Source: Iodidimonas nitroreducens (GTDB lineage Bacteria; Pseudomonadota; Alphaproteobacteria; Sphingomonadales; Rhodothalassiaceae). Taken from it: a stretch of 64,000 bases of DNA. This document shows, one piece after another, positions 1 to 64,000 of this stretch. Below the pieces are notes generated by a model, which saw nothing but the letters and a program-made list of their open reading frames with translations, did not search any database and was not told the origin of the DNA. A program made the position numbers and the translations under genes. Numbering within the stretch: the stretch's first letter is position 1; every line of letters begins with the position of its first letter. The DNA lies in the NCBI GenBank assembly GCA_000710935.1, contig BAYV01000001.1, positions 1 to 64,000 of the forward strand. Reading direction: 5' to 3'.

Positions 1-145
1 AATGAGCCGTTCTGGTCAAATCCCATAGGGACGTCGGAATGACGTTCATCTCGAACAGATATGCGCTTGGAAAGGCAACCAGCCTTCCCGGCACGCCTAT
101 CCGTCCGATCTGTTTGCCCTTCCGGCGCCTCGAAGGTGCGGTTAG

Positions 146-173
146 TGGGTCCTGACCCTAGGGTCAGGACCCA
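146..173. repeat. 28-bp perfect palindrome next to the argE stop codon
   Basis: The left arm at 146-159 is exactly complementary to the right arm at 160-173, with CCTAGG at the centre and no loop. It abuts the argE stop codon at 174-176. As RNA it could form a very strong hairpin behind argE, but no T-run follows on the minus strand, so it is not a classical intrinsic terminator. It could be a 3' stabilising hairpin, a mobile palindromic unit or a protein-binding site. Positions 1-145 hold no gene I can support. Confidence 0.8.
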
Positions 174-1367
174 TTAAGCTCTGGCTTCGGCATAATCGAT
201 CAGCGCCTCGAGCATGGATCGGGCGCGCTGAAGCTGATCAAGGCTCACAAATTCATCGGGCTTATGGGCCTGTTCGATGGAACCGGGGCCGATGACGATG
301 GCCGGAATACCGGAAACCTTCTGAAACAGCCCGGCTTCGGTGGTAAACGATACCGCATGGCTTTCATTGGCCCCGATCAAACGCCGCATCAGTTTTTCCG
401 CATCCTCTGAGCCATCGGCCTCAAGGGATGGCGCGCGGGCGATCTGCTCGAAGCTTATCTCCGCCTCGGGCGCGGTGGCCTGCAATCTTGGCAGAATGAT
501 CTTTTGCGCATGGCTTTTCACGCGATCCAGAATCTGATCGGGATCGATGCCGGGCAGCGGGCGAAATTCCCAATCGATCACCGCCCGATCAGCAATGATA
601 TTGACCGCCGCCCCGCCGGTCATGCGTCCGGCATTGATGCTGGTGAAAGGCGGCTCGAACCGGGCATCTTGATGTGCGCGCAGTTCCTGCGCCAAAGCAT
701 CGAGATAGCCAAGAAAGGCTCCCGCCGCGAAAAGGGCGTTGGCCCCCTCATCGGGGAGGCTGGAATGGGCGGCCCTGCCGATGATCGTGGTGCGCTCCAC
801 ACAAATACCCTTATGGGCGGTCACCAGCTTCATATCCGTAGGCTCGCCGATCAGGGCAAAGCGTGGCTTGATCGGCAGATGGGCCAGATGATCGACCAAA
901 GAGCGCACCCCGGCGCAGCCCACTTCCTCGTCATAAGACAAGGCGATATGCACCGGCATGGCCAAATCCGCCCGGGCCAGCCGGGGGAGAAGGGCGAGCA
1001 CAAGGCCGATGAAGCCTTTCATATCGCACGCCCCGCGCCCATAAAGCCGCCCATCGCGCAGTTCGGCCGCAAAAGGATCGCTGGACCAATTCTGGCCCGC
1101 CACCGGCACCACATCGCTATGGCCCGAAAGCAGGATGCCCGGCCGATCATCCGGGCCGATGCTGGCCAAAAGATTGGCTTTGGTACCATCCTCATTTGCA
1201 AAAAGCTGTGCGGTGATCCCATGTTCGGCCAACAGCTCGCGCACATAAGCGATCAGGTCCAGATTGCTGTTCTGGCTGATGGTGGGAAAAGCGATCAGAT
1301 TTTTGATGATCGAGAGGCTCGCATCCATTGATTGCACGGGGGAATCCTTGGGCTTTGGGGCATCCAT
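174..1367 (-). CDS. argE: Acetylornithine deacetylase (ArgE), M20 metallopeptidase family
   Basis: Likely removes the acetyl group from N-acetylornithine in cytosolic arginine synthesis. The 397-aa product shows the M20 di-zinc pattern: SGHSDVVPV (His, Asp) near residues 80-88, YGRGACDMKGF with the bridging Asp, DEEVGCAG with the acidic pair, GEPTDM, and a late AHKPDEF His ligand. The length fits ArgE. The frame stays open upstream through a tRNA gene on the other strand, so the far upstream start is rejected and the ATG at 1367 (MDAPKPKD) chosen. A second ATG at 1328 is also possible because neither has a clear ribosome site. M20 relatives such as DapE are the main alternative; the GEPT motif and overall pattern favour ArgE. 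Confidence 0.85.
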   Translation of the reverse strand: MDAPKPKDSPVQSMDASLSIIKNLIAFPTISQNSNLDLIAYVRELLAEHGITAQLFANEDGTKANLLASIGPDDRPGILLSGHSDVVPVAGQNWSSDPFAAELRDGRLYGRGACDMKGFIGLVLALLPRLARADLAMPVHIALSYDEEVGCAGVRSLVDHLAHLPIKPRFALIGEPTDMKLVTAHKGICVERTTIIGRAAHSSLPDEGANALFAAGAFLGYLDALAQELRAHQDARFEPPFTSINAGRMTGGAAVNIIADRAVIDWEFRPLPGIDPDQILDRVKSHAQKIILPRLQATAPEAEISFEQIARAPSLEADGSEDAEKLMRRLIGANESHAVSFTTEAGLFQKVSGIPAIVIGPGSIEQAHKPDEFVSLDQLQRARSMLEALIDYAEARA

Positions 1368-1478
1368 AAAGCTAACATGCCAGTGCCTTTCATGGTGCGC
1401 AATGGGCGCGCAATAAGCGCGCAACGATTGACGCTTGATTTCGCCCCGCGTCGGCCCTAGTTTCCTGTCCAGCCTGAT

Positions 1479-1552
1479 GCGGGTGTAGCTCAATGGTAGA
1501 GCTCTTGCTTCCCAAGCAAGTGACGAGGGTTCGATTCCCTTCACCCGCTCCA
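1479..1552 (+). tRNA. tRNA-Gly (anticodon CCC)
   Basis: The cloverleaf is complete. The acceptor GCGGGTG pairs with CACCCGC, the D stem is GCTC/GAGC, and the anticodon stem CTTGC/GCAAG encloses loop TTCCCAA, so the anticodon is CCC. The T arm is AGGG-TTCGATT-CCCT, followed by discriminator T and an encoded CCA. It lies in the gap between divergent argE and glmU and reads glycine codon GGG. Confidence 0.96.
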
Positions 1553-1677
1553 TGCTCATCATGGCCACGCATTAATGAGTCATGGCGCAGCCTGTGACCG
1601 CTGGCCAGTTTTCCTTTTCACATCTATATTTGCGTTTTGAATAAGCCTGCTGCCTGTGGCAGTCTGCCCGCCAATGG

Positions 1678-1710
1678 TTTATCGGGGGTTTATCGGGGCT
1701 TTATCGGGGC
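1678..1710. repeat. Three tandem 11-bp units before glmU
   Basis: Three consecutive copies of TTTATCGGGG followed by G or C fill 1678-1688, 1689-1699 and 1700-1710, ending 36 bp before the glmU start. The period is close to one DNA helical turn. It may be a regulatory or leader element or a slippage product; the sequence does not decide. Confidence 0.85.
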
Positions 1711-1746
1711 TTTGCCTCTGGTTTAAATGAAAGGCTGCATCCTTCC

Positions 1747-3138
1747 ATGTCTGTTCGCAATGCCGCTGCCGTCATTCTTGCTGCAGGCAAGGGAACGAGA
1801 ATGAAATCGCGTCGTCACAAGGTTCTGCACCCCATTGGCGGGCGGGCGATGATCGATCATATCTTTGATCGATTGGCGGACATCAGTGTCGCGCGGCAGA
1901 TTCTGGTCGTGGGATCGGATCGCCAGCAGCTTGAAGCCGCGATGGCGGGCCGGAAGGTGGATTTTGCGGTGCAGGAACCCCAATTGGGCACCGGCCATGC
2001 GGTGATGCAGGCCCTGCCCGCCCTTGCTGGCCATCAGGGTCCGGTTCTGGTGCTTTATGGCGATACGCCTTTGATCCGATCTGAAACTTTGGCTTTGATG
2101 CTGGCACAGATCGGGGATCGGAAATCCGCAGGCCCGGGCCTTGTGGTGCTGGGATTTCGCCCCGAAGATCCCGGAGCTTATGGCCGCCTTGTCACCGATG
2201 ATGACGGCAATCTTTTGCGGATTGTGGAATATAAGGATGCCAGCCCTGCCGAACGGGCGATTGGCCTGTGCAATTCAGGGGTGATGGCCTTTGATGGGGC
2301 GCTTTTACCCCGGCTTTTGCAGCCCCTGCGCAATGACAATGCCAAGGGGGAATATTATCTCACTGATACGGTGGCGATTGCCCGGGATCTGGGGGTGAAA
2401 GCGGCGGTGATCGAAGCCCCGGCCGATGATCTTTTGGGCGTGAATGATCGTGCTGATCTGGCCATGGCGGAAGCCGTGTTTCAAAAACGGATGCGCCGGG
2501 CGGCCATGGCGGCGGGGGCCACGCTGATCGCCCCGGATACGGTTTATTTCAGCCATGATACCAAGCTGGGCCGCGATGTGCTGATCGAGCCGCAGGTGAT
2601 TTTCGGCCCCCATGTAGAGATCGAGGATGATGCGATCATCCGCGCTTTTTCCCATATCGAAGGGGCGAAGATCGCCACGAAAGCCGTGGTGGGCCCCTAT
2701 GCCCGCCTGCGCCCGGGGGCCGATATCGGCAAGGGGGTGAAGATTGGCAATTTCGTGGAAATCAAAAATGCCCGGCTCGATGAAGGGGCAAAAGCCAGCC
2801 ATTTAAGCTATATCGGCGATGCCACCATCGGGCCGCGCGTGAATATCGGCGCAGGCACCATTTTTTGCAATTATGATGGTTTCGCCAAATTCCACACCAG
2901 CATCGGAGCCGATAGCTTCATCGGATCAAACAGCGCCCTTGTGGCCCCCTTGCATATTGGCGAAGGGGCGATCATCGGGGCGGGCAGCGTGATCAGCCGC
3001 GCTGTGGATGATGGCGATCTGGCGCTTGCCCGGGCCGAGCAGACCAGCCGCCCCGGCTGGGCGAAAAAATTCCGGGCCCGCAAAAGCCGCCCGAAATCGG
3101 CCCCAAAAATCGATCATGACGATCATAAATCGCGCTGA
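1747..3138 (+). CDS. glmU: Bifunctional GlmU: glucosamine-1-phosphate acetyltransferase / GlcNAc-1-phosphate uridylyltransferase
   Basis: Makes UDP-GlcNAc, the precursor of peptidoglycan and lipid A, in the cytoplasm. The 463-aa length is typical. The N-terminal nucleotidyltransferase domain has LAAGKGTRMKS (residues 11-21), QEPQLGTGHAV (77-87) and the metal-binding YGDTP (104-108). The C-terminal half is a left-handed beta helix of hexapeptide repeats from about residue 260, with the acetyltransferase signature KNARLDEGAKASHLSY and the catalytic His at 352. The C-terminus ends in a basic tail. glmS starts 41 bp downstream, so the two enzymes that feed UDP-GlcNAc are probably cotranscribed. 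Confidence 0.97.
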   Translation: MSVRNAAAVILAAGKGTRMKSRRHKVLHPIGGRAMIDHIFDRLADISVARQILVVGSDRQQLEAAMAGRKVDFAVQEPQLGTGHAVMQALPALAGHQGPVLVLYGDTPLIRSETLALMLAQIGDRKSAGPGLVVLGFRPEDPGAYGRLVTDDDGNLLRIVEYKDASPAERAIGLCNSGVMAFDGALLPRLLQPLRNDNAKGEYYLTDTVAIARDLGVKAAVIEAPADDLLGVNDRADLAMAEAVFQKRMRRAAMAAGATLIAPDTVYFSHDTKLGRDVLIEPQVIFGPHVEIEDDAIIRAFSHIEGAKIATKAVVGPYARLRPGADIGKGVKIGNFVEIKNARLDEGAKASHLSYIGDATIGPRVNIGAGTIFCNYDGFAKFHTSIGADSFIGSNSALVAPLHIGEGAIIGAGSVISRAVDDGDLALARAEQTSRPGWAKKFRARKSRPKSAPKIDHDDHKSR

Positions 3139-3179
3139 AGGCGGATCAGGCTTCCAGGACAAGAACAAGGGACGGCAAT

Positions 3180-5003
3180 ATGTGCGGAATTATTGGGATC
3201 GTGGGGCTAAGGCCGGTTGCAGGCCGCTTGATGGATGCCTTGCGCAGGCTGGAATATCGCGGCTATGACAGTGCCGGGATCGCCCTTATCCAAGACGGCC
3301 GGATCGCCCGGCGTCGGGCCAGCGGCAAGCTCGATCAGCTTGATGCCCTGCTCGCCCGCGATCCCCTTGATGGCCTGATCGGGATCGGCCATACCCGCTG
3401 GGCTACCCATGGCGAGCCCTCAACCGCCAATGCCCATCCCCATATCGGCAGGCATGTGGCGGTGGTGCACAATGGCATCATCGAGAATTTCAAGGCCCTG
3501 CGCGAAGAGCTGATCGCCGCGGGCCATCAGTTTACCAGCGAAACCGATACCGAAGTGATCGCCCATCTGCTGAGCGATCATCTTGCCGCAGGGATAGAAC
3601 CGCGATTGGCGGTGAAACAGACCCTTGATCGTCTTGAAGGGGCTTTTGCCCTTGCCATTCTGATCGATGGCAAGGATCGCCTGATGTATGGCGCCCGGCG
3701 CGGCAGTCCTTTGGTTGTGGGGCTGGCGGATGGGGAATGCTTTTTGGGATCGGATGCCATTGCACTGGCCGGGCTGTGCAACCGCATCTGCTATCTGGAG
3801 GAAGGCGATTGGGCCGAGCTTCATGGCGATCATTTTGCCTTATTCGATGCCGCAGGCGATCCGGTGGAACGACCTTTGGTCCACTCATCGGTTTCGGGCG
3901 TGATGGTGGACAAGGGCAATCACCGCCATTTCATGCTGAAGGAAATATACGAACAACCCACCGTGGTGGGGCAAACCCTTGGCAGCTATCTTGATCCTCT
4001 GGCGGAAACGGTGACGGTGCCGGGCCTGTGTTTCGATCCCAAAGCCCTGAGCCGGATCACCCTCATTGCCTGTGGCACCAGCTATTATGCGGCGATGATC
4101 GCACAATATTGGCTGGAACATTATGCCAAAATTCCGGTGACCGTGGATATCGCATCGGAATTTCGCTATCGCCAGCCGGTGATGACCAGGGGCGGCCTGT
4201 CGCTCTTTATCTCGCAATCGGGGGAAACCGCCGATACCCTGGCAGCCCTGCGCCATTGCAAGGCCGAGGGCCAGATCACGGCCACCATCGTCAATGTGGC
4301 GCAATCCACCATGGCGCGGGAAGCGGATATGGTGTTTCCCACCCATGCCGGGCCGGAAATCGGGGTGGCCAGCACCAAGGCCTTCACCTGCCAGCTTGCG
4401 GTTTTAGCAGCGCTGAGCATCGCCTTTGGGGTGGCCCGGGGCCATATCGATCAGACGGAACAGGCGGCTCTGGTGCGGGTGCTCAATGAAATTCCCTCGC
4501 GCATGTCGGAAGCCCTGCAGGCGGAACAACAGGTGGCTAGCCATGCCGCCGATCTTTCCCGGGCGCGGGATGTGCTGTATCTGGGGCGCGGTGCTGATTA
4601 TCCCCTCGCCCTTGAAGGGGCGCTGAAGCTGAAGGAAATCAGCTATATTCATGCCGAAGGCTATGCTGCGGGCGAAATCAAGCACGGCCCGATTGCGCTC
4701 ATCGATCCCAATGTTCCGGTGATCGTCATCGCCCCCAAAGGGCCACTGTTTGAAAAAACGATCTCGAACATGGAAGAAGTGATCGCCCGGGGCGGCAAGG
4801 TCATTTTGATGAGCTGCAAGGAGGGAATCGCAAGCCAGGGCCGAACCGCAGGCAACAGCATCGAAATGCCGGCGGTGCATCCTTTGGCATCGCCCCTTGT
4901 TTATGCCATTCCCGTGCAGCTTTTGGCCTATCATACCGCCGTTTTAAAAGGCACCGATGTGGATCAGCCCCGCAATCTGGCCAAATCGGTGACGGTTGAG
5001 TGA
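3180..5003 (+). CDS. glmS: Glutamine-fructose-6-phosphate aminotransferase (isomerizing)
   Basis: Converts fructose-6-phosphate and glutamine to glucosamine-6-phosphate, the first step of the hexosamine pathway. The 607-aa length is standard. The N-terminus MCGIIGIVG exposes Cys2, the glutaminase nucleophile, and RWATHGEP and HNGIIENF are conserved glutaminase motifs. Two SIS domains follow, with ACGTSYYA, SQSGETADT and the C-terminal signature DQPRNLAKSVTVE. It lies directly behind glmU. I saw no glmS ribozyme-like leader in the 41-bp gap. Confidence 0.97.
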   Translation: MCGIIGIVGLRPVAGRLMDALRRLEYRGYDSAGIALIQDGRIARRRASGKLDQLDALLARDPLDGLIGIGHTRWATHGEPSTANAHPHIGRHVAVVHNGIIENFKALREELIAAGHQFTSETDTEVIAHLLSDHLAAGIEPRLAVKQTLDRLEGAFALAILIDGKDRLMYGARRGSPLVVGLADGECFLGSDAIALAGLCNRICYLEEGDWAELHGDHFALFDAAGDPVERPLVHSSVSGVMVDKGNHRHFMLKEIYEQPTVVGQTLGSYLDPLAETVTVPGLCFDPKALSRITLIACGTSYYAAMIAQYWLEHYAKIPVTVDIASEFRYRQPVMTRGGLSLFISQSGETADTLAALRHCKAEGQITATIVNVAQSTMAREADMVFPTHAGPEIGVASTKAFTCQLAVLAALSIAFGVARGHIDQTEQAALVRVLNEIPSRMSEALQAEQQVASHAADLSRARDVLYLGRGADYPLALEGALKLKEISYIHAEGYAAGEIKHGPIALIDPNVPVIVIAPKGPLFEKTISNMEEVIARGGKVILMSCKEGIASQGRTAGNSIEMPAVHPLASPLVYAIPVQLLAYHTAVLKGTDVDQPRNLAKSVTVE

Positions 5004-5182
5004 TCTTTTTTCCCGCACAACTGCAACGGATAGGCCGCAATCAAATGAAATAAACACTGGACAGTTGCACGAATCCTTATAATTCTTACCCGCAGGGGGT
5101 GCATTTTTTGCATCGCCCCAAATGGCACCGCTTGTGCCTTTTGGCCCGGATTAGGGCCTTGTTGGTGGGAAGGGATTTTCTG

Positions 5183-6343
5183 TTGCGGATCATGTCGGTC
5201 ATTGGCACGCGCCCCGAAGCGATCAAGATGGCGCCATTGATTGCATCGATCCAGACTCGGGCGGATTTTGAGCATTGCCTGTGCCTGAGCGGCCAGCATC
5301 GCGATCTGGTCCACCCGGTTTTGGCGCAATTCGGGATCAGCGCGGATCATGATCTCGAGGTCATGTCTGCCGATCAAAGCCTCACAAGCCTTGGGGCTGC
5401 GATTCTGGAAGGAATTGGCGCGATGATCCAAATCGAACAGCCCGATTGGATGATTGTGCAGGGCGATACCAGCACGAGCTTTGCCGCGGCCCTGGCCGCC
5501 TTTTATGCACATATTCCGCTTTTGCATCTGGAAGCGGGCCTGCGCAGTGGGGATCGGCTGGATCCCTGGCCCGAAGAATCCCACCGCAAGATGATCGCGC
5601 CTTTGGCCCATCTCCATGCGGTGCACACCTTGGCGGCCCAAAAAAATCTGGAACGCGAAGGGATCGATCCCCGCAGCATCCTGATCAGCGGCAATAGCGG
5701 GATCGATGCGGTGCAGCAGATGTGCACCCGCCTTGATCGCGATGAGGCGCTGGCCGCCCAGGCACAGGCGCTGCTGCGCATCATGCCACAAGGTCGGCGG
5801 TTGATTTATGTCACCTGCCATCGCCGGGAAAAGCGCTGGATCAGGCTGAAGGCCCTGAGCCGGGCTTTGGTAAGGCTGGCCGCGCGGGGGGATGTAGAGA
5901 TTATCGTCAGTGTGCATCCTTCGCCCGAAATCGATCATCTGATGCGCACATCTTTGGCGGATGTGGCGCATGTGCATCTTTTAAATCCGCTGGATTATGC
6001 CAGCTCCATCCATTTGCTGCGGCAGGCGCATTTCGTGATTTCAGATAGCGGCGGGATGCAGGAAGAAGCGCCCTATCTCGGGAAACCCATCCTTGTTTTG
6101 CGCGAAAGCACGGAACGACAGGAAGCGGTGGATGCCGGAGCGGCAATTCTGGTTGGGCATTCCGAACAGCGCATCCATGCCGAAGCCTGCCGCCTGCTCG
6201 ATCATCCGGCCCATTATGCAGGCATGGCCCGGCGGCGGACTTTATTTGGCGATGGCCACGCCTCAGAACGGATCATTGATCGCATCGCCGGAATGATGAC
6301 CGATGCATGGGTGCCGGAAACCTACCACGCCGAAAGCGGCTGA
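5183..6343 (+). CDS. wecB: UDP-N-acetylglucosamine 2-epimerase (non-hydrolysing)
   Basis: Interconverts UDP-GlcNAc and UDP-ManNAc, a precursor of surface polysaccharide. Family motifs include GTRPEAIKMAPLI at the N-terminus, QGDTSTSFAAALAAF, HLEAGLRSGD, TCHRREKRW (a variant of the usual HRREN) and SDSGGMQEEAPYLGKP. The start is set to the TTG at 5183: it gives MRIMSVIGTRPEA, matching the family N-terminus, and has GGGAAGG about 8 bases upstream. An in-frame ATG at 5099 would add 28 residues unlike the family. The 386-aa product fits the family. It follows glmU-glmS, which supply its substrate. A TATAAT at 5078-5083 may be a -10 box. Confidence 0.9.
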   Translation: MRIMSVIGTRPEAIKMAPLIASIQTRADFEHCLCLSGQHRDLVHPVLAQFGISADHDLEVMSADQSLTSLGAAILEGIGAMIQIEQPDWMIVQGDTSTSFAAALAAFYAHIPLLHLEAGLRSGDRLDPWPEESHRKMIAPLAHLHAVHTLAAQKNLEREGIDPRSILISGNSGIDAVQQMCTRLDRDEALAAQAQALLRIMPQGRRLIYVTCHRREKRWIRLKALSRALVRLAARGDVEIIVSVHPSPEIDHLMRTSLADVAHVHLLNPLDYASSIHLLRQAHFVISDSGGMQEEAPYLGKPILVLRESTERQEAVDAGAAILVGHSEQRIHAEACRLLDHPAHYAGMARRRTLFGDGHASERIIDRIAGMMTDAWVPETYHAESG

Positions 6344-6431
6344 TGGCGGGTTGTGCGGCCCGGTGCCAAAGCGCCGGGACTTTCGATGAGACAGCGATAC
6401 TATGCGTGGCGCAGAGGCGAGAAGTGCTTCC

Positions 6432-6458
6432 GCGTCAGGGCTTCTTACGCCCTGACGC
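6432..6458. repeat. Perfect 10-bp inverted repeat downstream of wecB
   Basis: GCGTCAGGGC at 6432-6441 pairs exactly with GCCCTGACGC at 6449-6458 across a 7-base loop. No T-run follows on either strand. It may help end the wecB transcript or mark the edge of the AT-rich islet. Confidence 0.7.
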
Positions 6459-6490
6459 TCTTGTGAGGCATCGCCCGAAAGAATGGATCG

Positions 6491-6524
6491 AAATACAGAC
6501 CTCATTAAAATACAGACCTCATTA
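6491..6524. repeat. Tandem duplication of a 17-bp unit
   Basis: AAATACAGACCTCATTA occurs twice back to back at 6491-6507 and 6508-6524, then a third copy begins (AAAT). It sits 18 bp past the end of the LRAT-domain gene, at the GC-rich to AT-rich transition. It could be replication slippage or a trace of insertion. Confidence 0.9.
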
Positions 6525-6542
6525 AAATGCGTGACGGTAGAG

Positions 6543-6917
6543 TTAGGCTCTAGGCAGAAAGGAAAAGCCTAAAACACAAAGTAGTACAAAAATAAGGCCC
6601 TTGATCTGAGGACTCCTTGGCTCCACGCCGCACACTTCCGTGACAAAATGCTCACAATTTTGCAAAAATAGACGATAGGGGCGGCCAATCCGTTGGCGTG
6701 CCCTTTGAACAATCTCATATGGAGGAAGATTGCCATCAATACCATGCCTTGTAATCGGCAATCCTTCTGAAAATTCTCCTACTGAGCTTTCCACCACCTT
6801 TTCTTGTCGTTTTGAAGCATGAATGACAGTGCCGCGTTCACTGACAATTCCAAAGTGCTGATATCCCGGGAAGAACCAAGCCGAAACGACTTCGCCAACG
6901 GAGTAAGTTGATATCAT
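6543..6917 (-). CDS. LRAT-domain (NlpC/P60-like) protein with C-terminal membrane anchor
   Basis: The 124-aa protein has the LRAT/H-Rev107 pattern. His21 lies in QHFGIV, His33 in VIHAS (12 residues apart, as in H-Rev107 and LRAT) and the catalytic-type Cys88 in NCEHF. This thiol fold, in the NlpC/P60 superfamily, is known for acyl transfer or lipid hydrolysis in eukaryotes; bacterial roles are mostly unknown. Residues 107-121 form one hydrophobic segment at the C-terminus, so the protein is probably tail-anchored with the catalytic domain in the cytosol. The ATG at 6917 has AAGGAA 7 bases upstream. The gene is clearly AT-richer than its neighbours and diverges from an HTH gene 61 bp away. The substrate is unknown. 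Confidence 0.8.
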   Translation of the reverse strand: MISTYSVGEVVSAWFFPGYQHFGIVSERGTVIHASKRQEKVVESSVGEFSEGLPITRHGIDGNLPPYEIVQRARQRIGRPYRLFLQNCEHFVTEVCGVEPRSPQIKGLIFVLLCVLGFSFLPRA

Positions 6918-6978
6918 TCATAAGTTCCTTTATAATCTGAAATATGATAGCAATTCAAAATTATATATATAATTCAAA
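6918..6978. promoter_or_regulatory. AT-rich divergent control region of the LRAT/HTH pair
   Basis: This 61-bp gap is almost all A and T. It holds two direct copies of AATTCAAAAT, at 6952-6961 and 6971-6980, separated by a TATATATA stretch; the second copy overlaps the HTH start codon. TATAAT occurs at 6931-6936 on the plus strand and a similar AT box faces the LRAT gene. Repeated sites next to an HTH gene suggest autoregulation, which is inference. Confidence 0.55.
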
Positions 6979-7359
6979 ATGAATGCAAATGGTTTTTCAC
7001 ACGCTACGACCTTTTCAATGATCATAGCCCAATTGCTGGCTTTAGAATGTCAGAATAAGGGACTGACATTAAAAGATTTTTTTGAAAAAAGCGGGATCAG
7101 CCAGCCGACATGGTCGCGGATCATGCGTGGTCAGTCGAAGATGAGTTTGGAGGATTTAAAAAACGGTTGTGATTCTCTCGAACTGCAAATGTCTATGATT
7201 ATTGACAGGGCAGAGACCATCGCAAAACAGCTGCCGAAGGAAGATGTGAAAATCGTAAATCCCAAGGATATCCAAGCCGATCAGAATAATGGCGATCTCA
7301 CCAAATTCGTTCTTGCATCAGCCGCATTGGCTTTTCTGATCTCCAAGCTGATGAAATGA
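6979..7359 (+). CDS. XRE-like helix-turn-helix protein with C-terminal hydrophobic tail
   Basis: The 126-aa protein has an HTH of the Cro/CI type at about residues 25-68: LTLKDFFEKSGISQ, then PTWSRIMRGQ as the likely recognition helix. A polar linker (about 75-108) leads to a hydrophobic stretch FVLASAALAFLISKL at the extreme C-terminus, which could place the regulator at the membrane. No good ribosome site precedes the ATG at 6979. A second ATG at 7018 (MIIAQLL) would start just before the HTH and is an alternative. It diverges from the LRAT-domain gene, which also ends in a membrane segment; both are AT-rich. Neither domain order nor the pair matches a system I can name. Confidence 0.7.
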   Translation: MNANGFSHATTFSMIIAQLLALECQNKGLTLKDFFEKSGISQPTWSRIMRGQSKMSLEDLKNGCDSLELQMSMIIDRAETIAKQLPKEDVKIVNPKDIQADQNNGDLTKFVLASAALAFLISKLMK

Positions 7360-7450
7360 TGGCATCCGATTGGAGTGATAGGACCACCTTAGCGTTACAG
7401 GACGGATCATAACAGCGTGCATAAGGTACCTTGCTCATGTGCTACCCATC

Positions 7451-7486
7451 AAAAGCAAACGGACCCGGCCCATGGCGGCGGGTCCG
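7451..7486 (-). terminator. Intrinsic terminator of ettA
   Basis: CGGACCCG at 7460-7467 and CGGGTCCG at 7479-7486 form an 8-bp stem. Read on the minus strand it is followed by TTTGCTTTT, and it lies 24 bp past the ettA stop codon. The rest of 7360-7509 shows nothing else I can support. Confidence 0.75.
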
Positions 7487-7509
7487 CCATATTGGACTTG
7501 GGCTAAAGG

Positions 7510-9162
7510 TCAGCCGCGCTCGAATTTCTTGAATTTCAGGCGATGGGGGGTTGCAGCTTCATCGCCCAGGCGGCGTTTGCGGTCGGCTTCATAGGCTTCG
7601 AAATTGCCCTCGAACCATTCCACATGGCTATCGCCTTCAAAAGCAAGGATATGGGTGGCAAGGCGATCGAGGAAGAAGCGATCATGGCTGATGACCACGG
7701 CGCATCCCGCGAAATTTTCCAGCGCTTCTTCCAAAGCCCGCAGGGTTTCCACATCCAGATCATTGGTCGGCTCATCCAGCAGCAAAACATTGCCGCCCTT
7801 GCGCAGCATTTTGGCCAGATGCACGCGATTGCGCTCCCCGCCCGAAAGCAGGCCAACCTTTTTTTGCTGATCGGCGCCCTTGAAATTGAAGGCCCCCACA
7901 TAGGAACGCGTGGGAATTTCGGTCTTGCCGAAATAAAATATATCATCACCGCCGGAAATTTCCTGCCACACGGTTTGATTGGCATCCAAAGCATCGCGGC
8001 TTTGATCCACATAGCCAAGCTGCACGGTTTCGCCGATGGAAATGGTTCCGGCATCCGGTGTTTCTTCGCCGGTGATCAGCTTGAACAGGGTGGTTTTACC
8101 GGCACCATTGGGGCCGATGATCCCCACAATTCCGCCGGGCGGCAGGGAAAAGCTGAGATCTTCATAAAGCAGGCGATCCCCAAAGGCTTTGGAAACGCCA
8201 TTAAATTCAATGACATTGCTGCCAAGCCGGGTGGGCGGCTGCATCTTGATCTGGGCCGTGCCCGAAAGCTTTTCCTGCTGTTCTTGCAGCATTTCATCAT
8301 AGGCCCTGATGCGCGCCTTCGATTTCGCCTGCCGGGCTTTGGGGCTGGATCTGATCCATTCCAGCTCTTTTGCCAAAGCCTTGTCCTTGGCTTCTTCCTT
8401 GCGCTCTTCCAGCGCCAGCCGCTTTTGCTTGGCTTCCAGCCATTGGGAATAATTGCCCTCGAAAGGAATGCCATGGCCGCGATCGAGTTCAAGCACCCAG
8501 CCCACCACATTATCGAGGAAATAGCGATCATGGGTTACCAGCACCACGGTGCCTTTATATTCCTGCAAGAAGCGTTCGAGCCAGGCCACTGATTCGGCAT
8601 CCAGATGATTGGTCGGCTCATCCAGCATCAAAAGATCGGGCTTTTCCAGCAACAGGCGGCACAGGGCCACCCGCCGCCGTTCGCCACCGGAAAGGGTGGC
8701 GATATCGGCATCGCCCGGCGGGCAGCGCAGGGCATCCATGGCAATCTCGACCTGATTATCGAGTTCCCACAGATTGCCGGCATCGATTTCATCCTGCAGG
8801 CGGGCCATTTCATCGGCCACATCATCGGAATAATCGGCCAAAATCTCGTTATAGCGATCAAGAATGGCCTGTTGCGCCGCCACCCCATCACGCACATTGC
8901 CCAAAACATCCTTGGCCGGATCAAGCTGAGGTTCCTGGCTCAGATAGCCGGTGCGAATCCCCTCGGCGGCCCAGGCTTCGCCGGTAAAATCCTTGTCGAT
9001 GCCCGACATGATCCGCATCAGGGTCGATTTCCCCGAGCCATTGACGCCGATCACCGCGATTTTCACGCCGGGAAGGAAATTGAGATGAATATCCTTCAGC
9101 ACATGGCGGCCACCGGGATATTTCTTGTTGAGTCCTTGCATGTGGAAAACATACTGAACCAT
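7510..9162 (-). CDS. ettA: Energy-dependent translational throttle protein EttA (ABC-F)
   Basis: ABC-F proteins bind the ribosomal E site; EttA gates translation by the ATP/ADP ratio. The 550-aa product has two soluble ABC cassettes: Walker [10 protein letters not shown] and GPNGAGKTT, signatures [13 protein letters not shown] and [13 protein letters not shown], Walker [13 protein letters not shown] and [12 protein letters not shown] charged P-site tether linker lies between the cassettes. There are no membrane segments. The start at 9162 is chosen because [18 protein letters not shown] matches the EttA N-terminus; an upstream start would add 23 unrelated residues. A terminator follows the gene. 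Confidence 0.93.
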
Positions 9163-9302
9163 GAGACGCACCGAACCTTTCAAAGACAGGGATTTGATGC
9201 GCTCCATAGCGCACTCGCGCGGGTGACGCAATCAGCAGGCTTGGCGGATGGATGAACTGCGGCTAGTCTTTCGCACATATTTTGATGATGGAGAGGCATG
9301 AG

Positions 9303-10736
9303 ATGAGATTTGCGATGCGGGCCAAGGCCTTGATGACGGCAGCTTTTCTGGCTGTCGGTGTTGATAGCTCCGAAGGCGCTTGGGCGCAGGATTATGTGGT
9401 GGCCGAAACCCCTGCCACGCTGATCAAACAGGTGGAAACGCTGCGGACGGCGGGGCTTCATGATCGCATGGGCTATGAGATCATCGAATCTCTGACCACT
9501 GAAATCGGCCCGCGTTTGGCGGGGAGCGCGCGGGAAGCCGCCGCCCAGGATTGGGCCGTGGCGAAATTAAAGGCGCTGGGTTTCAGCAATATCCAGGTCG
9601 AGCCTTTTGAAATGGAAGGCTGGGCGCGCGGGATCGAAACCGCCCATGTGGTGGGAGCGGCAGCGCAGCCCCTGACGATCACCACATTGGGGGGATCGGT
9701 TGCCACCCCGGATGGCGGGATCACCGCTGAAGTGGCGCGTTTTGACGATCTTTATCAGCTTGAAGCCGCGCCCGATGGCAGCCTTGATGGCAAAATCGTG
9801 TTCATCGATCTCAAAATGTATAAAACGCAGGATGGATCGAGCTATGGCAACACCAATTATATTCGTGGCAATACGCCCTCCGTTGCGGCCAGAAAAGGCG
9901 CGGTGGCCACGTTGATCCGATCCGTGGGCACCGATAGCCACCGCTTTCCCCATACCGGCGGCACCCGCTATGCCGATGATGTGCCCGCCATTCCCGCTGC
10001 CGCCTTGTCCAATCCCGATGCCGATCAGTTAAGCCGCCTTTTGGAACGCGGGCCGGTGAGCATCAAGCTTGAGATGACCCCGAAAAGCTTAGGAACGGTG
10101 ACATCAGGCAATGTGATTGCCGATATCATGGGATCGGAAAAGCCCGAGGAGGTCGTTGTGATCGGCGGCCACCTCGATAGCTGGGATCTGGGCACCGGGG
10201 CCATCGATGATGGGGCCGGCATCGGCATCACCATGGCGGCGGCGAAGCGGATCTTGGACCTTGGCATTGCCCCCAGACGCACCATTCGCCTAATTTTATG
10301 GGGGGCCGAGGAAGTAGGGCTTTTAGGGGCGCGGGCCTATGCCAAGGCCCATGCGGATGAACTGGCCAATCATGTGATCGCGGCGGAATCCGATTTTGGA
10401 GCGGGCCGCATCTGGCGGTTTGAAAGCCGGGTGGGCGCGGAAGATCTGCCCTTTATCCGGGCCATTCACCGGCAATTGCGGCCTTTGGGCATTGGCATGG
10501 GGGCGAATGAAGCGGGCGGTGGCCCCGATGTGATCCCCTTGCGCCAAGCCGGGGTGCCGGTGGTGAGCCTGACCCAGGATGGCAGCGATTATTTCGATCT
10601 GCACCACACCGCAGATGATACCTTTGATAAGATCGAACTCGACAATATTCAGCAGAATATCGCCGCCTATGCCGTTTTCACATGGATGGCGGCCAATCTG
10701 GATGTGGATTTCCGCCCGGATGCTGAACAGCCCTGA
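9303..10736 (+). CDS. Secreted M28-family zinc peptidase
   Basis: The 477-aa protein begins with a signal peptide (MRFAMRAKALMTAAFLAVG, cleavage probably after AWAQ near residue 29). M28 aminopeptidase motifs follow: GGHLDSWDLGTGAIDDGAG carries the first His and bridging Asp, WGAEEVGLLGARAY the acidic pair, ESDFG an Asp ligand, and LHHTADDTFDKI the final His. A PA-like insert (about 125-260) precedes the catalytic part, as in other long M28 enzymes. It probably removes N-terminal residues from peptides in the periplasm or outside the cell. The ATG at 9303 has GGAGAGG 6 bases upstream. The gene diverges from ettA and converges on the FKBP gene at a shared terminator. Confidence 0.88.
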   Translation: MRFAMRAKALMTAAFLAVGVDSSEGAWAQDYVVAETPATLIKQVETLRTAGLHDRMGYEIIESLTTEIGPRLAGSAREAAAQDWAVAKLKALGFSNIQVEPFEMEGWARGIETAHVVGAAAQPLTITTLGGSVATPDGGITAEVARFDDLYQLEAAPDGSLDGKIVFIDLKMYKTQDGSSYGNTNYIRGNTPSVAARKGAVATLIRSVGTDSHRFPHTGGTRYADDVPAIPAAALSNPDADQLSRLLERGPVSIKLEMTPKSLGTVTSGNVIADIMGSEKPEEVVVIGGHLDSWDLGTGAIDDGAGIGITMAAAKRILDLGIAPRRTIRLILWGAEEVGLLGARAYAKAHADELANHVIAAESDFGAGRIWRFESRVGAEDLPFIRAIHRQLRPLGIGMGANEAGGGPDVIPLRQAGVPVVSLTQDGSDYFDLHHTADDTFDKIELDNIQQNIAAYAVFTWMAANLDVDFRPDAEQP

Positions 10737-10752
10737 ACAGCCTTGACGCATA

Positions 10753-10784
10753 AAAAGCCCGGCAGAAGGATCTGCCGGGCTTTT
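10753..10784. terminator. Bidirectional intrinsic terminator
   Basis: A perfect 14-bp inverted repeat (10753-10766 with 10771-10784, core AGCCCGGCAG, 4-base loop) has A-rich and T-rich ends on both sides and a further T7 at 10790-10796. It lies between the convergent M28 peptidase and FKBP genes and can serve both. Confidence 0.92.
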
Positions 10785-10818
10785 GGCGGTTTTTTTCGAG
10801 CGCGAAGTTGAAACCGGC

Positions 10819-11247
10819 TCAGCCGATTTCCACCAGTTCCAGTTCGAAATTCAGATCATGGCCGGCCAAAGGATGATTGGCATCCAAGGTGATTTTTTCT
10901 TCGCTCACCTTAACGATCATCATTTCAACCTGCTGGCCTTCTTTGGTGGTGCCGGTAACGCGCATCCCTTCTTCGGGGGTCATTTCAGCGGGAAACTGAT
11001 CGGGCGGAACCGCGAACACCAGATCATCACGGCGGGGGCCATAGGCCTCATCGGCGGGAATGGTGACCTGTTTCGTTTCGCCGGCGGCCATGCCTTCGAT
11101 CGCGGTTTCAAAGCCAGCGATCACCTGTTGCTTGCCAAGCTCGAAAGCAATGGGTTCGCGCTCGCGCGAGCTATCGAATTGCTGGCCGCTGTTTAATGTG
11201 CCGGTATAATGAACCTTGACGGTGTCACCCGTGCTTGCCGTGGACAA
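10819..11247 (-). CDS. SlyD-like FKBP-type peptidyl-prolyl isomerase
   Basis: The 142-aa cytosolic protein has the FKBP core: VKVHYTGTLNSGQQFDSS at the N-terminus, and PIAFELGKQQVIAGFETAI followed by GMAAGETKQVTIPADEAYG. A SlyD-type insert-in-flap domain (about 75-120) comes next, and the protein closes with LDANHPLAGHDLNFELELVEI. It likely combines prolyl isomerase and chaperone action. Unlike E. coli SlyD it has no Cys/His-rich metal-binding tail, so it is nearer the short SlyD/FkpB-like group. It ends at a terminator shared with the convergent peptidase gene. Confidence 0.92.
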   Translation of the reverse strand: MSTASTGDTVKVHYTGTLNSGQQFDSSREREPIAFELGKQQVIAGFETAIEGMAAGETKQVTIPADEAYGPRRDDLVFAVPPDQFPAEMTPEEGMRVTGTTKEGQQVEMMIVKVSEEKITLDANHPLAGHDLNFELELVEIG

Positions 11248-11381
11248 TATTTCTCTCCTGATCGATCAGTGGGCGTGTTTCATGATGAATATCACAGCCC
11301 GAAGGTCGTGCCTTCGCCCCGAAATGTCAATGCATGTGGCAAAATTTTGCCATCCTTGCACTGTTTCATGCCGCCATGGGG

Positions 11382-13040
11382 TCAATCCTCGGCCCCATGG
11401 GGCCAATTTTCAGCAGCGGGAGGCGTTTTCCCTAAAATCAGATCAGCGGCCTTTTCCCCGATCATGATCGCCGGGGCATTGGTATTGCCGGAAACAAGGC
11501 GCGGCATGATCGAGGCATCGGCAACCCGCAGGCCATCCACCCCCTTCACCTTCAGATCGGGGGTGCAGACGGCGCGTGGATCATCCGCCCGGCCCATGGC
11601 GCAGGTGCCCACCGGGTGATAGATGGTGGTGCCGCTTTCCCTGGCAAAGGCGAGCAATTCGGCGGCACTGCGGGCCTGAGCGCCGGGATCGCGTTCCTTT
11701 TCCACAAAAGGCGCCATGGCGGGCTGCGCCATGATCGCCCGCACCATCAAAAGCGCGTCCACCATCAGCTTTTGATCGCTCAGGGCTTCCAGATAATTGG
11801 GGGTGATATCGGGATAATGGCGCGGATCGGGCGATTTCAGATGAACCGACCCCCGGCTTTCGGGGCGCAGCACACAGCCGCCCAAAGTCAGCCCCGGGTC
11901 CTGATCGAAAATCAATTCGTTGTTTTTATAGGCTTCGCCATCCAAAGTGGCGGGGGTGGCATGGAATTGCAGATCAGGCCACTGTAAGTCTGGCCGGCTG
12001 CGGGCAAAGGCGGTGACATGTGCCGGACCGATTGACATCATCCCATCCCGATGCCGCCAATAACGCCACAGCGCCCCCAAAAGCGGCAGGCCCCGGGCCA
12101 TGGCATTGATCGATGGCGTTCCCGGAACGAATTGAAAGCTTAGGGCCGCATTATAATGATCTTGCAGATTTTCCCCCACCCCCGGCAGATCGCACAAGAG
12201 ATCGATGCCTTGCGCCTTCAACCTTTGGGCATCGCCAATGCCCGAAAGCTCCAGCAGATGGGGGGAATTGACCGTGCCCGCCGATACAATCACGTCCCTA
12301 TCGGCGGCGGCATCGATCAGCTTGTGGCCAATGGCATAGCGCACCCCGGTGATCTTGCGCCCCTGCGCTAAAAGCCTGTGCACCAAAGCGCCGGTTTTGA
12401 TCAGCAGATTGGGTCTAATCGCTGCCTGTTTTAAAAAGCTGCGCGCGGTTGACATCCGCCTGCCCTGATCGATAGTGAATTGGCACAGCCCCGCGCCCAC
12501 TTGCCGACCATCATTGAAATCATCGAGCAGGGGCAGGCCATAATCCGCGCACGCCTCAAGCAAAACCCGCGACATGGGATGAACATAAGCCGGTTCACGC
12601 ACCGGCAGCGGCCCGCCTGTAGCATGGCCGGGTTTGGCCCCATGCTCATAATCTTCGGATCGCATGAAATAGGGCAGCACATCTGCCGCCCCCCAGCCCG
12701 TGCAGCCCAATTGCCGCCAGCCATCATAATCACCGGGATTGCCGCGAATATAGATCATCGCATTGATCGATGATGACCCCCCCAAGGCCTTGCCACGCGG
12801 CCATTTATGGATGCGATCATGGGTATGGCGATCCGGCACGGTGGGAAATTGCCAATTATAGCGGGTGGATTTCAAGGTGACGGCATAGCCCAAAGGCATG
12901 TGGAAAAAGGGATTGCTGTCCTTTGGCCCGGCTTCCAGCAAAAGCACCTTATGGGCGGGATTTTCGCTCAACCGATTGGCCAGCACGCAGCCTGCCGATC
13001 CTGCCCCTATGATGATGAAATCAAAATGGTCCATGATCAT
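11382..13040 (-). CDS. GMC-family FAD-dependent alcohol dehydrogenase (AlkJ/BetA-like)
   Basis: The 552-aa flavoprotein opens with a dinucleotide-binding fold, FDFIIIGAGSAGCVLANRLSE, followed by the GMC signature around GKALGGSSSINAMIYIRG. The C-terminal active-site region has YHPVGTCAMG with the catalytic His and SGNTNAPAIMIGEKAADLI. Such enzymes oxidise primary alcohols or choline to aldehydes. It starts 15 bp after a cytochrome P450 gene with AGGAAGGGGGG right before the ATG, so the two are almost certainly cotranscribed: the P450 may make an alcohol that this enzyme oxidises. No betaine-synthesis neighbours were seen, so a choline role is less likely. The substrate is unknown. Confidence 0.9.
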   Translation of the reverse strand: MIMDHFDFIIIGAGSAGCVLANRLSENPAHKVLLLEAGPKDSNPFFHMPLGYAVTLKSTRYNWQFPTVPDRHTHDRIHKWPRGKALGGSSSINAMIYIRGNPGDYDGWRQLGCTGWGAADVLPYFMRSEDYEHGAKPGHATGGPLPVREPAYVHPMSRVLLEACADYGLPLLDDFNDGRQVGAGLCQFTIDQGRRMSTARSFLKQAAIRPNLLIKTGALVHRLLAQGRKITGVRYAIGHKLIDAAADRDVIVSAGTVNSPHLLELSGIGDAQRLKAQGIDLLCDLPGVGENLQDHYNAALSFQFVPGTPSINAMARGLPLLGALWRYWRHRDGMMSIGPAHVTAFARSRPDLQWPDLQFHATPATLDGEAYKNNELIFDQDPGLTLGGCVLRPESRGSVHLKSPDPRHYPDITPNYLEALSDQKLMVDALLMVRAIMAQPAMAPFVEKERDPGAQARSAAELLAFARESGTTIYHPVGTCAMGRADDPRAVCTPDLKVKGVDGLRVADASIMPRLVSGNTNAPAIMIGEKAADLILGKTPPAAENWPHGAED

Positions 13041-13055
13041 CCCCCCTTCCTGTTT

Positions 13056-14411
13056 TCACCGCCGCACAAGCTCCAGCGGAAGGCCGCATTTCGGCTTGGT
13101 CAGGGGCATGATCTGGAATTCGGCCTGATAATCGGGACGATCAAGCCTGATGCGCCAATGACGCAGCAGATGAAACAGGATGATCTTGGCCTGCATGGTG
13201 GCGAAATGCAGCCCCAAACACATATGCGCCCCGCCGCCAAAAGGCACATAGGCATATTTATGGCGTTCGCGCACCCCGCCTTCATCGGAAAAGCGCATGG
13301 GATCAAAGCGTTCGGGATCGGGCCATAAGCTGCGCATCCGATGCACGAAGGTGGGGGAAATGCCCACCAATGTGCCCTTGGGGATTTCATAGCCGCCAAA
13401 GTCCACATCCTTGATGGTCATTCTTGGCAGGGCAGGCACCGGGGCATTCAGGCGCATGGCTTCCTTGAAGGCATGATCCACCAGTTCCAGCCTGCCCAGA
13501 TCCTCATGATCGAGATGATCGGTGCCAAGGCCGGCGCACTCATCGGCCAGCCTGTCTTGCCAATCGGGGTTTCGCCCCAATTCATAGATTAAGGTGGTCA
13601 CCGATGAGGTGATGGTATCATGGGCGGCCATCCACAGAAAATTCATGTGATCGATGATCTGCTGATCGCTGAAACCTTCGCCCTTTTCATCCGTGGCATT
13701 GCATAAAAGGCTGAAGGTATCCGATCCCGATGTGCCCCGCCTTTGGGGGATCAGGCGGCCAAAAAATGTGCCCATCGCCCGCCGCCCGGCCACCCCCCGA
13801 CCATATAAAGTGCCGGGCAAAGGATAGCGAAACATCGCCATCGAAGCCGCCACCATATCGGAAAGCGCTTTATTCACCGCCGCCGCTTCCGCGCCCGGCG
13901 CCATCCCTAAAAAAACATCACTGGCCATATCAAGGCTCAGGGTTTTGATGGCATCATAAAACAAAAACCGCCCACCCTTGCCCCATTGATCGATGCGCTG
14001 GGGAATACCCGCATTGAGCCGGGTGCAATAATGGCGCATGGCCGGGGTTTTAAAGGCGACCCCCATGATTTTGCGATGGGCGCGATGAACATCGAAATCG
14101 AGCAGCATCAGGCCGCGCGGGAACAGATCCTTTAAAAACAGCATCCAGCCCTGTTCCGATGACAGGGCCTTGTCGCGGTCGAGGAAAAAGAATTCATTGG
14201 CCTCAGGGCCGATCAGCGAAACCTGATCGCGAAAAAGGATATGATGGCGATAAACCGGGCCATAGCGATCCAGCATCCGCTGCGTATAGGCGCGGGGATC
14301 GCGAAAATCTTCCAAGGTATTGCCCAGAATGGGCCAGCCTTTTTCGCCGGGGATGTGATCGAGCCGACCGGCTTTCGATGGTCGCCGCAGCTTTGCAGGG
14401 AGACTGGCCAT
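13056..14411 (-). CDS. Cytochrome P450 monooxygenase
   Basis: A soluble haem-thiolate monooxygenase of about 451 aa. It shows the proline-rich start IPGEKGWPILGN, an I-helix WMAAHDTITSSVTT with the acid-Thr pair, the ExxR motif in KEAMRLNAP, and the haem-binding loop FGGGAHMCLGLHF with the Cys ligand. The overall look is nearer CYP120/CYP26/CYP51-type proteins than bacterial CYP153; this is an impression, not an alignment. It needs separate redox partners, none of which lie beside it. An alternative GTG start at 14444 with GGAAG upstream would add 11 residues. It precedes the GMC dehydrogenase by 15 bp and may also read through from the fructokinase gene. Confidence 0.9.
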   Translation of the reverse strand: MASLPAKLRRPSKAGRLDHIPGEKGWPILGNTLEDFRDPRAYTQRMLDRYGPVYRHHILFRDQVSLIGPEANEFFFLDRDKALSSEQGWMLFLKDLFPRGLMLLDFDVHRAHRKIMGVAFKTPAMRHYCTRLNAGIPQRIDQWGKGGRFLFYDAIKTLSLDMASDVFLGMAPGAEAAAVNKALSDMVAASMAMFRYPLPGTLYGRGVAGRRAMGTFFGRLIPQRRGTSGSDTFSLLCNATDEKGEGFSDQQIIDHMNFLWMAAHDTITSSVTTLIYELGRNPDWQDRLADECAGLGTDHLDHEDLGRLELVDHAFKEAMRLNAPVPALPRMTIKDVDFGGYEIPKGTLVGISPTFVHRMRSLWPDPERFDPMRFSDEGGVRERHKYAYVPFGGGAHMCLGLHFATMQAKIILFHLLRHWRIRLDRPDYQAEFQIMPLTKPKCGLPLELVRR

Positions 14412-14521
14412 AAAAGGATCTTTCGCAATGAAACCCGATCCCACTATACGCGCTTCCGCCGCTGCCCTCAGCCACCAGAACCGGCGTGATCAAGGGGCGG
14501 GCGCTTTCACCGAAACCGGCA

Positions 14522-15430
14522 TCACACAGCGCGGTCGGCATCGAGCGCCAAAGCCAAAGCCCCCAAGGGGCCGGCGCGTTCCCCAAGGCCGGGGGGCATG
14601 ATCACATCCACCAGATCGCCATCATGGGGCGGATTGGTGAGATAACCATTGAGCCGGGCTTTGGTTTGAGCGCGCAGGGCTTCAAACAGGCTGGCGCGTT
14701 TCATCACCCCACCCCCCAGCAAAATCCGCCGGGTGGACTGCATCAGGATCAGATTGGTGGTGAGCACCGACAAATAACCCGCCTCCATCGTCCAGGCGGG
14801 ATGATCGGCGGATAAAGCCTGTGCAGGCGTTCCCCAGCGGGCTTCAATCGCCGGCCCACAGGCCAATCCTTCAAGGCAATCGCCATGAAAGGGGCAATGG
14901 CCTTCATAAGGATCGCTCGTAAGATCATGGGGAACCGGGATATGGCCCAATTCACCATGCATCACCCCGTGCACCAAAGCCCCGCCCGAAACGATACCGC
15001 CACCGATGCCCGTGCCAACAGTGATATAGGCATAATCCGAAAGGCCCTGCGCCGCCCCCCAGCGCCCTTCCGCCAAAGCCGCGCCATTCACATCAGTATC
15101 GAAAACCACCGGCACCCCCAGCCCGGCCTTGATCGCACCGGCCAGATCGGTGCCGGTCCAGCCCGGCTTGGGGGTTTTGAGCACATGGCCCCAATGGGGG
15201 GAATGGGGATTGATATCCACCGGCCCGAAACTTGCCAGCCCCACCCGTGCCAAAGGCCCAAGCTGGGAGTGATAGCCTTCAAAAAAGGCGAGAATATCGG
15301 GAATGGTTTCATCCGGCCTGCGCGTGGGCAATTCGATCTGGGCGCGAATATCATCCGGGCCTTTGCCGATCAGGCAGATGATCTTGGTGCCCCCGGCCTC
15401 GATCGCCCCATAAAGCGCGCTATCCGTCAT
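14522..15430 (-). CDS. ROK-family fructokinase
   Basis: Likely phosphorylates fructose to fructose-6-phosphate in the cytosol. The 302-aa protein has the ROK ATP-binding start GAIEAGGTKIICLIG, DTDVNGAALAEGRWGA with the catalytic Asp, TVGTGIGGGIVSGG, and a Cys/His zinc motif GELGH..HCPFHGDCLEGLACGPA typical of the fructokinase branch. Its ATG overlaps the last four bases of the amylosucrase gene (ATGA), so translation is probably coupled. This fits well, because amylosucrase releases fructose from sucrose. Glucokinase activity is the main alternative. Confidence 0.88.
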   Translation of the reverse strand: MTDSALYGAIEAGGTKIICLIGKGPDDIRAQIELPTRRPDETIPDILAFFEGYHSQLGPLARVGLASFGPVDINPHSPHWGHVLKTPKPGWTGTDLAGAIKAGLGVPVVFDTDVNGAALAEGRWGAAQGLSDYAYITVGTGIGGGIVSGGALVHGVMHGELGHIPVPHDLTSDPYEGHCPFHGDCLEGLACGPAIEARWGTPAQALSADHPAWTMEAGYLSVLTTNLILMQSTRRILLGGGVMKRASLFEALRAQTKARLNGYLTNPPHDGDLVDVIMPPGLGERAGPLGALALALDADRAV

Positions 15431-17349
15431 GCGTTCGTCTCCTCAAGCCAATGGCAAGCATAAGGGGCCAGCACCAGATCGTCGAGCCCATCAAACCGGC
15501 TTTGGCTCAAGCGGTCTTTTAAGGGAAAGCGAAAGCGCGCGGCGATCACCTCATCAGCGGTGATGATCTGAGGGCTGGCGCTGAAATTGGCCAGTAAAAG
15601 CAGCCGCCCCCGCGCGCCCGAACGCCGCATCACGAAAATATGGGGATTGGCTGCCGACAAAGGCCGCGAAGGCGTATCCCCATGAAGGGCAGGAAAATCC
15701 GCCCGGCAATCGATCAGATGGCGGATCGTGCTATAGATCCTGTGGGTGAGGCTGCCCTTTTCATGGCGTTCATCGGCCTTGGCCCAATCCATGGTTGGGC
15801 GATGCAGCCAGCGGGTATCGGCGGCTTTTTGCGGATCGCCCTCGAAACTGTGATCATTGAGCATCCCCAATTCATCGCCCATATAAAGCAGCGGAATGCC
15901 GCCAAAAGCAAAGATGATGCTGTGCAGCAGGCTGATCCGGGCCATAGCCTGCGTGATGGCCTGATCATTGCCCGCATCACATGCCGATTCCAGCCCGGCG
16001 AGGGACGCGAGCATCCCCGATGTGCCATGCACCGCGCGATCTTCGCCGGTTTGAAAGGATTGCCCCCGGGCAAAGCTGTTGGCGCTGCGACCGGCATAAA
16101 AATCCGATAAAAAGCGCACATGATCACTGGGGCCATCCCCTTGCCGTTCCACATCCAGCACCGGCCAGCCAATATCATCATGGCAGCGCACATAGGTGAT
16201 CCAGCTTGTATTGGCGGGCGGCGATGGCATCCGGCGCAACATGCGGGTGAGCCGGTCAGCCCGGCCTTCCGCCAAAGCCGACCACAGCAAAACCATCAGG
16301 GTATTGTGATAGCCAAGCTGACATTCCTTGCCGGCATGGGCCCCTTCCCCCAGATAGGCGGTGAGATGTTCGGGGGCAACGATGGCTTCCGCCTTCAGCG
16401 CCAGCGCCGGAGCCGCGATCCGCAATAAAGCGCGAAAGGCCCGCAAAAGCTGATGCGCCTGTGGCTGATTGCGGCAATCCGTGCCCATGGCTTTCCACAT
16501 GAAGGCCACGGAATCAAGGCGCAGCACCTCGACCCCGCGATTGGCAAGCTGCAGCATGATGCGCAGCATCTCGGCAAAAACCGCAGGATTGCTGTAATTC
16601 AGATCCCATTGATAGGGATAAAAGGTTGTCCATACCCAGCGATCCATTTGTGGGATATGGGTGAAATTCCCCGGCGCATTGATGGGAAAAACCTCATCAA
16701 GGCTCTGCTCATAAAGATCGGGCAGGCGGCGATCGGGAAAGCAATGATAATAGGCCTGATAGTGCGGATCGCCTGCCTTGGCCGCCTTCGCCCAGGCATG
16801 GCTGTCGGCGGTGTGATTGAGCGCCAGATCGCTGACAAGGCTGATGCCGCGATCCCGGCAGGCGGCCGCCAGCCTTTCCAGATCGGCCATGGTGCCCAGG
16901 CGGGGATCGATCATTTCATAATCCTCCACCGCATAGCCGCCATCATTTTCCCCGGCACAGGGCTTGGTGATGGGCATCAGATGCAGATAGGTGATCCCCA
17001 TGTCTGCCAGATAATCAAGGCGATCCGCCACCCCGGCCAAAGTGCCGCCAAAGCGATCAGCATAGGCGGAATAGCCCATCATATGGGGCTTTTGGAACCA
17101 ATCGGGGATATGCACCCTTTGCTGATCCAGCTTTTTGAGATCATCGGGCCGGGCGGCAAAGCCTTCGGCGATGATGTCGTAAAAGCGTGAAAGCCAATCA
17201 TCATAATCGGGCTGCTGGCCGTAAAGCGCAAACAGGGCTTCTTCGGCATCTGAGGTAAAGAGTTCGGCCCGGATGGCAAACAAATCCCGATCACCTGCGG
17301 GCTGCTGATCGAGAAGGGGATGATGCACTATGGATTGGGAAAAAGACAT
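15427..17349 (-). CDS. Amylosucrase (GH13), sucrose-cleaving glucosyltransferase
   Basis: Amylosucrase transfers glucose from sucrose onto an alpha-1,4-glucan and releases fructose; close relatives simply hydrolyse sucrose. The 640-aa protein matches the family throughout: a helical N-domain, LGTMADLERL, SLVSDLALNHTADSH, WVWTTFYPYQWDLNYSNP, the nucleophile Asp in VLRLDSVAFMWK, the acid/base Glu in LKAEAIV, and the third Asp in YVRCHDDIGW. It has no signal peptide, so sucrose must be imported first. It overlaps the fructokinase gene by 4 bases and lies behind the TonB-receptor gene, separated by a hairpin. Sucrose hydrolase is the alternative; reading alone cannot separate them. Confidence 0.9.
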   Translation of the reverse strand: MSFSQSIVHHPLLDQQPAGDRDLFAIRAELFTSDAEEALFALYGQQPDYDDWLSRFYDIIAEGFAARPDDLKKLDQQRVHIPDWFQKPHMMGYSAYADRFGGTLAGVADRLDYLADMGITYLHLMPITKPCAGENDGGYAVEDYEMIDPRLGTMADLERLAAACRDRGISLVSDLALNHTADSHAWAKAAKAGDPHYQAYYHCFPDRRLPDLYEQSLDEVFPINAPGNFTHIPQMDRWVWTTFYPYQWDLNYSNPAVFAEMLRIMLQLANRGVEVLRLDSVAFMWKAMGTDCRNQPQAHQLLRAFRALLRIAAPALALKAEAIVAPEHLTAYLGEGAHAGKECQLGYHNTLMVLLWSALAEGRADRLTRMLRRMPSPPANTSWITYVRCHDDIGWPVLDVERQGDGPSDHVRFLSDFYAGRSANSFARGQSFQTGEDRAVHGTSGMLASLAGLESACDAGNDQAITQAMARISLLHSIIFAFGGIPLLYMGDELGMLNDHSFEGDPQKAADTRWLHRPTMDWAKADERHEKGSLTHRIYSTIRHLIDCRADFPALHGDTPSRPLSAANPHIFVMRRSGARGRLLLLANFSASPQIITADEVIAARFRFPLKDRLSQSRFDGLDDLVLAPYACHWLEETNA

Positions 17350-17383
17350 GATCGATCCGTGTTGCCTTTTCGGGCGAACGCCC

Positions 17384-17441
17384 TCTTACAAGAATAAGAG
17401 CCGCAATCACAAGATCTCAAGGAGCCCAAGTGATTGCGGCT
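17384..17441 (-). terminator. Hairpin terminator or attenuator between TonB receptor and amylosucrase
   Basis: A perfect 12-bp stem (17399-17410 with 17430-17441, arm AGCCGCAATCAC) lies directly behind the receptor stop codon. On the minus strand it is followed by the T-rich TCTTATTCTTG. It may end the receptor transcript fully, or only partly, so that receptor mRNA exceeds amylosucrase mRNA. Confidence 0.75.
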
Positions 17442-17457
17442 GACACGCATGTTGATC

Positions 17458-19941
17458 CTAGAAGCTATAACGCAAAGAAACCGAAGCCGTGCGGCCATTG
17501 ATGGCCCGAGCCCGGATGATATTCTGCGCATTCGGGATGATCGATCCTTCTTCGGCTTCCGTGACCCCCAATGTATCGAACATATTGTTGATATTGGCGG
17601 AAATCAAAAGGCCATTCATGATTTCATAATTGGCAAAGAAATTCACCTGCGCATAGCCCGGCAGCTTCAATTCATTGTTGAATTGGGCAAATGAGCTGGT
17701 GGTGCCAATGATATTGGCGCCGATTGAAAAGCCATAATCAGTGTAGGATGGGGTGACCTGATAGATCAGATCCGCCTGCCTGCGCGGGATATTGCCCACC
17801 AATTCGGGTGAGAGATTATCCTCGATGATATCGGCATCGGTCCATGTCAAACCGGCGGTGATGTCGAACGGCCCATAGCTATAGGCGCCTTCCAGTTCCA
17901 CCCCATAAGCGCGATATTTACGATCGATGAAGGTGAGGCGGGTGACCTCGAAATTCTGCTCTTCGGTTTTGGCATAAAAGAAGGTGCCGAAAAGATTAAG
18001 CCCACCCGTGCGCAATTTCACCCCGGCTTCGGTTTGTTTCACCGTATCCACCGCCGCATCCTGATCCAGAAGCGAGCCATCGGCCCCAATCGCCGGACCA
18101 AACAGCAGGCGATCGGCATTGGCGCTGCCGCCCCGGCTATAGCGGGCGAAAACCGCCAGATCATCATTCAAAAGATAATTGGCGCCAAAGGTGTAGGACG
18201 CAAAATCATAAGTATAATCAACCGGCGAGGGATTGGCCGTATCCACGAACGAGACATTTTCTTCAGGCCCGGTGATTTCACCATCATTGGTGATATCGAA
18301 GGGCCGTTGGACCGTGCCCGCAAAGGTGCCAGAGGCATCGCCAAAGGTCCAGCGCAGGCTGGCATCAAGGGTCAGATCCTCGATCACCCAGGATGCCGAG
18401 GCATAAGGCGAATCGGTATCATAATCGGTATTGAACGCCCGTGTGCAACAGCCGCCAAAGGGATCGCCGAAATTGGTTTGACCATTGAGGGTTTGGGCCA
18501 CGCCATTGGCATCAAAAACATCGAGAAGGGCCGCTTCATCGCCTTTCACTTCCATCAGGAAGGAATTCCAGACCCAATCCATATCGATGTTCTGATTGGC
18601 CTTATAATAGCCGAATGTCAGATCAACAATACCGGCCTCATTGAAATCAAAGGATTTCTGAAGCCGCAGATCATTGGCGAAATTATTTAAATTATTCACA
18701 TCCACATCAAAAAGCGCAATCTGCATGGCCAGACCATTGCCATTGAGCCCCGCGGGATTGCTGATCACCTGCCCCCCATTGGGGCCATTGGCAAAAGCAA
18801 GGGTTGCCCCGGCACCGCCAAATTGCTGGGCAATTGATGAGGCACTTCCAACCGTTGCCGGAAAGGGTGCGGTAAAGCTGCCGGAATTATCGGCATAGCG
18901 GCCCTTATTGCTGATCCGCCAATCATCGATCAGATCGAATTCAAACTCGATCCCCACGGCAGTGCTGAGAGAACGCAAACCATCGGTCACATCAAAGGTG
19001 CGGCGGTTGTTTTCCCCATCGAGCCCCGCACCGGTCAAAAGAAAAGGCGTGTGGGGGGTATCGGATTTGATGTTGAAATTTGCAACCGATTGGAAATTTG
19101 GGCTGCTATTGGTACCAGTCGCCAGCAAAGGCATGGGGAGGAAGGTGGTTTCCCGATCATTCAGATGCTTGAAAAAAAGGCGCACATAGCCATTATCGAA
19201 ATCTTTGGTGATATTCGCCTTGATCTGCCCGCCATCATCGCCATTGAAGCCGGTATCGCGGGTGCCTTCACCCACCCGGTAAAAGCCGCCCACATGGAAT
19301 CTGAGATCATCGGCCAAAGGCCCGCCATATTCAAAATCGATCTGGGTGCGATCAAAGCCGACGCCACGGGTGATCCCCACCGATCCGCCCTCAACATCCC
19401 CGGTTTTGCTGATCATATTGATCACGCCGCCCGGTGAATTCTGGGCAAAGGTGGAAGCCGAACCCCCCCGAATGGCCTGGATTTGCTGGATCGTACTATC
19501 GGCCTTCAGAAAATTATCGGCATTGCCAAAAGCAATATCGCCAAATTGCAAAACCGGCAGGCCATCTTCTTGTAAGGAGAGGAATTTTGCACCGCCCGTG
19601 GAGATGGGCAGGCCGCGCACGGCGATATTGGCATTACCGCCCCCGCCCGAGCTTTCAGATCGGATACCGGGGATATTGCGGAAAATTTCCGCGGTGGAGC
19701 GCGGTGCGAAATTGCGAATCTCTTCGGCGCTCAAAGAACTGGTGGAGACCGATGTGGTCATTTTGGTGCCACTGATGGGCACCGCTGTGACAACGATTTC
19801 CTCAAGCATCCCCACCCTTTGGGGGCGTGCGTCATTTCCTGCTTCATCATTATTTTCGGTTTGCCCAAAGGCCGGAAAGGCGGCCATGGCAAAGCCCGCT
19901 GCCGACAGCATCAGGGCTTGTTTGATATATCCTGGCATCAT
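17458..19941 (-). CDS. TonB-dependent outer-membrane receptor, probably for a sugar
   Basis: An 827-aa outer-membrane transporter. It has a signal peptide (about residues 1-28, ending PAFGQ), a TonB-box-like stretch EEIVVTA, a plug domain with SAEEIRNFAPRSTAEIFRNI, NIAVRGLP and FAQNSPGGVINMISKTG, then a beta-barrel that ends in a terminal Phe (VSLRYSF). The start is the first ATG of a pair at 19941 with GGGGAGA four bases upstream. The next genes are amylosucrase and fructokinase and a LacI-type palindrome lies upstream, so the substrate is most likely sucrose or a related oligosaccharide. That is inference from position; the barrel itself does not show it. Confidence 0.9.
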   Translation of the reverse strand: MMPGYIKQALMLSAAGFAMAAFPAFGQTENNDEAGNDARPQRVGMLEEIVVTAVPISGTKMTTSVSTSSLSAEEIRNFAPRSTAEIFRNIPGIRSESSGGGGNANIAVRGLPISTGGAKFLSLQEDGLPVLQFGDIAFGNADNFLKADSTIQQIQAIRGGSASTFAQNSPGGVINMISKTGDVEGGSVGITRGVGFDRTQIDFEYGGPLADDLRFHVGGFYRVGEGTRDTGFNGDDGGQIKANITKDFDNGYVRLFFKHLNDRETTFLPMPLLATGTNSSPNFQSVANFNIKSDTPHTPFLLTGAGLDGENNRRTFDVTDGLRSLSTAVGIEFEFDLIDDWRISNKGRYADNSGSFTAPFPATVGSASSIAQQFGGAGATLAFANGPNGGQVISNPAGLNGNGLAMQIALFDVDVNNLNNFANDLRLQKSFDFNEAGIVDLTFGYYKANQNIDMDWVWNSFLMEVKGDEAALLDVFDANGVAQTLNGQTNFGDPFGGCCTRAFNTDYDTDSPYASASWVIEDLTLDASLRWTFGDASGTFAGTVQRPFDITNDGEITGPEENVSFVDTANPSPVDYTYDFASYTFGANYLLNDDLAVFARYSRGGSANADRLLFGPAIGADGSLLDQDAAVDTVKQTEAGVKLRTGGLNLFGTFFYAKTEEQNFEVTRLTFIDRKYRAYGVELEGAYSYGPFDITAGLTWTDADIIEDNLSPELVGNIPRRQADLIYQVTPSYTDYGFSIGANIIGTTSSFAQFNNELKLPGYAQVNFFANYEIMNGLLISANINNMFDTLGVTEAEEGSIIPNAQNIIRARAINGRTASVSLRYSF

Positions 19942-20067
19942 TTGATCTCCCCAAAGGTGATAAGGGCAAGGCATCCGTTTGGCCCGGCCGATCTGTTATC
20001 CTTAAAGCGCAGGATGGCTTCTTATGCGCTGCTTGCCTGTGCTTCTCTGAGCGGATCATGCATAAAC

Positions 20068-20083
20068 TTGCAATCGATTGCAA
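20068..20083. promoter_or_regulatory. Predicted LacI-family operator before the TonB-receptor gene
   Basis: TTGCAATCGATTGCAA is a perfect 16-bp palindrome with a central CG, the classic LacI/GalR operator shape. It lies 127 bp upstream of the receptor start codon. A copy differing at one base occurs at 25700-25715 before zwf and the symporter. The LacI-family regulator at 27502-28542 is the obvious candidate ligand. Confidence 0.82.
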
Positions 20084-20154
20084 TAACATATCGACAGTGA
20101 AATGCAGTTTTAACGCACCAAAATACGCCAAAAACCCTTGATGTGGCTTAGGCG

Positions 20155-20799
20155 TCAGCCTTCGGGATGCTGTGCCGCAGTGCGAAAAGCTTCGCTGGAA
20201 AGCCTTTCGATTTCAGCCCAATTTTCATGCTGCACTGCACTTTTCGGGGCGATCCAGCTCCCCCCCACGCACAGCACATTGGGCAGGTTCAAATAATCGG
20301 CGGCTTTTGCCAGACCAATGCCGCCGGTGGGGCAAAACCGCACATCGGGAAAGGGGCCGAAGAAGTTTTTCACCGCCTGAACGCCCCCCGATGATTCGGC
20401 GGGAAAGAATTTCAAATGATCAAAGCCATGATCATTGGCGGCCATGATCTCTGATGCCGTGGCAATGCCCGGCAGCAAAGGCACGCTGGATCGCCGGGCG
20501 GCTTTGGCGAGATCGGCGGTGAGCCCGGGGCTGACCGCAAAGCGCACGCCTGCCTGCTCCACCCGGGCGAGATCATCAATCGTGCGGATCGTACCCGCGC
20601 CGATGATGGCCTCGGGCACAGAGCGGATCATCTGCTCGATAGCCAAAAGCGCCACATCGGTCCGCAAGGTGATTTCCAGAACCTTCAGGCCGCCCGCGAC
20701 AAGGGCCTGCGCCAAAGGCACCGCCTGTTCGATCTTATCGATGGCAAGAACCGGGATTACCGGCGCAGTGGTCATGATGGTGTGAAGTGCAGATGACAT
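20155..20799 (-). CDS. eda: KDPG aldolase (2-dehydro-3-deoxyphosphogluconate aldolase)
   Basis: Cleaves KDPG to pyruvate and glyceraldehyde-3-phosphate, the last specific ED step. The 214-aa class I aldolase shows PVIPVLAIDKIEQAVPLAQAL, LEITLRTDVA with the catalytic Glu, GAGTI, FAVSPGL, HLKFFPAE with the Schiff-base Lys, and FCPTGGIG. The start MSSALHTIMTT at 20799 is taken because the open frame further upstream runs antisense-like inside edd. It begins 31 bp after edd and ends the zwf-pgl-orf230-edd-eda transcript. Confidence 0.95.
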   Translation of the reverse strand: MSSALHTIMTTAPVIPVLAIDKIEQAVPLAQALVAGGLKVLEITLRTDVALLAIEQMIRSVPEAIIGAGTIRTIDDLARVEQAGVRFAVSPGLTADLAKAARRSSVPLLPGIATASEIMAANDHGFDHLKFFPAESSGGVQAVKNFFGPFPDVRFCPTGGIGLAKAADYLNLPNVLCVGGSWIAPKSAVQHENWAEIERLSSEAFRTAAQHPEG

Positions 20800-20830
20800 G
20801 GGCTGAAGCCTTTGCAAAGATTGATCGCGA

Positions 20831-22642
20831 TCAGGATAAGATGAAGGATGCGCCTTCTTCGGCGGTGTTGACGGCATGACGTGCCGCGCCGAAAAGATCA
20901 CGGCCCATGCCAAATCGATTGCCCGTAAGATCGGGCCGGGTGATCGGGCGGGCCAGCAATTCGGCCTCGCTGATCTCCACATCAAGGCGACCGGCTTCAG
21001 CATCCAGATTGATGATATCGCCATCCCGGATCCGGGCAATGGGCCCTTCATCCAGCGCTTCGGGGGTGAGATGAATGGCGGCCGGAACCTTGCCCGAAGC
21101 CCCCGACATGCGCCCATCAGTGATCAGCGCCACTTTATAGCCCCGCTCCTGCAAAAGCCCCAGAACCGGGGTCATTTTATGCAATTCCGGCATCCCATTG
21201 GCGCGTGGCCCCTGATAGCGCACCACGGCCACGAAATCGCGCTCCAATTCGCCGCGTTTGAAGGCCTCGCCCAGTTCATTTTGATGATGAAACACCCGCG
21301 CCGGAGCCTTCACGGCGCGATGTTCGGGTGCCACAGCCGACACCTTGATCACACTGCGCCCCAGATTGCCCTGCACCAGAACCAGCCCGCCAGTGGCGCT
21401 GAAGGGATTATCCACGCCGCGCAACACATCAGGGTCGCCGCTTTTGAGGGGGGCCGGTTTGAACACCAGCTTATCGCCATCCAGCATCGGTTCACAGGCA
21501 TGCTGCGACAGCGGTACCCCATGGATGGTTTCGATATCGCCATGCAAAAGCCCGGCATCCACCAGTTCCCGAATCAAAAAGCCGATGCCGCCTGCAGCAT
21601 GGAAATGATTCACATCCGCCGAGCCATTGGGATAAATCCGGGTGAGCAAGGGCACCACGGCAGACAGATCGGCAAAATCGGTCCAGTTGAGTTCGATCCC
21701 CGCCGCCCGGGCAATCGCCACCAGATGCAAAGTGTGATTGGTGGAGCCACCGGTGGCCATCAGCCCCACAATGGCATTGACGATGGCCCGTTCATCAATC
21801 ACCCGTCCCAAGGGCGTATAGGCATTGCCCAAAGCGGTGATCGCCGCCGCCCGCCGCGCTGTTTGGGCGGTGAGGGCATCGCGCAATTTGGTATTGGGAT
21901 GGATGAAGGCCGATCCGGGCAGATGCACGCCCATCATTTCCATCATCATCTGATTGGAATTGGCGGTGCCATAAAAGGTGCAGGTGCCGGGGCTGTGATA
22001 GGATTGGGATTCGGCTTCCAGCAGATCGTCGCGGGTGGCTTTGCCCTCGGCATAAAGACCGCGAATGCGCGATTTTTCGTTATTGGGCAGGCCCGAAGGC
22101 ATCGGCCCCCCCGGCACGAAAATGGTGGGGAGATGCCCAAAGCTCAGGGCTCCGATCATCAGGCCGGGCACGATCTTGTCGCAAATCCCCAGCGCCAAAA
22201 CGCTATCAAACATATTATGCGACAAGGCAATGGCCGTGGCCTGGGCAATGATATCGCGCGAAAACAGCGAGAGTTCCATGCCATCCTGACCTTGGGTGAC
22301 GCCATCGCACATGGCGGGCACGCCGCCCGCAAATTGCGCCGTTGCCCCCACTTCGCGGGCTGCCAGCTTGATCAGATTGGGAAAGCGCTGATAGGGCTGA
22401 TGCGCTGAGAGCATATCATTATAAGACGAGACAATAGCGATATTGGGGCTTTGATCCGCCTTCAGGGCGGGCTTGTCTTCTTCTGCGGCGGCAAAGCCAT
22501 GGGCCAGATTGCCACATGATAAGGTGCCGCGATTGGGGCCCTGCTGGCGCGCCGCCTCGATCCGTTCGAGATAATCGGTGCGGCGATCAAGGCTGCGCTC
22601 ACGAATACGGGTCGTTACCTCTTGTAATGTATCATGCACCAT
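20831..22642 (-). CDS. edd: 6-phosphogluconate dehydratase
   Basis: Dehydrates 6-phosphogluconate to KDPG in the Entner-Doudoroff pathway. The 603-aa product belongs to the IlvD/Edd Fe-S dehydratases and has the Edd length and start ([17 protein letters not shown]). Visible features are [30 protein letters not shown] with a cluster Cys, [12 protein letters not shown] with another, [20 protein letters not shown] with a third, and [21 protein letters not shown] near the end. The gene sits in the ED operon. dihydroxy-acid dehydratase is excluded by the length and the Edd-type N-terminus. Confidence 0.96.
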
Positions 22643-22654
22643 CTCTCTCCTTCG

Positions 22655-23347
22655 TCACTGTTTTACGATCGAAGCGCGGCAGGAAATACCGCCTTCAAGG
22701 CACGTTTCCGGCTGCACCGGCGAATAAATGCCATAAGCCTTGGGCAAGGGGCGCGTGCCATCCGGCTCGAAGCCGAAATTCACATAAATCTGCGCCAGAC
22801 TCATGCCCAGAAATCCGCCGCCCATCATCACCGCCAGATCGGCGCGCTCCACCAGGCTTTGCCGGATATCGGGCTGATAAGCCTTATCCCCGGTGATTGT
22901 CAGATGCGCGGCAAAGGCGCTATTGGCGGTCCAGCCGGTTTCATGATCCAAAGATAATCCCAAAAAGCCCAGCAGATCGCCCTTCTTACCATTGGCCAAA
23001 GGCACCAGAGCCCAATCGGCAGGAGCCTGTGTCGCTTCGCTTTCCGGCGCAGTGCGGCGCAGGGTGATGGTAATTTGCAAAGGCGGAAACACCAGCGGCC
23101 ATTGGGCTTCCGGTAAAGGCTCCAGCGTCCCTTTTAGATCGGTTTCGGGCACAGATGCACTTTGCGCCAAAGCCAAAGATGCCATGAAACAGGCCAAGAG
23201 GATCGAACCCCAGCATAAGGGCGAGGCCGCCCCAAACGGCCCGAAGCGATCCTGTTTCAACCACATCACCTGCGTTAAACCTGTCAAAAGAGCCTCCACC
23301 CTAAGCCGGGGCAGCCATATGATTACGGCCTGCCGTCTTGTCGCCAC
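22655..23347 (-). CDS. Unrecognised exported protein inside the ED operon
   Basis: I do not recognise this 230-aa protein. It lies between pgl (13 bp) and edd (12 bp) on the same strand, so it is very likely cotranscribed with the ED genes. From the GTG at 23347 it has a basic start and a hydrophobic stretch WGSILLACFMASLALAQSA at about residues 46-64. From an ATG at 23266 (203 aa) that stretch becomes an ordinary signal peptide cleaved after ALAQ. The rest is soluble, with LQITITLRRTAP, a Gly/Met patch MMGGGFLGMS and two late Cys (ETCLEGGISCR) that could form a disulfide. Other ED operons often carry a glucokinase gene here instead. Confidence 0.65.
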   Translation of the reverse strand: MATRRQAVIIWLPRLRVEALLTGLTQVMWLKQDRFGPFGAASPLCWGSILLACFMASLALAQSASVPETDLKGTLEPLPEAQWPLVFPPLQITITLRRTAPESEATQAPADWALVPLANGKKGDLLGFLGLSLDHETGWTANSAFAAHLTITGDKAYQPDIRQSLVERADLAVMMGGGFLGMSLAQIYVNFGFEPDGTRPLPKAYGIYSPVQPETCLEGGISCRASIVKQ

Positions 23348-23360
23348 CCATCATAAGCCC

Positions 23361-24074
23361 TCAAGGCGCCCAATGCACCTCAACAGGCACGCGGTTCTGC
23401 TGCAAAATGGCGCGGATGGGCATGGCCGCTTGATCATTGCCGGCCAGCGCCCGTTCATAGGTGGCGCGCTTATCATCCCCATTGATCATCAAAAGGATGA
23501 GATGGCTGTTCAATAAAGCCGACACGGTCAAAGACATGCGATCATAGGGAGCATCCTTGGGCAGCGTTCCGGGGGTGATGGCCCGAACGCGGGCCGGGCC
23601 TTCCGGATCAAGGGCTGCGGAAAGCGCGGCAGAGCCGGGAAAAAGCGACGCCGTGTGCCCATCATTCCCCATCCCCAAGAGCACAAGAGCCGCAGGCCAG
23701 GGAAAAGCCCGCAGGCGATCTTCGATCAAAGCTTCGCCGCCTTTGGCTTGGGGGTCATCGGTCACAAGGCTGATGAAGCGCGCATTTTGCGCTGCATTGT
23801 GCAAAAGATCGGCCCGCACCAGCCGTTCATTGCTGGCTTCATGATCGGGGGGCACCCAGCGATCATCGGCAAGGGTGAGGGTGATTTTTTCCCATGCGAT
23901 CCTCTGATCCTTCAGGGCAGCAAACAAGGGCTTCGGGGTGCCGCCACCCGAAAGGATCAGGCCCGCCGCATTCCGCGTTTCAAGCGCTTCAGCCATGCGC
24001 ATCGCCACCCGGCCCGCCAAAGCCCGGCCCATGCTGGCGCGATCTTCATAAGCCGTGAAAAGGGGTTCAATCAT
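23361..24074 (-). CDS. pgl: 6-phosphogluconolactonase
   Basis: Hydrolyses 6-phosphogluconolactone to 6-phosphogluconate after Zwf. The 237-aa DevB-type protein has AAGLILSGGGTPKPLFAAL, TLADDRWVPPDHEASNERL and LVLLGMGNDGHTASLFPGS, all family hallmarks. The ATG at 24074 overlaps the zwf stop codon by 8 bases, which suggests translational coupling; an ATG at 24089 would add five residues. The longer open frame upstream is the antisense-like shadow of zwf and is not used. Confidence 0.95.
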   Translation of the reverse strand: MIEPLFTAYEDRASMGRALAGRVAMRMAEALETRNAAGLILSGGGTPKPLFAALKDQRIAWEKITLTLADDRWVPPDHEASNERLVRADLLHNAAQNARFISLVTDDPQAKGGEALIEDRLRAFPWPAALVLLGMGNDGHTASLFPGSAALSAALDPEGPARVRAITPGTLPKDAPYDRMSLTVSALLNSHLILLMINGDDKRATYERALAGNDQAAMPIRAILQQNRVPVEVHWAP

Positions 24075-25572
24075 GCCAGCTATGTCCATAGCGTTCGGTG
24101 AGCGCCACAGAGGCCGATGGCCCCCAGCTTCCAGCCGCATAGGGCTTGGGCTTTTGCCCCAATTCCCGCCAGCCTTCGGCGATCTGATCCACCCATTTCC
24201 AGGCCGCTTCGGTTTCATCGCGGCGCACGAACAAAGTGCTGTTGGCATTCAACACATCGAGCAAAAGCCGTTCATAAGCGATCCGCCGCCGCCGCGAACG
24301 CGCTTCATCCGACATCGAGAGATCAAGGGAGACTTCCTGCAATTTCATGCCATCGCGCCCGAGCCCGGGCACTTTATTCATCATCAAAAGCTTGATCGTT
24401 TCTTCAGGCTGCAAACGAATGATCAGCTTATTGGACTGCAAAGTGAGATTGCTTTCTTCAGGGAAGATGGAATGGGGCACATCCTTGAACTGAATGAAAA
24501 TTTCGCTATAGCGATAAGGAAGCCGCTTCCCCGTGCGCAGATAGAAAGGCACCCCCCGCCAGCGCCAATTATCGATATCGGCGCGCAGAGATATAAAGGT
24601 TTCGGTGGTGCTTTCGCCCTCGCCTTCCTCGAAATAGCCGGGTACGGCTTTGCCATCCACAGCGCCTGCGGTATATTGGCCGCAAACGGTTTTGAGCGCA
24701 TTTTCCTGCTTGCTGATCGGCCGCAAAGACCGCAAAACCTTCAGCTTTTCATCGCGCACGGCATCGGCATCAAGAGAAGTGGGCGGCTCCATCGCCACCA
24801 GACACAAAAGCTGCAACAGGTGATTTTGCAGCATATCGCGCAGGGCGCCCGAATCATTATAATAAGACCAGCGACCCTCAACCCCCACGGTTTCTGAAAC
24901 GGTGATCTGCACCTGTTCAATGCCATTGGCATTCCACAAGGGCTCGAGCAGGGAATTGGCAAACCGCAAAGCAATCAGATTTTGCACCGTTTCCTTACCC
25001 AGATAATGATCGATGCGATAAATCCGGCTTTCCGGGAAAACCGCCCCCACCGCATCATTCACCGCCCTGCACGATGTCAGATCATGGCCGATGGGCTTTT
25101 CCAAAACCACCCGGCTTTGGGGCCCGGCCAGATCATGCGCTTTTAATTGGGCGCACAGATCGCCATAAAAGCGCGGCGCGGTTGAGAAATAAAAGACCGC
25201 TTCGCTGCCATCCCTGATGCGCAAGGCAGCGGCCAGAGCCTCAAAACCGCTGCCATCGGTGGCATCCACCGACTTATAATCGACCTTTTGGGCAAAACGA
25301 TCCCAAACATCGGCATCATAATATTTTTTGGGAATATGGCTTTTCAGGCGCTTATGCACCTCATCCAAAAAGGCATCGCGGCTCAGATCGCCCCGCGCTG
25401 CGCCAATGATCCTTGCATCATCAGCAAGATAGCCATCGGCTTCTAAAAAATAAAGAGAGGGAAAAAGCATCCGCATGGCCAGATCGCCGGTGCCGCCAAA
25501 AATGATCAGATCCGTGGGGCGGCCAGTGCCGGAACGGGATGTGCTATCAGCCTGCATAAATCTATCCTGCAT
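24067..25572 (-). CDS. zwf: Glucose-6-phosphate 1-dehydrogenase
   Basis: Oxidises glucose-6-phosphate to 6-phosphogluconolactone with NAD(P), feeding the ED pathway. The 501-aa protein has the nucleotide-binding FGGTGDLAMRMLFPSL, the active-site RIDHYLGKETVQN with the catalytic His-Lys region, VVLEKPIGHDL, and VPFYLRTGKRLPYR. It is the first gene of zwf-pgl-orf230-edd-eda. A second in-frame ATG at 25557 has AGGAT upstream and may be used instead. A LacI-type operator at 25700-25715 lies 128 bp upstream, between this operon and the divergent symporter gene. Confidence 0.96.
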   Translation of the reverse strand: MQDRFMQADSTSRSGTGRPTDLIIFGGTGDLAMRMLFPSLYFLEADGYLADDARIIGAARGDLSRDAFLDEVHKRLKSHIPKKYYDADVWDRFAQKVDYKSVDATDGSGFEALAAALRIRDGSEAVFYFSTAPRFYGDLCAQLKAHDLAGPQSRVVLEKPIGHDLTSCRAVNDAVGAVFPESRIYRIDHYLGKETVQNLIALRFANSLLEPLWNANGIEQVQITVSETVGVEGRWSYYNDSGALRDMLQNHLLQLLCLVAMEPPTSLDADAVRDEKLKVLRSLRPISKQENALKTVCGQYTAGAVDGKAVPGYFEEGEGESTTETFISLRADIDNWRWRGVPFYLRTGKRLPYRYSEIFIQFKDVPHSIFPEESNLTLQSNKLIIRLQPEETIKLLMMNKVPGLGRDGMKLQEVSLDLSMSDEARSRRRRIAYERLLLDVLNANSTLFVRRDETEAAWKWVDQIAEGWRELGQKPKPYAAGSWGPSASVALTERYGHSWHD

Positions 25573-25909
25573 TCGTCTCAGGGTTTTGGATCAACGGATC
25601 AGCGAAGATCATTGTCGCCAGAAAAGGCATTTAAGGGATTTTCAGCCATAAAAGAAGCGTTTGCAGCTTGCTTATGACATAAAATCTCTGATATGTGTAT
25701 TACAATCGATTGCAAGATCAAGCACAGTCTTGTGAAGGTCTGTCTGATACTGACCGATCTGCGCATAATGCAAATTTTTGCGAATAATGCAAAAAAATGA
25801 CTGGAACGTCGGTGTGCAGTGCCTGTAGCGTTTCGTTGCAGGCTATATAATCGACCTGTTGCCGCTTTGGCCTCGTCTAATTTGGCCCGGTAAGACTTTG
25901 GGGAGTGAT
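25573..25909. other. Divergent zwf / sugar-symporter control region
   Basis: This 337-bp gap has no gene. It holds the LacI-type operator (25700-25715), two direct copies of ATAATGCAAA (25765-25774 and 25784-25793) with a TGCAAA..TTTGCG inverted pair between them, and a perfect TATAAT at 25846-25851 facing the symporter. I could not see a good -35 box for the latter. Confidence 0.6.
25700..25715. promoter_or_regulatory. Predicted LacI-family operator between zwf operon and symporter gene
   Basis: TTACAATCGATTGCAA differs at a single base from the perfect palindrome at 20068-20083. It is placed to control both divergent transcripts, zwf-pgl-orf230-edd-eda and the SGLT-like symporter. Confidence 0.8.
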
Positions 25910-27499
25910 ATGGAACTGGGTATCTCGCTTCATCCGATCGATATCGGATTGTTGGTTGCGTATTTCGTGATCGCCATTTCCCTAGGGATTTGGTACGGGC
26001 GCAAGCATGAAACTGCCAGTGATTTCTTTCTGGCCGGTCGCGGCATGCTCTGGCCGATTATCGGGCTTTCGCTGTTTGCCTCGAATATTTCCAGCACCAC
26101 TCTCGTCGGCCTTGCCGGATCGGCTTATTCCACCGGCATATCGGTGTTTAATTATGAATGGATGGCGGCGGTCGTTCTGGTGGTTTTTGCCGTGTTTTTC
26201 CTGCCGGCCATTTTGCGCTCGCAGGTCTATACGATGCCGGAATTTCTATCAAAACGCTTTGATAACCGGGCGCGCACCTATTTCTCGCTGCTCACTTTGT
26301 TTTTGAATATCGTCGTCGATACTGCGGGTGGGCTGTTTGCCGGGGCGCTTTTATTGCAGATGATGTTTCCCCAGCTCGATATCTGGACCACGGTCACCGT
26401 TCTGGCTGTGGCGGCGGGCATTTATACCATTGCCGGGGGGTTGGCGGCGGTGATGCTCACCGATGCCATCCAAGCGGTGTTGCTGGTCTTCGGGTCTGTT
26501 TTAATTACCATTTTTGCCCTTGATCAGGTGGGGGGATGGTCGGCGGTGCTGGCGGCGGTTCCAGCGGAAAAGCTTAGCCTTATCCGCCCGATCGGTGATC
26601 CCGGCGTGCCCTGGCCGGGGCTGATTACGGGCGTGTTTTTACTGGGCTTTTATTTCTGGTGCACCAATCAGTTCATGGTGCAAAGGCTGCTGGCAGCAAA
26701 AAATATCCATCATGGCCGCTGGGGGGCCTTGTTTGCCGGTTTGTTAAAGCTCCCGGTTTTGTTCATCATGGTCATTCCCGGCACCATTGCCATTCTGCTC
26801 TATCCCGATCTGGAAGATCCCAATCTGGTTTATCCCACCATGCTGGTGGATCTTTTGCCGGTCGGGATTCTGGGATTGGTATTGGCGGGTTTCGTAGCCG
26901 CCCTGATGAGCCAGATCGACAGCACGCTCAATTCCGCCTCAACCCTTGTGGTGATGGATTTCGTGCGCCGTATTCGCCCTGATCTCAATTCCCATCAATT
27001 GATGCGGGCCGGGCAGATTTCCACCTTTGTTTTTATGGTTCTGGCGGTTTTATGGGCACCGCAGATCGCCCGCTTTCAATCGATTTTTGAATATCTGCAA
27101 GCGGTTCTGGCTTATACTGTCCCGCCGATCGTGGCGATGTTCGTGTTCGGGGTTTTGTGGAAACGGGCGAATGCCTCGGGGGGTTTTGCATCGCTGGTCG
27201 TCGGCGGGCTGGCGGGGGCCGCTTTTTTCATTGTCAATGAAGTTGTGCTCGATGCCCCGGCCATCGGCTTTCTTTATGTGGCCCCGATCCTGTTTGTGCT
27301 CTCGAGCATCGTTTTAGTGATTGGCAGCCTTTTGACCCCGGCTCCGGCTTTGGAGAAAACCGAAGGTTTGATGTGGACCCCGGCCACCTGGCATGAAGAA
27401 TCGGCTGATCTGGCGGGCTTGCCATGGTGGCAGAATTATCGCGTTCTTTCGGTGGGCCTGCTGGCCATCACGGCGGTGATCGTGATCAGCTTCTGGTAG
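25910..27499 (+). CDS. SSS-family Na+/sugar symporter (SGLT-like)
   Basis: A 529-aa inner-membrane protein with about 14 hydrophobic segments. Solute:sodium symporter features include SDFFLAGRGMLWPIIGLSLFASNISSTTLVGLAGSAY near the start, GGLAAVMLTDAIQAVLLV, and FVAALMSQIDSTLNSASTLVVMD, the Na2-site Ser region. These resemble SGLT rather than proline or pantothenate carriers. The ATG at 25910 has GGGGAGTGAT just before it. It is divergent from zwf, sits beside the LacI regulator and shares a predicted operator with the receptor gene, so it likely brings glucose, sucrose or a related sugar into the cytosol. Confidence 0.9.
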   Translation: MELGISLHPIDIGLLVAYFVIAISLGIWYGRKHETASDFFLAGRGMLWPIIGLSLFASNISSTTLVGLAGSAYSTGISVFNYEWMAAVVLVVFAVFFLPAILRSQVYTMPEFLSKRFDNRARTYFSLLTLFLNIVVDTAGGLFAGALLLQMMFPQLDIWTTVTVLAVAAGIYTIAGGLAAVMLTDAIQAVLLVFGSVLITIFALDQVGGWSAVLAAVPAEKLSLIRPIGDPGVPWPGLITGVFLLGFYFWCTNQFMVQRLLAAKNIHHGRWGALFAGLLKLPVLFIMVIPGTIAILLYPDLEDPNLVYPTMLVDLLPVGILGLVLAGFVAALMSQIDSTLNSASTLVVMDFVRRIRPDLNSHQLMRAGQISTFVFMVLAVLWAPQIARFQSIFEYLQAVLAYTVPPIVAMFVFGVLWKRANASGGFASLVVGGLAGAAFFIVNEVVLDAPAIGFLYVAPILFVLSSIVLVIGSLLTPAPALEKTEGLMWTPATWHEESADLAGLPWWQNYRVLSVGLLAITAVIVISFW

Positions 27500-27501
27500 G
27501 A

Positions 27502-28542
27502 TCAGGGCTTGGCACCGCAAGAACCGCGGATCACCAGTTCGGGGGTCAGCATCACCGGGGCGGTGGCTTCGCCAGCGATTTTCGCCATCATCAGATCCAC
27601 CAGAAAACGCCCCCCCTGCACGATATGCTGGCGAATGGTGGTGATCGGCGGATTATACCATGTGGCCAGGGCGATATCGTCAAACCCGATGATCGAAAGA
27701 TCGCGCGGCACACTGATGCCCTGTTCCTGCAGGGTTTTGATCGCTGCCATCGCCAGCACATCGCTGGCCGCAACGATGCCATCCGGGGCCAGCCCGGATC
27801 GGGTCATATCGGCAATCACCCGATGGGCATCTTCGCGGGTGAAGCGGCTATCCAGCACCAATTGGGGATCGGCTTCCAAACCAGCGGCATCGAGCGCCGC
27901 CAGATAGCCCTGATAGCGCAAATCCACCTCGGGCCAATCGCGATGCCCCATGAAGGCAATATGGCGGCGGCCCTGATCAATCAGATGTCGGGTCGCCATC
28001 ATACCCCCCGCCAGATTATCGCAGCCCACCGTGGTATAGCGCTGATCAGGAAGCCGCCCCCCCCAAACCACCATGGGCGCCCCGCTATCGGCCATCTTGT
28101 TCAGGGTTTGATGCTGGGTGGATTGGCCGATGATGATGGTGCCATCGGCGCGGCCATTATCCAAAGCCATGGCCGACCATTTGGGATTGGTGGCATCGGC
28201 GCGGCTGAGCAACAGATCAAAACCCCGGGCATTCAATGCATCGGCGATGGCCCCCAGCAATTCCATGAAAAACGGATCGGAAATCGGCTGTTGCTGAATG
28301 GCATCGATAGGGATGACAACGGCAATGGTGCCGGTGCGCTTCAAGCGAAAATTACGCGCCTGTTCATTCACCACATAATGATTTTGCCGGGCGATCTTGC
28401 GGATGCGATCTTTGGTTTTGGCATTAACCAGCGGGCTATCGGCCAAAGCGCGCGAGACCGTGGATTCCGAAACTCCGGCAAGCCGGGCAATATCCGCCAT
28501 ATTGAGATTATCGGATCGGGACAGATTCTTGAGGGACGTCAT
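27502..28542 (-). CDS. LacI-family transcriptional regulator of the sugar regulon
   Basis: A 346-aa repressor-type protein. The N-terminal HTH is MADIARLAGVSESTVSRALADSPLVNAKTKDRI (about residues 15-48), with a hinge to about 65. The periplasmic-binding-protein-like ligand domain follows: TGTIAVVIP, SDPFFMELLGAI, DGTIIIGQ, GHRDWPEVDLRYQGYLAAL, PDGIVAASDVLAMAAIKTL and DLSIIGFDDIALATWYNPP. It converges on the symporter gene with 2 bp between stop codons. The two LacI-type palindromes in the window are its likely operators. The effector is probably a sugar or sugar phosphate. An upstream start would add 23 residues without HTH character. Confidence 0.93.
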   Translation of the reverse strand: MTSLKNLSRSDNLNMADIARLAGVSESTVSRALADSPLVNAKTKDRIRKIARQNHYVVNEQARNFRLKRTGTIAVVIPIDAIQQQPISDPFFMELLGAIADALNARGFDLLLSRADATNPKWSAMALDNGRADGTIIIGQSTQHQTLNKMADSGAPMVVWGGRLPDQRYTTVGCDNLAGGMMATRHLIDQGRRHIAFMGHRDWPEVDLRYQGYLAALDAAGLEADPQLVLDSRFTREDAHRVIADMTRSGLAPDGIVAASDVLAMAAIKTLQEQGISVPRDLSIIGFDDIALATWYNPPITTIRQHIVQGGRFLVDLMMAKIAGEATAPVMLTPELVIRGSCGAKP

Positions 28543-28602
28543 CGGGCGGTATCCTGATACAGAAAGCGGGTCACGGGAAGTGCCGCCACCCGCCGGACGC
28601 TC

Positions 28603-28641
28603 AAAAGGCATGACCTCCGAAAAGCGGCGGCCATGCCTTTT
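28603..28641 (-). terminator. Terminator behind the methyltransferase-like gene
   Basis: AAAAGGCATG at 28603-28612 pairs with CATGCCTTTT at 28632-28641; a small CCG/CGG stem lies in the loop. Minus-strand transcripts from 28647-29462 end 6 bp before it. The T7 run on the plus strand makes it look bidirectional. Confidence 0.65.
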
Positions 28642-28646
28642 TTTCC

Positions 28647-29462
28647 TCAGTTTTTCGGCTTGATGAATTTCAAGGTCATGCGATCCGATTCGCCAATGGC
28701 GGCATTGCGGCGGCGTTCTTCATCGCTGTTCACCCGCAAAACCGGCGGCAGCCCCCACACCCCGATTTCATAATCCTTGGTATCTTTGGGATTGGCATTG
28801 ATCTCGCTTTGCGCTTCCAGAACAAAGCCCGCCGCCTCGATCGCCTCGATCACAAAGCTCTGCTTTAAATAGCCACGCCGATCAGCAGGCGTATTGGGGC
28901 TGTCTTCATCCTCGCGATGCTGCACCACGCCCAAAACACCGCCCGGCTTTAAAACCGTGTAGAATTCGGCCAGGGCTTTATCGAGCACATCGGAATAAAC
29001 CCAGCCATGAAGGCTGCGGAAGGCCAGAATGGCATCCACGCTGTTATCGGCGGCGAAATTGTCCTTGGTCAGCATGAAACGGGCAAAGGCCTTGTCGCCA
29101 AACAGTTCGCCTTTGGAGGCGATATAGCCATCGCGCCAGGCATGGGTGCGCGCCCGACGATCCGCATTATCATAAAGATGCGGCGGCAGATTAAGGGCAA
29201 TATAGGTGCCTTCGTCCCGCACCAGATCCCCCAGAATTTCAGTATACCAGCCGGGTAAAGGCTCGGCCACCGTCATGCCGGGGGTGATGCCAAAGAATTC
29301 AAGGGTTTCAATAGGATGACGATATTGATCCCGGGCCTTTTGATCATCGGTGCGATAGGGATTTTCCGTCACCGCCTTTTCGATGGCCTGTTGATCCTGA
29401 GCAACAGCAGGAAGGGCGGTGGCTAAAAGCAGCCCGCTAAGCATAAGGGGTATGAGGCGCAT
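28647..29462 (-). CDS. Exported methyltransferase-like protein
   Basis: A 271-aa protein with a clean signal peptide (MRLIPLMLSGLLLATALPAVAQ, cleavage about residue 22). The mature part has a class I methyltransferase-like layout: TLEFFGITPGMTVAEPLPGWYTEIL replaces the usual DxGxG motif I, followed by VDAILAFRSLHGW and EFYTVLKPGGVLGVVQHR. It resembles the predicted secreted methyltransferases of the COG4798 type. SAM is not expected in the periplasm, so either the protein binds something else or the enzyme is moonlighting; this is unresolved. It ends 6 bp before a terminator. Confidence 0.8.
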   Translation of the reverse strand: MRLIPLMLSGLLLATALPAVAQDQQAIEKAVTENPYRTDDQKARDQYRHPIETLEFFGITPGMTVAEPLPGWYTEILGDLVRDEGTYIALNLPPHLYDNADRRARTHAWRDGYIASKGELFGDKAFARFMLTKDNFAADNSVDAILAFRSLHGWVYSDVLDKALAEFYTVLKPGGVLGVVQHREDEDSPNTPADRRGYLKQSFVIEAIEAAGFVLEAQSEINANPKDTKDYEIGVWGLPPVLRVNSDEERRRNAAIGESDRMTLKFIKPKN

Positions 29463-29610
29463 GGTTTCTTCTCCTCCTTGGGGGGCCGGTGGCTGGCCTT
29501 GACATTGGCTTCTATTCTTTGTGGATCAAGCTACCCAAGCCGGGACGCCACCGCAAGGAAAAGGGGATCAGGCCCGGATGATTGACCCAAAATCGGCGGC
29601 TTTTATAGCC

Positions 29611-30273
29611 TCAACGCTGGAGCATCGATTGCGCCGCCTTCACCGCCGCTTCATCATCCAGATTGCGTGGCGGCACCATGACCCCTTTTTCCGCCGCAGG
29701 ACGGCTGGCAATGCGCTCTGACCAGGCTTTCAGATGCGGCAGGCTATCAATTTCCAGCCCGCACCATGCATGGCTGCGCACCCAGCACCAATTGGCAATA
29801 TCGGCGATGGAATAATCATCCACCAGATAATCGCGGCCTTCCAAGGCTTTATCCAGCACACTGTATAAACGCATGGTTTCATTCTGATAGCGGGCAATCA
29901 CCGATGGGATTTTTTCGGGGAAATAGCGGGTAAACACATTCGCCTGCCCCTGCATCGGACCAAGCCCCCCCATCTGAAACATCAGCCATTGAATGACCTG
30001 GGATCGCTTTTTGCTGTCGGTCGGCAAAAGCTTGCCGGATTTTTCCGCCAGATACAGCATGATCGCGCCGGATTCAAAAACCGCGAAATCATCATTATCG
30101 CGATCAACAATGGCAGGGATTCGGCCATTGGGATTGATCTTTAAAAACCAATCTTCCTTTTGTTCGGCCTTCATCAGATCAATGGCATGAAGCTGATAAT
30201 CAATCCCCATTTCTTCCAAAGTCACAGAGACCTTATAGCCATTGGGCGTGGGGGCGGTATAAAGATCGATCAT
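29611..30273 (-). CDS. Glutathione S-transferase family protein (YfcG/YghU-like)
   Basis: A 220-aa cytosolic protein. The N-terminal thioredoxin-like domain begins [23 protein letters not shown], with the Nu-class TPN-x-x-K pattern, [12 protein letters not shown] with the cis-Pro, and [13 protein letters not shown] binding the glutathione gamma-glutamyl part. The helical C-terminal domain has [20 protein letters not shown]. This pattern is that of YfcG/YghU disulfide-bond oxidoreductases, which act on glutathione disulfides. It is a single gene, divergent from the EamA exporter. Confidence 0.9.
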
Positions 30274-30407
30274 GGAACAAGCCTTTCATTTGACGCTGAT
30301 GTCGCTTCAACATAAGAGACAGCAGGAGCCTGTGCATCGCATATTCACGTTTTTGTGATCACAAGATCCGCCATCTGGAATGTCCGATATCCCACAGGTT
30401 CTTGTGC

Positions 30408-31412
30408 ATGATTGATAAAGCGCTTTCAAAGCCAGCCTCCCGCGCTTTTGCCGCCCTGCTTTTGGGGGCGGTTGGGATTGGTTTTGCGCCGATTTTCGTC
30501 CGTCTTTCGGATGTGGGGCCGGTTTCCAGCGCCTTTTGGCGGATTGCGCTTTCTATCCCGCTTTTAATGCTGTGGCTGGCTTTGCGGCATATGCGCCGCC
30601 ACCCCCCAAAGCCCCCTTCAGCGGTTCTTGATCCTGCTGTGGACGCCATTGGCGACTTGAAAGCACAGGGCCACAAGCTTTTGACACGCCATCGCGGGCT
30701 TTTGATCCTGTGTGGCCTGTTTTTCGCTGCCGATCTGGGGCTTTGGCATTGGTCGATCACCCTCACATCCGTTGCCAATGCCACTTTGCTGGCCAATCTG
30801 AACCCGGTTTTTGTCGCCCTGTTCAGCTTTGTTCTGTTCAAGGAACGCTTTAGCGGCCTGTTTTTGCTGGGCCTTATGGCGGCGATGGCGGGGGCGATCA
30901 TCCTGATGGGGGTGAGCCTGCGCTTTTCCCCCGAACGGCTTCTGGGCGATGGCCTGGGGGTGGCCACGGCCTTAATGTATGCGGGTTATTTCATGACCGC
31001 ATCCCGCCTGCGGGCGCATATCGGCGCTTTGGAGGTCTTGTTGTGGACCGCCATCGTCACCGCCCTCGCTCTTTTGCCGGTGGCCTATGGCAGCGGGGAA
31101 ACGCTGTGGCCCGAAACCCCCCAAGGCTGGCTCATTTTATGGGGATTGGCGGTGATCTGCCAGATCATGGGCCAAGGCCTGATCATTTATGCGCTGGCGC
31201 ATCTGCCCGCCGCCTTTTCCGCCCTCAGCCTTTTATTGCAGCCGGTGGTGGCCAGCCTGGCCGCCTGGCTTTTATTTGCCGAATCCATGGGCGGACGCGA
31301 ATTGATCGGGGCCTTGATGGTGCTTTTGGGCATTGGGCTGGCGCGGCTTTCCACCCTGCGCGCCGGAAAAGCCGGATCTTTGCCATTGGCGCCAAAAGAT
31401 AAGGGCGCCTGA
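30408..31412 (+). CDS. EamA-family (DMT superfamily) transporter
   Basis: A 334-aa inner-membrane protein with about ten hydrophobic helices in two EamA repeats. The first repeat holds FAPIFVRLSDVGPVSSAFWRIALSIPLL and ANATLLANLNPVFVALFSFVLFKERF; the second holds HLPAAFSALSLLLQPVVASLAAWLLF. A long polar loop (about residues 60-98) lies between helices 2 and 3. Members export amino acids or other metabolites; nothing here fixes the substrate. The ATG at 30408 is preferred to an in-frame TTG six bases upstream. Confidence 0.9.
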   Translation: MIDKALSKPASRAFAALLLGAVGIGFAPIFVRLSDVGPVSSAFWRIALSIPLLMLWLALRHMRRHPPKPPSAVLDPAVDAIGDLKAQGHKLLTRHRGLLILCGLFFAADLGLWHWSITLTSVANATLLANLNPVFVALFSFVLFKERFSGLFLLGLMAAMAGAIILMGVSLRFSPERLLGDGLGVATALMYAGYFMTASRLRAHIGALEVLLWTAIVTALALLPVAYGSGETLWPETPQGWLILWGLAVICQIMGQGLIIYALAHLPAAFSALSLLLQPVVASLAAWLLFAESMGGRELIGALMVLLGIGLARLSTLRAGKAGSLPLAPKDKGA

Positions 31413-31462
31413 TCCCTTTGATCGGCGCCCCCATCCGGCACGAGATGCGACCTCAAAGCCGA

Positions 31463-33700
31463 TCAGGCATCTTTTTTCAGTTCCTGCAGGAACCAGACGA
31501 GGATCAGGGCATCGCGCATGGCCCGCTGCTTTAAATTGGCGGCCCCGGCATGGCCCCCCTCGATATTTTCATAATAAAGCACATCATGGCCCTGTTCGAT
31601 CATCTTAGCGGCCATTTTGCGGGCATGGCCGGGATGCACCCGATCATCGCGGGTGGAGGTGGTGAAGAAAACCGGCGGATAATCGGCTTTGGCCTTCACA
31701 TTCTGATAAGGCGAATAGGTCTCGATCCAGGCGCGTTCTTCCGCGATATCGGGATCGCCATATTCCCCGATCCACGACGCACCGGCCAAAAGCTTGTGAT
31801 AGCGCAGCATATCCAAAAGCGGCACGGCCGAAACCACAGCGCCAAATAATTCAGGATTGCGCACCATCGTCGCCCCGGTCAGCAGCCCGCCATTCGATCC
31901 CCCATAAATGCCCAGATGGGCCGGGCTGGTGAGGCCCGATTGCGCCAGATCGCGGGCAATAGCGGCAAAATCCTCATAGGCACGGGGGCGGTTTTCATTC
32001 AAAGCCGCCTTGTGCCAGCGCGGGCCGAATTCGCCGCCACCCCGAATATTGGCGACGGCATAGGCCCCACCCTGCTTGAGCCATTCAATCGCCAGGGGCG
32101 ACAGATAAGACGGGGTGAGCGAAATTTCAAAACCGCCATAGCCATAAAGGATGGTGGGGGTGCTGCCATCCATCGGGGCATTTTTATGGACGATCAGAAA
32201 ATAGGGGATTTGGGTGCCATCGTCGCTGATGGCGAAATGCTGGTTCACCTGATAATCAGCACTATCAAAGCGGGCTGGCATCGCATTGATCACTTTGGCC
32301 GCAGTGCCTTCCACCAGAAACAGGCTATCGGGTTCCAGAAAGCGTTCAAAATTGATCAGAAGCTGGCGATTATAATGGCCCGACGAGACCACCGACAAAC
32401 TGCCGGTTTCGGGCAGCGCCACCGGGCTTTGGACCCAGCCATTATCATCATGCTGTGCCTTGATCAGGCGTCCGCGCACCTGATCGAGCATCGAGATATA
32501 AACCGCATCCCGGCTGATCGCGATATTTTCGATGGCGCGGGTTTCGGTGGGGGCGGCCAGAATTTCAAGGCCGCTCAGGTCATCGGCCAAAAGCTGATCA
32601 AGGGGCAGGGACACCGCCGCACCCGCCGGCGCACTTTGCCCGCCCGCATCCCATCCACTGCGCAAAAGGGCGATGATCCGGCCCTTATACAGTCCTTGGA
32701 AATTCACATCATCGGGCAAAGGCAAAGCCTTCAGCGTGCCATCCGCACCCACATGATAAAGGGTTTGATGGAAAAAATCGGGGGCTCGCGAAACAAAGAT
32801 TTCAACCCCTTCCGGGCGATGGATCACCAACGGAAAGGTAAAGGCATCGGTTTCTTCGCTGGTGAAAATCGTGCGCGCATCGGCCAAAGGCGTTCCGCGT
32901 TCCCAGATGCGGATGGTTCGGGCATAGCCCGATGTATTTTTGGAGCCGCCATCAAGGGGGCTGGCGATCAGCAGCCGATTGGCATCAATCCAATCAATAT
33001 TCTGTTTTTCTTCTTCCAGAAAAAAGCCGCCATCCACAAAAGCCCCGCGTTCGATATCATATTCCCGCATCACCACGGCATCGGCACCGCCACGGGATAA
33101 ATTGATCATGCAGCGATTAAAATCGGGGGCAAGGCAATCAGCCCCTTTCCACACCCAATTCTGATCTTCGGCTTTGGCCAAAGCATCCAGATCGATAATG
33201 GTTTCCCATTCGAGATTGTTGCTTTGATAATTTTCAAGGCTGGTGCGCCGCCAGATGCCCCGCACATGGGTCTCATCCTGCCAGAAATTCCGCACTTCAT
33301 CGCCAATGATCCGGCCATAGGGGATGCGGTCGGATGCAGTAAGCAGCTTCTCGGCTGCCGCCCGGATCGGCTCATAGCGGGGATCATCGGTCAGGCGCGC
33401 CAGCGATGTTTCATTTTTGCCACGCACCCATTCTAGGGCATCCTCGCCCTCGACGGTTTCCAGCCACAGATAGGGATCATCGGTGGCGGCAATCTGATCC
33501 TGATCCCGGCTGTTTTGTGATGTCTGCTCAGGCACGTTTTGCTGATCCTGCTCGGTTTGCTGGGGGCCGCCATCGCAGGCGGCAAGGCCGAAAGCGATGA
33601 GAACCGCTAAGCCCATTGATCGCGTGCGGCCGGAAAAGGGCGGATGCCATTGTCCATATCCGGCGGGCATTTGGCGGCGTTCGGTGATGCATATCCCCAT
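31463..33700 (-). CDS. Prolyl oligopeptidase (S9A) predicted lipoprotein
   Basis: A 745-aa serine peptidase that likely cleaves after proline in short peptides. After a long basic N-terminus a hydrophobic segment ends in the lipobox LAAC (Cys at about 42), so it should be lipidated in the periplasm or outer membrane. A Gln/Asn-rich linker follows, then the S9A start DDPYLWLETVEGEDALEWV, a beta-propeller, and the hydrolase domain: LYGYGGFEISLTPSY, GGSNGGLL with the catalytic Ser, TRDDRVHPGHA with the Asp, and EGGHAGAA with the His. The ATG at 33700 has AAGGA 8 bases upstream, which supports the long start. It converges on the EamA gene. Confidence 0.93.
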   Translation of the reverse strand: MGICITERRQMPAGYGQWHPPFSGRTRSMGLAVLIAFGLAACDGGPQQTEQDQQNVPEQTSQNSRDQDQIAATDDPYLWLETVEGEDALEWVRGKNETSLARLTDDPRYEPIRAAAEKLLTASDRIPYGRIIGDEVRNFWQDETHVRGIWRRTSLENYQSNNLEWETIIDLDALAKAEDQNWVWKGADCLAPDFNRCMINLSRGGADAVVMREYDIERGAFVDGGFFLEEEKQNIDWIDANRLLIASPLDGGSKNTSGYARTIRIWERGTPLADARTIFTSEETDAFTFPLVIHRPEGVEIFVSRAPDFFHQTLYHVGADGTLKALPLPDDVNFQGLYKGRIIALLRSGWDAGGQSAPAGAAVSLPLDQLLADDLSGLEILAAPTETRAIENIAISRDAVYISMLDQVRGRLIKAQHDDNGWVQSPVALPETGSLSVVSSGHYNRQLLINFERFLEPDSLFLVEGTAAKVINAMPARFDSADYQVNQHFAISDDGTQIPYFLIVHKNAPMDGSTPTILYGYGGFEISLTPSYLSPLAIEWLKQGGAYAVANIRGGGEFGPRWHKAALNENRPRAYEDFAAIARDLAQSGLTSPAHLGIYGGSNGGLLTGATMVRNPELFGAVVSAVPLLDMLRYHKLLAGASWIGEYGDPDIAEERAWIETYSPYQNVKAKADYPPVFFTTSTRDDRVHPGHARKMAAKMIEQGHDVLYYENIEGGHAGAANLKQRAMRDALILVWFLQELKKDA

Positions 33701-33776
33701 GGTTTTATCCTTATGCTTTTGTTGCGATGGCTATAATGATGCAAGCAGGCGATTAAAGCGCTCTTTTCGTGCAATC

Positions 33777-34553
33777 TCAAAAAGAATCCTTGGCTTTGCG
33801 GATGGCACCGAAAATTTCGGCATCATTGGCGCTTTCCATCCCAAAATGCGCCCGGATTTCCGGGCTGTGGGGTCGAAGAAAAGGATTGGTGGCCCGCTCG
33901 ATACCGATATTGGATGGCACCGTGGGCTGGCCCTCAAGGCGCAGGGCCTTCACCTCGTTCATCCGGGTGTGCAGGGCCTTGTTCCCCGGCTCGATCGTGA
34001 GGGCAAAGCGGCCATTGGCTTCGGTATATTCATGGGCGCAGCACATCAGGGTTTCATCGGGCAGGGCGGCCAATTTCGACAGGGATTGCCACATCTGCGC
34101 AGCCGTGCCTTCAAATAATCGCCCGCAGCCCAGCGAAAACAGCGTATCGCCGCAAAACAGCGCCTTTTCCTTTGGGAAATGATAGGCCACATGGCCAAGG
34201 GTGTGGCCGGGCAAGGCAATCACCTCGCCCCGAGCCTCGCCAATATGCACGCTTTCACCCTCGCGCACCCATTCATCGGCATGGGGGATGCGATGGCGTT
34301 CGGCATCGGGGGCGATCACCCGCGCCTGATAGCGATCTTTCAACTCTTTTGTGGCCCCGATATGATCGGCATGATGATGGGTGAGCAAAATAACATCGGG
34401 CGTCCATCCCCGCTTTTCCAAAGCCTTGATGACCGGAGCCGCCCAACCGGGATCCACCACCGCCACATGGCCGCTTTGGTTTTCGCGCAGCAGATACACA
34501 TAATTGGCCAAGGGCTGTTCGATGAATACAAGCTCGATTGCGAATTCGGCCAT
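33777..34553 (-). CDS. gloB: Hydroxyacylglutathione hydrolase (glyoxalase II)
   Basis: Hydrolyses S-lactoylglutathione to lactate and glutathione, the second step of methylglyoxal detoxification. The 258-aa metallo-beta-lactamase-fold protein has THHHADHIG (residues about 55-63), LPGHTLGHVAYHF, LFCGDTLFSLGCGRLFEGT and CAHEYTEANGRFA, the full glyoxalase II metal set, and a C-terminal helical domain with ERATNPFLR. The start at 34553 (MAEFAIELVF) has AGGGAG upstream; the open frame before it runs into hisI and is not used. It follows hisI by 10 bp. Confidence 0.95.
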   Translation of the reverse strand: MAEFAIELVFIEQPLANYVYLLRENQSGHVAVVDPGWAAPVIKALEKRGWTPDVILLTHHHADHIGATKELKDRYQARVIAPDAERHRIPHADEWVREGESVHIGEARGEVIALPGHTLGHVAYHFPKEKALFCGDTLFSLGCGRLFEGTAAQMWQSLSKLAALPDETLMCCAHEYTEANGRFALTIEPGNKALHTRMNEVKALRLEGQPTVPSNIGIERATNPFLRPHSPEIRAHFGMESANDAEIFGAIRKAKDSF

Positions 34554-34563
34554 CCTCACTCCC

Positions 34564-35001
34564 TTATGTTTTTGTGATATGTGATGTTGTCTCAAGCACG
34601 AAACCACCCTCGGCTGAGGGGATGGCCCGGCGATAAAAGCAGCTTTCATGGCCCACATGGCAGCAACCATCCCCATGCTGGTGTACCTCTAACCAGATGC
34701 AATCCTGATCGCAATCCACCCGCAATTCCACAACATCCTGAATTTGCCCCGATGTTTCGCCCTTTTTCCAAAGAGATTGCCGGGATCGGCTGAAATAATG
34801 CGCGATCCCGGTTTCAAGGGTAAGCTGCAAAGCTTCGGCATTCATATAGGCCATCATCAGGGCCTTGCCGGTTTTGTGATCCGTGGCAATGGCGGGGATC
34901 AGGCCATTATGATCAAAACGCGGGCTAAGCACCGGGCCGGTTTCAAGGGCCGTGGCATCATCTGGCGGCGGTGGGAAATAAGAGACGGGTTTTTCTGTCA
35001 T
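34564..35001 (-). CDS. hisI: Phosphoribosyl-AMP cyclohydrolase
   Basis: Opens the purine ring of phosphoribosyl-AMP in histidine synthesis. The 145-aa protein carries [50 protein letters not shown] with metal-binding Asp and Cys residues, and [13 protein letters not shown] with the third Cys. It is the stand-alone HisI form without a fused HisE domain. It is between folE (18 bp) and gloB (10 bp) on the same strand, so a folE-hisI-gloB operon is likely. Confidence 0.96.
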
Positions 35002-35019
35002 GCCGCATTATTGCAAAAT

Positions 35020-35706
35020 TCAATCCGCCTTGGCCAGCGTCATGAAGCGGGTAGCCAGATGCACATCTTTGGCAAAAAGCCCGGTCATGCGCTGGGTATG
35101 GGTTGAAACCCCCACCTTATGCACGCCCCGGCTGGCCATGCAGAAATGTTCCGCCGAGAGCCAAACCGCCACCCCGCGCGGGGCCAGCGCCCGATCGATG
35201 GCGCTGGCAATCTGCGCGGTCATGCGTTCCTGTACTTGCAGACGTTTGGCAAAAACATCGACCACGCGGGCGATTTTCGACAGGCCCACCACCCGATCAG
35301 ACGGCAGATAAGCCACATGGGCGACGCCGATGATCGGCTCCAGATGATGTTCGCAGCGACTTTCAAAACGAATGCCCTGCAAAAGCACCATATCATCATA
35401 GCCCTCCACCTCATCAAAGGTGCGGGCCAGAATGGCATCGGGATCAAGATCATAGCCCCGGCCATGTTCAAGAAGGGCATCCACCACCCGGCGCGGCGTT
35501 TCTAATAGGCCCGAACGTTGGGGGTTTTCGCCCATGAAGGCAAGCAGGGTCTCGACCGCCTGCATCGCTGCCTGACGGTCGGGCCGCAGCTGGCCATTCA
35601 GCACATCATCGCCTCGGTTTTCATCAGAGATCGCTTTTGAATCATAGGGCCTGTGCAGGGCCGTCCCGTCCCGATCACCCGATGCCAGCCTGATCAGTTC
35701 ATCCAC
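35020..35706 (-). CDS. folE: GTP cyclohydrolase I
   Basis: Converts GTP to dihydroneopterin triphosphate, the entry to folate synthesis. The 228-aa protein has LLETPRRVVDALLE, SRCEHHLEPIIGVAHVAYLP with the zinc Cys and His, VVGLSKIARVVDVFAKRLQVQER and FCMASRGVHKVGVSTHT with the second zinc Cys. The first 45 residues are a variable extension. The GTG start at 35706 is supported by AAGGGG six bases upstream. Confidence 0.96.
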   Translation of the reverse strand: MDELIRLASGDRDGTALHRPYDSKAISDENRGDDVLNGQLRPDRQAAMQAVETLLAFMGENPQRSGLLETPRRVVDALLEHGRGYDLDPDAILARTFDEVEGYDDMVLLQGIRFESRCEHHLEPIIGVAHVAYLPSDRVVGLSKIARVVDVFAKRLQVQERMTAQIASAIDRALAPRGVAVWLSAEHFCMASRGVHKVGVSTHTQRMTGLFAKDVHLATRFMTLAKAD

Positions 35707-35898
35707 GCTTTGCCCCTTTTCGTCAATTTTTTCGCCATCTTGCCGAGATTTTGCCCCAAGCAGAGGATCGAGTTACACCAAAACCAAGAATACGCAGGGA
35801 AGACCGCGTTGGATTGCGCCGCATCCCCTTTAACAGGGGCTACTGCCTAGGATGTGATGAGGCTTGGATTTTATCAGGCGGCAGCTTATCTGTGGGGT

Positions 35899-36324
35899 AT
35901 GAACACTCTTTACAGCACCGATATCTTGCGTTTAGCGACGCAAATTCCTTTTACCGAGCGTTTGCTGACGCCCGATGTCAGTGTTGTGCGCACCAGCCGC
36001 ATCTGTGGGTCGCGGGTTAGTCTTGATGCCTGTTTTAAGGGGGATCAGATCGCCCGGCTGGGGCTTGATGTGCGGGCCTGTGCCCTTGGTCAGGCATCTT
36101 CAGCCCTGGTGGCCCCCTTGCTGATCGGCCGAAGCCGGGATGACATCGCCCGGGCGGCCGCCGAATTTTCTCAGATGCTCACTCAGGATGGTGAGGCCCC
36201 GGCCCCGCCCTTTGATCGGCTTGCTCTGTTGGAACCGGTGCGGGCGCATAAGGCCCGTCATGCCTCGGTCATGTTGATTTTCGATGCGGCTTTGGCGGCT
36301 TTCGATGCCCGGGCCTCTATCTAG
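35899..36324 (+). CDS. Fe-S cluster assembly scaffold-like (IscU/NifU N-domain) protein
   Basis: A 141-aa protein similar to the IscU/NifU N-terminal domain. SRICGSRVSLD aligns with the first Cys motif and RACALGQASSALVAP with the second. At the third Cys position the sequence reads RHASVMLIFDA, so that ligand is Ala and classical three-Cys cluster building is doubtful. Such proteins are annotated as iron-sulfur assembly scaffolds in many alphaproteobacteria. The ATG at 35899 (MNTLYSTDILRLA) fits the family start and follows GTGGGGT; an upstream ATG at 35854 would add 15 residues. The gene is divergent from folE, and its stop overlaps that of the next convergent small gene. Confidence 0.75.
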   Translation: MNTLYSTDILRLATQIPFTERLLTPDVSVVRTSRICGSRVSLDACFKGDQIARLGLDVRACALGQASSALVAPLLIGRSRDDIARAAAEFSQMLTQDGEAPAPPFDRLALLEPVRAHKARHASVMLIFDAALAAFDARASI

Positions 36325-36518
36325 CGCTTAGGCGGATAGATCGGATCGATCAGACAGGCGCGCGGCCCGCTCAGGGCAATGCCGGTAAAAATGGCCCGGG
36401 TCAGCCGGGAATAAAGCACCCTATCGCATTGGGCATCGCCGCGCACAGCCGTGGCCTGAAACAGGGTTTCATAAATGCGAATGGATCGCGCAAGATCTTC
36501 GGATGTAATGGCCGCCAT
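36321..36518 (-). CDS. Small unrecognised protein, 65 aa
   Basis: I do not recognise this one. The frame from the ATG at 36518 gives MAAITSEDLARSIRIYETLF and ends LIDPIYPPKR; GGGAA lies about 9 bases upstream. It has a helical, charged first half and no membrane segment. Its stop codon overlaps that of the Fe-S scaffold-like gene tail to tail. The reading frame is clean and codon use looks like the neighbours, but the short length leaves real doubt. The 164 bases upstream are AT-rich with an imperfect TTTAAAGAGAT inverted repeat. Confidence 0.45.
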   Translation of the reverse strand: MAAITSEDLARSIRIYETLFQATAVRGDAQCDRVLYSRLTRAIFTGIALSGPRACLIDPIYPPKR

Positions 36519-36682
36519 GATAAAATATTCCCACTGAAAAAAACGCGCCCCCCAGCACGACTCTCTGTGGCGATCTATCATCACAAATTCGTGATAATCA
36601 AGATTAATTTTCTGTAAATTACATCTTTAAAGAGATTATCTTATATTTTTAACGAATATCTCTCCTTTAAAGGGTAAATAAT

Positions 36683-37156
36683 TTATCGGGCAAAACTTTG
36701 CGCGATGATCTGCTCCAACCATCTCTGGTCGGTCTCATCAAAATTTCCAAGCTGTTCGGAATCGACATCGAAAACGGCAATCAACCTGTGTGTGGCATCA
36801 AAAACCGGGACGACGATTTCCGATCTCGATCTTTGATCACAAGCAATATGGCCCGGAAAAGCATCCACATCGGCAACGATCTGCGTGCGCCCTTCGCTGG
36901 CTGCCCGGCCACAGACCCCTTTACCGAACGGGATTCGCAAACAGCCCAAACTGCCCTGATAAGGGCCAACCACCAGTTCGAGCGGTTTTTTGGGATCCAC
37001 CATGTAAAACCCGGTCCAGAAATAAGTTTCAAAACCCTGCGCCAGAAGGCATGAGACGGTCGCCATGCGGGTGACGAGATTGTCCTCATGTTCGAGAACG
37101 GAGGCAATCTGCGCCGCAATCTCCTGATAACGGCGGTTTTTTTCGTCCTGCGTCAT
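36683..37156 (-). CDS. msrC: Free methionine-(R)-sulfoxide reductase (GAF domain)
   Basis: Reduces free methionine-R-sulfoxide. The 157-aa single GAF domain shows the three fRMsr cysteines: GSLGCLRIPFGKGVCGRAA (two) and HIACDQRSRSEIVVPVF (the resolving third). FYMVDPKKPLELVVGPYQG is also typical. The length matches the family. It is transcribed away from a tRNA gene 34 bp upstream. Confidence 0.92.
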   Translation of the reverse strand: MTQDEKNRRYQEIAAQIASVLEHEDNLVTRMATVSCLLAQGFETYFWTGFYMVDPKKPLELVVGPYQGSLGCLRIPFGKGVCGRAASEGRTQIVADVDAFPGHIACDQRSRSEIVVPVFDATHRLIAVFDVDSEQLGNFDETDQRWLEQIIAQSFAR

Positions 37157-37189
37157 GAACGGCTCCGTTTGCGGGGCTATGGGGGAAGA

Positions 37190-37266
37190 TGGTGGGCCCG
37201 GCAGGACTCGAACCTGCGACCAAACCGTTATGAGCGGTTCGCTCTAACCAACTGAGCTACAGGCCC
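37190..37266 (-). tRNA. tRNA with CAU anticodon (elongator Met or lysidine-type Ile2)
   Basis: Read on the minus strand, the acceptor GGGCCTG pairs with CGGGCCC, the D stem GCTC/GAGC is intact, the anticodon stem AACCG/CGGTT encloses CTCATAA, so the anticodon is CAT, and the T arm GCAGG/CCTGC encloses TTCGAGT. Discriminator A and CCA are encoded. It is not an initiator, because the anticodon stem lacks the three G-C pairs. Elongator Met and Ile2 cannot be separated safely by eye. Confidence 0.93.
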
Positions 37267-37374
37267 CCAAATGTGCGAAAGGAACAAACAGGCGTCCCAC
37301 ATTCTGGCTCTAGATAGCAATGCCTGATCCCCGCGCCAAGAGCGATCTTGCAACAGCCTGATGCTTTCTGGTCC

Positions 37375-38445
37375 TTAGCGTTTTTCAAAGACCATGATCC
37401 CGGTCAGAAAAGCGGTGATGTGATCAATCTGAACAAGGCCATGGGCAGCAGCCAGCGCGCCAAGATCGGTTTTCAGATAGCTTTCATAATAGGGTTCGTG
37501 AAAGCGCGTGGGAAAGCGGGCCAGCAACCCATCAAAGGCGGGCTGATCGCCATATTGCAAAGAATCCGCCAGCACGAACAATCCACCGGGCTTTAAAACA
37601 CGCGCAATCTCGGCCATCGCCTGGCGGCGGATTTTGGGGGGCAATTCATGAAACAGATAAACCGCGCTTAACCCATCGAACCGCGCCGGTTCAAAGGGCA
37701 TGGCTTCCGCAAAACCGGCATGAAGGCGGGCGGATGGCACGGCTTTTTGCAAAACCGCCCCATAAGCGGGCGATGGTTCCAAAGCATTGAGCCGGGCATG
37801 GGGCAGGATCTGGCGCAGGGCTTTCAAAAATCGGCCGGTGCCGCTGCCGATATCCAAAAGCCGGGGCCGGGGGGTGATCTGCGGCTCGCGCCTTGATCCG
37901 AAATGTTTTTTAAAGGGCACCAGCGCCTGCCGGCGCATGGCATCGGCGGTGCCGCTGAACAAAACCTCAACCTGATGATCATAAAGCCGGGCACTGTCAT
38001 CGGTGAGCCAACCGCCGCTTTGATAATGGAAATTCTGCAGATAATAGCGCGGATAGCGATCATCGGGGCTGACCTGCTTTTGCACATCGCTATGGCCATG
38101 CTGGCGGCGTCTTTTTGTAACGCTGGGCAGATCGGCAAAATAGCTGCGCAAAACGCCAAATGTTGTAAAGGGATTGTCGTCGATCAGCTTGGGCGACGGA
38201 TAATAACCGGCGTCGATATTCGCCAGATCCTGCCGCACCAGATCGCGCATCGCCGCCCGGATCGCGGCTTTGGATGGCAGATCGGGGGCATCACGATCCC
38301 TGCCATCAGACCCCATGGACGGGTGATGATCGGTTTCATCATCGGCGCCCGCCAATTTTCGGGTCATCATATATTGGCTGGCAAAAAAGCCCATGCGGGC
38401 CGATTGTCCAACAAGATAGCGGGCTTTTTGCAGACGGGTGATCAT
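37375..38445 (-). CDS. Class I SAM-dependent methyltransferase
   Basis: A 356-aa cytosolic protein. The second half has a methyltransferase domain: PRLLDIGSGTGRFLKAL (motif I), LNALEPSPAYG, FDGLSAVYLFHELPPKIRRQAMAEIARVLKPGGLFVLADSLQ. The first half (about 190 residues) is predicted helical and includes the conserved-looking RYPRYYLQNFHYQSGGWL, as seen in methyltransferases that follow lipid or small-molecule substrates. The substrate is unknown. It diverges from the M14 carboxypeptidase gene; the 217 bp between them show no clear element. Confidence 0.85.
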   Translation of the reverse strand: MITRLQKARYLVGQSARMGFFASQYMMTRKLAGADDETDHHPSMGSDGRDRDAPDLPSKAAIRAAMRDLVRQDLANIDAGYYPSPKLIDDNPFTTFGVLRSYFADLPSVTKRRRQHGHSDVQKQVSPDDRYPRYYLQNFHYQSGGWLTDDSARLYDHQVEVLFSGTADAMRRQALVPFKKHFGSRREPQITPRPRLLDIGSGTGRFLKALRQILPHARLNALEPSPAYGAVLQKAVPSARLHAGFAEAMPFEPARFDGLSAVYLFHELPPKIRRQAMAEIARVLKPGGLFVLADSLQYGDQPAFDGLLARFPTRFHEPYYESYLKTDLGALAAAHGLVQIDHITAFLTGIMVFEKR

Positions 38446-38662
38446 GGGGCTATTCTGCGCAAAAAGCGGCCTTTCGGCAATATGGGATGCACAGCAAAGG
38501 GCGGTTGGCGACTATCTGACGCGGATGGACGCATCGCGCCCCTTGCACTTCGTGGCAAAGCCGTGAATGTTATGCGGGATAAGGGGGGGCGCATCCATTG
38601 AGAGCACCCTGATCTGTGAAGCCGGGATATGTAAAGCCGGATTGAAAAAGAAAGGGTGTTTC

Positions 38663-41347
38663 ATGCTGCGTGGTTGGCTAAGCGTGCTGCTGCTTTTGGG
38701 GCTTTTGATAGGCTCGGCCCGTGCCGATGGGGTGTTTACCGCCTGGCCCGATACCCGGTTCGATCCGGCCATTCCAAGCTTTGAAGCGGTTCTGGGCTAT
38801 GAACCGGGCAGCCGCATCACCCGCCCCGATGAGGCCCTGCGCTATCTTGAGGCTTTGGAGGCCGCCGCCCCCGATCGCATGAAAATCATCGATTATGGCA
38901 CCACATGGCAGGGCCGCCGCCTGGTTTATGCGATCATCGGCACGCCGCAAACCATTGCCAATCTCGATGCGATCAAGGCCGATATCAAGGCTTTGAGCGA
39001 TCCCCGCAGCCTGCCAAAAGCCGATGCCGATGCCATGATCGAGCGCCTGCCGGGCACGGTGTGGTTATCTTATGGCGTGCATGGCAATGAAATTTCATCC
39101 ACCGAAGCCGCCCTGCTCACGGCATGGCATGTTTTGGCCGGGCAATCGGTGCAGCTTGAAAATATTCGCAACAATACCGTGCTGTTCATCGATCCCATGC
39201 AAAATCCCGATGGTCGGGCGCGGTTTTTAGCGGCCTATGAGCAGGCCTTGGGGCTGGAGCCCCAGGGCGACCGGATTTCAGCAGAACATGATCTGGGCTG
39301 GCCCGGCGGGCGCACCAATCATTATCTGTTTGATCTCAATCGCGATTGGTTTCGCATCAGCCAGCCCGAAACCAAGGGCCGGGTGCCCGCACTTTTGGAA
39401 TGGCTGCCGCTGGTGATGGTGGATGCCCATGAAATGGGGGGCGACAGCACCTATTTCTTTGCCCCCGAAGCCGTGCCCTATAATCCCCATCTCACCGCCA
39501 GCCAAAAACAGAACCTGCATCTGTTTGGGGAAAATCACGCCCGGCATTTCGATCGCTTTGGCATTCCCTATTTCACCCGCGAAATTTTCGATGCCTTTTA
39601 TCCCGGCTATGGGGCAAGCTGGCCCAGCTATTATGGCGGCATCGCCATGACCTATGAACAGGCGAGCAGCCGGGGGCTGGTTTACCGCCGATATGATGGC
39701 AAGGATCTCAGCTATGCCGAAACCATCCGCAATCATCTCATCACCTCTCTTTCCACGGCCGAAGTGGTGGCCGATAACCGCCGCAAGCTTTACAGCGATT
39801 TTTACAATTATCGTAGTTCTGCCATCGAAGAAGGCCGTAAGGGGGATGTGAAAAGCTGGCTGATCCCCACCCAAAGCGATCAGGCGGGCGCCGATGAACT
39901 GGCGCGTCTCTTGGCGTTTCAGGGGATCGAGGTGGCGCGAGCGTCCGCCTCTTTCCGGGCCTGTGGCGTGGATTATAAAGCCGGCGCCTATGTCATCGAT
40001 ATGGCCCAGCCGGAAAAACGCCGGATCAGTGTTTTGATGAACCGGCAGGTGCCGATGGCGGCGGATTTCATTGCCGATCAGGAAGCCCGCCGGGCGCGTA
40101 ATCTGCCCGATGAGATTTATGATACCACCGCATGGTCCCTGCCTTTGATGTTTAATCTGGAGGCCACAGCCTGTGCCGATAAGCCCCGGGTGGAAACCAT
40201 CGCGGTGGCGGGCGATACGCCGCATCAGGGCAGACTTGAAAACCCCGATGCCACGGTGGCGTTCCTTGCCCCTTGGGGTGAAGCATCAGCAGCCCGACTT
40301 TTGAGTGCTGCCCTGCGCCATGGGCTGAAGGTGAAAAGCAGCGATGAGCCTTTCACGCTTCTCGACAAGCGCTATCCCTCGGGCACGCTGATTTTTGAAA
40401 TCGGCGACAATGATCCCGGGCTCAACACGAAACTGGCCGCACTGGTCGAAACAACCGGCGCACGGATTGTGGGGGTGAATACGAGCTGGGTCACCGATGG
40501 GCCCAGCTTTGGATCAAACAAGGTTCTGCCGCATCTGCCCATCCGCATTGCCATGGCCTGGGATGAACCCACCAACAGCTATAATGCCGGAAACAGCCGT
40601 TTCATCATCGAACGCCGCTATGGCTATCCGGTCACACCCATTCGCACCGATCGTTTGAAATCGGCGGATTTGCGCCATTATGATGTGCTGATCCTGCCCG
40701 ATAGCCGGGGCCGCTATCAAAGCCATCTGGGCGAAGCCGGGGCCAAAAACCTGAAAGATTGGGTGCAGGATGGCGGGGTGATCATCGGTTTGGGATCGGC
40801 AACCGATTGGCTGGCTGACCCCAAAGTGGATCTGTTGTCGATCCGCAAGGAAAAAGAAGCCCAACCCGATGGCCTGCCCGATTATCCCAAAGCGAAAGAG
40901 GATGAGAGCACGGTGGCAGGTGTGGTGATCAAGGATCGCGAGGCTTATGATGCCCTCACCCATGCCCGGGATCGGGCCCCCGATCAGATCCCCGGGGCCA
41001 TCGTTCGCGCCCTTGTGGATGAAACCCACTGGCTGGCCGCCGGTTTGAAACCCACAGTTTATACCCTTGTCACCGGACGCGGCATCTATACCCCCGTGGC
41101 CATCGGCGAAGGGGTGAATGTGGTGCGCTTTGCCGGACCAGAAGATCTGGTGGCCAGCGGGCTTTTATGGCAGGAAAGCCGCAATCAACTGGCCTATAAG
41201 CCCTTAATGGTGAATGAAGAAGAAGGCCGGGGGCAGGTCATTGCCATTACGCAGGAAAGCACCACAAGAGCCTATCAAGATGGCCTTGATCTGCTGTTGA
41301 TCAATGCCATTTTCCGGGGCGCCCAACATGCAAGGCCGCCGCGCTGA
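38663..41347 (+). CDS. Secreted M14-family zinc carboxypeptidase, large
   Basis: An 894-aa exported protein. The signal peptide is MLRGWLSVLLLLGLLIGSARA. The N-terminal catalytic domain shows GVHGNEISSTEAALLTAWHVL, the HxxE zinc site, MQNPDGRARF, DLNRDWFR and VDAHEMGGDSTYFFAPE with the third ligand. The remaining 550 residues form further domains, ending in a part with YDVLILPDSRGRY and VIGLGSATDWLA of glutamine-amidotransferase-like or ThuA-like appearance. The size matches large Zn-peptidases found in marine and sphingomonad-like bacteria. The start has AAAGGG 6 bases upstream. The role is probably nutrient protein digestion; the substrate is unknown. Confidence 0.9.
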   Translation: MLRGWLSVLLLLGLLIGSARADGVFTAWPDTRFDPAIPSFEAVLGYEPGSRITRPDEALRYLEALEAAAPDRMKIIDYGTTWQGRRLVYAIIGTPQTIANLDAIKADIKALSDPRSLPKADADAMIERLPGTVWLSYGVHGNEISSTEAALLTAWHVLAGQSVQLENIRNNTVLFIDPMQNPDGRARFLAAYEQALGLEPQGDRISAEHDLGWPGGRTNHYLFDLNRDWFRISQPETKGRVPALLEWLPLVMVDAHEMGGDSTYFFAPEAVPYNPHLTASQKQNLHLFGENHARHFDRFGIPYFTREIFDAFYPGYGASWPSYYGGIAMTYEQASSRGLVYRRYDGKDLSYAETIRNHLITSLSTAEVVADNRRKLYSDFYNYRSSAIEEGRKGDVKSWLIPTQSDQAGADELARLLAFQGIEVARASASFRACGVDYKAGAYVIDMAQPEKRRISVLMNRQVPMAADFIADQEARRARNLPDEIYDTTAWSLPLMFNLEATACADKPRVETIAVAGDTPHQGRLENPDATVAFLAPWGEASAARLLSAALRHGLKVKSSDEPFTLLDKRYPSGTLIFEIGDNDPGLNTKLAALVETTGARIVGVNTSWVTDGPSFGSNKVLPHLPIRIAMAWDEPTNSYNAGNSRFIIERRYGYPVTPIRTDRLKSADLRHYDVLILPDSRGRYQSHLGEAGAKNLKDWVQDGGVIIGLGSATDWLADPKVDLLSIRKEKEAQPDGLPDYPKAKEDESTVAGVVIKDREAYDALTHARDRAPDQIPGAIVRALVDETHWLAAGLKPTVYTLVTGRGIYTPVAIGEGVNVVRFAGPEDLVASGLLWQESRNQLAYKPLMVNEEEGRGQVIAITQESTTRAYQDGLDLLLINAIFRGAQHARPPR

Positions 41348-41357
41348 GCCCATAAAA

Positions 41358-41381
41358 CAGGGGGCGGCTCCCGGGTCGCCC
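41358..41381. terminator. Probable terminator hairpin between convergent genes
   Basis: GGGGGCG (41358-41364) pairs exactly with CGCCCCC (41375-41381) in the 51-bp gap between the carboxypeptidase and acyl-CoA ligase genes. There is no T-run, so the assignment is weak. Confidence 0.4.
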
Positions 41382-41398
41382 CCGCCTCTAAAGCGTGA

Positions 41399-42973
41399 TC
41401 AATTTACCTGCCGATCCTGTTGATCCCAATAAGGGGCGCGCAGATCGCGCTTTAATATCTTACCCGATGCATTGCGCGGCAGGGCCGTGATGAAATCGAC
41501 AGAGCGCGGGCATTTAAAGCCCGCAATCTGCGCGCGGGCAAAGGCGATCACATCTTCGGCCTCAAGGCTGGGGTCATCAGATACGACGATGGCTTTCACC
41601 GCCTCACCCCATTGGGGGGAGGGAACGCCGATCACTGCCACATCGCGAATGCCGGGATGGGCAAAAAGGCAGCTTTCCACCTCGGCGGGATAGATATTTT
41701 CCCCGCCCGAGATGATCATGTCTTTTATGCGATCATGGATATAAAGATAGCCATCTTCATCAAGCAGCCCGGCATCGCCGGTATGAAACCAGCCATCCGA
41801 AAGCACCGCTTGGGTGGCATCGGGGCGTTTCCAATAGCCGCGCATCACCGTATCGGTTTTGATCAGCACCTCCCCCACCTGATGGGGGGGCAGGCTTTGG
41901 CCCAACTCGTCGATGATCTTGATCCGCGCCCAGGGAAAGGGCTTTCCTGCTGATCGCATGCGCGGGTTATCGCCGCTGGGATCATGATCTGCGGCCGGCA
42001 GATAAGTGGCCGAACCGCTGATTTCGGTCATCCCATAAAGCTGGATGAAATCGCTTTGAAACAGTGACAGGGCGTGGCGCAACAGATCGAGCGGAATGGG
42101 CGAGGCCCCATAATAAATCGCAACAAGGCTTTGATAATCGGTGGTTTTCGCCCGAGGATGCTGGACCATCGCCATCAGCATGGCCGGAACGAAAATGGCA
42201 TGGCTGATCTTTTCACGCTCGATATCGTCAAAGATGCGATCCATATCGAAATCGCGATGCACCACGAGGGTCGCCCCCACATAAAGCCCGATCATGGCCC
42301 ACACATTGCCGGTCAGGTGAAAAACCGGAGCCTGCACCAATTGCACTTCATCGCCGGTCCAGCGATGCCATTCCCGGGCATCGATCAGATCATCCATCTG
42401 GCGGGGCAAAAGCACGCCCTTATGGGTAATTTCCGCCCCCTTGGGATGGCCGGTGGTGCCCGATGTGTACATCTGATAGAGCACCGCATCGTCATCCACA
42501 GCAATTTGGGGGTCGCTTTTGGCATGAGGGCGGTAAAAGGCCATGAGGCCGCTTTCATCCCCGGCCCCGATCAGAATGCTGCGGCAAGGCTCGTTATCAG
42601 CCTGATCATCGGCTTCCAAAAGCGGCGGCATATCGCGATCGCTGAACAGCAGGCGGCTTTCGCTATCGATCAGGATATAGCGGGCTTCCGCAGGGCTCAG
42701 CCGCCAATTGATCCCCACCAGCACAGCACCGATCTTGGCGGCGGCAAAAACCAGCGCAAAATAATCGGCACTGTTTTTCCCGAAATGGGCGATCCGCTGC
42801 CCCGGCTTTATACCTGCCGCCAAAAGGGCATGGGCGATCTGGTTGGATCGGGCATCTAGGCTTTGATAATCGATCCGCTCGCCCTGAAAAATCAGTGCAA
42901 TTTTATGGGGATGGAGGCGGCCATGATGGCGCACGATATCGCCAATCGTTTCTATGCCTTCGATCCTCGCCAT
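41399..42973 (-). CDS. Acyl-CoA synthetase (AMP-binding, long-chain type)
   Basis: Activates a fatty or other carboxylic acid to its CoA ester via an acyl-AMP. The 524-aa protein has MYTSGTTGHPKGAEITHKG (P-loop), QLYGMTEISG, GDAGLLDEDGYLYIHDRIKDMIISGGENIYPAEVE and the C-terminal LPRNASGKILKRDLR with the catalytic Lys. The start at 42973 has GGGGGAGA five bases before it. It converges on the carboxypeptidase gene and diverges from DUF952-pyrD. The acid used cannot be told from sequence. Confidence 0.9.
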   Translation of the reverse strand: MARIEGIETIGDIVRHHGRLHPHKIALIFQGERIDYQSLDARSNQIAHALLAAGIKPGQRIAHFGKNSADYFALVFAAAKIGAVLVGINWRLSPAEARYILIDSESRLLFSDRDMPPLLEADDQADNEPCRSILIGAGDESGLMAFYRPHAKSDPQIAVDDDAVLYQMYTSGTTGHPKGAEITHKGVLLPRQMDDLIDAREWHRWTGDEVQLVQAPVFHLTGNVWAMIGLYVGATLVVHRDFDMDRIFDDIEREKISHAIFVPAMLMAMVQHPRAKTTDYQSLVAIYYGASPIPLDLLRHALSLFQSDFIQLYGMTEISGSATYLPAADHDPSGDNPRMRSAGKPFPWARIKIIDELGQSLPPHQVGEVLIKTDTVMRGYWKRPDATQAVLSDGWFHTGDAGLLDEDGYLYIHDRIKDMIISGGENIYPAEVESCLFAHPGIRDVAVIGVPSPQWGEAVKAIVVSDDPSLEAEDVIAFARAQIAGFKCPRSVDFITALPRNASGKILKRDLRAPYWDQQDRQVN

Positions 42974-43064
42974 GCCGATCTCCCCCAAGCAATCTTGAAC
43001 CTATGATCCTTAAAGGATAAAGAGCAAAGGATGATGTGCAAAGCCACAAACGCCGGGGATAGCC

Positions 43065-43427
43065 ATGATGATCTATAAAATTCTCACCGCACGAGATTGG
43101 CAGGTTTTTGCCGATCAGGGCCATTTCACAGGCTCGGCGGTGGATCTGGCGGATGGCTATATCCATTTTTCAACCGCCAAACAGCTGGCGGAAACGCTGG
43201 CGCGCCATTATGCGGGCGCGCCCAATCTGGTGCTTTTAACGGTAAACCCGGATCGCCTTGATGCCGCCCATTTACGCTGGGAAGAAGCCCGTGGCGGCCA
43301 GCTTTTCCCCCATCTTTATGCCCGACTCGATCTGGCGGCAGTTGAAAATACGATGCCTTTGTCATTGGATGCAAAGGGCCGGCATATCCTGCCTGCCGAT
43401 CTAAACGGCGATGATCCAAAGCCATGA
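43065..43427 (+). CDS. DUF952-family protein
   Basis: The 120-aa protein begins MMIYKILTARDWQVF and has DGYIHFSTAKQLAETLARHY and FPHLYARLDLAAVENTMPL, which is the DUF952 pattern. The fold is related to ADP-ribosyltransferase/Tpt1-like proteins but the function is not known. Its stop overlaps the pyrD start (ATGA), so the pair is probably translated together. Two adjacent ATGs could start it. Confidence 0.85.
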   Translation: MMIYKILTARDWQVFADQGHFTGSAVDLADGYIHFSTAKQLAETLARHYAGAPNLVLLTVNPDRLDAAHLRWEEARGGQLFPHLYARLDLAAVENTMPLSLDAKGRHILPADLNGDDPKP

Positions 43428-44536
43428 GCCTTTTCTGGGGCCTGTTGCAAGCCGGGCTGTTTCAGCTTGATCCCGAACGGGCACACCGGCTTTCCATCGC
43501 GCTATTGAAGGCCGCGCCCGCGCCAATATTGGCAAAAATCGCGGGGCATGGGCAAAAACACGGGCAGGCTGATGATCCCTCTCTTGCCATCGATTTTGAT
43601 CGGATTGGTCTGCATTTCAAAAACCCCGTGGGCCTTGCCGCCGGATATGACAAGGATGCCGAAGCGCTGCCCGCCCTTTCGGCTTTGGGCTTTGGCTTTG
43701 TGGAATGTGGCTCGCTCACACCGCGCCCACAGGCGGGCAATACCCGCCCCCGGCTTTTTCGTTTGGCCAAAGATCGCGCCGTGATCAATCGCATGGGTTT
43801 TAATAATCAGGGCCATGAAGCGGCTTTGGCGCGGATAGAAAAAGCTAGGCGCCAAAAGATCGCACCTTTGGGGATCAATCTGGGGGCCAATAAAGACAGC
43901 CCCGACCGGATCGGCGATTATGAAAGCGGGATCAGGCTTTTTGGCGGGGTGGCGGATTATTTCGCAGTCAATATTTCCTCGCCCAATACCCCGGGCCTGC
44001 GCGATCTGCAACAAGGTGATGCCTTGCCCGCCTTGCTGGCGCGGCTTGTGGCGGCACGCGATCTTTATGCCCGCCCGAAAGATCGCCCGCCGGTGCCGAT
44101 ATTCCTGAAAATCGCCCCCGATCTTTCGCCCGATGCCCGCCTTATGATCGCGCAGATCGCCTGTGAACGCGGGATCGAAGGGCTGATCATTTCCAATACC
44201 ACCATCACCCGCCCAGCCCATTTGCGCGATGACGCGAAAGATGAGGCCGGCGGGCTATCGGGTGCGCCTTTGAAAGATTTATCGGCCGAGATTCTGGCGG
44301 ATTTTTATCGGCTGAGCGGGGGCAGGCTGATCCTGATCGGTGTGGGGGGCATAGCCTCGGGGGCCGATGCCTATGCCCGCATCAGGGCAGGCGCAAGCCT
44401 TGTGGCCCTTTATACCGCCCTTGTTTATGAAGGGCCGGGACTTGTGAACCGCATCAAGGCCGATCTGGCCGCGCTTTTAAAACGCGATGGCTTTGCCTCG
44501 GTCACTGAGGCCATCGGGGCCGACCATCACCACTGA
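43424..44536 (+). CDS. pyrD: Dihydroorotate dehydrogenase (quinone), class 2
   Basis: Oxidises dihydroorotate to orotate with electrons passed to quinone at the inner membrane. The 370-aa protein has the class 2 helical start FWGLLQAGLFQLDPERAHRLSIALL, FKNPVGLAAGYDKDAEAL, SLTPRPQAGNTRPRLFRL, NRMGFNNQGHEA, NISSPNTPGLRDLQ with the catalytic Ser, IISNTTITRP and IGVGGIASGADAYARI. The last residues (TEAIGADHHH) come from a 28-bp duplication that places the stop codon. Confidence 0.96.
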   Translation: MSLFWGLLQAGLFQLDPERAHRLSIALLKAAPAPILAKIAGHGQKHGQADDPSLAIDFDRIGLHFKNPVGLAAGYDKDAEALPALSALGFGFVECGSLTPRPQAGNTRPRLFRLAKDRAVINRMGFNNQGHEAALARIEKARRQKIAPLGINLGANKDSPDRIGDYESGIRLFGGVADYFAVNISSPNTPGLRDLQQGDALPALLARLVAARDLYARPKDRPPVPIFLKIAPDLSPDARLMIAQIACERGIEGLIISNTTITRPAHLRDDAKDEAGGLSGAPLKDLSAEILADFYRLSGGRLILIGVGGIASGADAYARIRAGASLVALYTALVYEGPGLVNRIKADLAALLKRDGFASVTEAIGADHHH

Positions 44537-44551
44537 GGCCATCGGGGCCGA
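44503..44551. repeat. Direct repeat at the pyrD 3' end
   Basis: A 21-bp sequence starting CACTGAGGCC occurs at 44503-44523 and again at 44531-44551 (period 28). In the second copy the TGA is in frame and ends pyrD; since 28 is not a multiple of three, the duplication itself may have set the C-terminus. Confidence 0.85.
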
Positions 44552-44908
44552 TCACCGCTGATGTGCAGGGGCCTTGCTGCGCGCCACCCCGGCCTTATCG
44601 AGCCATGGCCCCAGCCGCCCGGTGAGCCAAAGCCATGTCATCACATAATCGGATATCAAGGACCAGCCGGGATATTGAAAGGTGGCGGGGCGGTTTTTTT
44701 CGATGAAAAAATGCGCAAACCATGCAAGACCATAGCCCGCCAAAGGCATCAAAAGAACCAGCCATAAAGGCCCGATGACAAGACCATAAAAAAGCACGGC
44801 CAAAGAGGCAAAGGCCGCCGCATAATGGAGGGCCCGGGTGAGGGGCCTCGCATGTTCGCGCAGATAAAACAAAAAGAACGCGCCATAGCTTTCGATCCGC
44901 TCGCTCAT
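44552..44908 (-). CDS. Mpo1-like / DUF962 membrane protein
   Basis: A 118-aa protein with two close hydrophobic helices (about residues 28-66) followed by FAHFFIEKNRPATFQYPGWSLISDY, the DUF962 core. Yeast Mpo1, of the same family, is an iron-dependent 2-hydroxy fatty acid dioxygenase acting on sphingoid-base products; a lipid role here is by analogy only. The stop codon directly abuts the pyrD repeat. The ATG at 44908 is chosen over one six codons upstream because MSERIESYG matches family starts. Confidence 0.85.
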   Translation of the reverse strand: MSERIESYGAFFLFYLREHARPLTRALHYAAAFASLAVLFYGLVIGPLWLVLLMPLAGYGLAWFAHFFIEKNRPATFQYPGWSLISDYVMTWLWLTGRLGPWLDKAGVARSKAPAHQR

Positions 44909-44987
44909 CTGCTGTCTCCTGATCAACCGGGCATCAGCTTAACAAAACAGGAAGGAGAAGGCGACCCACCTGATTGCGGGGGCGCTT

Positions 44988-45440
44988 TCAGGGTTCGCCC
45001 TCGATGATATGATCTTCCAGATCGCCCGCTTTTCGCTCATCGATCAGCCAGCGATGGCGCATGGATTTCCGGGCTTCATGAATGGTTTCGCGATCGCCGG
45101 ATACCAAAGGATGCCAATCGGGCAGGTCGCGGCCTTCATGAACAAGACGATAGCCGCAGCTTTTAGGCAACCATTTGAAATCGGCAATCTGTTCGGGCTT
45201 TAGCACGGTGCAATCGGGCACCCACCGGGTGCGGCTGGCATAGCGGGTGCAGCGCATGGAGTGATGATCAAGCAAACGACACGCCACATTGGTATAATAA
45301 ATCTCGCCGCTTTCCGCATCTTCCAGCTTGTGCAGGCAGCATTTACCGCAGCCATCGCACAGGGATTCCCATTGGTCTCGTGTCATTTCATTGAATGGCA
45401 CGCTTTTCCAGAAAGGGGGATCGGCGGGATCGTTTTTCAT
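44988..45440 (-). CDS. YcgN-family cysteine-cluster protein (UPF0260)
   Basis: A 150-aa protein with the Cys-rich CDGCGKCCLHKLED, then NVACRLLD, RCTRYASR, DCTVLKP and KSCGYRLV, matching the YkgJ/YcgN-type zinc or iron chelatin-like family. The function is unknown. Its start codon shares one base with the stop codon of the upstream SCO1/SenC gene (TGATG), so the two are translationally coupled and perhaps linked in metal handling. Confidence 0.88.
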   Translation of the reverse strand: MKNDPADPPFWKSVPFNEMTRDQWESLCDGCGKCCLHKLEDAESGEIYYTNVACRLLDHHSMRCTRYASRTRWVPDCTVLKPEQIADFKWLPKSCGYRLVHEGRDLPDWHPLVSGDRETIHEARKSMRHRWLIDERKAGDLEDHIIEGEP

Positions 45441-46075
45441 CAGGATGCGTTGGCAGACTGGGGTGGCAATAAAGGGGCGAGGGTCGCGGCAATCTCATCG
45501 GCACTTTCTCGCGATGAGAAGAAATCCATGAATTGATTGTTTTGATCCATCAACAAAATCATCGAGGCATGATCCACCAGATATTGATCGCTGTCCACGT
45601 CCCCGCTTTTCACCGAATAGATGCGATAGGCATCTTTGGCCTCCTGCACCTGTTCCGGGGTGCCGGTCAGCCCGATGAGACGGGGGTGGAACATCGTCAC
45701 ATATTGGGCCATTTGCGCCACCGTATCGCGTTCGGGATCAACGCTGATGAACAAAGGCTGGATGGGATCGAGATCAAGACCCTTGGCCTCCAACACATCA
45801 AGGGCGCGGGTCATTTTCGCCAATTCGGTGGGGCAAACATCGGGGCAATAGCTATAGCCGAAATAGATCAGCAGATAGCGGCCACGAAAATCGGTGTCGG
45901 TCACCGGATCGCCCTGATGCGAGACCAGGGCGAATGGCCCGCCGATGGGCACCGAACTGTCGGCTACAGGGCTTTTCGAGGCGCGATCCGGGGAATCGGG
46001 CGCGGCCATCAACAAAAGTCCGAGAGCCCCAAGACAAACGATCAGCGCTGCGATAAGAATACGGGGAAGTGTCAT
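45440..46075 (-). CDS. senC: SCO1/SenC copper chaperone
   Basis: Delivers copper to the CuA site of cytochrome oxidase, and in phototrophs this protein (PrrC/SenC) works with the RegB/RegA system. The 211-aa protein has an N-terminal membrane anchor (about residues 5-25), then the thioredoxin fold with GYSYCPDVCPTELAKM, the CxxxC copper site, FISVDPERDT, and DHASMILLMD with the copper-binding His. It lies near regB-regA in the opposite orientation, as in prr/reg clusters of other alphaproteobacteria, but an ankyrin gene is placed between. Confidence 0.92.
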   Translation of the reverse strand: MTLPRILIAALIVCLGALGLLLMAAPDSPDRASKSPVADSSVPIGGPFALVSHQGDPVTDTDFRGRYLLIYFGYSYCPDVCPTELAKMTRALDVLEAKGLDLDPIQPLFISVDPERDTVAQMAQYVTMFHPRLIGLTGTPEQVQEAKDAYRIYSVKSGDVDSDQYLVDHASMILLMDQNNQFMDFFSSRESADEIAATLAPLLPPQSANAS

Positions 46076-46233
46076 GGATGGCGTCCTTCGTCTTGGTATC
46101 TTGGGGTTTTCGCCCTGATCCTGTCGGGTTTAATCTTGGGGCTTGGCTTCATGATGTTATACAAGGGCCGGGTCGCGCTGTCGATGTGACGATCTGACTT
46201 TAGCCGATCCAGATCTTTCGGGAGAGTAATGCA

Positions 46234-46863
46234 ATGCACGAGATGAGACCAAACCGGATAGCCCCGCTATTATGGGCAAGGCGCGCGGATGCCGTAAAAA
46301 TGAAGCGGGTGCAAAAACGGGCGATGGGGCTGTGTTTGTTCATGCTTGCCGCGATGCTTGGCAGCACCCCGGCAGCGGCGCAATTTTCGGCAGCCTATGA
46401 ACTGATCAAAGCGGTGGAGGAACAGGATTATGGGGAAATGCGCACCCAGATGCTGAAATGCCGCTGCCCCAATGTGCGCAATGTGGATGATGTGCCGGTG
46501 CTGGTGATGGCCGCCCGCAATTCTGATAGCAAAATCATCGAATACTTGCTGGAAATGGGGGCCAATCCCGATGCCACGGATCGCAATACGCGCAGCACGG
46601 CCTTGATGGAACTGGCGCGTCGCGGTGATCTGAATGGGGTGCAGATGTTGATCAAGAAGGGGGCCGATCTCAATGCTGGCAATAATACCGGGCAAACAGC
46701 CCTGATGCTGGCAGCCCTCTCGCGCAATGGACGGGTGGTGAGCGCCCTTCTCGAAGCCGGAGCCGACCCCGATATGCCCGATTATCAGGGGCAAACGGTT
46801 TTCGATATCGCCCGCAATAACCGCTATCGTGATATTGAGCGCCTGCTGGAAAGCGCGGGCTGA
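46234..46863 (+). CDS. Exported ankyrin-repeat protein
   Basis: A 209-aa protein with a hydrophobic export signal (about residues 30-50, ending PAAAQ) after a basic stretch, then four ankyrin units: DDVPVLVMAARNSDSKIIEYLLEMGANPD, RSTALMELARRGDLNGVQMLIKKGADLN, GQTALMLAALSRNGRVVSALLEAGADPD and GQTVFDIARNNRYRDIERLL (given in part). Such proteins bind other proteins in the periplasm. The ATG at 46234 follows GGGAGAG by 7 bases; an internal ATG at 46300 would shorten the n-region. It runs into regB 7 bp later, so it may be cotranscribed. Confidence 0.85.
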   Translation: MHEMRPNRIAPLLWARRADAVKMKRVQKRAMGLCLFMLAAMLGSTPAAAQFSAAYELIKAVEEQDYGEMRTQMLKCRCPNVRNVDDVPVLVMAARNSDSKIIEYLLEMGANPDATDRNTRSTALMELARRGDLNGVQMLIKKGADLNAGNNTGQTALMLAALSRNGRVVSALLEAGADPDMPDYQGQTVFDIARNNRYRDIERLLESAG

Positions 46864-46870
46864 TCGGCCC

Positions 46871-48262
46871 ATGGCACGCTTTTTATGGCCGTTGTTCCCG
46901 GATCGGTCGGCTGATCGCGATCCCATGGATCGGGCGGGCATCGGCTTTGATAATCGCGTGCGTTTGGGCAGCCTTGTCACTTTGCGCTGGATTGCCCTTC
47001 TCGGCCAGGGGCTGGCTCTGCTCGTCATCTATTATGGGCTGGGCTATGATTTTGAAATTTTCTGGGCGGCGATGGTGGTGGCCGTTTCGGTGGCCTTCAA
47101 TCTGTTTTTGATCATCCTGTTTCCTGCTGCTCATCAACTGCCCGATAAAAAGGCGGCGATGCAGCTAGGTTTTGATCTCGTGCAATTGGCGCTGCTCTTG
47201 TCGTTCACCGGGGGGCTATCCAATCCTTTTGCCATCCTCTTGCTGGTGCCGGTGACCATTTCAGCCACTGTGCTTTCGCGCAAAAGCACATGGGCTTTGC
47301 TGGTTCTCGCTTTGGGGCTCAGCATTCTGATGGCGCGCTGGCACCTGCCTTTACCCTGGCCCGATGCATCCTTTAGCCTTCCCACCGTATATATGCTGGG
47401 CTTATGGGTGGGTTTGGCGGTGGCGATGATTTTCCTCACCCTTTATGCCGCCCGCATTTCTGTGGATACCCGCAAACGATCGCAGGCGCTGGCCGCCACC
47501 GAAGCCGCCCTTGAACGGGAACATAAGCTGGCGGAATTGGGCACATTGGCCGCTGCCGCCGCCCATGAATTGGGCACCCCTTTGGGTACTATCACCTTAG
47601 CGGCACGGGAATTATTGCGCGAAACACCCGAGGGCGATCCCCGCCATGAGGATGTGGCCCTGATCAATGATCAGATTTCGCGCTGTCGGGGCATTTTGGA
47701 GCGCCTGTCTTATAAGGATTTATCCGATGAGGCCTTTCCCTTTTCCATTCAAACCATCGAGGCGCTGGCCCTTGAAGCGGCGCGGGCTTTTGAATATCTG
47801 ACCGATGTGGTCATCAATGTCGAGGCCGCCCCCCTCAATCAAGACAGTGCTCCGCAGCCGGTAATCAGCCGCCGCGCCGAAATATTGCATGCCCTCACCA
47901 ATTTCATTGAAAATGCGGTGGGCTTCGCGCGCAGCCGGGTGCTGGTCAGGATCGGCTGGTCCTCTTCGGTGATCGAGGTGATCATCAAGGATGATGGCCC
48001 CGGCTTTGATCCTTCGGTGCAAAAAAATCTGGGCGAGCCTTATGTCACCACCCGCAGGCGCGGGACCGAGGCCATGGGGGCGCATCATGTCAATGCCACG
48101 GGGGATACTGGCCTGGGTTTGGGTGTTTTTATCGCAAAAACTCTGCTGGAAAGAACCGGAGCCACGGTTCGCTTCGTAAATGATATGGAATCCGGCGGTG
48201 CTGTGGTCAAAATCCTGTGGCAAAGAGAGATGCTGGCGCCGGAAGACAAAAACCCCGGATGA
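46871..48262 (+). CDS. regB: Redox sensor histidine kinase RegB/PrrB/ActS
   Basis: Senses aerobic respiration through quinone and phosphorylates RegA. The 463-aa protein has six hydrophobic segments in its first 220 residues. GGLSNPFAILL is the conserved ubiquinone-binding heptapeptide region of RegB. The H-box is AAAAHELGTPLGTI. ISRCRGILERL holds the redox-active Cys known from RegB. The ATPase part has NFIENAVGFA (N box), DDGPGFD (G1) and TGLGLGVFIAKTLLERTGA (G2). The start (46871) is uncertain, as no ribosome site is clear and an ATG at 46925 is possible. regA follows 76 bp later. Confidence 0.93.
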   Translation: MARFLWPLFPDRSADRDPMDRAGIGFDNRVRLGSLVTLRWIALLGQGLALLVIYYGLGYDFEIFWAAMVVAVSVAFNLFLIILFPAAHQLPDKKAAMQLGFDLVQLALLLSFTGGLSNPFAILLLVPVTISATVLSRKSTWALLVLALGLSILMARWHLPLPWPDASFSLPTVYMLGLWVGLAVAMIFLTLYAARISVDTRKRSQALAATEAALEREHKLAELGTLAAAAAHELGTPLGTITLAARELLRETPEGDPRHEDVALINDQISRCRGILERLSYKDLSDEAFPFSIQTIEALALEAARAFEYLTDVVINVEAAPLNQDSAPQPVISRRAEILHALTNFIENAVGFARSRVLVRIGWSSSVIEVIIKDDGPGFDPSVQKNLGEPYVTTRRRGTEAMGAHHVNATGDTGLGLGVFIAKTLLERTGATVRFVNDMESGGAVVKILWQREMLAPEDKNPG

Positions 48263-48338
48263 CCCCAATATTGTCGGCCATCGCGGGCACCGGAAGTGAG
48301 GGCGGGTGCAGGCTGGCGCTGCAAGAGAAAGGCTTGAG

Positions 48339-48884
48339 ATGAGTGACGATCAGAATGCGGGCAGCCGAACGCTGCTCATTGTCGATGATGATCCACCCTT
48401 CAGGATTCGATTGGGACGGGCGATGGAAAGCCGGGGCTTTAGCGTACAGCTCGCGGAAGGTGTGAGCGATGCCCTCACCCATGCCCGGGCGATGAAGCCT
48501 GCTTATGCCATTGTCGATATGCGGCTGGATGATGGCTATGGCCTTGATCTGGTGCCCGCTTTGCGCGAAGTGCGCCCCGATATCCGCATTGTGGTGCTGA
48601 CCGGCTATGGCAATATCGCCAGCGCGGTTTCAGCCGTGAAAACGGGGGTCGTGGATTATCTGGCCAAGCCCGCCGATGCCGATACCGTGGCCGCCGCCCT
48701 TCTGGCTGGTGAAGATGAAGCGCCGCCGCCGCCGGATAATCCAATGTCGGCTGATCGCGTGCGCTGGGAACATATCCAACGGGTTTATGAATTATGCGGA
48801 CGCAATGTTTCGGAAACCGCTCGGCGGCTTGATATGCATCGCCGGACCTTGCAGCGCATCCTTGCCAAGCGGGCACCGCGCTGA
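48339..48884 (+). CDS. regA: Redox response regulator RegA/PrrA/ActR
   Basis: A 181-aa DNA-binding response regulator, partner of RegB. The receiver domain has LLIVDDDPPFRIRLGRAM with the acidic pocket, AIVDMRLDDGYGLDLV with the phospho-acceptor Asp, VVLTGYGNIA and DYLAKPADADTV. A proline-rich linker (EAPPPPDNPMSADRVRWEHI) leads to a Fis-type HTH: RNVSETARRLDMHRRTLQRILAKRAPR, the near-invariant end of RegA proteins. It controls energy and redox genes, including oxidases. Confidence 0.96.
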   Translation: MSDDQNAGSRTLLIVDDDPPFRIRLGRAMESRGFSVQLAEGVSDALTHARAMKPAYAIVDMRLDDGYGLDLVPALREVRPDIRIVVLTGYGNIASAVSAVKTGVVDYLAKPADADTVAAALLAGEDEAPPPPDNPMSADRVRWEHIQRVYELCGRNVSETARRLDMHRRTLQRILAKRAPR

Positions 48885-48906
48885 TCACCGTCTCAAGACG
48901 CTGATA

Positions 48907-49527
48907 TCACCCATCACCATGGGCATGATCGCTGATCAGCGTGGCTTGCCGGGCATCGAGATAAAAAAGATGGCGGCCATAGCGAGCGGTTTGGCGCATG
49001 GATTTATTCCAGCTGGGCGAGACATAATCGGCATGATAATGGGTCGCCTGATCCGATATATCATCCCAGATCTGCTCCAATGCCACCAAAGCCACCAGCT
49101 TTGATTTTTGCCAGGCCAAAGGATTGCGAGGATTATCCGAACGGCCATCGCAGGCAAAAGAAAACTGGCAGGCATGGCGGCGATGCTCATTTTGAAAGAC
49201 CACCGCGCAAATGGATTGCGGCCAAAGCGGGCTGCTCACCCGATTGAGCACCACCTGCGCCACCGCAAGCTGGCCTTTGACCGGCTCGGATCGCGCTTCG
49301 AAATAGATTGCCTGCGCCAAACAGCGGGCATCATCTTCAAATTCCGCAGGCATCCGCGCCTCTACATACTGCAGGGCATCTTCAAGATTTTGGGGGATAA
49401 CAGGCCGTTCCGATGCGCGATCAGCCACAATGGGTGCGGCCCGCATAGGGGCTTTTTGGGCCGGGGCGGGCAAAAGAGCGGGCAAAAATAAAGCGCTCAA
49501 GCCTGCAAGCAGAGCAAAGCGGGACAT
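48907..49527 (-). CDS. SleB-like cell wall hydrolase
   Basis: A 206-aa exported protein. The signal peptide (about residues 1-24, MSRFALLAGLSALFLPALLPAPAQ) is followed by a linker and the Hydrolase_2 (SleB/CwlJ) domain: ARCLAQAIYFEARSEPVKGQLAVAQVVLNRV with the catalytic Glu, then CAVVFQNEHRRHACQFSFACDG and HYHADYVSPSWNKSM. These domains cut cross-linked peptidoglycan sugar chains. The 323 bp upstream hold a promoter-like box and an orphan terminator. Confidence 0.9.
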   Translation of the reverse strand: MSRFALLAGLSALFLPALLPAPAQKAPMRAAPIVADRASERPVIPQNLEDALQYVEARMPAEFEDDARCLAQAIYFEARSEPVKGQLAVAQVVLNRVSSPLWPQSICAVVFQNEHRRHACQFSFACDGRSDNPRNPLAWQKSKLVALVALEQIWDDISDQATHYHADYVSPSWNKSMRQTARYGRHLFYLDARQATLISDHAHGDG

Positions 49528-49641
49528 GGCCTTCCTTCCGAAACTGTCGTTTCTCGATGCCTGATACGCACGATAGCGATGATCGGGACTGAAGCCTTGA
49601 TCGTCCCGCGCTTTGGGCTTTTCTGCCCATGGCTATTGATC

Positions 49642-49684
49642 AAAAAAATCACCCCACATTCAGGATAAAGCCTGCCATGGGGTG
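49642..49684 (-). terminator. Orphan minus-strand terminator upstream of the SleB-like gene
   Basis: CACCCCA at 49650-49656 pairs with TGGGGTG at 49678-49684, with a second CAGG/CCTG stem in the loop; read on the minus strand a T7 run follows (49648-49642). No minus-strand gene ends here: the next one upstream is beyond 50.8 kb. It may end a small RNA or act as a leader attenuator for the SleB-like gene. Confidence 0.6.
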
Positions 49685-49706
49685 GGCACGAATGAATGTT
49701 GGGCGC

Positions 49707-49712
49707 ATTATA
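49707..49712 (-). promoter_or_regulatory. Perfect -10 box of a minus-strand promoter
   Basis: TATAAT on the minus strand, with TTGCCA 21 bases upstream (a wide spacing for a -35). A start near 49700 would give only about 55 bases of RNA before the terminator at 49642-49684. The rest of 49528-49850 holds no gene I can support. Confidence 0.5.
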
Positions 49713-49850
49713 GCGATGAATAAGACGATAATATGGCAAATTTGAATTAAAATCAGAATCTATGAACTGCCGCTGTGCCTTGCTTTCGGGGGTGGCTGTC
49801 AGCTAAACCCTTCGATCAGGTAGCAATGGAATGATCCAAGGAGACTCTTC

Positions 49851-50069
49851 GTGACCCCAACCGAAATTGCCCGCGTTCAGAAATATCTGCGCAGCACATT
49901 TGATAATAATCGTCTCAATCTGAAGCGCCGATCGCGGGATGATGCCTCGGTCGAGGTTTTGCTCGAAGATGAATTCATCGGCCTGATCTATAAAGATGAT
50001 GATGAAGGCGATGTTTCCTATGCCTTCAATATGGCCATTCTGGATATGGATCTGCCAGAGTTGGATTGA
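49851..50069 (+). CDS. DUF3126-family protein
   Basis: A 72-aa acidic soluble protein of the DUF3126 family, found in alphaproteobacteria, function unknown. TPTEIARVQKYLRSTFDNN, IYKDDDEGDVSYAFNMAILD and an acidic tail are visible. It starts with GTG, supported by AAGGAGA 6 bases upstream. The stop codon falls inside the first unit of a 10-bp tandem repeat. Confidence 0.85.
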   Translation: MTPTEIARVQKYLRSTFDNNRLNLKRRSRDDASVEVLLEDEFIGLIYKDDDEGDVSYAFNMAILDMDLPELD

Positions 50070-50100
50070 ACTGGATTGAATTGGATTGAGCTGGATTGAA
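50061..50100. repeat. Four tandem 10-bp units at the DUF3126 3' end
   Basis: Four units of (T/C)TGGATTGA(A/G) occupy 50061-50070, 50071-50080, 50081-50090 and 50091-50100. The first unit codes for the last residues and the TGA stop, and later units repeat it, which suggests replication slippage. Confidence 0.88.
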
Positions 50101-50133
50101 AGAAACCCCGGCAGCGGGTCGGAGTGACACGGC

Positions 50134-50823
50134 ATGACGACAGATCAGGGGGCTGGCGGCATTCTCATCCGGCGCCATGATCGGGCCCGGCGGCTGGGCT
50201 TGCGGATTGATCGCCGCCGCGCCCTGGCCGTGTGCACCGCCCCCATGGGCGCATCGGCGCGCCAGATCGACCAGTTCATCAGCCATCATCAGGGCTGGAT
50301 CAAAGCCCAGCTTGACCGCCTGCCCCAGCGCCTGCGATTCATTCCCGGCAGCTTCGTGCCTTTGTATGATGTGCCCCATCTCATCCAGCATGGGGATCAT
50401 CTGCCCCGCGCCCCTCAGATCATCGAAGGCGCTATCCATGTGGGTGGCCCGCCTGATCGGCTGGAAGATCGGATCCTGCGCTGGTTACGGGCCATGGCCC
50501 AGGATCATCTGGCCACGCAGGCCCGCCAGCATGCCAGCCGTCTTGATGTTGAACTGGGGCGGGTGCGGGTGCGCGATACCATCAGCCGCTGGGGAAGCTG
50601 CACGGCGGCAGGCGATCTGAGCTTTAATTGGCGGCTGGTTCTGGCCCCGCCGCTGATCGGCGATTATGTGGCGGCCCATGAAGTGGCGCACCGCCTGCAT
50701 ATGGATCATAGCCCACATTTCTGGGCTGTGGTGGATCGGCTTGTGCCCCATCGCCATGAAGCGCGGCTATGGCTGCGCCAGAATGGCGAGGCTTTGATGC
50801 GCATGGGGCCGCCGCCGGGCTGA
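50134..50823 (+). CDS. YgjP/WLM-like zinc metallopeptidase (DUF45)
   Basis: A 229-aa protein with a DUF45/SprT-like C-terminal domain: RDTISRWGSCTAAGDLSFNWRL and the zinc site VAAHEVAHRLHMDHSPHFW, HExxH plus a third His, then PHRHEARLWLR. The N-terminal half has RRARRLGLRIDRRRALAV of the same family. Function is unproven; relatives are near ribosome-quality or DNA-repair genes. It ends 13 bp before the convergent penicillin-binding protein gene. Confidence 0.9.
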   Translation: MTTDQGAGGILIRRHDRARRLGLRIDRRRALAVCTAPMGASARQIDQFISHHQGWIKAQLDRLPQRLRFIPGSFVPLYDVPHLIQHGDHLPRAPQIIEGAIHVGGPPDRLEDRILRWLRAMAQDHLATQARQHASRLDVELGRVRVRDTISRWGSCTAAGDLSFNWRLVLAPPLIGDYVAAHEVAHRLHMDHSPHFWAVVDRLVPHRHEARLWLRQNGEALMRMGPPPG

Positions 50824-50836
50824 GGGGCCATCGCCC

Positions 50837-52840
50837 TTAATTTTGCGGATTTTGCAAGGCGGGCAAGGGCCGCACCGGTCGCCCCACATGGGCATCGATC
50901 ATAAAATCATGCCAAATCTGTGCGGGCAGGCTGCCGCCGGTGACCTGCTTTGTGGGCCGATCATCATCATTGCCCACCCACACGCCCGCCACCAGATCGC
51001 TGGTGAAGCCCACGAATAAAGCATCGCGATAATCCTGACTGGTGCCGGTTTTCCCCGCCGCCGGACGATCGATGCGCGCCGCCCGCCCGGTGCCCTCGGT
51101 GATCACATTCCCCATCATGGATACAATCGCAGCCACCTGATCGGGCTTTGCCACCCGGCGGGGTGCGGGGGGTGAAAAGCGATAAAGGGTCTGGCCCGTG
51201 CGATCATGGATTTCGATGATCGCATAGGGTTTGACCGCCTCGCCGCCATTGGCAAGGGAGGCGGTGGCCGATGTCAGTTCAAGCAGAGTTGTCCCCGAGG
51301 CCCCTAAAGCAAGGCTGGGCACGGCCTGCATAGGGCTTTCGATGCCAAAACGCCGGGCAAGAGCGGCCACCGCCTTGGGGCCCGCATGTTGGGAGACCCG
51401 CACCGCCACGGTATTCAGGGATCGCGCAAAGGCCTGACGCAGGCTGATGGGCCCGGCATAACCTTCGGAAAAATTCTGGGGCGACCAGCCATCGACCGTC
51501 ACCGGGCCATCGACAAAAATGGTTTCGGGGGAAAGCCCGGCTTCCAATCCCGCCAGATAAACGAAAGGCTTGAAGGCCGATCCCGGCTGTCGGCGGGCCT
51601 GGGTCACCCGATTATACTGGCTTTGGCCATAAGACCGGCCCCCCATCAGCGCCAGCACCGCGCCATCGGGGGCAAGGGCCACCAGCGCCCCCTGCTCGAC
51701 CCCCAATTTTTTGCCGCGCTCATCGAGATGGGCGCGCAGCACCTGTTCGGCAGCCGTTTGCGCGGTGAGATCAAGGCTGGTGAGAATGGTAATCCCCCCC
51801 GCCGGATGATCCAGCAACGCATCGGCGCGGCTGCGTACCCAATCGGTGAAATAGCGAATATCGGGCCCGGCGGCATCTTCGGCCAAAGGGGGGGGCTGAT
51901 TGCGGGCGCGATCCGCCGCAAGGGCTGTGATAAAGCCGGTATCCACCATCGCCGCCAGAACCTGTTCAGAACGCTGCAAGGCACCGGCATAATTATGGGA
52001 GGGCGCAAGCCTTGAAGGCGCCTTGACAAGACCCGCCAGCATGGCCGCCTGCGCCAGGCTCAGGCGTCGGGCACTATGGCCGAAATAGGTTTCACTGGCC
52101 GCATCGATGCCATAGGTTCCGGCTCCGAAATAAACCCGGTTCAAATAAAGCGTCAGGATCTGCTCCTTGCTATAGGCCCGCTCCAGCCAAAGGGCCAGCA
52201 GCAGTTCCTGCGCCTTGCGCTTCAGGCTGCGTTCCGAGCTTAAAAACAGATTTTTCGCCAATTGCTGGGTGAGGGTCGAGCCCCCCTGCGATACGCCGCC
52301 AGCGCGGAGATTGGCGAGAACGGCCCGGCCGATCCCCAGAATATCCACACCGCTATGATTGAAAAACCGGCGATCCTCGATCGAGAGCAGGGCGAGGATC
52401 ATCACTTCGGGGATCGACTCATAAGCCAGCCATTGGCCCCGCACAGGACCATAATTGGCAAGGGTGGCCCCGGTCACGCTTTTCACGGTTACTGTGCGTT
52501 CCTGGCCCGGCGGCGGCAGATTGCTCACATCGGGCAGATCATGGGCGATCCAGATAAAGCTCAGCACCCCCAGAATGCCCCCCCACACCAGCAGGATGGC
52601 AAACCAGTAAAGCACCCGCCTGATAGGCCTGCGACGCGGCACGCGCGCCCCTTTGCTGGCGGCAGAAGGGGGGTTGGAATGGGGCGGCCCCCCTTTTTCT
52701 GGTGGATTGGTGGCCCCTTGTGATCGTGCCGCGCCGGATTGGCGCTCCCGCCCCTGCTTGCGGCCCCGGCCCCGCCCCGTTGCCGGTGGCACGGGCCGAT
52801 CACGGGTATCGATCGGATGATTGCGGGTTTTTCTGGCCAT
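50837..52840 (-). CDS. Class A penicillin-binding protein (PBP1 type)
   Basis: A 667-aa bifunctional peptidoglycan synthase. The cytosolic N-terminus is long, basic and Pro/Gly-rich (residues 1-75), then one membrane helix (about 76-98). The GT51 glycosyltransferase has LSIEDRRFFNHSGVD with the catalytic Glu, and SQGGSTLTQQLAKN. The transpeptidase has PGSAFKPF with the active Ser, SLN, and GKTGTSQDYRDAL. There is no OB-like insert of PBP1a, so it is the shorter form. It converges on the YgjP-like gene. Confidence 0.93.
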   Translation of the reverse strand: MARKTRNHPIDTRDRPVPPATGRGRGRKQGRERQSGAARSQGATNPPEKGGPPHSNPPSAASKGARVPRRRPIRRVLYWFAILLVWGGILGVLSFIWIAHDLPDVSNLPPPGQERTVTVKSVTGATLANYGPVRGQWLAYESIPEVMILALLSIEDRRFFNHSGVDILGIGRAVLANLRAGGVSQGGSTLTQQLAKNLFLSSERSLKRKAQELLLALWLERAYSKEQILTLYLNRVYFGAGTYGIDAASETYFGHSARRLSLAQAAMLAGLVKAPSRLAPSHNYAGALQRSEQVLAAMVDTGFITALAADRARNQPPPLAEDAAGPDIRYFTDWVRSRADALLDHPAGGITILTSLDLTAQTAAEQVLRAHLDERGKKLGVEQGALVALAPDGAVLALMGGRSYGQSQYNRVTQARRQPGSAFKPFVYLAGLEAGLSPETIFVDGPVTVDGWSPQNFSEGYAGPISLRQAFARSLNTVAVRVSQHAGPKAVAALARRFGIESPMQAVPSLALGASGTTLLELTSATASLANGGEAVKPYAIIEIHDRTGQTLYRFSPPAPRRVAKPDQVAAIVSMMGNVITEGTGRAARIDRPAAGKTGTSQDYRDALFVGFTSDLVAGVWVGNDDDRPTKQVTGGSLPAQIWHDFMIDAHVGRPVRPLPALQNPQN

Positions 52841-52903
52841 CAGGCTTGAGCTTCAGGAACAAATATGGCTTTGGCAAGGATAGCGGGGCGATTTCCGCCC
52901 GGA

Positions 52904-55369
<2,466 letters not shown>

Positions 55370-55417
55370 TCAAAAACGTGCTTGTTGCGGGCCGGATAGT
55401 CTGGCCCGGTTTTCCCA

Positions 55418-56797
55418 CTACGGCGCGCCGCTCCCCAGCCGCACCTGCCCATCGCCAATATGGAAAATATCGGCACGCCCGCCAAGGGCCGCAAACAAGG
55501 CGGCATCGGTTCCGGTCATGAAAGCCTGGCCGCCAAGAGCCAAAAGCCGCTCGAACAAAGCAGCGCGGCGGTCTTCATCCAGATGGGCGGCCACTTCGTC
55601 GAGCAACAAGATCGGTGTGTGCCCGGTTTGATCAGCGGTCATATCAGCATGGGCCAGAATGATAGAGATCAATAGCCCTTTCTGCTCGCCGGTGGAACAT
55701 AAATGCGCCGGCATGGCCTTTTCCTGATGCACTACGATCAGATCGGAGCGATGCGGGCCATCCCCCGTACGACCCGCAGCCGCATCGCGCCGACGCATGG
55801 CGGCCAGATGGCTTTTGAAGGCTTCTTCGGCTTCCAGCGCGCTGCTGATCGCCAATTGATCTTCGATATAGCCCTGAAGGCTGATCAGGGGCAGGGGAAA
55901 AGGCCCCTTGGGGATTGCTTTCAGCCGCTGGCCAAGATCATCAAGCGTTTCCAGCCGGGCCGCCGCAATAGCGACCCCATGCTCGGCCATCCGGGTTTCC
56001 AAGGCCGAGAGCCAGGCATGATCAAAGCCCGGTCCGCGTTCGCTCAAAAGCCGGTTGCGTTCGCGCATGGCCCGCTCATAGGCATTCACCTGCCGGCTGT
56101 GATCGCCATGCAGGGCGAGCACGATACGATCCAGAAAGCGCCGCCGCCCCGATCCCGCCTCCACAAACAGCCGATCCATAGCCGGGGTTAGCCATAAAAC
56201 CGATAAAATCCGGGCCAGATGCCCGCTGCCCGAGACCGTTTCTCCATCAATCCGCACCACGCGGCGGCTTCCACCGCCCTCATCATCGCCATCAGAATCG
56301 GCATAAACACCGGGGGCAAGGCCGGTGCCGATTTCAAAAACATCATCCGGGCGATGCAGCCGCGCATGAACGGCCCAGGGCGCCGATGATCCCATCGCGG
56401 TGATTTCATGAAGAGCAGCCCCGCGCAGGCCCCGGCCCGGAGACAGGCACGACAAGGCTTCCAGCAAATTGGTTTTACCCGCCCCATTGGGGCCCACCAG
56501 CACCACCGGCGCGGGGGCCGTTTCATGGATCGGAAGGCGCAAGGATAAATGAGGATAAGAGCGGAAATGCGCCAGATCGAGGCGAGCAATGAAACAGGGC
56601 GAAGCCCGCCGAGGCCCGGATTGCTGCCGGGCTTCCGCCTGCTGATAAGCAACCGCATCCCCGGGCTTCAAGGAATGGGCCTGATGTGTTGATCGGGGCA
56701 TCGCGCTGATCGCTGTTATCCCTGTTTCATCACCGTTTGAATGGGCCTTGTCGATGGCCTGGCTGATCATGTGGCCGATATTGTGGCGGCTGGCCAT
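55418..56797 (-). CDS. recF: DNA replication/repair protein RecF with N-terminal extension
   Basis: An SMC-like ATPase that loads RecA onto gapped DNA. The canonical RecF starts at FIARLDLAHFRSYPHLSLRL, here near residue 68; [28 protein letters not shown] is the Walker A. LCSTGEQKGLLISIILAHA is the ABC signature region, and PILLLDEVAAHLDEDRRAAL the Walker B and D-loop. The 459-aa product is longer than the usual 360-380 because of the 67-residue front part. The start at 56797 overlaps the dnaN stop (TGATG), so coupling is likely. An internal ATG at 56701 would remove half of the extension but has no ribosome site. Confidence 0.9.
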   Translation of the reverse strand: MASRHNIGHMISQAIDKAHSNGDETGITAISAMPRSTHQAHSLKPGDAVAYQQAEARQQSGPRRASPCFIARLDLAHFRSYPHLSLRLPIHETAPAPVVLVGPNGAGKTNLLEALSCLSPGRGLRGAALHEITAMGSSAPWAVHARLHRPDDVFEIGTGLAPGVYADSDGDDEGGGSRRVVRIDGETVSGSGHLARILSVLWLTPAMDRLFVEAGSGRRRFLDRIVLALHGDHSRQVNAYERAMRERNRLLSERGPGFDHAWLSALETRMAEHGVAIAAARLETLDDLGQRLKAIPKGPFPLPLISLQGYIEDQLAISSALEAEEAFKSHLAAMRRRDAAAGRTGDGPHRSDLIVVHQEKAMPAHLCSTGEQKGLLISIILAHADMTADQTGHTPILLLDEVAAHLDEDRRAALFERLLALGGQAFMTGTDAALFAALGGRADIFHIGDGQVRLGSGAP

Positions 56798-57909
56798 CAC
56801 ACCCGCATGGGCATCAGCACATAAAGCGCCGTTTCATCGCTGCTATCGCGCAAAACCGTGGGCGAGGCGGCATCGGCCAACCGGGCTTCCACCTGATCGC
56901 CATCCACCTGATCGAGAATATCCAGCAGATAACGCGAATTAAAGCCGATCTCCATGCTATCGGCGCTATAGCTGGCGGCCAGTTCTTCGGTGGCGGTGCC
57001 ATTTTCCGGGCTGGTCACCGATAAAGTGATCTTGTCGCCATCCAGCGCCAGCTTCACGGATCGTGATTTGTCGGAACTGATGGTGGAAACGCGATCCACG
57101 GCTTCAGCAAAATCTTCGCAGCCGATGGTCAGCACGCGATCATTGCCTTCGGGGATCACCCGCGAATAATCGGGGAAGGTGCCATCGATCAGCTTCGAGG
57201 TGATTTCCGCATGGCCATAATGGAAACGGATCTTGGTATCCGACAGATCGATCCCCAGATCGCCATCATATTCATCAATCAGCTTCTGGATTTCCAGTAC
57301 CGTTTTGCGCGGAATGATAATGCCGGGCATCCCTGCCGCACCATCGGGCAGCGCCGCATCCACCTGCGCCAGACGATGGCCATCGGTGGCCACGGCGCGC
57401 AGCCTTGGCCCCTGTGCCCCTTCGGCCACATGCAGATAAATGCCATTGAGATAATAGCGGGTTTCTTCCGTGGAAATGGCAAACCGGGTTTTATCGATCA
57501 AACGCTTCATGTCGCGGGCGGGCAGCTTGAAGCGGTGCGGCAGATCACCGGCGCTCATCACCGGGAAATCTTCCTTAGGCAGGCATGACAGGGTAAAGCG
57601 CGACCGACCGGCCTTCAAAACCAGCTTGCGATCATCGAGGGCAACCCCCACCTGCGCCCCATCGGGCAGCTTTTTCACGATATCATGCAGGGTATGGGCC
57701 GGAACGGTGGTGGCCCCCTCTTCGCTGATATCGGCATCCGTATGCTCGATAATGGCAAGATCGAGATCAGTGGCGGTCAGCCCCAGCCGACCCGAAACCG
57801 CTTCGATCTGCACATTGGACAAAATGGGGATGGTATTCCGCTTTTCCACCACGCTTTGCACATGGCTCAACGCTTTCAGGAGCGCATTTCGTTCGATAGT
57901 GAATTTCAT
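56797..57909 (-). CDS. dnaN: DNA polymerase III beta subunit (sliding clamp)
   Basis: The 370-aa clamp begins MKFTIERNALLKALSHVQSVVEKRNTIPILSNV (given in part) and has ATDLDLAIIE, ALPDGAAGMPGIIIPRK, and the C-terminal TVLRDSSDETALYVLMPMRV, typical of alphaproteobacterial DnaN. Three clamp domains are present. Its stop codon overlaps the recF start. Confidence 0.97.
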   Translation of the reverse strand: MKFTIERNALLKALSHVQSVVEKRNTIPILSNVQIEAVSGRLGLTATDLDLAIIEHTDADISEEGATTVPAHTLHDIVKKLPDGAQVGVALDDRKLVLKAGRSRFTLSCLPKEDFPVMSAGDLPHRFKLPARDMKRLIDKTRFAISTEETRYYLNGIYLHVAEGAQGPRLRAVATDGHRLAQVDAALPDGAAGMPGIIIPRKTVLEIQKLIDEYDGDLGIDLSDTKIRFHYGHAEITSKLIDGTFPDYSRVIPEGNDRVLTIGCEDFAEAVDRVSTISSDKSRSVKLALDGDKITLSVTSPENGTATEELAASYSADSMEIGFNSRYLLDILDQVDGDQVEARLADAASPTVLRDSSDETALYVLMPMRV

Positions 57910-58103
57910 AAGATCGGCGCTTGTCTGTTGAAGGGCTGTGAGATGATCCTGAGCCTGACCGGCTCAAGGCAGGAACCATAGCAGAAATCCACGTTCTGAC
58001 AGCCGTTTTTTTTAGGTTTACACGCGATATGCGCCGGTTTTTTGATCGCTTTCCCGGCTAGGGTGGAGGAAGGGCGGCACAAGGGCGACGGATCGGTCGC
58101 GCC

Positions 58104-58811
58104 CTAAGGCCGGGATGCGAGATCGGCGCGGGTTTGGGCCTGGGTGAGCCACACCATCAGGCGACTGAAAAATTCCTTATTTGCGCGGATCGCCTCAACG
58201 ATTTTCATTTCCCCCACATAAGACTGCATCGCCCGGCGCACATCGGCGGAATAATGCACCGGCGGCATGGTCCCGATCGTGCGGATCTGGGTGCGAACCT
58301 GCCGCAGATCTTCAAGATCATCGATCATATTGGGGGCAAGCATGATCTGAAGCGTTCGGCGCTCGCCAGCCTGCATGGCACCGCTTTGCAAAAGCCGCCC
58401 CACGAAACGCTGGGTGGCATTGAGATCCATATCCGATGAGGATGTGGGGATGAGGATCAGATCAAAGGCGGATAAAAACAGCAGATCATCAGGATCGATC
58501 CCGGCCGGCGTATCGATCACGATCAGATCGAACCGGTCATTATCGATCGCATGGGTGGGATCAAACAGGCGTTCATAGGCTTCATAGCTGTCACGCCCGG
58601 GCCATTCCACATGCGCCACATCGATGCGGCCATCACCGATGAAGCGGGCAAGGGATTTTTCGCCGGATTTCTGCTGATCGAGATCGATGAAGCAGATGCG
58701 CTTACCTTGCGCCGCCATGCACAGGGCGGTGAGAAGGGCAAGCGTGCTTTTGCCGACACCGCCTTTTGCATTGGCAAAAATAACGGCGGGAATCGTTCGT
58801 TCACGCGCCAT
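58104..58811 (-). CDS. ParA/MinD-type ATPase, orphan
   Basis: A 235-aa cytosolic ATPase. The deviant Walker A FANAKGGVGKSTLALLTAL (about residues 12-30), FIDLDQQKSGEKSL and Walker B FDLIVIDTPAGID place it in the ParA/MinD group. ParA proteins position cargo such as chromosomes, plasmids or protein clusters. No ParB gene is adjacent and there is no MinD membrane helix at the end. It lies between bactofilin and dnaN, on the same strand, so it may place a bactofilin or a replication-linked cargo. The ATG at 58811 has GGAA upstream. Confidence 0.88.
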   Translation of the reverse strand: MARERTIPAVIFANAKGGVGKSTLALLTALCMAAQGKRICFIDLDQQKSGEKSLARFIGDGRIDVAHVEWPGRDSYEAYERLFDPTHAIDNDRFDLIVIDTPAGIDPDDLLFLSAFDLILIPTSSSDMDLNATQRFVGRLLQSGAMQAGERRTLQIMLAPNMIDDLEDLRQVRTQIRTIGTMPPVHYSADVRRAMQSYVGEMKIVEAIRANKEFFSRLMVWLTQAQTRADLASRP

Positions 58812-58927
58812 CAAACATTCCGTTTTTGGTCAGATGAAAATACAAGGATCGCATGATCTGCCTTGAAGCCGCACCCTGATGATCTCTTTGGGTCGGCATC
58901 ATCGCCGACCCGGTTTTCCTCTCGGGA

Positions 58928-59446
58928 TCAATCGTCGTATTTATCGTCGGGACGACCATTGTCATAAGTGGGGTTGCCCGGGGCCTGTGGCCTTTCTTCG
59001 GGATAGGCGGGCGGACGCGGGGCTTCACTGCCCGATGCAAAGCCCAAAGCTTTTGAAACCTGATTCAATCGGGATTCATTATCCGTGAAAACACCGCTGG
59101 TCTTGTCGCTATCGGTATGCAGCTCGCCGGTGATGGTGGCCCCTTCATCGATATCGATGCTGCCATAGGAAATGCGGCCGCTGACCCGCCCCGATTTCAT
59201 CACTTTGAGTTTTTTCTTGAGGGTAATGGATTGCTCCAATGTGCCGCTGATCTCGGCGCTTTGGCCCGAGATTTCGCCTGCAACATAGCCGGTTTCCCCC
59301 ACGATCAGATGATCGGCATAGATTTTTCCGGTGAGCCTGCCATCGATGCGGGCGGTGCCGGTGATCGACATTTCCGCCCCTTCCATCGAGCTGTGCTCGC
59401 CGACGAAAAATTCATAATAATCCGGCTTGTTGGCTTTTTCGGTCAT
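58928..59446 (-). CDS. Bactofilin
   Basis: A 172-aa cytoskeletal protein. The central DUF583 domain is a beta helix: HSSMEGAEMSITGTARIDG, LTGKIYADHLIVGETGYVAGEI, SAEISGTLEQSITLKKKLKVMKSGRVSG and SIDIDEGATITGEL (pieces below 20-residue limit where longer). The tail is disordered and Pro/Asp-rich (PPAYPEERPQAPGNP), as is usual for bactofilins, which form membrane-associated filaments for shape or stalk formation. The ATG at 59446 follows GGAGACAG. The ParA-like gene is 116 bp downstream. Confidence 0.92.
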   Translation of the reverse strand: MTEKANKPDYYEFFVGEHSSMEGAEMSITGTARIDGRLTGKIYADHLIVGETGYVAGEISGQSAEISGTLEQSITLKKKLKVMKSGRVSGRISYGSIDIDEGATITGELHTDSDKTSGVFTDNESRLNQVSKALGFASGSEAPRPPAYPEERPQAPGNPTYDNGRPDDKYDD

Positions 59447-59700
59447 TTTTTCTGTCTCCAATCTGCTGGCACGATGCCCAAAACGCCCCTCGTTTCAAAA
59501 CCGGATGGCCGATCCGGGATGCATCATCCTAATGCTTCTAAACAGTTTAAAGCAATTTGGCGAGACGTTCCCGCACACAATAGCCCAGCACAAGCAGACA
59601 ATCATCGCTTGGTGTCACTTTTTGGTTAAATTTTCGGGATCGGGCAGCAATCCGCATCCCGACAATCGCCTTTTCAGCCCCTTGACAGGATAATACACAT

Positions 59701-59729
59701 CAGATTACTCTTTTATTCAGAGTTATCTG
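59701..59729. promoter_or_regulatory. Inverted repeat before the membrane-protein/winged-helix operon
   Basis: CAGATTACTCT (59701-59711) and AGAGTTATCTG (59719-59729) form an 11-bp inverted repeat with one mismatch and a 7-base spacer. A TTGACA lies at 59682-59687, so the repeat covers the expected -10 to +1 region. It could be an operator for the winged-helix regulator of the operon. Confidence 0.55.
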
Positions 59730-59745
59730 ATTGAAGGAATTATTG

Positions 59746-60333
59746 ATGACCGACTCTTTAGAAGACAACAGCACGAAAATCAGCCGTGCCGAAGCCGATC
59801 AAACCTTAAAGGACATCGCCGGCACCATGGAGCGCACCCATCTGGGCCTTGGCTATCGTGCCACCGCGCCGCATCTGCTTTTGTGGGGCATCATCTGGTT
59901 TGTGGGCTACAGCCTCAATGCCCTGATCAGCGGCCCCCAATGGCATTGGCTGCCTTTGCTGATCATAGGCATTCCCGCCAGCGGCTGGCTGGGGGCGCGA
60001 TCCCTGCGTGGCCTGCACACATCAGCGCAGAAAGGCGTGTTGAATTATGCTTTATCCAGCCTTGTGGGCTTTGTGTTTTTCTTCATTCTCTTTGCTTTGC
60101 TGCCACCCCTTGATCCGCGCCAGATGGGGAGCCTTTTTCCCCTGATTGTCGCCGCTATTTATGCCATTACGGGGATCTGGTCAGGCAAATCCAGACTGGC
60201 TTTCGTGGGGGTGGCGGTGGCACTGCTGGTGATTCTGGCCGCCTTCATCCTGCCCGCCCATTTTAATCTGATCATGGCCGTGGCAGGGGGCGGTGCACTG
60301 GTTCTGGGCGGCCTTTGGATGCGGACATGGTGA
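59746..60333 (+). CDS. Unrecognised integral membrane protein paired with a regulator
   Basis: I do not recognise the function. The 195-aa protein has an acidic N-terminus with a predicted helix (DQTLKDIAGTMERTHLG), then about six membrane segments: LLLWGIIWFVGYSLNALI, WLPLLIIGIPASGWLGA, LSSLVGFVFFFILFALL, LFPLIVAAIYAITGIW, VAVALLVILAAFILP and LIMAVAGGGALVLGGLW. AAGGAA lies 6 bases before the ATG at 59746. It overlaps the following winged-helix gene, so both are probably one operon; the regulator may control this protein's expression. Confidence 0.8.
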   Translation: MTDSLEDNSTKISRAEADQTLKDIAGTMERTHLGLGYRATAPHLLLWGIIWFVGYSLNALISGPQWHWLPLLIIGIPASGWLGARSLRGLHTSAQKGVLNYALSSLVGFVFFFILFALLPPLDPRQMGSLFPLIVAAIYAITGIWSGKSRLAFVGVAVALLVILAAFILPAHFNLIMAVAGGGALVLGGLWMRTW

Positions 60334-60641
60334 GCGATATGACCGAGGAACAACCCGACCGCATCATTCATCAACCCGTGCGCACCCGCATCATGGCCGC
60401 ACTTTTCCCTCTCGATCCTGGGGCCATGCTGGAATTTCGTGATCTGAAAATCCTGACCGGGGCCAGTGATGGCAATCTGGGCGGCCATATCACCGCCCTT
60501 GAAAAGGCTCGCTATATCGAGGTCATCAAGGATTTCAAAGCCAAGCGGCCCCGCACCCGCCTGATGCTATCCGCCGAAGGCCGAAAGGCTTTTGATGCCT
60601 ATCGCACATTTTTGCGCGCCTTGCTGGATGACGGAGGGTGA
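60327..60641 (+). CDS. Winged-helix transcriptional regulator (HTH_34-like)
   Basis: A 104-aa DNA-binding protein. VRTRIMAALFPL starts the winged helix, FRDLKILTGASDGNLGGHITALEKARYIEVIK is the helix-turn-helix plus the wing (given as its core), and RTRLMLSAEGRKAFDAYRTFL ends it. It resembles the stand-alone MarR/PadR-like HTH_34 group. It overlaps the end of the membrane-protein gene by 7 bases if it starts at 60327; a GTG at 60330 or an ATG at 60339 are alternatives. It converges on dnaA. Confidence 0.85.
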   Translation: MVSDMTEEQPDRIIHQPVRTRIMAALFPLDPGAMLEFRDLKILTGASDGNLGGHITALEKARYIEVIKDFKAKRPRTRLMLSAEGRKAFDAYRTFLRALLDDGG

Positions 60642-62258
60642 TCAGCCCTGAAGGCGGCGGGTGAGGCGGGTGAGATCATCATCCAATGTGGCATCGGAAT
60701 GGCGCAGATCATCAATCTTTTTCACCGCATGGATCACCGTTGTATGATCGCGCCCGCTGAATTTGCGGCCAATCTCGGGCAGGGATCGCTGGGTCAGCTT
60801 CTTGGCAAGATACATGGCCACCTGACGCGGGCGGGCGATATTGCGTGAGCGCCGTTCCGAGAGCATTTCGCTCACCCGCAGATTATAATGATCGGCCACC
60901 GCTTTTTGAATATCATCGATATTGATCTTGCGATCATTGGCCCGCAACAGATCAGCCAGCACTTCGCGCACCACATCGATAGTGATGGCGCGACCCACGA
61001 GCTGGCCATAAGCCACCACCCGATTGAGCGCGCCTTCCAGCTCGCGCACATTCGAGGTGATTTTGCGGGCCAGAAAATCAAGAATATCCATCGGAATTTC
61101 AAGATCGCTCAAGGCTTCCGCCTTGCTTTGCAAAATCCCCAGCCGCAATTCATAATCGGTGGGGTGAATATCCGCCACCAGCCCCCAGCCCAGCCGCGAA
61201 ACGATTCGTTCCTGAAAACCTTCCAGATCGGTGGGCGAGCGATCGGCGGAAATGATAAGCTGCTTTTGGCTTTCGATCAGGGCGTTGAAGGTGTGGAAAA
61301 ATTCTTCCTGCGTCGAATCCTTGTTGGCGATGAACTGGAAATCATCCAGCATCAAAAGATCCACCGAGCGAAATTGCTGCTTGAACGACATGGTATCGCG
61401 ATAACGCACGGATGCGATGAACTGATACATGAATTTTTCAGCCGATATATACATCACCCGGCGACCGGGATAGAGCCGGGAATATTCCCAGGCAATGGCG
61501 TTCATCAGATGGGTTTTCCCCAGCCCCACACCGCCATGCAAAAACAGGGGATTGAACGGCACACTTTGGGATTCCGACACCCGGCGGGCCGCAGCATGGG
61601 CAAAGGCATTGGATTTGCCCACCACAAAGGTTTCGAAGCTATAGCGGGGCTCCAGCCGTCCGCCCAAACCCTCGACCCCATCGGCCATGGATTGATTATG
61701 CGCCTGCAGGCCCGGGTCTTGTGTTGGCGCGGCCGCTGCACGCTGCCCACTGGCATAGCTTTTGATGGCGGAACCCAGCCGGGCATTGGCATGGGTTGCG
61801 GGGCTGATACCCGGCTGATTGGGCCGCGCGCCATTCAAAGACGCGCCATTCTGCTGGGGACCATTTTGCTGAAGCCCATTCTGCTGAAGCCCATTCTGCT
61901 GAAACTTGGCAGACAGATCTTCCCCATCATCCAAAACCACATCAACACACACATCAGCAATCGGATCGGGGCCAGTCGCCAACAGGGATCGGATGCGGTT
62001 GAGATAATTGCGTTCCACCCAATCGCGCATGAAATCAGTGGGGACACTGAGCCGGGCGATGCCGCCGCTGATCGTGGATAATTGCAAGGGCCTGAGCCAG
62101 CGATCAAATTGCGCCTGGCCATATTCACGCTTCAACTGGCTTTGAACCCAACGCCAATGCTCATGATCATGCCCCATTTGCTGATCCGGCGTCTGTTGTG
62201 TTTCGGCTTTAGGATTGGCCACGCCTGTTCCCCGATCTGCACCCATCCCTTGTTTCAT
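60642..62258 (-). CDS. dnaA: Chromosomal replication initiator DnaA
   Basis: The 538-aa initiator has domain I (HEHWRWVQSQLKREYGQ), a long low-complexity domain II (about residues 110-215) with a QQNG repeat, domain III with the Walker A HGGVGLGKTHLMNA, LLMLDDFQFI (Walker B) and the arginine-finger region, and domain IV with GRDHTTVIHAVKKI, the DnaA-box-binding signature. The ATG at 62258 is used; an in-frame GTG two codons upstream is possible. It is longer than the common 450-510 aa because of domain II. The gene converges on the winged-helix gene and diverges in function, not strand, from dnaN, which lies 2.7 kb further. Confidence 0.97.
   Translation of the reverse strand: MKQGMGADRGTGVANPKAETQQTPDQQMGHDHEHWRWVQSQLKREYGQAQFDRWLRPLQLSTISGGIARLSVPTDFMRDWVERNYLNRIRSLLATGPDPIADVCVDVVLDDGEDLSAKFQQNGLQQNGLQQNGPQQNGASLNGARPNQPGISPATHANARLGSAIKSYASGQRAAAAPTQDPGLQAHNQSMADGVEGLGGRLEPRYSFETFVVGKSNAFAHAAARRVSESQSVPFNPLFLHGGVGLGKTHLMNAIAWEYSRLYPGRRVMYISAEKFMYQFIASVRYRDTMSFKQQFRSVDLLMLDDFQFIANKDSTQEEFFHTFNALIESQKQLIISADRSPTDLEGFQERIVSRLGWGLVADIHPTDYELRLGILQSKAEALSDLEIPMDILDFLARKITSNVRELEGALNRVVAYGQLVGRAITIDVVREVLADLLRANDRKINIDDIQKAVADHYNLRVSEMLSERRSRNIARPRQVAMYLAKKLTQRSLPEIGRKFSGRDHTTVIHAVKKIDDLRHSDATLDDDLTRLTRRLQG
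61846..61904 (-). repeat. 15-bp tandem repeat inside dnaA domain II
   Basis: About four units of 15 bp (minus strand CAGCAGAATGGGCTT with small changes) code for QQNG-L/P at about residues 120-138. The repeat keeps the frame and lies in the variable linker domain, where length change is tolerated. Confidence 0.9.
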
Positions 62259-62819
62259 AGTCACTCTATAGAAAACAAAGGTATCATTATTCGCATAAAA
62301 GCGGCATGCCTTTCGGCATATTTAAACGCTGCTCTATCGTAATTGTTGGACGAATATTATTCGCAATCTATCGCATCACTTATTCTGTTCATTTGATTGT
62401 ATTTTAATACATTTGAACAGTTTCTATTTCTTTGCCTCGTCCAGCATGACCACAGAAGCTACATCCCGCATGGATTGGCTGCAACCGATTCCATGGGCTG
62501 AGATGCAGATTCTGAAGGCCCTATGCAGTGCACGGGGGGGTGCCTACCATATATAGGGTGGATGCAGACCCACAGAGAGGTGGAGAGGGGGAAGGGCAGG
62601 ATCAACAGCCGCTGATTACACGCATAACGAGTTGTGAACTTGAGCGTGATCGCAGAAAATGTGGCTTGGTCGTCGAATCGGGACCCCTGCGGTTCAGCCC
62701 AAGAGGCGCACAAAAACAAGAAACCCGCATTCGCGAGAATGCAGGCTCTTATTATATTCTTGGGCTTTAATGTTCAGATTGAACGCCGCAAGCGCTCAAA
62801 ACTTCAAACGCCCAAGACC
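62259..62819. other. dnaA-rpsT intergenic region with two DnaA-box-like sites
   Basis: This 561-bp stretch has no gene I can support. The dnaA-proximal part (62265-62440) is AT-rich and holds two identical TTATTCGCA nonamers at 62287-62295 and 62357-62365, near-matches to the DnaA-box consensus TTATNCACA. They may serve dnaA autoregulation or be part of an origin. The far part holds the rpsT terminator. Confidence 0.5.
62711..62745 (-). terminator. Intrinsic terminator of rpsT
   Basis: On the minus strand CCTGCATTC (62745-62737) pairs with GAATGCGGG (62732-62724) around the loop TCGC and is followed by TTTCTTGTTTTT. It lies 74 bp past the rpsT stop codon. Confidence 0.88.
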
Positions 62820-63086
62820 TCAAGCACTAAGGGCATTGATCCGGCGCGAAAGCCGCGACACTTTGCGCGAGGCCGTATTTTTATGCAAAACGCCTTTGGA
62901 AACACCCCGTTTGATTTCGGGTTCAGCCACCTTGAACGCATCGGCAGCCGCTGCCTGATCCCCTGATTCAAGGGCCAGTTCAACCTTTTTGATAAAGGTG
63001 CGAATGCGGGAACGGCGCGCCGTATTGATAACGGTGCGGCGATCATTGCGACGGACGCGCTTTTTCGATTGCGGCGTATTGGCCAT
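62820..63086 (-). CDS. rpsT: 30S ribosomal protein S20
   Basis: The 88-aa basic helical protein begins [18 protein letters not shown] and ends [20 protein letters not shown], the S20 family pattern. It binds the 5' domain of 16S rRNA. The ATG at 63086 has AAGGT upstream; a frame extending 7 codons further is not used. The rpsT-dnaA order is common in alphaproteobacteria. Confidence 0.97.
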
Positions 63087-63247
63087 ATCTAAAACCTTCT
63101 CAGACAATCAAACGAGGACAAACAAAAGAGCCCGTGCTTCTTGCGGATCACCCCGCATGGCAGACTCTGCCCTTCAAAACTAAGATGCGCTCTATAGAGG
63201 GGACAGCGAACAAGGTCAACTGCCGTTCCGCCCTTCCCGGCTGCTTT

Positions 63248-64000
63248 TTAGCGATTTTTGAACTGCGGACGCCGTTTTTCTATAAAAGCCGCCATGCCTT
63301 CGCTTTGATCTTCAAAGGCAAAGAGCGAATGAAAGACCCGGCGTTCAAAGCGCATGCCCTCATTCAAGGTGGTTTCATAGGCGCGATTGACCGATTCTTT
63401 GGCAATCATCACCGCCGGGCGGGAAAAGCCGGCGATTTTTTCGGCGGCATCCAGCGCCACATCCAAAAGATCATCCGCCGGCACCACCCGCGCCACCAAA
63501 CCCGAGGCCAAAGCTTCTGCAGCATCCATATGGCGACCGGTGAGCACCATATCCATGGCTTTGGATTTGCCGATGAAGCGGGTCAGCCTTTGGGTGCCCC
63601 CGGCGCCGGGGATCACCCCGATGGTGATTTCGGGCTGGCCGAATTTGGCCGTATCGGCGGCAATGATAAAATCGCACATCATCGCCAGTTCGCAGCCGCC
63701 ACCCAAAGCATAGCCCGCAACGGCGGCAATGATCGGCTTGCGCACACGGCTCGCTTCTTCCCAATTGGCGCTGATGAAATCTTCCATGAAAACATCGCGA
63801 TAGCTTTTATCGGCCATCTGCTTGATATCGGCCCCGGCGGCAAAAGCCTTGTCGCTGCCGGTGATCAGGATACAGCCGATCTCATCATCGCCTTCCAGAT
63901 CGCGCAGGGCTGCAGTCAACTCATCCATCAACTGATTATTGAGCGCATTCATCGCCTTTGGGCGATTGAGCGTGATGATGCCGACAGCCTCGCGCTTGTC
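63248..64000 (-). CDS. Enoyl-CoA hydratase, N-terminus outside the window
   Basis: Adds water to trans-2-enoyl-CoA in beta-oxidation. The visible 250 residues run from the edge ([20 protein letters not shown]) to the stop. [15 protein letters not shown] is the first oxyanion-hole part, [21 protein letters not shown] includes the catalytic Glu loop, and [21 protein letters not shown] carries the second Glu and oxyanion Gly. The ATG at 63952 is inside the crotonase fold start, so the true start lies past base 64000. It belongs to the typical enoyl-CoA hydratase group (FadB1x/EchA8-like). Confidence 0.94.

Follow-up and report, generated by a model that had tools for sequence, protein, structure and literature searches.

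A divergent LRAT/PLAAT-like gene and membrane-tailed HTH regulator gene as a conserved bacterial module with a probable role in defence

In the window, that is, the whole stretch of 64,000 nucleotides that was analysed, a short gene for an LRAT/PLAAT-like protein faces a short gene for an XRE-type HTH regulator, and the same arrangement recurs in alpha-, beta- and gammaproteobacteria and in Planctomycetota. We regard the LRAT-HTH pair as almost certainly a genuine conserved module. Moreover, because a close relative of the HTH regulator adjoins viperin, a known antiviral protein, the gene neighbourhoods suggest that we are probably dealing with a bacterial defence unit that has not been described before.

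The locus and its two proteins

The features of the locus, in window coordinates, are the following.

6530-7365, no strand: AT-rich islet with the LRAT-HTH pair, flanked by a UDP-GlcNAc 2-epimerase-like gene on the left and an EttA-like ABC-F gene on the right
6543-6917, minus strand: LRAT/PLAAT-like protein gene, 124 aa (PF04970, AlphaFold2 model, human PLAAT/HRASLS matches)
6908-6936, plus strand: promoter-like site TTGATA-17-TATAAT of the HTH gene, 11 of 12 positions; consensus match only
6918-6978, no strand: shared intergenic promoter region, 61 bp, 18% GC
6952-6980, no strand: two AATTCAAAAT boxes, putative operator, starting at 6952 and 6971, 19 bp apart
6960-6989, minus strand: promoter-like site TTTGCA-18-TATAAT of the LRAT gene, 10 of 12 positions; consensus match only
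6979-7359, plus strand: XRE-type HTH regulator gene, 126 aa (HTH_31, HTH_26, model, profile of LRAT-linked homologues)

The coordinates, strands and lengths given for the two genes in the first-pass annotation were recovered on re-check, and so was their divergent orientation, with the LRAT gene on the minus strand, the HTH gene on the plus strand and 61 bp between them. The contrast with GC-rich neighbours is also present, since the islet has 42.7% GC against 58.7% and 56.7% in its flanks; it overlaps the lowest-GC 830-bp stretch of the window (42.3%, at 6501). On its left lies the UDP-GlcNAc 2-epimerase-like gene (324 bits) and on its right an ABC-F ATPase gene that we take to be EttA-like. 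Close to the left edge of the islet, immediately past the stop codon of the LRAT gene, a 17-bp unit is perfectly duplicated in tandem (6491-6524), which is possibly an insertion scar. No RNA elements or tRNA were found at the site of the pair; elsewhere in the window, ARAGORN called a tRNA-Pro (23189-23272) without Rfam support at the gathering threshold, a call that is possibly false.

The pair is missing from the two same-genus genomes, neither of which carries the LRAT gene or the tailed HTH gene, and this answers the question of its presence in close relatives. Both genomes keep the EttA-like gene at 91-92% identity, with a downstream neighbour that differs between them and from that of the window, and both have an epimerase homologue (61-62%) on the same contig, about 38 kb (G001) and 77 kb (G002) from the EttA-like gene. 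As the flanking genes are not neighbours there, the pair is located at a synteny breakpoint, and by gene order this would fit a variable site. A clean empty site was not found in these two genomes, the islet-flanking genes not being adjacent.

Within the intergenic region the two promoter-like sites stand back-to-back, and the AATTCAAAAT boxes, which correspond to the shared direct repeat noticed at first pass, overlap the promoter-like site of the LRAT gene. The core of the repeat, ATTCAAAAT, occurs four times in the window against 1.7 expected, and 9 of 100 shuffles reach four copies, so that the repeat alone is weak evidence. Inspected by eye, the G022 intergenic region contains ATTCAAAA-like letters once, in reverse, and that of G299 an inverted pair, TCAAAATT/AATTTGA. 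We keep the boxes as a lead only, as a putative operator.

The LRAT identity of the 124-aa protein is real, PF04970 scoring 49.5 bits against a curated Pfam cut-off of 24.3. The domain is a permuted NlpC/P60 domain, and it is followed at the C-terminus by a hydrophobic anchor at about residues 105-121 (best Kyte-Doolittle 17-mer 2.46, hydropathy only). All three residues of the proposed triad, His21, His33 and Cys88, are present, with Cys88 inside an NCEHFV motif; HRASLS enzymes have the same motif and His-His-Cys set (PMC4624172, excerpt). The AlphaFold2 model, built on a six-sequence alignment (pLDDT 81.2, pTM 0.70), matched human PLAAT3, HRASLS2, H-REV107 and PLAAT4 in Foldseek, with E 2.5e-6 at best. 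It superposed on 4dot, 7zom, 4dpz, 4fa0, 7c3z and 7zot_A over 95-98 residues at 2.1-2.6 A (Z 13.1-13.8), and lower-ranked matches included a picornavirus 2A protein (Z 9.7) and E. coli YiiX (Z 8.7). The predicted fold is that of the PLAAT/HRASLS catalytic domain. The objection that the LRAT gene might be a fragment of a larger gene fails, homologues being similar in length.

All 12 LRAT proteins of the module have the first His and the Cys, and at the third position six have His and the other six Ser (G353 read by eye). Hydrophobic tails reach at least 1.42 in 10 of 11 module LRATs, by hydropathy only, the eleventh (G034) ending at a contig end; the tail of the G353 protein reaches 2.50. In HRASLS1 the third active-site residue is Asn (PMC4624172, excerpt), and the third polar residue in LRAT may be dispensable (PMC3142127, excerpt). 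Given that the NCEHFV/His-His-Cys set is kept, that the His and the Cys never vary in the module and that the third residue is perhaps dispensable, the window LRAT is likely, as judged from its motifs and predicted fold, to be a catalytically competent lipid enzyme. In HRASLS3, phospholipase activity requires the C-terminal membrane segment (PMC4624172, excerpt). NCBIfam, PHROGs and PADLOC gave no convincing match for the LRAT protein, and none of the PADLOC defence families matched it at E<=1, in keeping with the initial impression that the pair belongs to no recognised named system.

The regulator passes the curated cut-offs for an XRE-like HTH, narrowly for HTH_31 (27.5 bits, cut-off 27) and with 24.5 bits against 22 for HTH_26; NCBIfam, PHROGs and PADLOC returned weak or generic HTH matches only. 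It also ends in a single hydrophobic segment, at about residues 109-125 (best Kyte-Doolittle 17-mer 1.72), so that the one C-terminal segment noted for each protein is present in both, as measured by Kyte-Doolittle 17-mer hydropathy only. The C-terminus is hydrophobic in all 12 LRAT-linked HTHs, with 17-mer hydropathies of 1.72-3.03, and its last residue is K in 11 of them; a profile of these 12, the window's included, covers the window HTH together with its tail. The structures most like its model (pLDDT 81.2 overall, tail about 59, low confidence) are those of XRE proteins, among them ClgR, DdrO, C.BclI and SinR; the similarity is mostly in the HTH part and in no case at E<=0.001. C-proteins and the N-terminal domain of CapH are among the matches in the PDB.

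Linkage of the two genes

We then asked how regularly the two genes occur together. With the window LRAT as query (E<=1e-3), 8 of 196 genomes matched, the window's own included, and in all seven others (G022, G029, G031, G034, G062, G098 and G086) a tailed HTH stood beside the LRAT in divergent orientation, a linkage whose conservation the first-pass annotation had proposed to test. A contig end cuts the LRAT in G034, and the G086 remnant (L161, about 8008-8376) retains the 3' end of each gene and has lost their 5' parts together with the shared promoter. The profile of the 12 LRAT-linked HTHs (E<=1e-13) picked out these eight of the 196 genomes, and no others, as carriers of a tailed HTH. This recall is partly circular, because the profile contains the window HTH and six of the seven neighbour HTHs, but the silence in the remaining 188 genomes is not. 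An independent search with the single window HTH sequence matched five non-own genomes, four of which carry the LRAT (p=3e-6); in the fifth, G097, the match covers the HTH core only.

Further pairs were found in G373, G353 and G481, on a Polaromonas plasmid and a Vibrio anguillarum plasmid, and on a Planctomycetota contig, which brings the divergent pairs to 14. Two of these have damaged genes, namely G086 and G481, where the tailed HTH is intact and the LRAT is broken in two frames. The start codons of the two genes lie 29-131 bp apart in the 12 loci measured, with starts chosen by us. In G353 (L162, 7886-8714) the LRAT has 134 aa, scores 89.9 bits and starts 49 bp from the HTH start. Since neither protein of this genome is in any profile, and the HTH was found first by profile and the LRAT only later, it is an independent case of linkage. 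At the same locus the LRAT frame continues without a stop, in antisense, across most of the HTH gene, and this masks the LRAT in simple longest-ORF listings.

A control set pointed in the same direction. It comprised 84 loci that scans with the HTH alignment had brought in, 80 kept of 92 confirmed in a species-wide search and four viral ones. Five loci contained a full-length tailed HTH (137-165 bits), each with an LRAT beside it; all five are in the scoring profile and four were already known, the Planctomycetota locus being new. None of the other 79 XRE loci had an LRAT in the flanks that were fetched, and their scores did not exceed 54 bits, the matches covering the HTH core in those listed. 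The mirror-tree correlation between LRAT and HTH fell from r 0.54 to 0.08 (p 0.33) once three near copies were collapsed.

The linkage is not strict over the wider families. The expectation that neither gene would occur alone stood for the close LRATs of the 196 genomes, which always come with the tailed HTH; however, the HTH family also occurs without an LRAT, and more distant LRATs occur without the HTH. The tailed HTH was missing at 16 fetched loci with a more distant LRAT, a phage record included. The window LRAT matched 15 plasmid records, and among the eight examined one (Polaromonas) had the tailed HTH and seven did not, including the unannotated record H2, which was checked by script. 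From nine other LRAT records (Vibrio query excluded), H28, H30 and H26 (the same record as H6) were examined, and none of the three had it. Another LRAT search matched five non-own genomes, in which the tailed HTH accompanied the LRAT of G481 and was absent for those of G376, G676 and G593 and for the three of G706. On the module LRAT profile the HTH-less loci score 50-95 bits and the complete module LRATs 90-157 bits, so that the two groups touch.

Two of these surroundings deserve description. At L052 (1447-2593) genes for the LRAT, a small HTH and a presumably DUF2975-like membrane protein apparently form an operon, an LRAT/HTH arrangement of another kind that has no tailed HTH. On an Aeromonas media plasmid (L152, 2486-3541) an LRAT without the tailed HTH lies beside DUF2787, RadC and YeeU genes.

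A pattern scan for close homologues with a single LRAT produced 55 pattern matches and no confirmed case. Viral contigs contained no LRAT relatives and four XRE loci, none with a tailed HTH or LRAT. In phage records the LRAT query matched twice, in contigs filed as one Acinetobacter phage; in the one examined, the neighbourhood looks chromosomal and has no tailed HTH. Phage searches with the window HTH and the G299 HTH gave no match, nor did E. coli genomes with the DNA of the Vibrio pair, and plasmid XRE matches in Nitrosococcus, Pseudomonas, Tsukamurella and Acinetobacter had no annotated LRAT in the stretches read.

Partners of the tailed regulator and genomic context

Searches with the tailed-HTH profile covered 289 genomes class-wide and 398 phylum-wide, in overlapping samples. 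Eight non-own members were matched into the tail (G373, G353, G299, G227, G268, G481, G484 and G631, the tail of G227 coming from a separate comparison), and three of them, G373, G353 and G481, have an LRAT neighbour. Two others, G299 and G268, have a radical SAM neighbour that NCBIfam identifies as viperin (337 and 290 bits against a cut-off of 180) and PADLOC as pVip; in G299 it stands divergent beside the tailed HTH. The chance of two viperin neighbours among eight is p ~5e-10, or 5e-6 if viperin were enriched 100-fold, both figures being rough and assuming 3,700 genes per genome. In a tree of 18 HTHs, G299 groups with the window and G022 with support 100/98, in a bootstrap that was not fully settled and with most other forks weak. 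The closest kin of the window HTH therefore faces an LRAT in G022 and viperin in G299. The HTH of G268 is a more distant and less secure member, at 63 bits against at most 54 for the ordinary control XREs. The window differs from these pVip loci in carrying an LRAT and no viperin (NF038283 at E<=1e-30 had no match in the window's own genome), and a separate pVip search, positive in 3 of 398 genomes, found the tailed HTH within about 1.5 kb of none of these three pVips.

The remaining members have other partners. In G227 (L165, 6606-11469) the divergent gene matches dynamin weakly (E 0.0015 for a part of the gene, no match for the gene as a whole), a convergent gene matches Dynamin_N (E 7e-13), and Hsp70-like ORFs were seen by eye in the cluster. 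In G631 (L187, 1486-3386) the tailed HTH is divergent from a MoxR AAA gene (184 bits to PF20030, the MoxR of MoxR-vWA-beta-propeller ternary systems), and in G484 it has no divergent partner gene. The tailed HTH family is thus not confined to LRAT partners: viperin, a MoxR AAA gene or a weakly dynamin-like gene can take the opposite place, and one member has no partner there. On an Aeromonas veronii plasmid (L063) an HTH and a Gly/Ala-rich hydrophobic protein face each other in divergent orientation (1852-2397, minus strand, and 2566-3051, plus strand). This HTH has a hydrophobic C-terminal region and scores 59.5 bits to the tailed-HTH profile with the tail unmatched; its partner, which has no Pfam match, is perhaps another effector.

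That kin of the regulator faces viperin strengthens a conflict role, and on this association we lean, with some reserve, towards conflict or defence as the role of the pair. A broader reading would make the membrane-tethered XRE family an interchangeable control head for antiviral effectors, carried in small mobile islets and serving PLAAT-like proteins, viperin and perhaps dynamin-like GTPases and MoxR ATPases; we consider this generalization doubtful.

The first-pass annotation had asked about variable sites and defence islands, and copies of the pair indeed occur on plasmids and near conjugation and Tn7-like genes, three of them near restriction genes. In G022 a gene for a VirD4-type coupling protein adjoins the pair, MvaI/BcnI restriction enzyme, Vsr and C5 methylase genes are 2-5 kb away, and the gene of a SIR2 defence protein (576 bits) is about 8.5 kb off. 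On the Vibrio plasmid an Mrr-type enzyme gene directly follows the HTH, then type I restriction-modification genes, and in the Planctomycetota pair an Mrr gene lies about 0.5 kb downstream of the HTH. The Kordiimonas pair has TniB and TniQ/TnsD genes at 1.2-4.3 kb, the Polaromonas pair an IS3 transposase and a GIY-YIG/helicase pair nearby, and the G353 pair a DUF2779 gene and a ResIII-type helicase gene. No restriction-modification genes were seen by eye in the stretches read around the window, G029, G062, G098 and G373 pairs. These defence-gene neighbours are raw counts, and for most copies the stretch read shows no such gene. The copies also differ in AT-rich contrast, which is marked in the window, G098, G373, Polaromonas and G299 but lacking, for example, in G031, Planctomycetota and G353.

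The mobile settings bear on an alternative in which the HTH would serve as antitoxin and repressor of an LRAT acting as membrane toxin, and the pair would stabilize plasmids and islands, with phage defence at most a by-product. Such an addiction module would account for the copies on plasmids, adjoining a conjugation gene or near Tn7-like genes, and a tolerated loss of the toxin would fit the solitary HTH of G484 and the intact HTH beside the broken LRAT of G481. However, the genes are divergent and not in the usual co-transcribed antitoxin-toxin order, and the copy in the window lies on a chromosome, where no mobile genes were seen next to it. Moreover, viperin, an antiviral enzyme and to our knowledge not an addiction toxin, faces a regulator of the same subclade as the window HTH. 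We therefore hold addiction to be unlikely, although it is the strongest of the three alternatives that we weighed.

The restriction genes beside some copies, Mrr and type I, would suit a regulatory switch in which an LRAT-fold cysteine protease or acyl-modifier acts on the HTH, releases it from the membrane or from DNA and thereby switches neighbouring defence genes. CapH/CapP and ImmR/ImmA are pairs of this type. The weak capH matches of four other HTH-family members (PADLOC, E 1e-5 to 2e-3) and the C-protein and CapH N-terminal matches in the PDB are in its favour, as is the presence of peptidases and amidases in the NlpC/P60 superfamily (PMC3142127, excerpt). Nevertheless, the predicted LRAT model fits PLAAT lipid enzymes far better than peptidases, an obvious third gene to control is missing at the window pair, and the window HTH has no match to PADLOC capH at E<=1, which makes a switch of this kind quite improbable.

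The distribution of the pair argues against a host envelope-stress or lipid-remodelling function, in which the tailed HTH would sense the membrane state and maintain homeostasis by tuning a phospholipid acyltransferase. Both proteins are predicted to be in the membrane, and PLAAT/HRASLS enzymes do remodel phospholipids (PMC4624172, excerpt). A homeostatic pair should hardly be so patchy (8 of 196 genomes, and missing from both same-genus genomes), and the wide taxon spread, the mobile and restriction contexts and the AT-rich composition are unlike housekeeping genes. We rate this explanation as very improbable.

Proposed function and relation to known systems

Against these alternatives we set the reading that the two genes form a mobile conflict module, most likely directed against phages, whose PLAAT-like lipid enzyme is kept in check by a tail-anchored repressor; we give this reading an even chance. 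The effector would be a cysteine phospholipase/acyltransferase of PLAAT-like type, anchored by its tail and with its catalytic face at the inner leaflet of the cytoplasmic membrane. The tail-anchored XRE repressor would bind the short shared promoter and keep the effector low, and contact between the two membrane tails might also hold it inactive. Infection would then disturb the membrane or titrate the regulator, and the freed effector would deacylate or remodel phospholipids, so that the cell would be damaged or phage steps at the membrane blocked. Repression, membrane insertion, enzymatic activity, trigger and phage target are all inferred here, and this specific sequence of events, in which the repressor holds the LRAT low, infection releases it and phospholipids are deacylated or transacylated, is a tentative proposal that we judge somewhat less probable than the module reading itself.

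The effector half of the pair has well-known relatives. Human PLAAT3/H-REV107 and PLAAT4/RARRES3 share the permuted NlpC/P60 fold and the His-His-Cys set with NCEHFV, and human HRASLS1-4 likewise have a single C-terminal membrane anchor (PMC4624172, excerpt); PLAAT4 is interferon-induced and restricts some viruses (PMC10102619, excerpt). Unlike the human proteins, the window LRAT is bacterial, shorter at 124 aa and paired with a regulator, and the third active-site residue of its group varies; its activity is predicted. Among bacterial proteins, Tox-Act1 is a permuted NlpC/P60 effector of a type VI secretion system, a phospholipase that cleaves PG and PE. It resembles the window protein as a bacterial member of this fold that acts on membrane lipids in conflict, and differs from it in being secreted, accompanied by an immunity protein and unpaired with a regulator, and in forming its own clade in the tree of that paper (PMC12994826, excerpt).

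The regulator half recalls several classes of small HTH proteins. XRE antitoxins (HigA) and C-proteins combine a small XRE HTH with a neighbouring gene for a potentially harmful enzyme and a short promoter region, and C.BclI and CapH are matched in fold by the window HTH. Unlike XRE antitoxins and C-proteins, the window HTH has a hydrophobic tail, is divergent and has a lipid-enzyme fold as its partner, and the pair is not the co-directional operon of type II toxin-antitoxin systems. CapH/CapP pairs are defined by an HTH that matches CapH and a metalloprotease partner; the window HTH has no capH match and its partner is an LRAT.

Among the matches listed for the open-licence PMC literature, to which our search was confined, an LRAT/HTH pair is not described. 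The nearest mention is a table row in which a gene of the LRAT family belongs to an association cluster of Vibrio together with an integrase, DUF2787 genes and a defence-hit gene (PMC12409351, excerpt), and the available excerpt of PMC9519451 contains nothing on such a pair. LRAT proteins, XRE regulators and pVips are thus known kinds; their combination via a membrane-tailed regulator is, as far as this literature goes, apparently new.

If our proposal is correct, a lipid-attacking PLAAT-type effector and a class of membrane-tethered regulators would be added to bacterial immunity, and the tailed HTH would provide a sequence handle for finding further effectors. Proteins annotated only as 'lecithin retinol acyltransferase family protein' would gain a functional hypothesis, and bacterial parallels of animal PLAAT antiviral activity would become testable, as for viperin. 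Should the doubtful control-head reading also be true, bacteria would have counterparts of two classes of animal interferon effectors, viperin and PLAAT4, governed by a single regulator family, and the antiviral lipid enzymes of PLAAT type would find a parallel in bacterial immunity.
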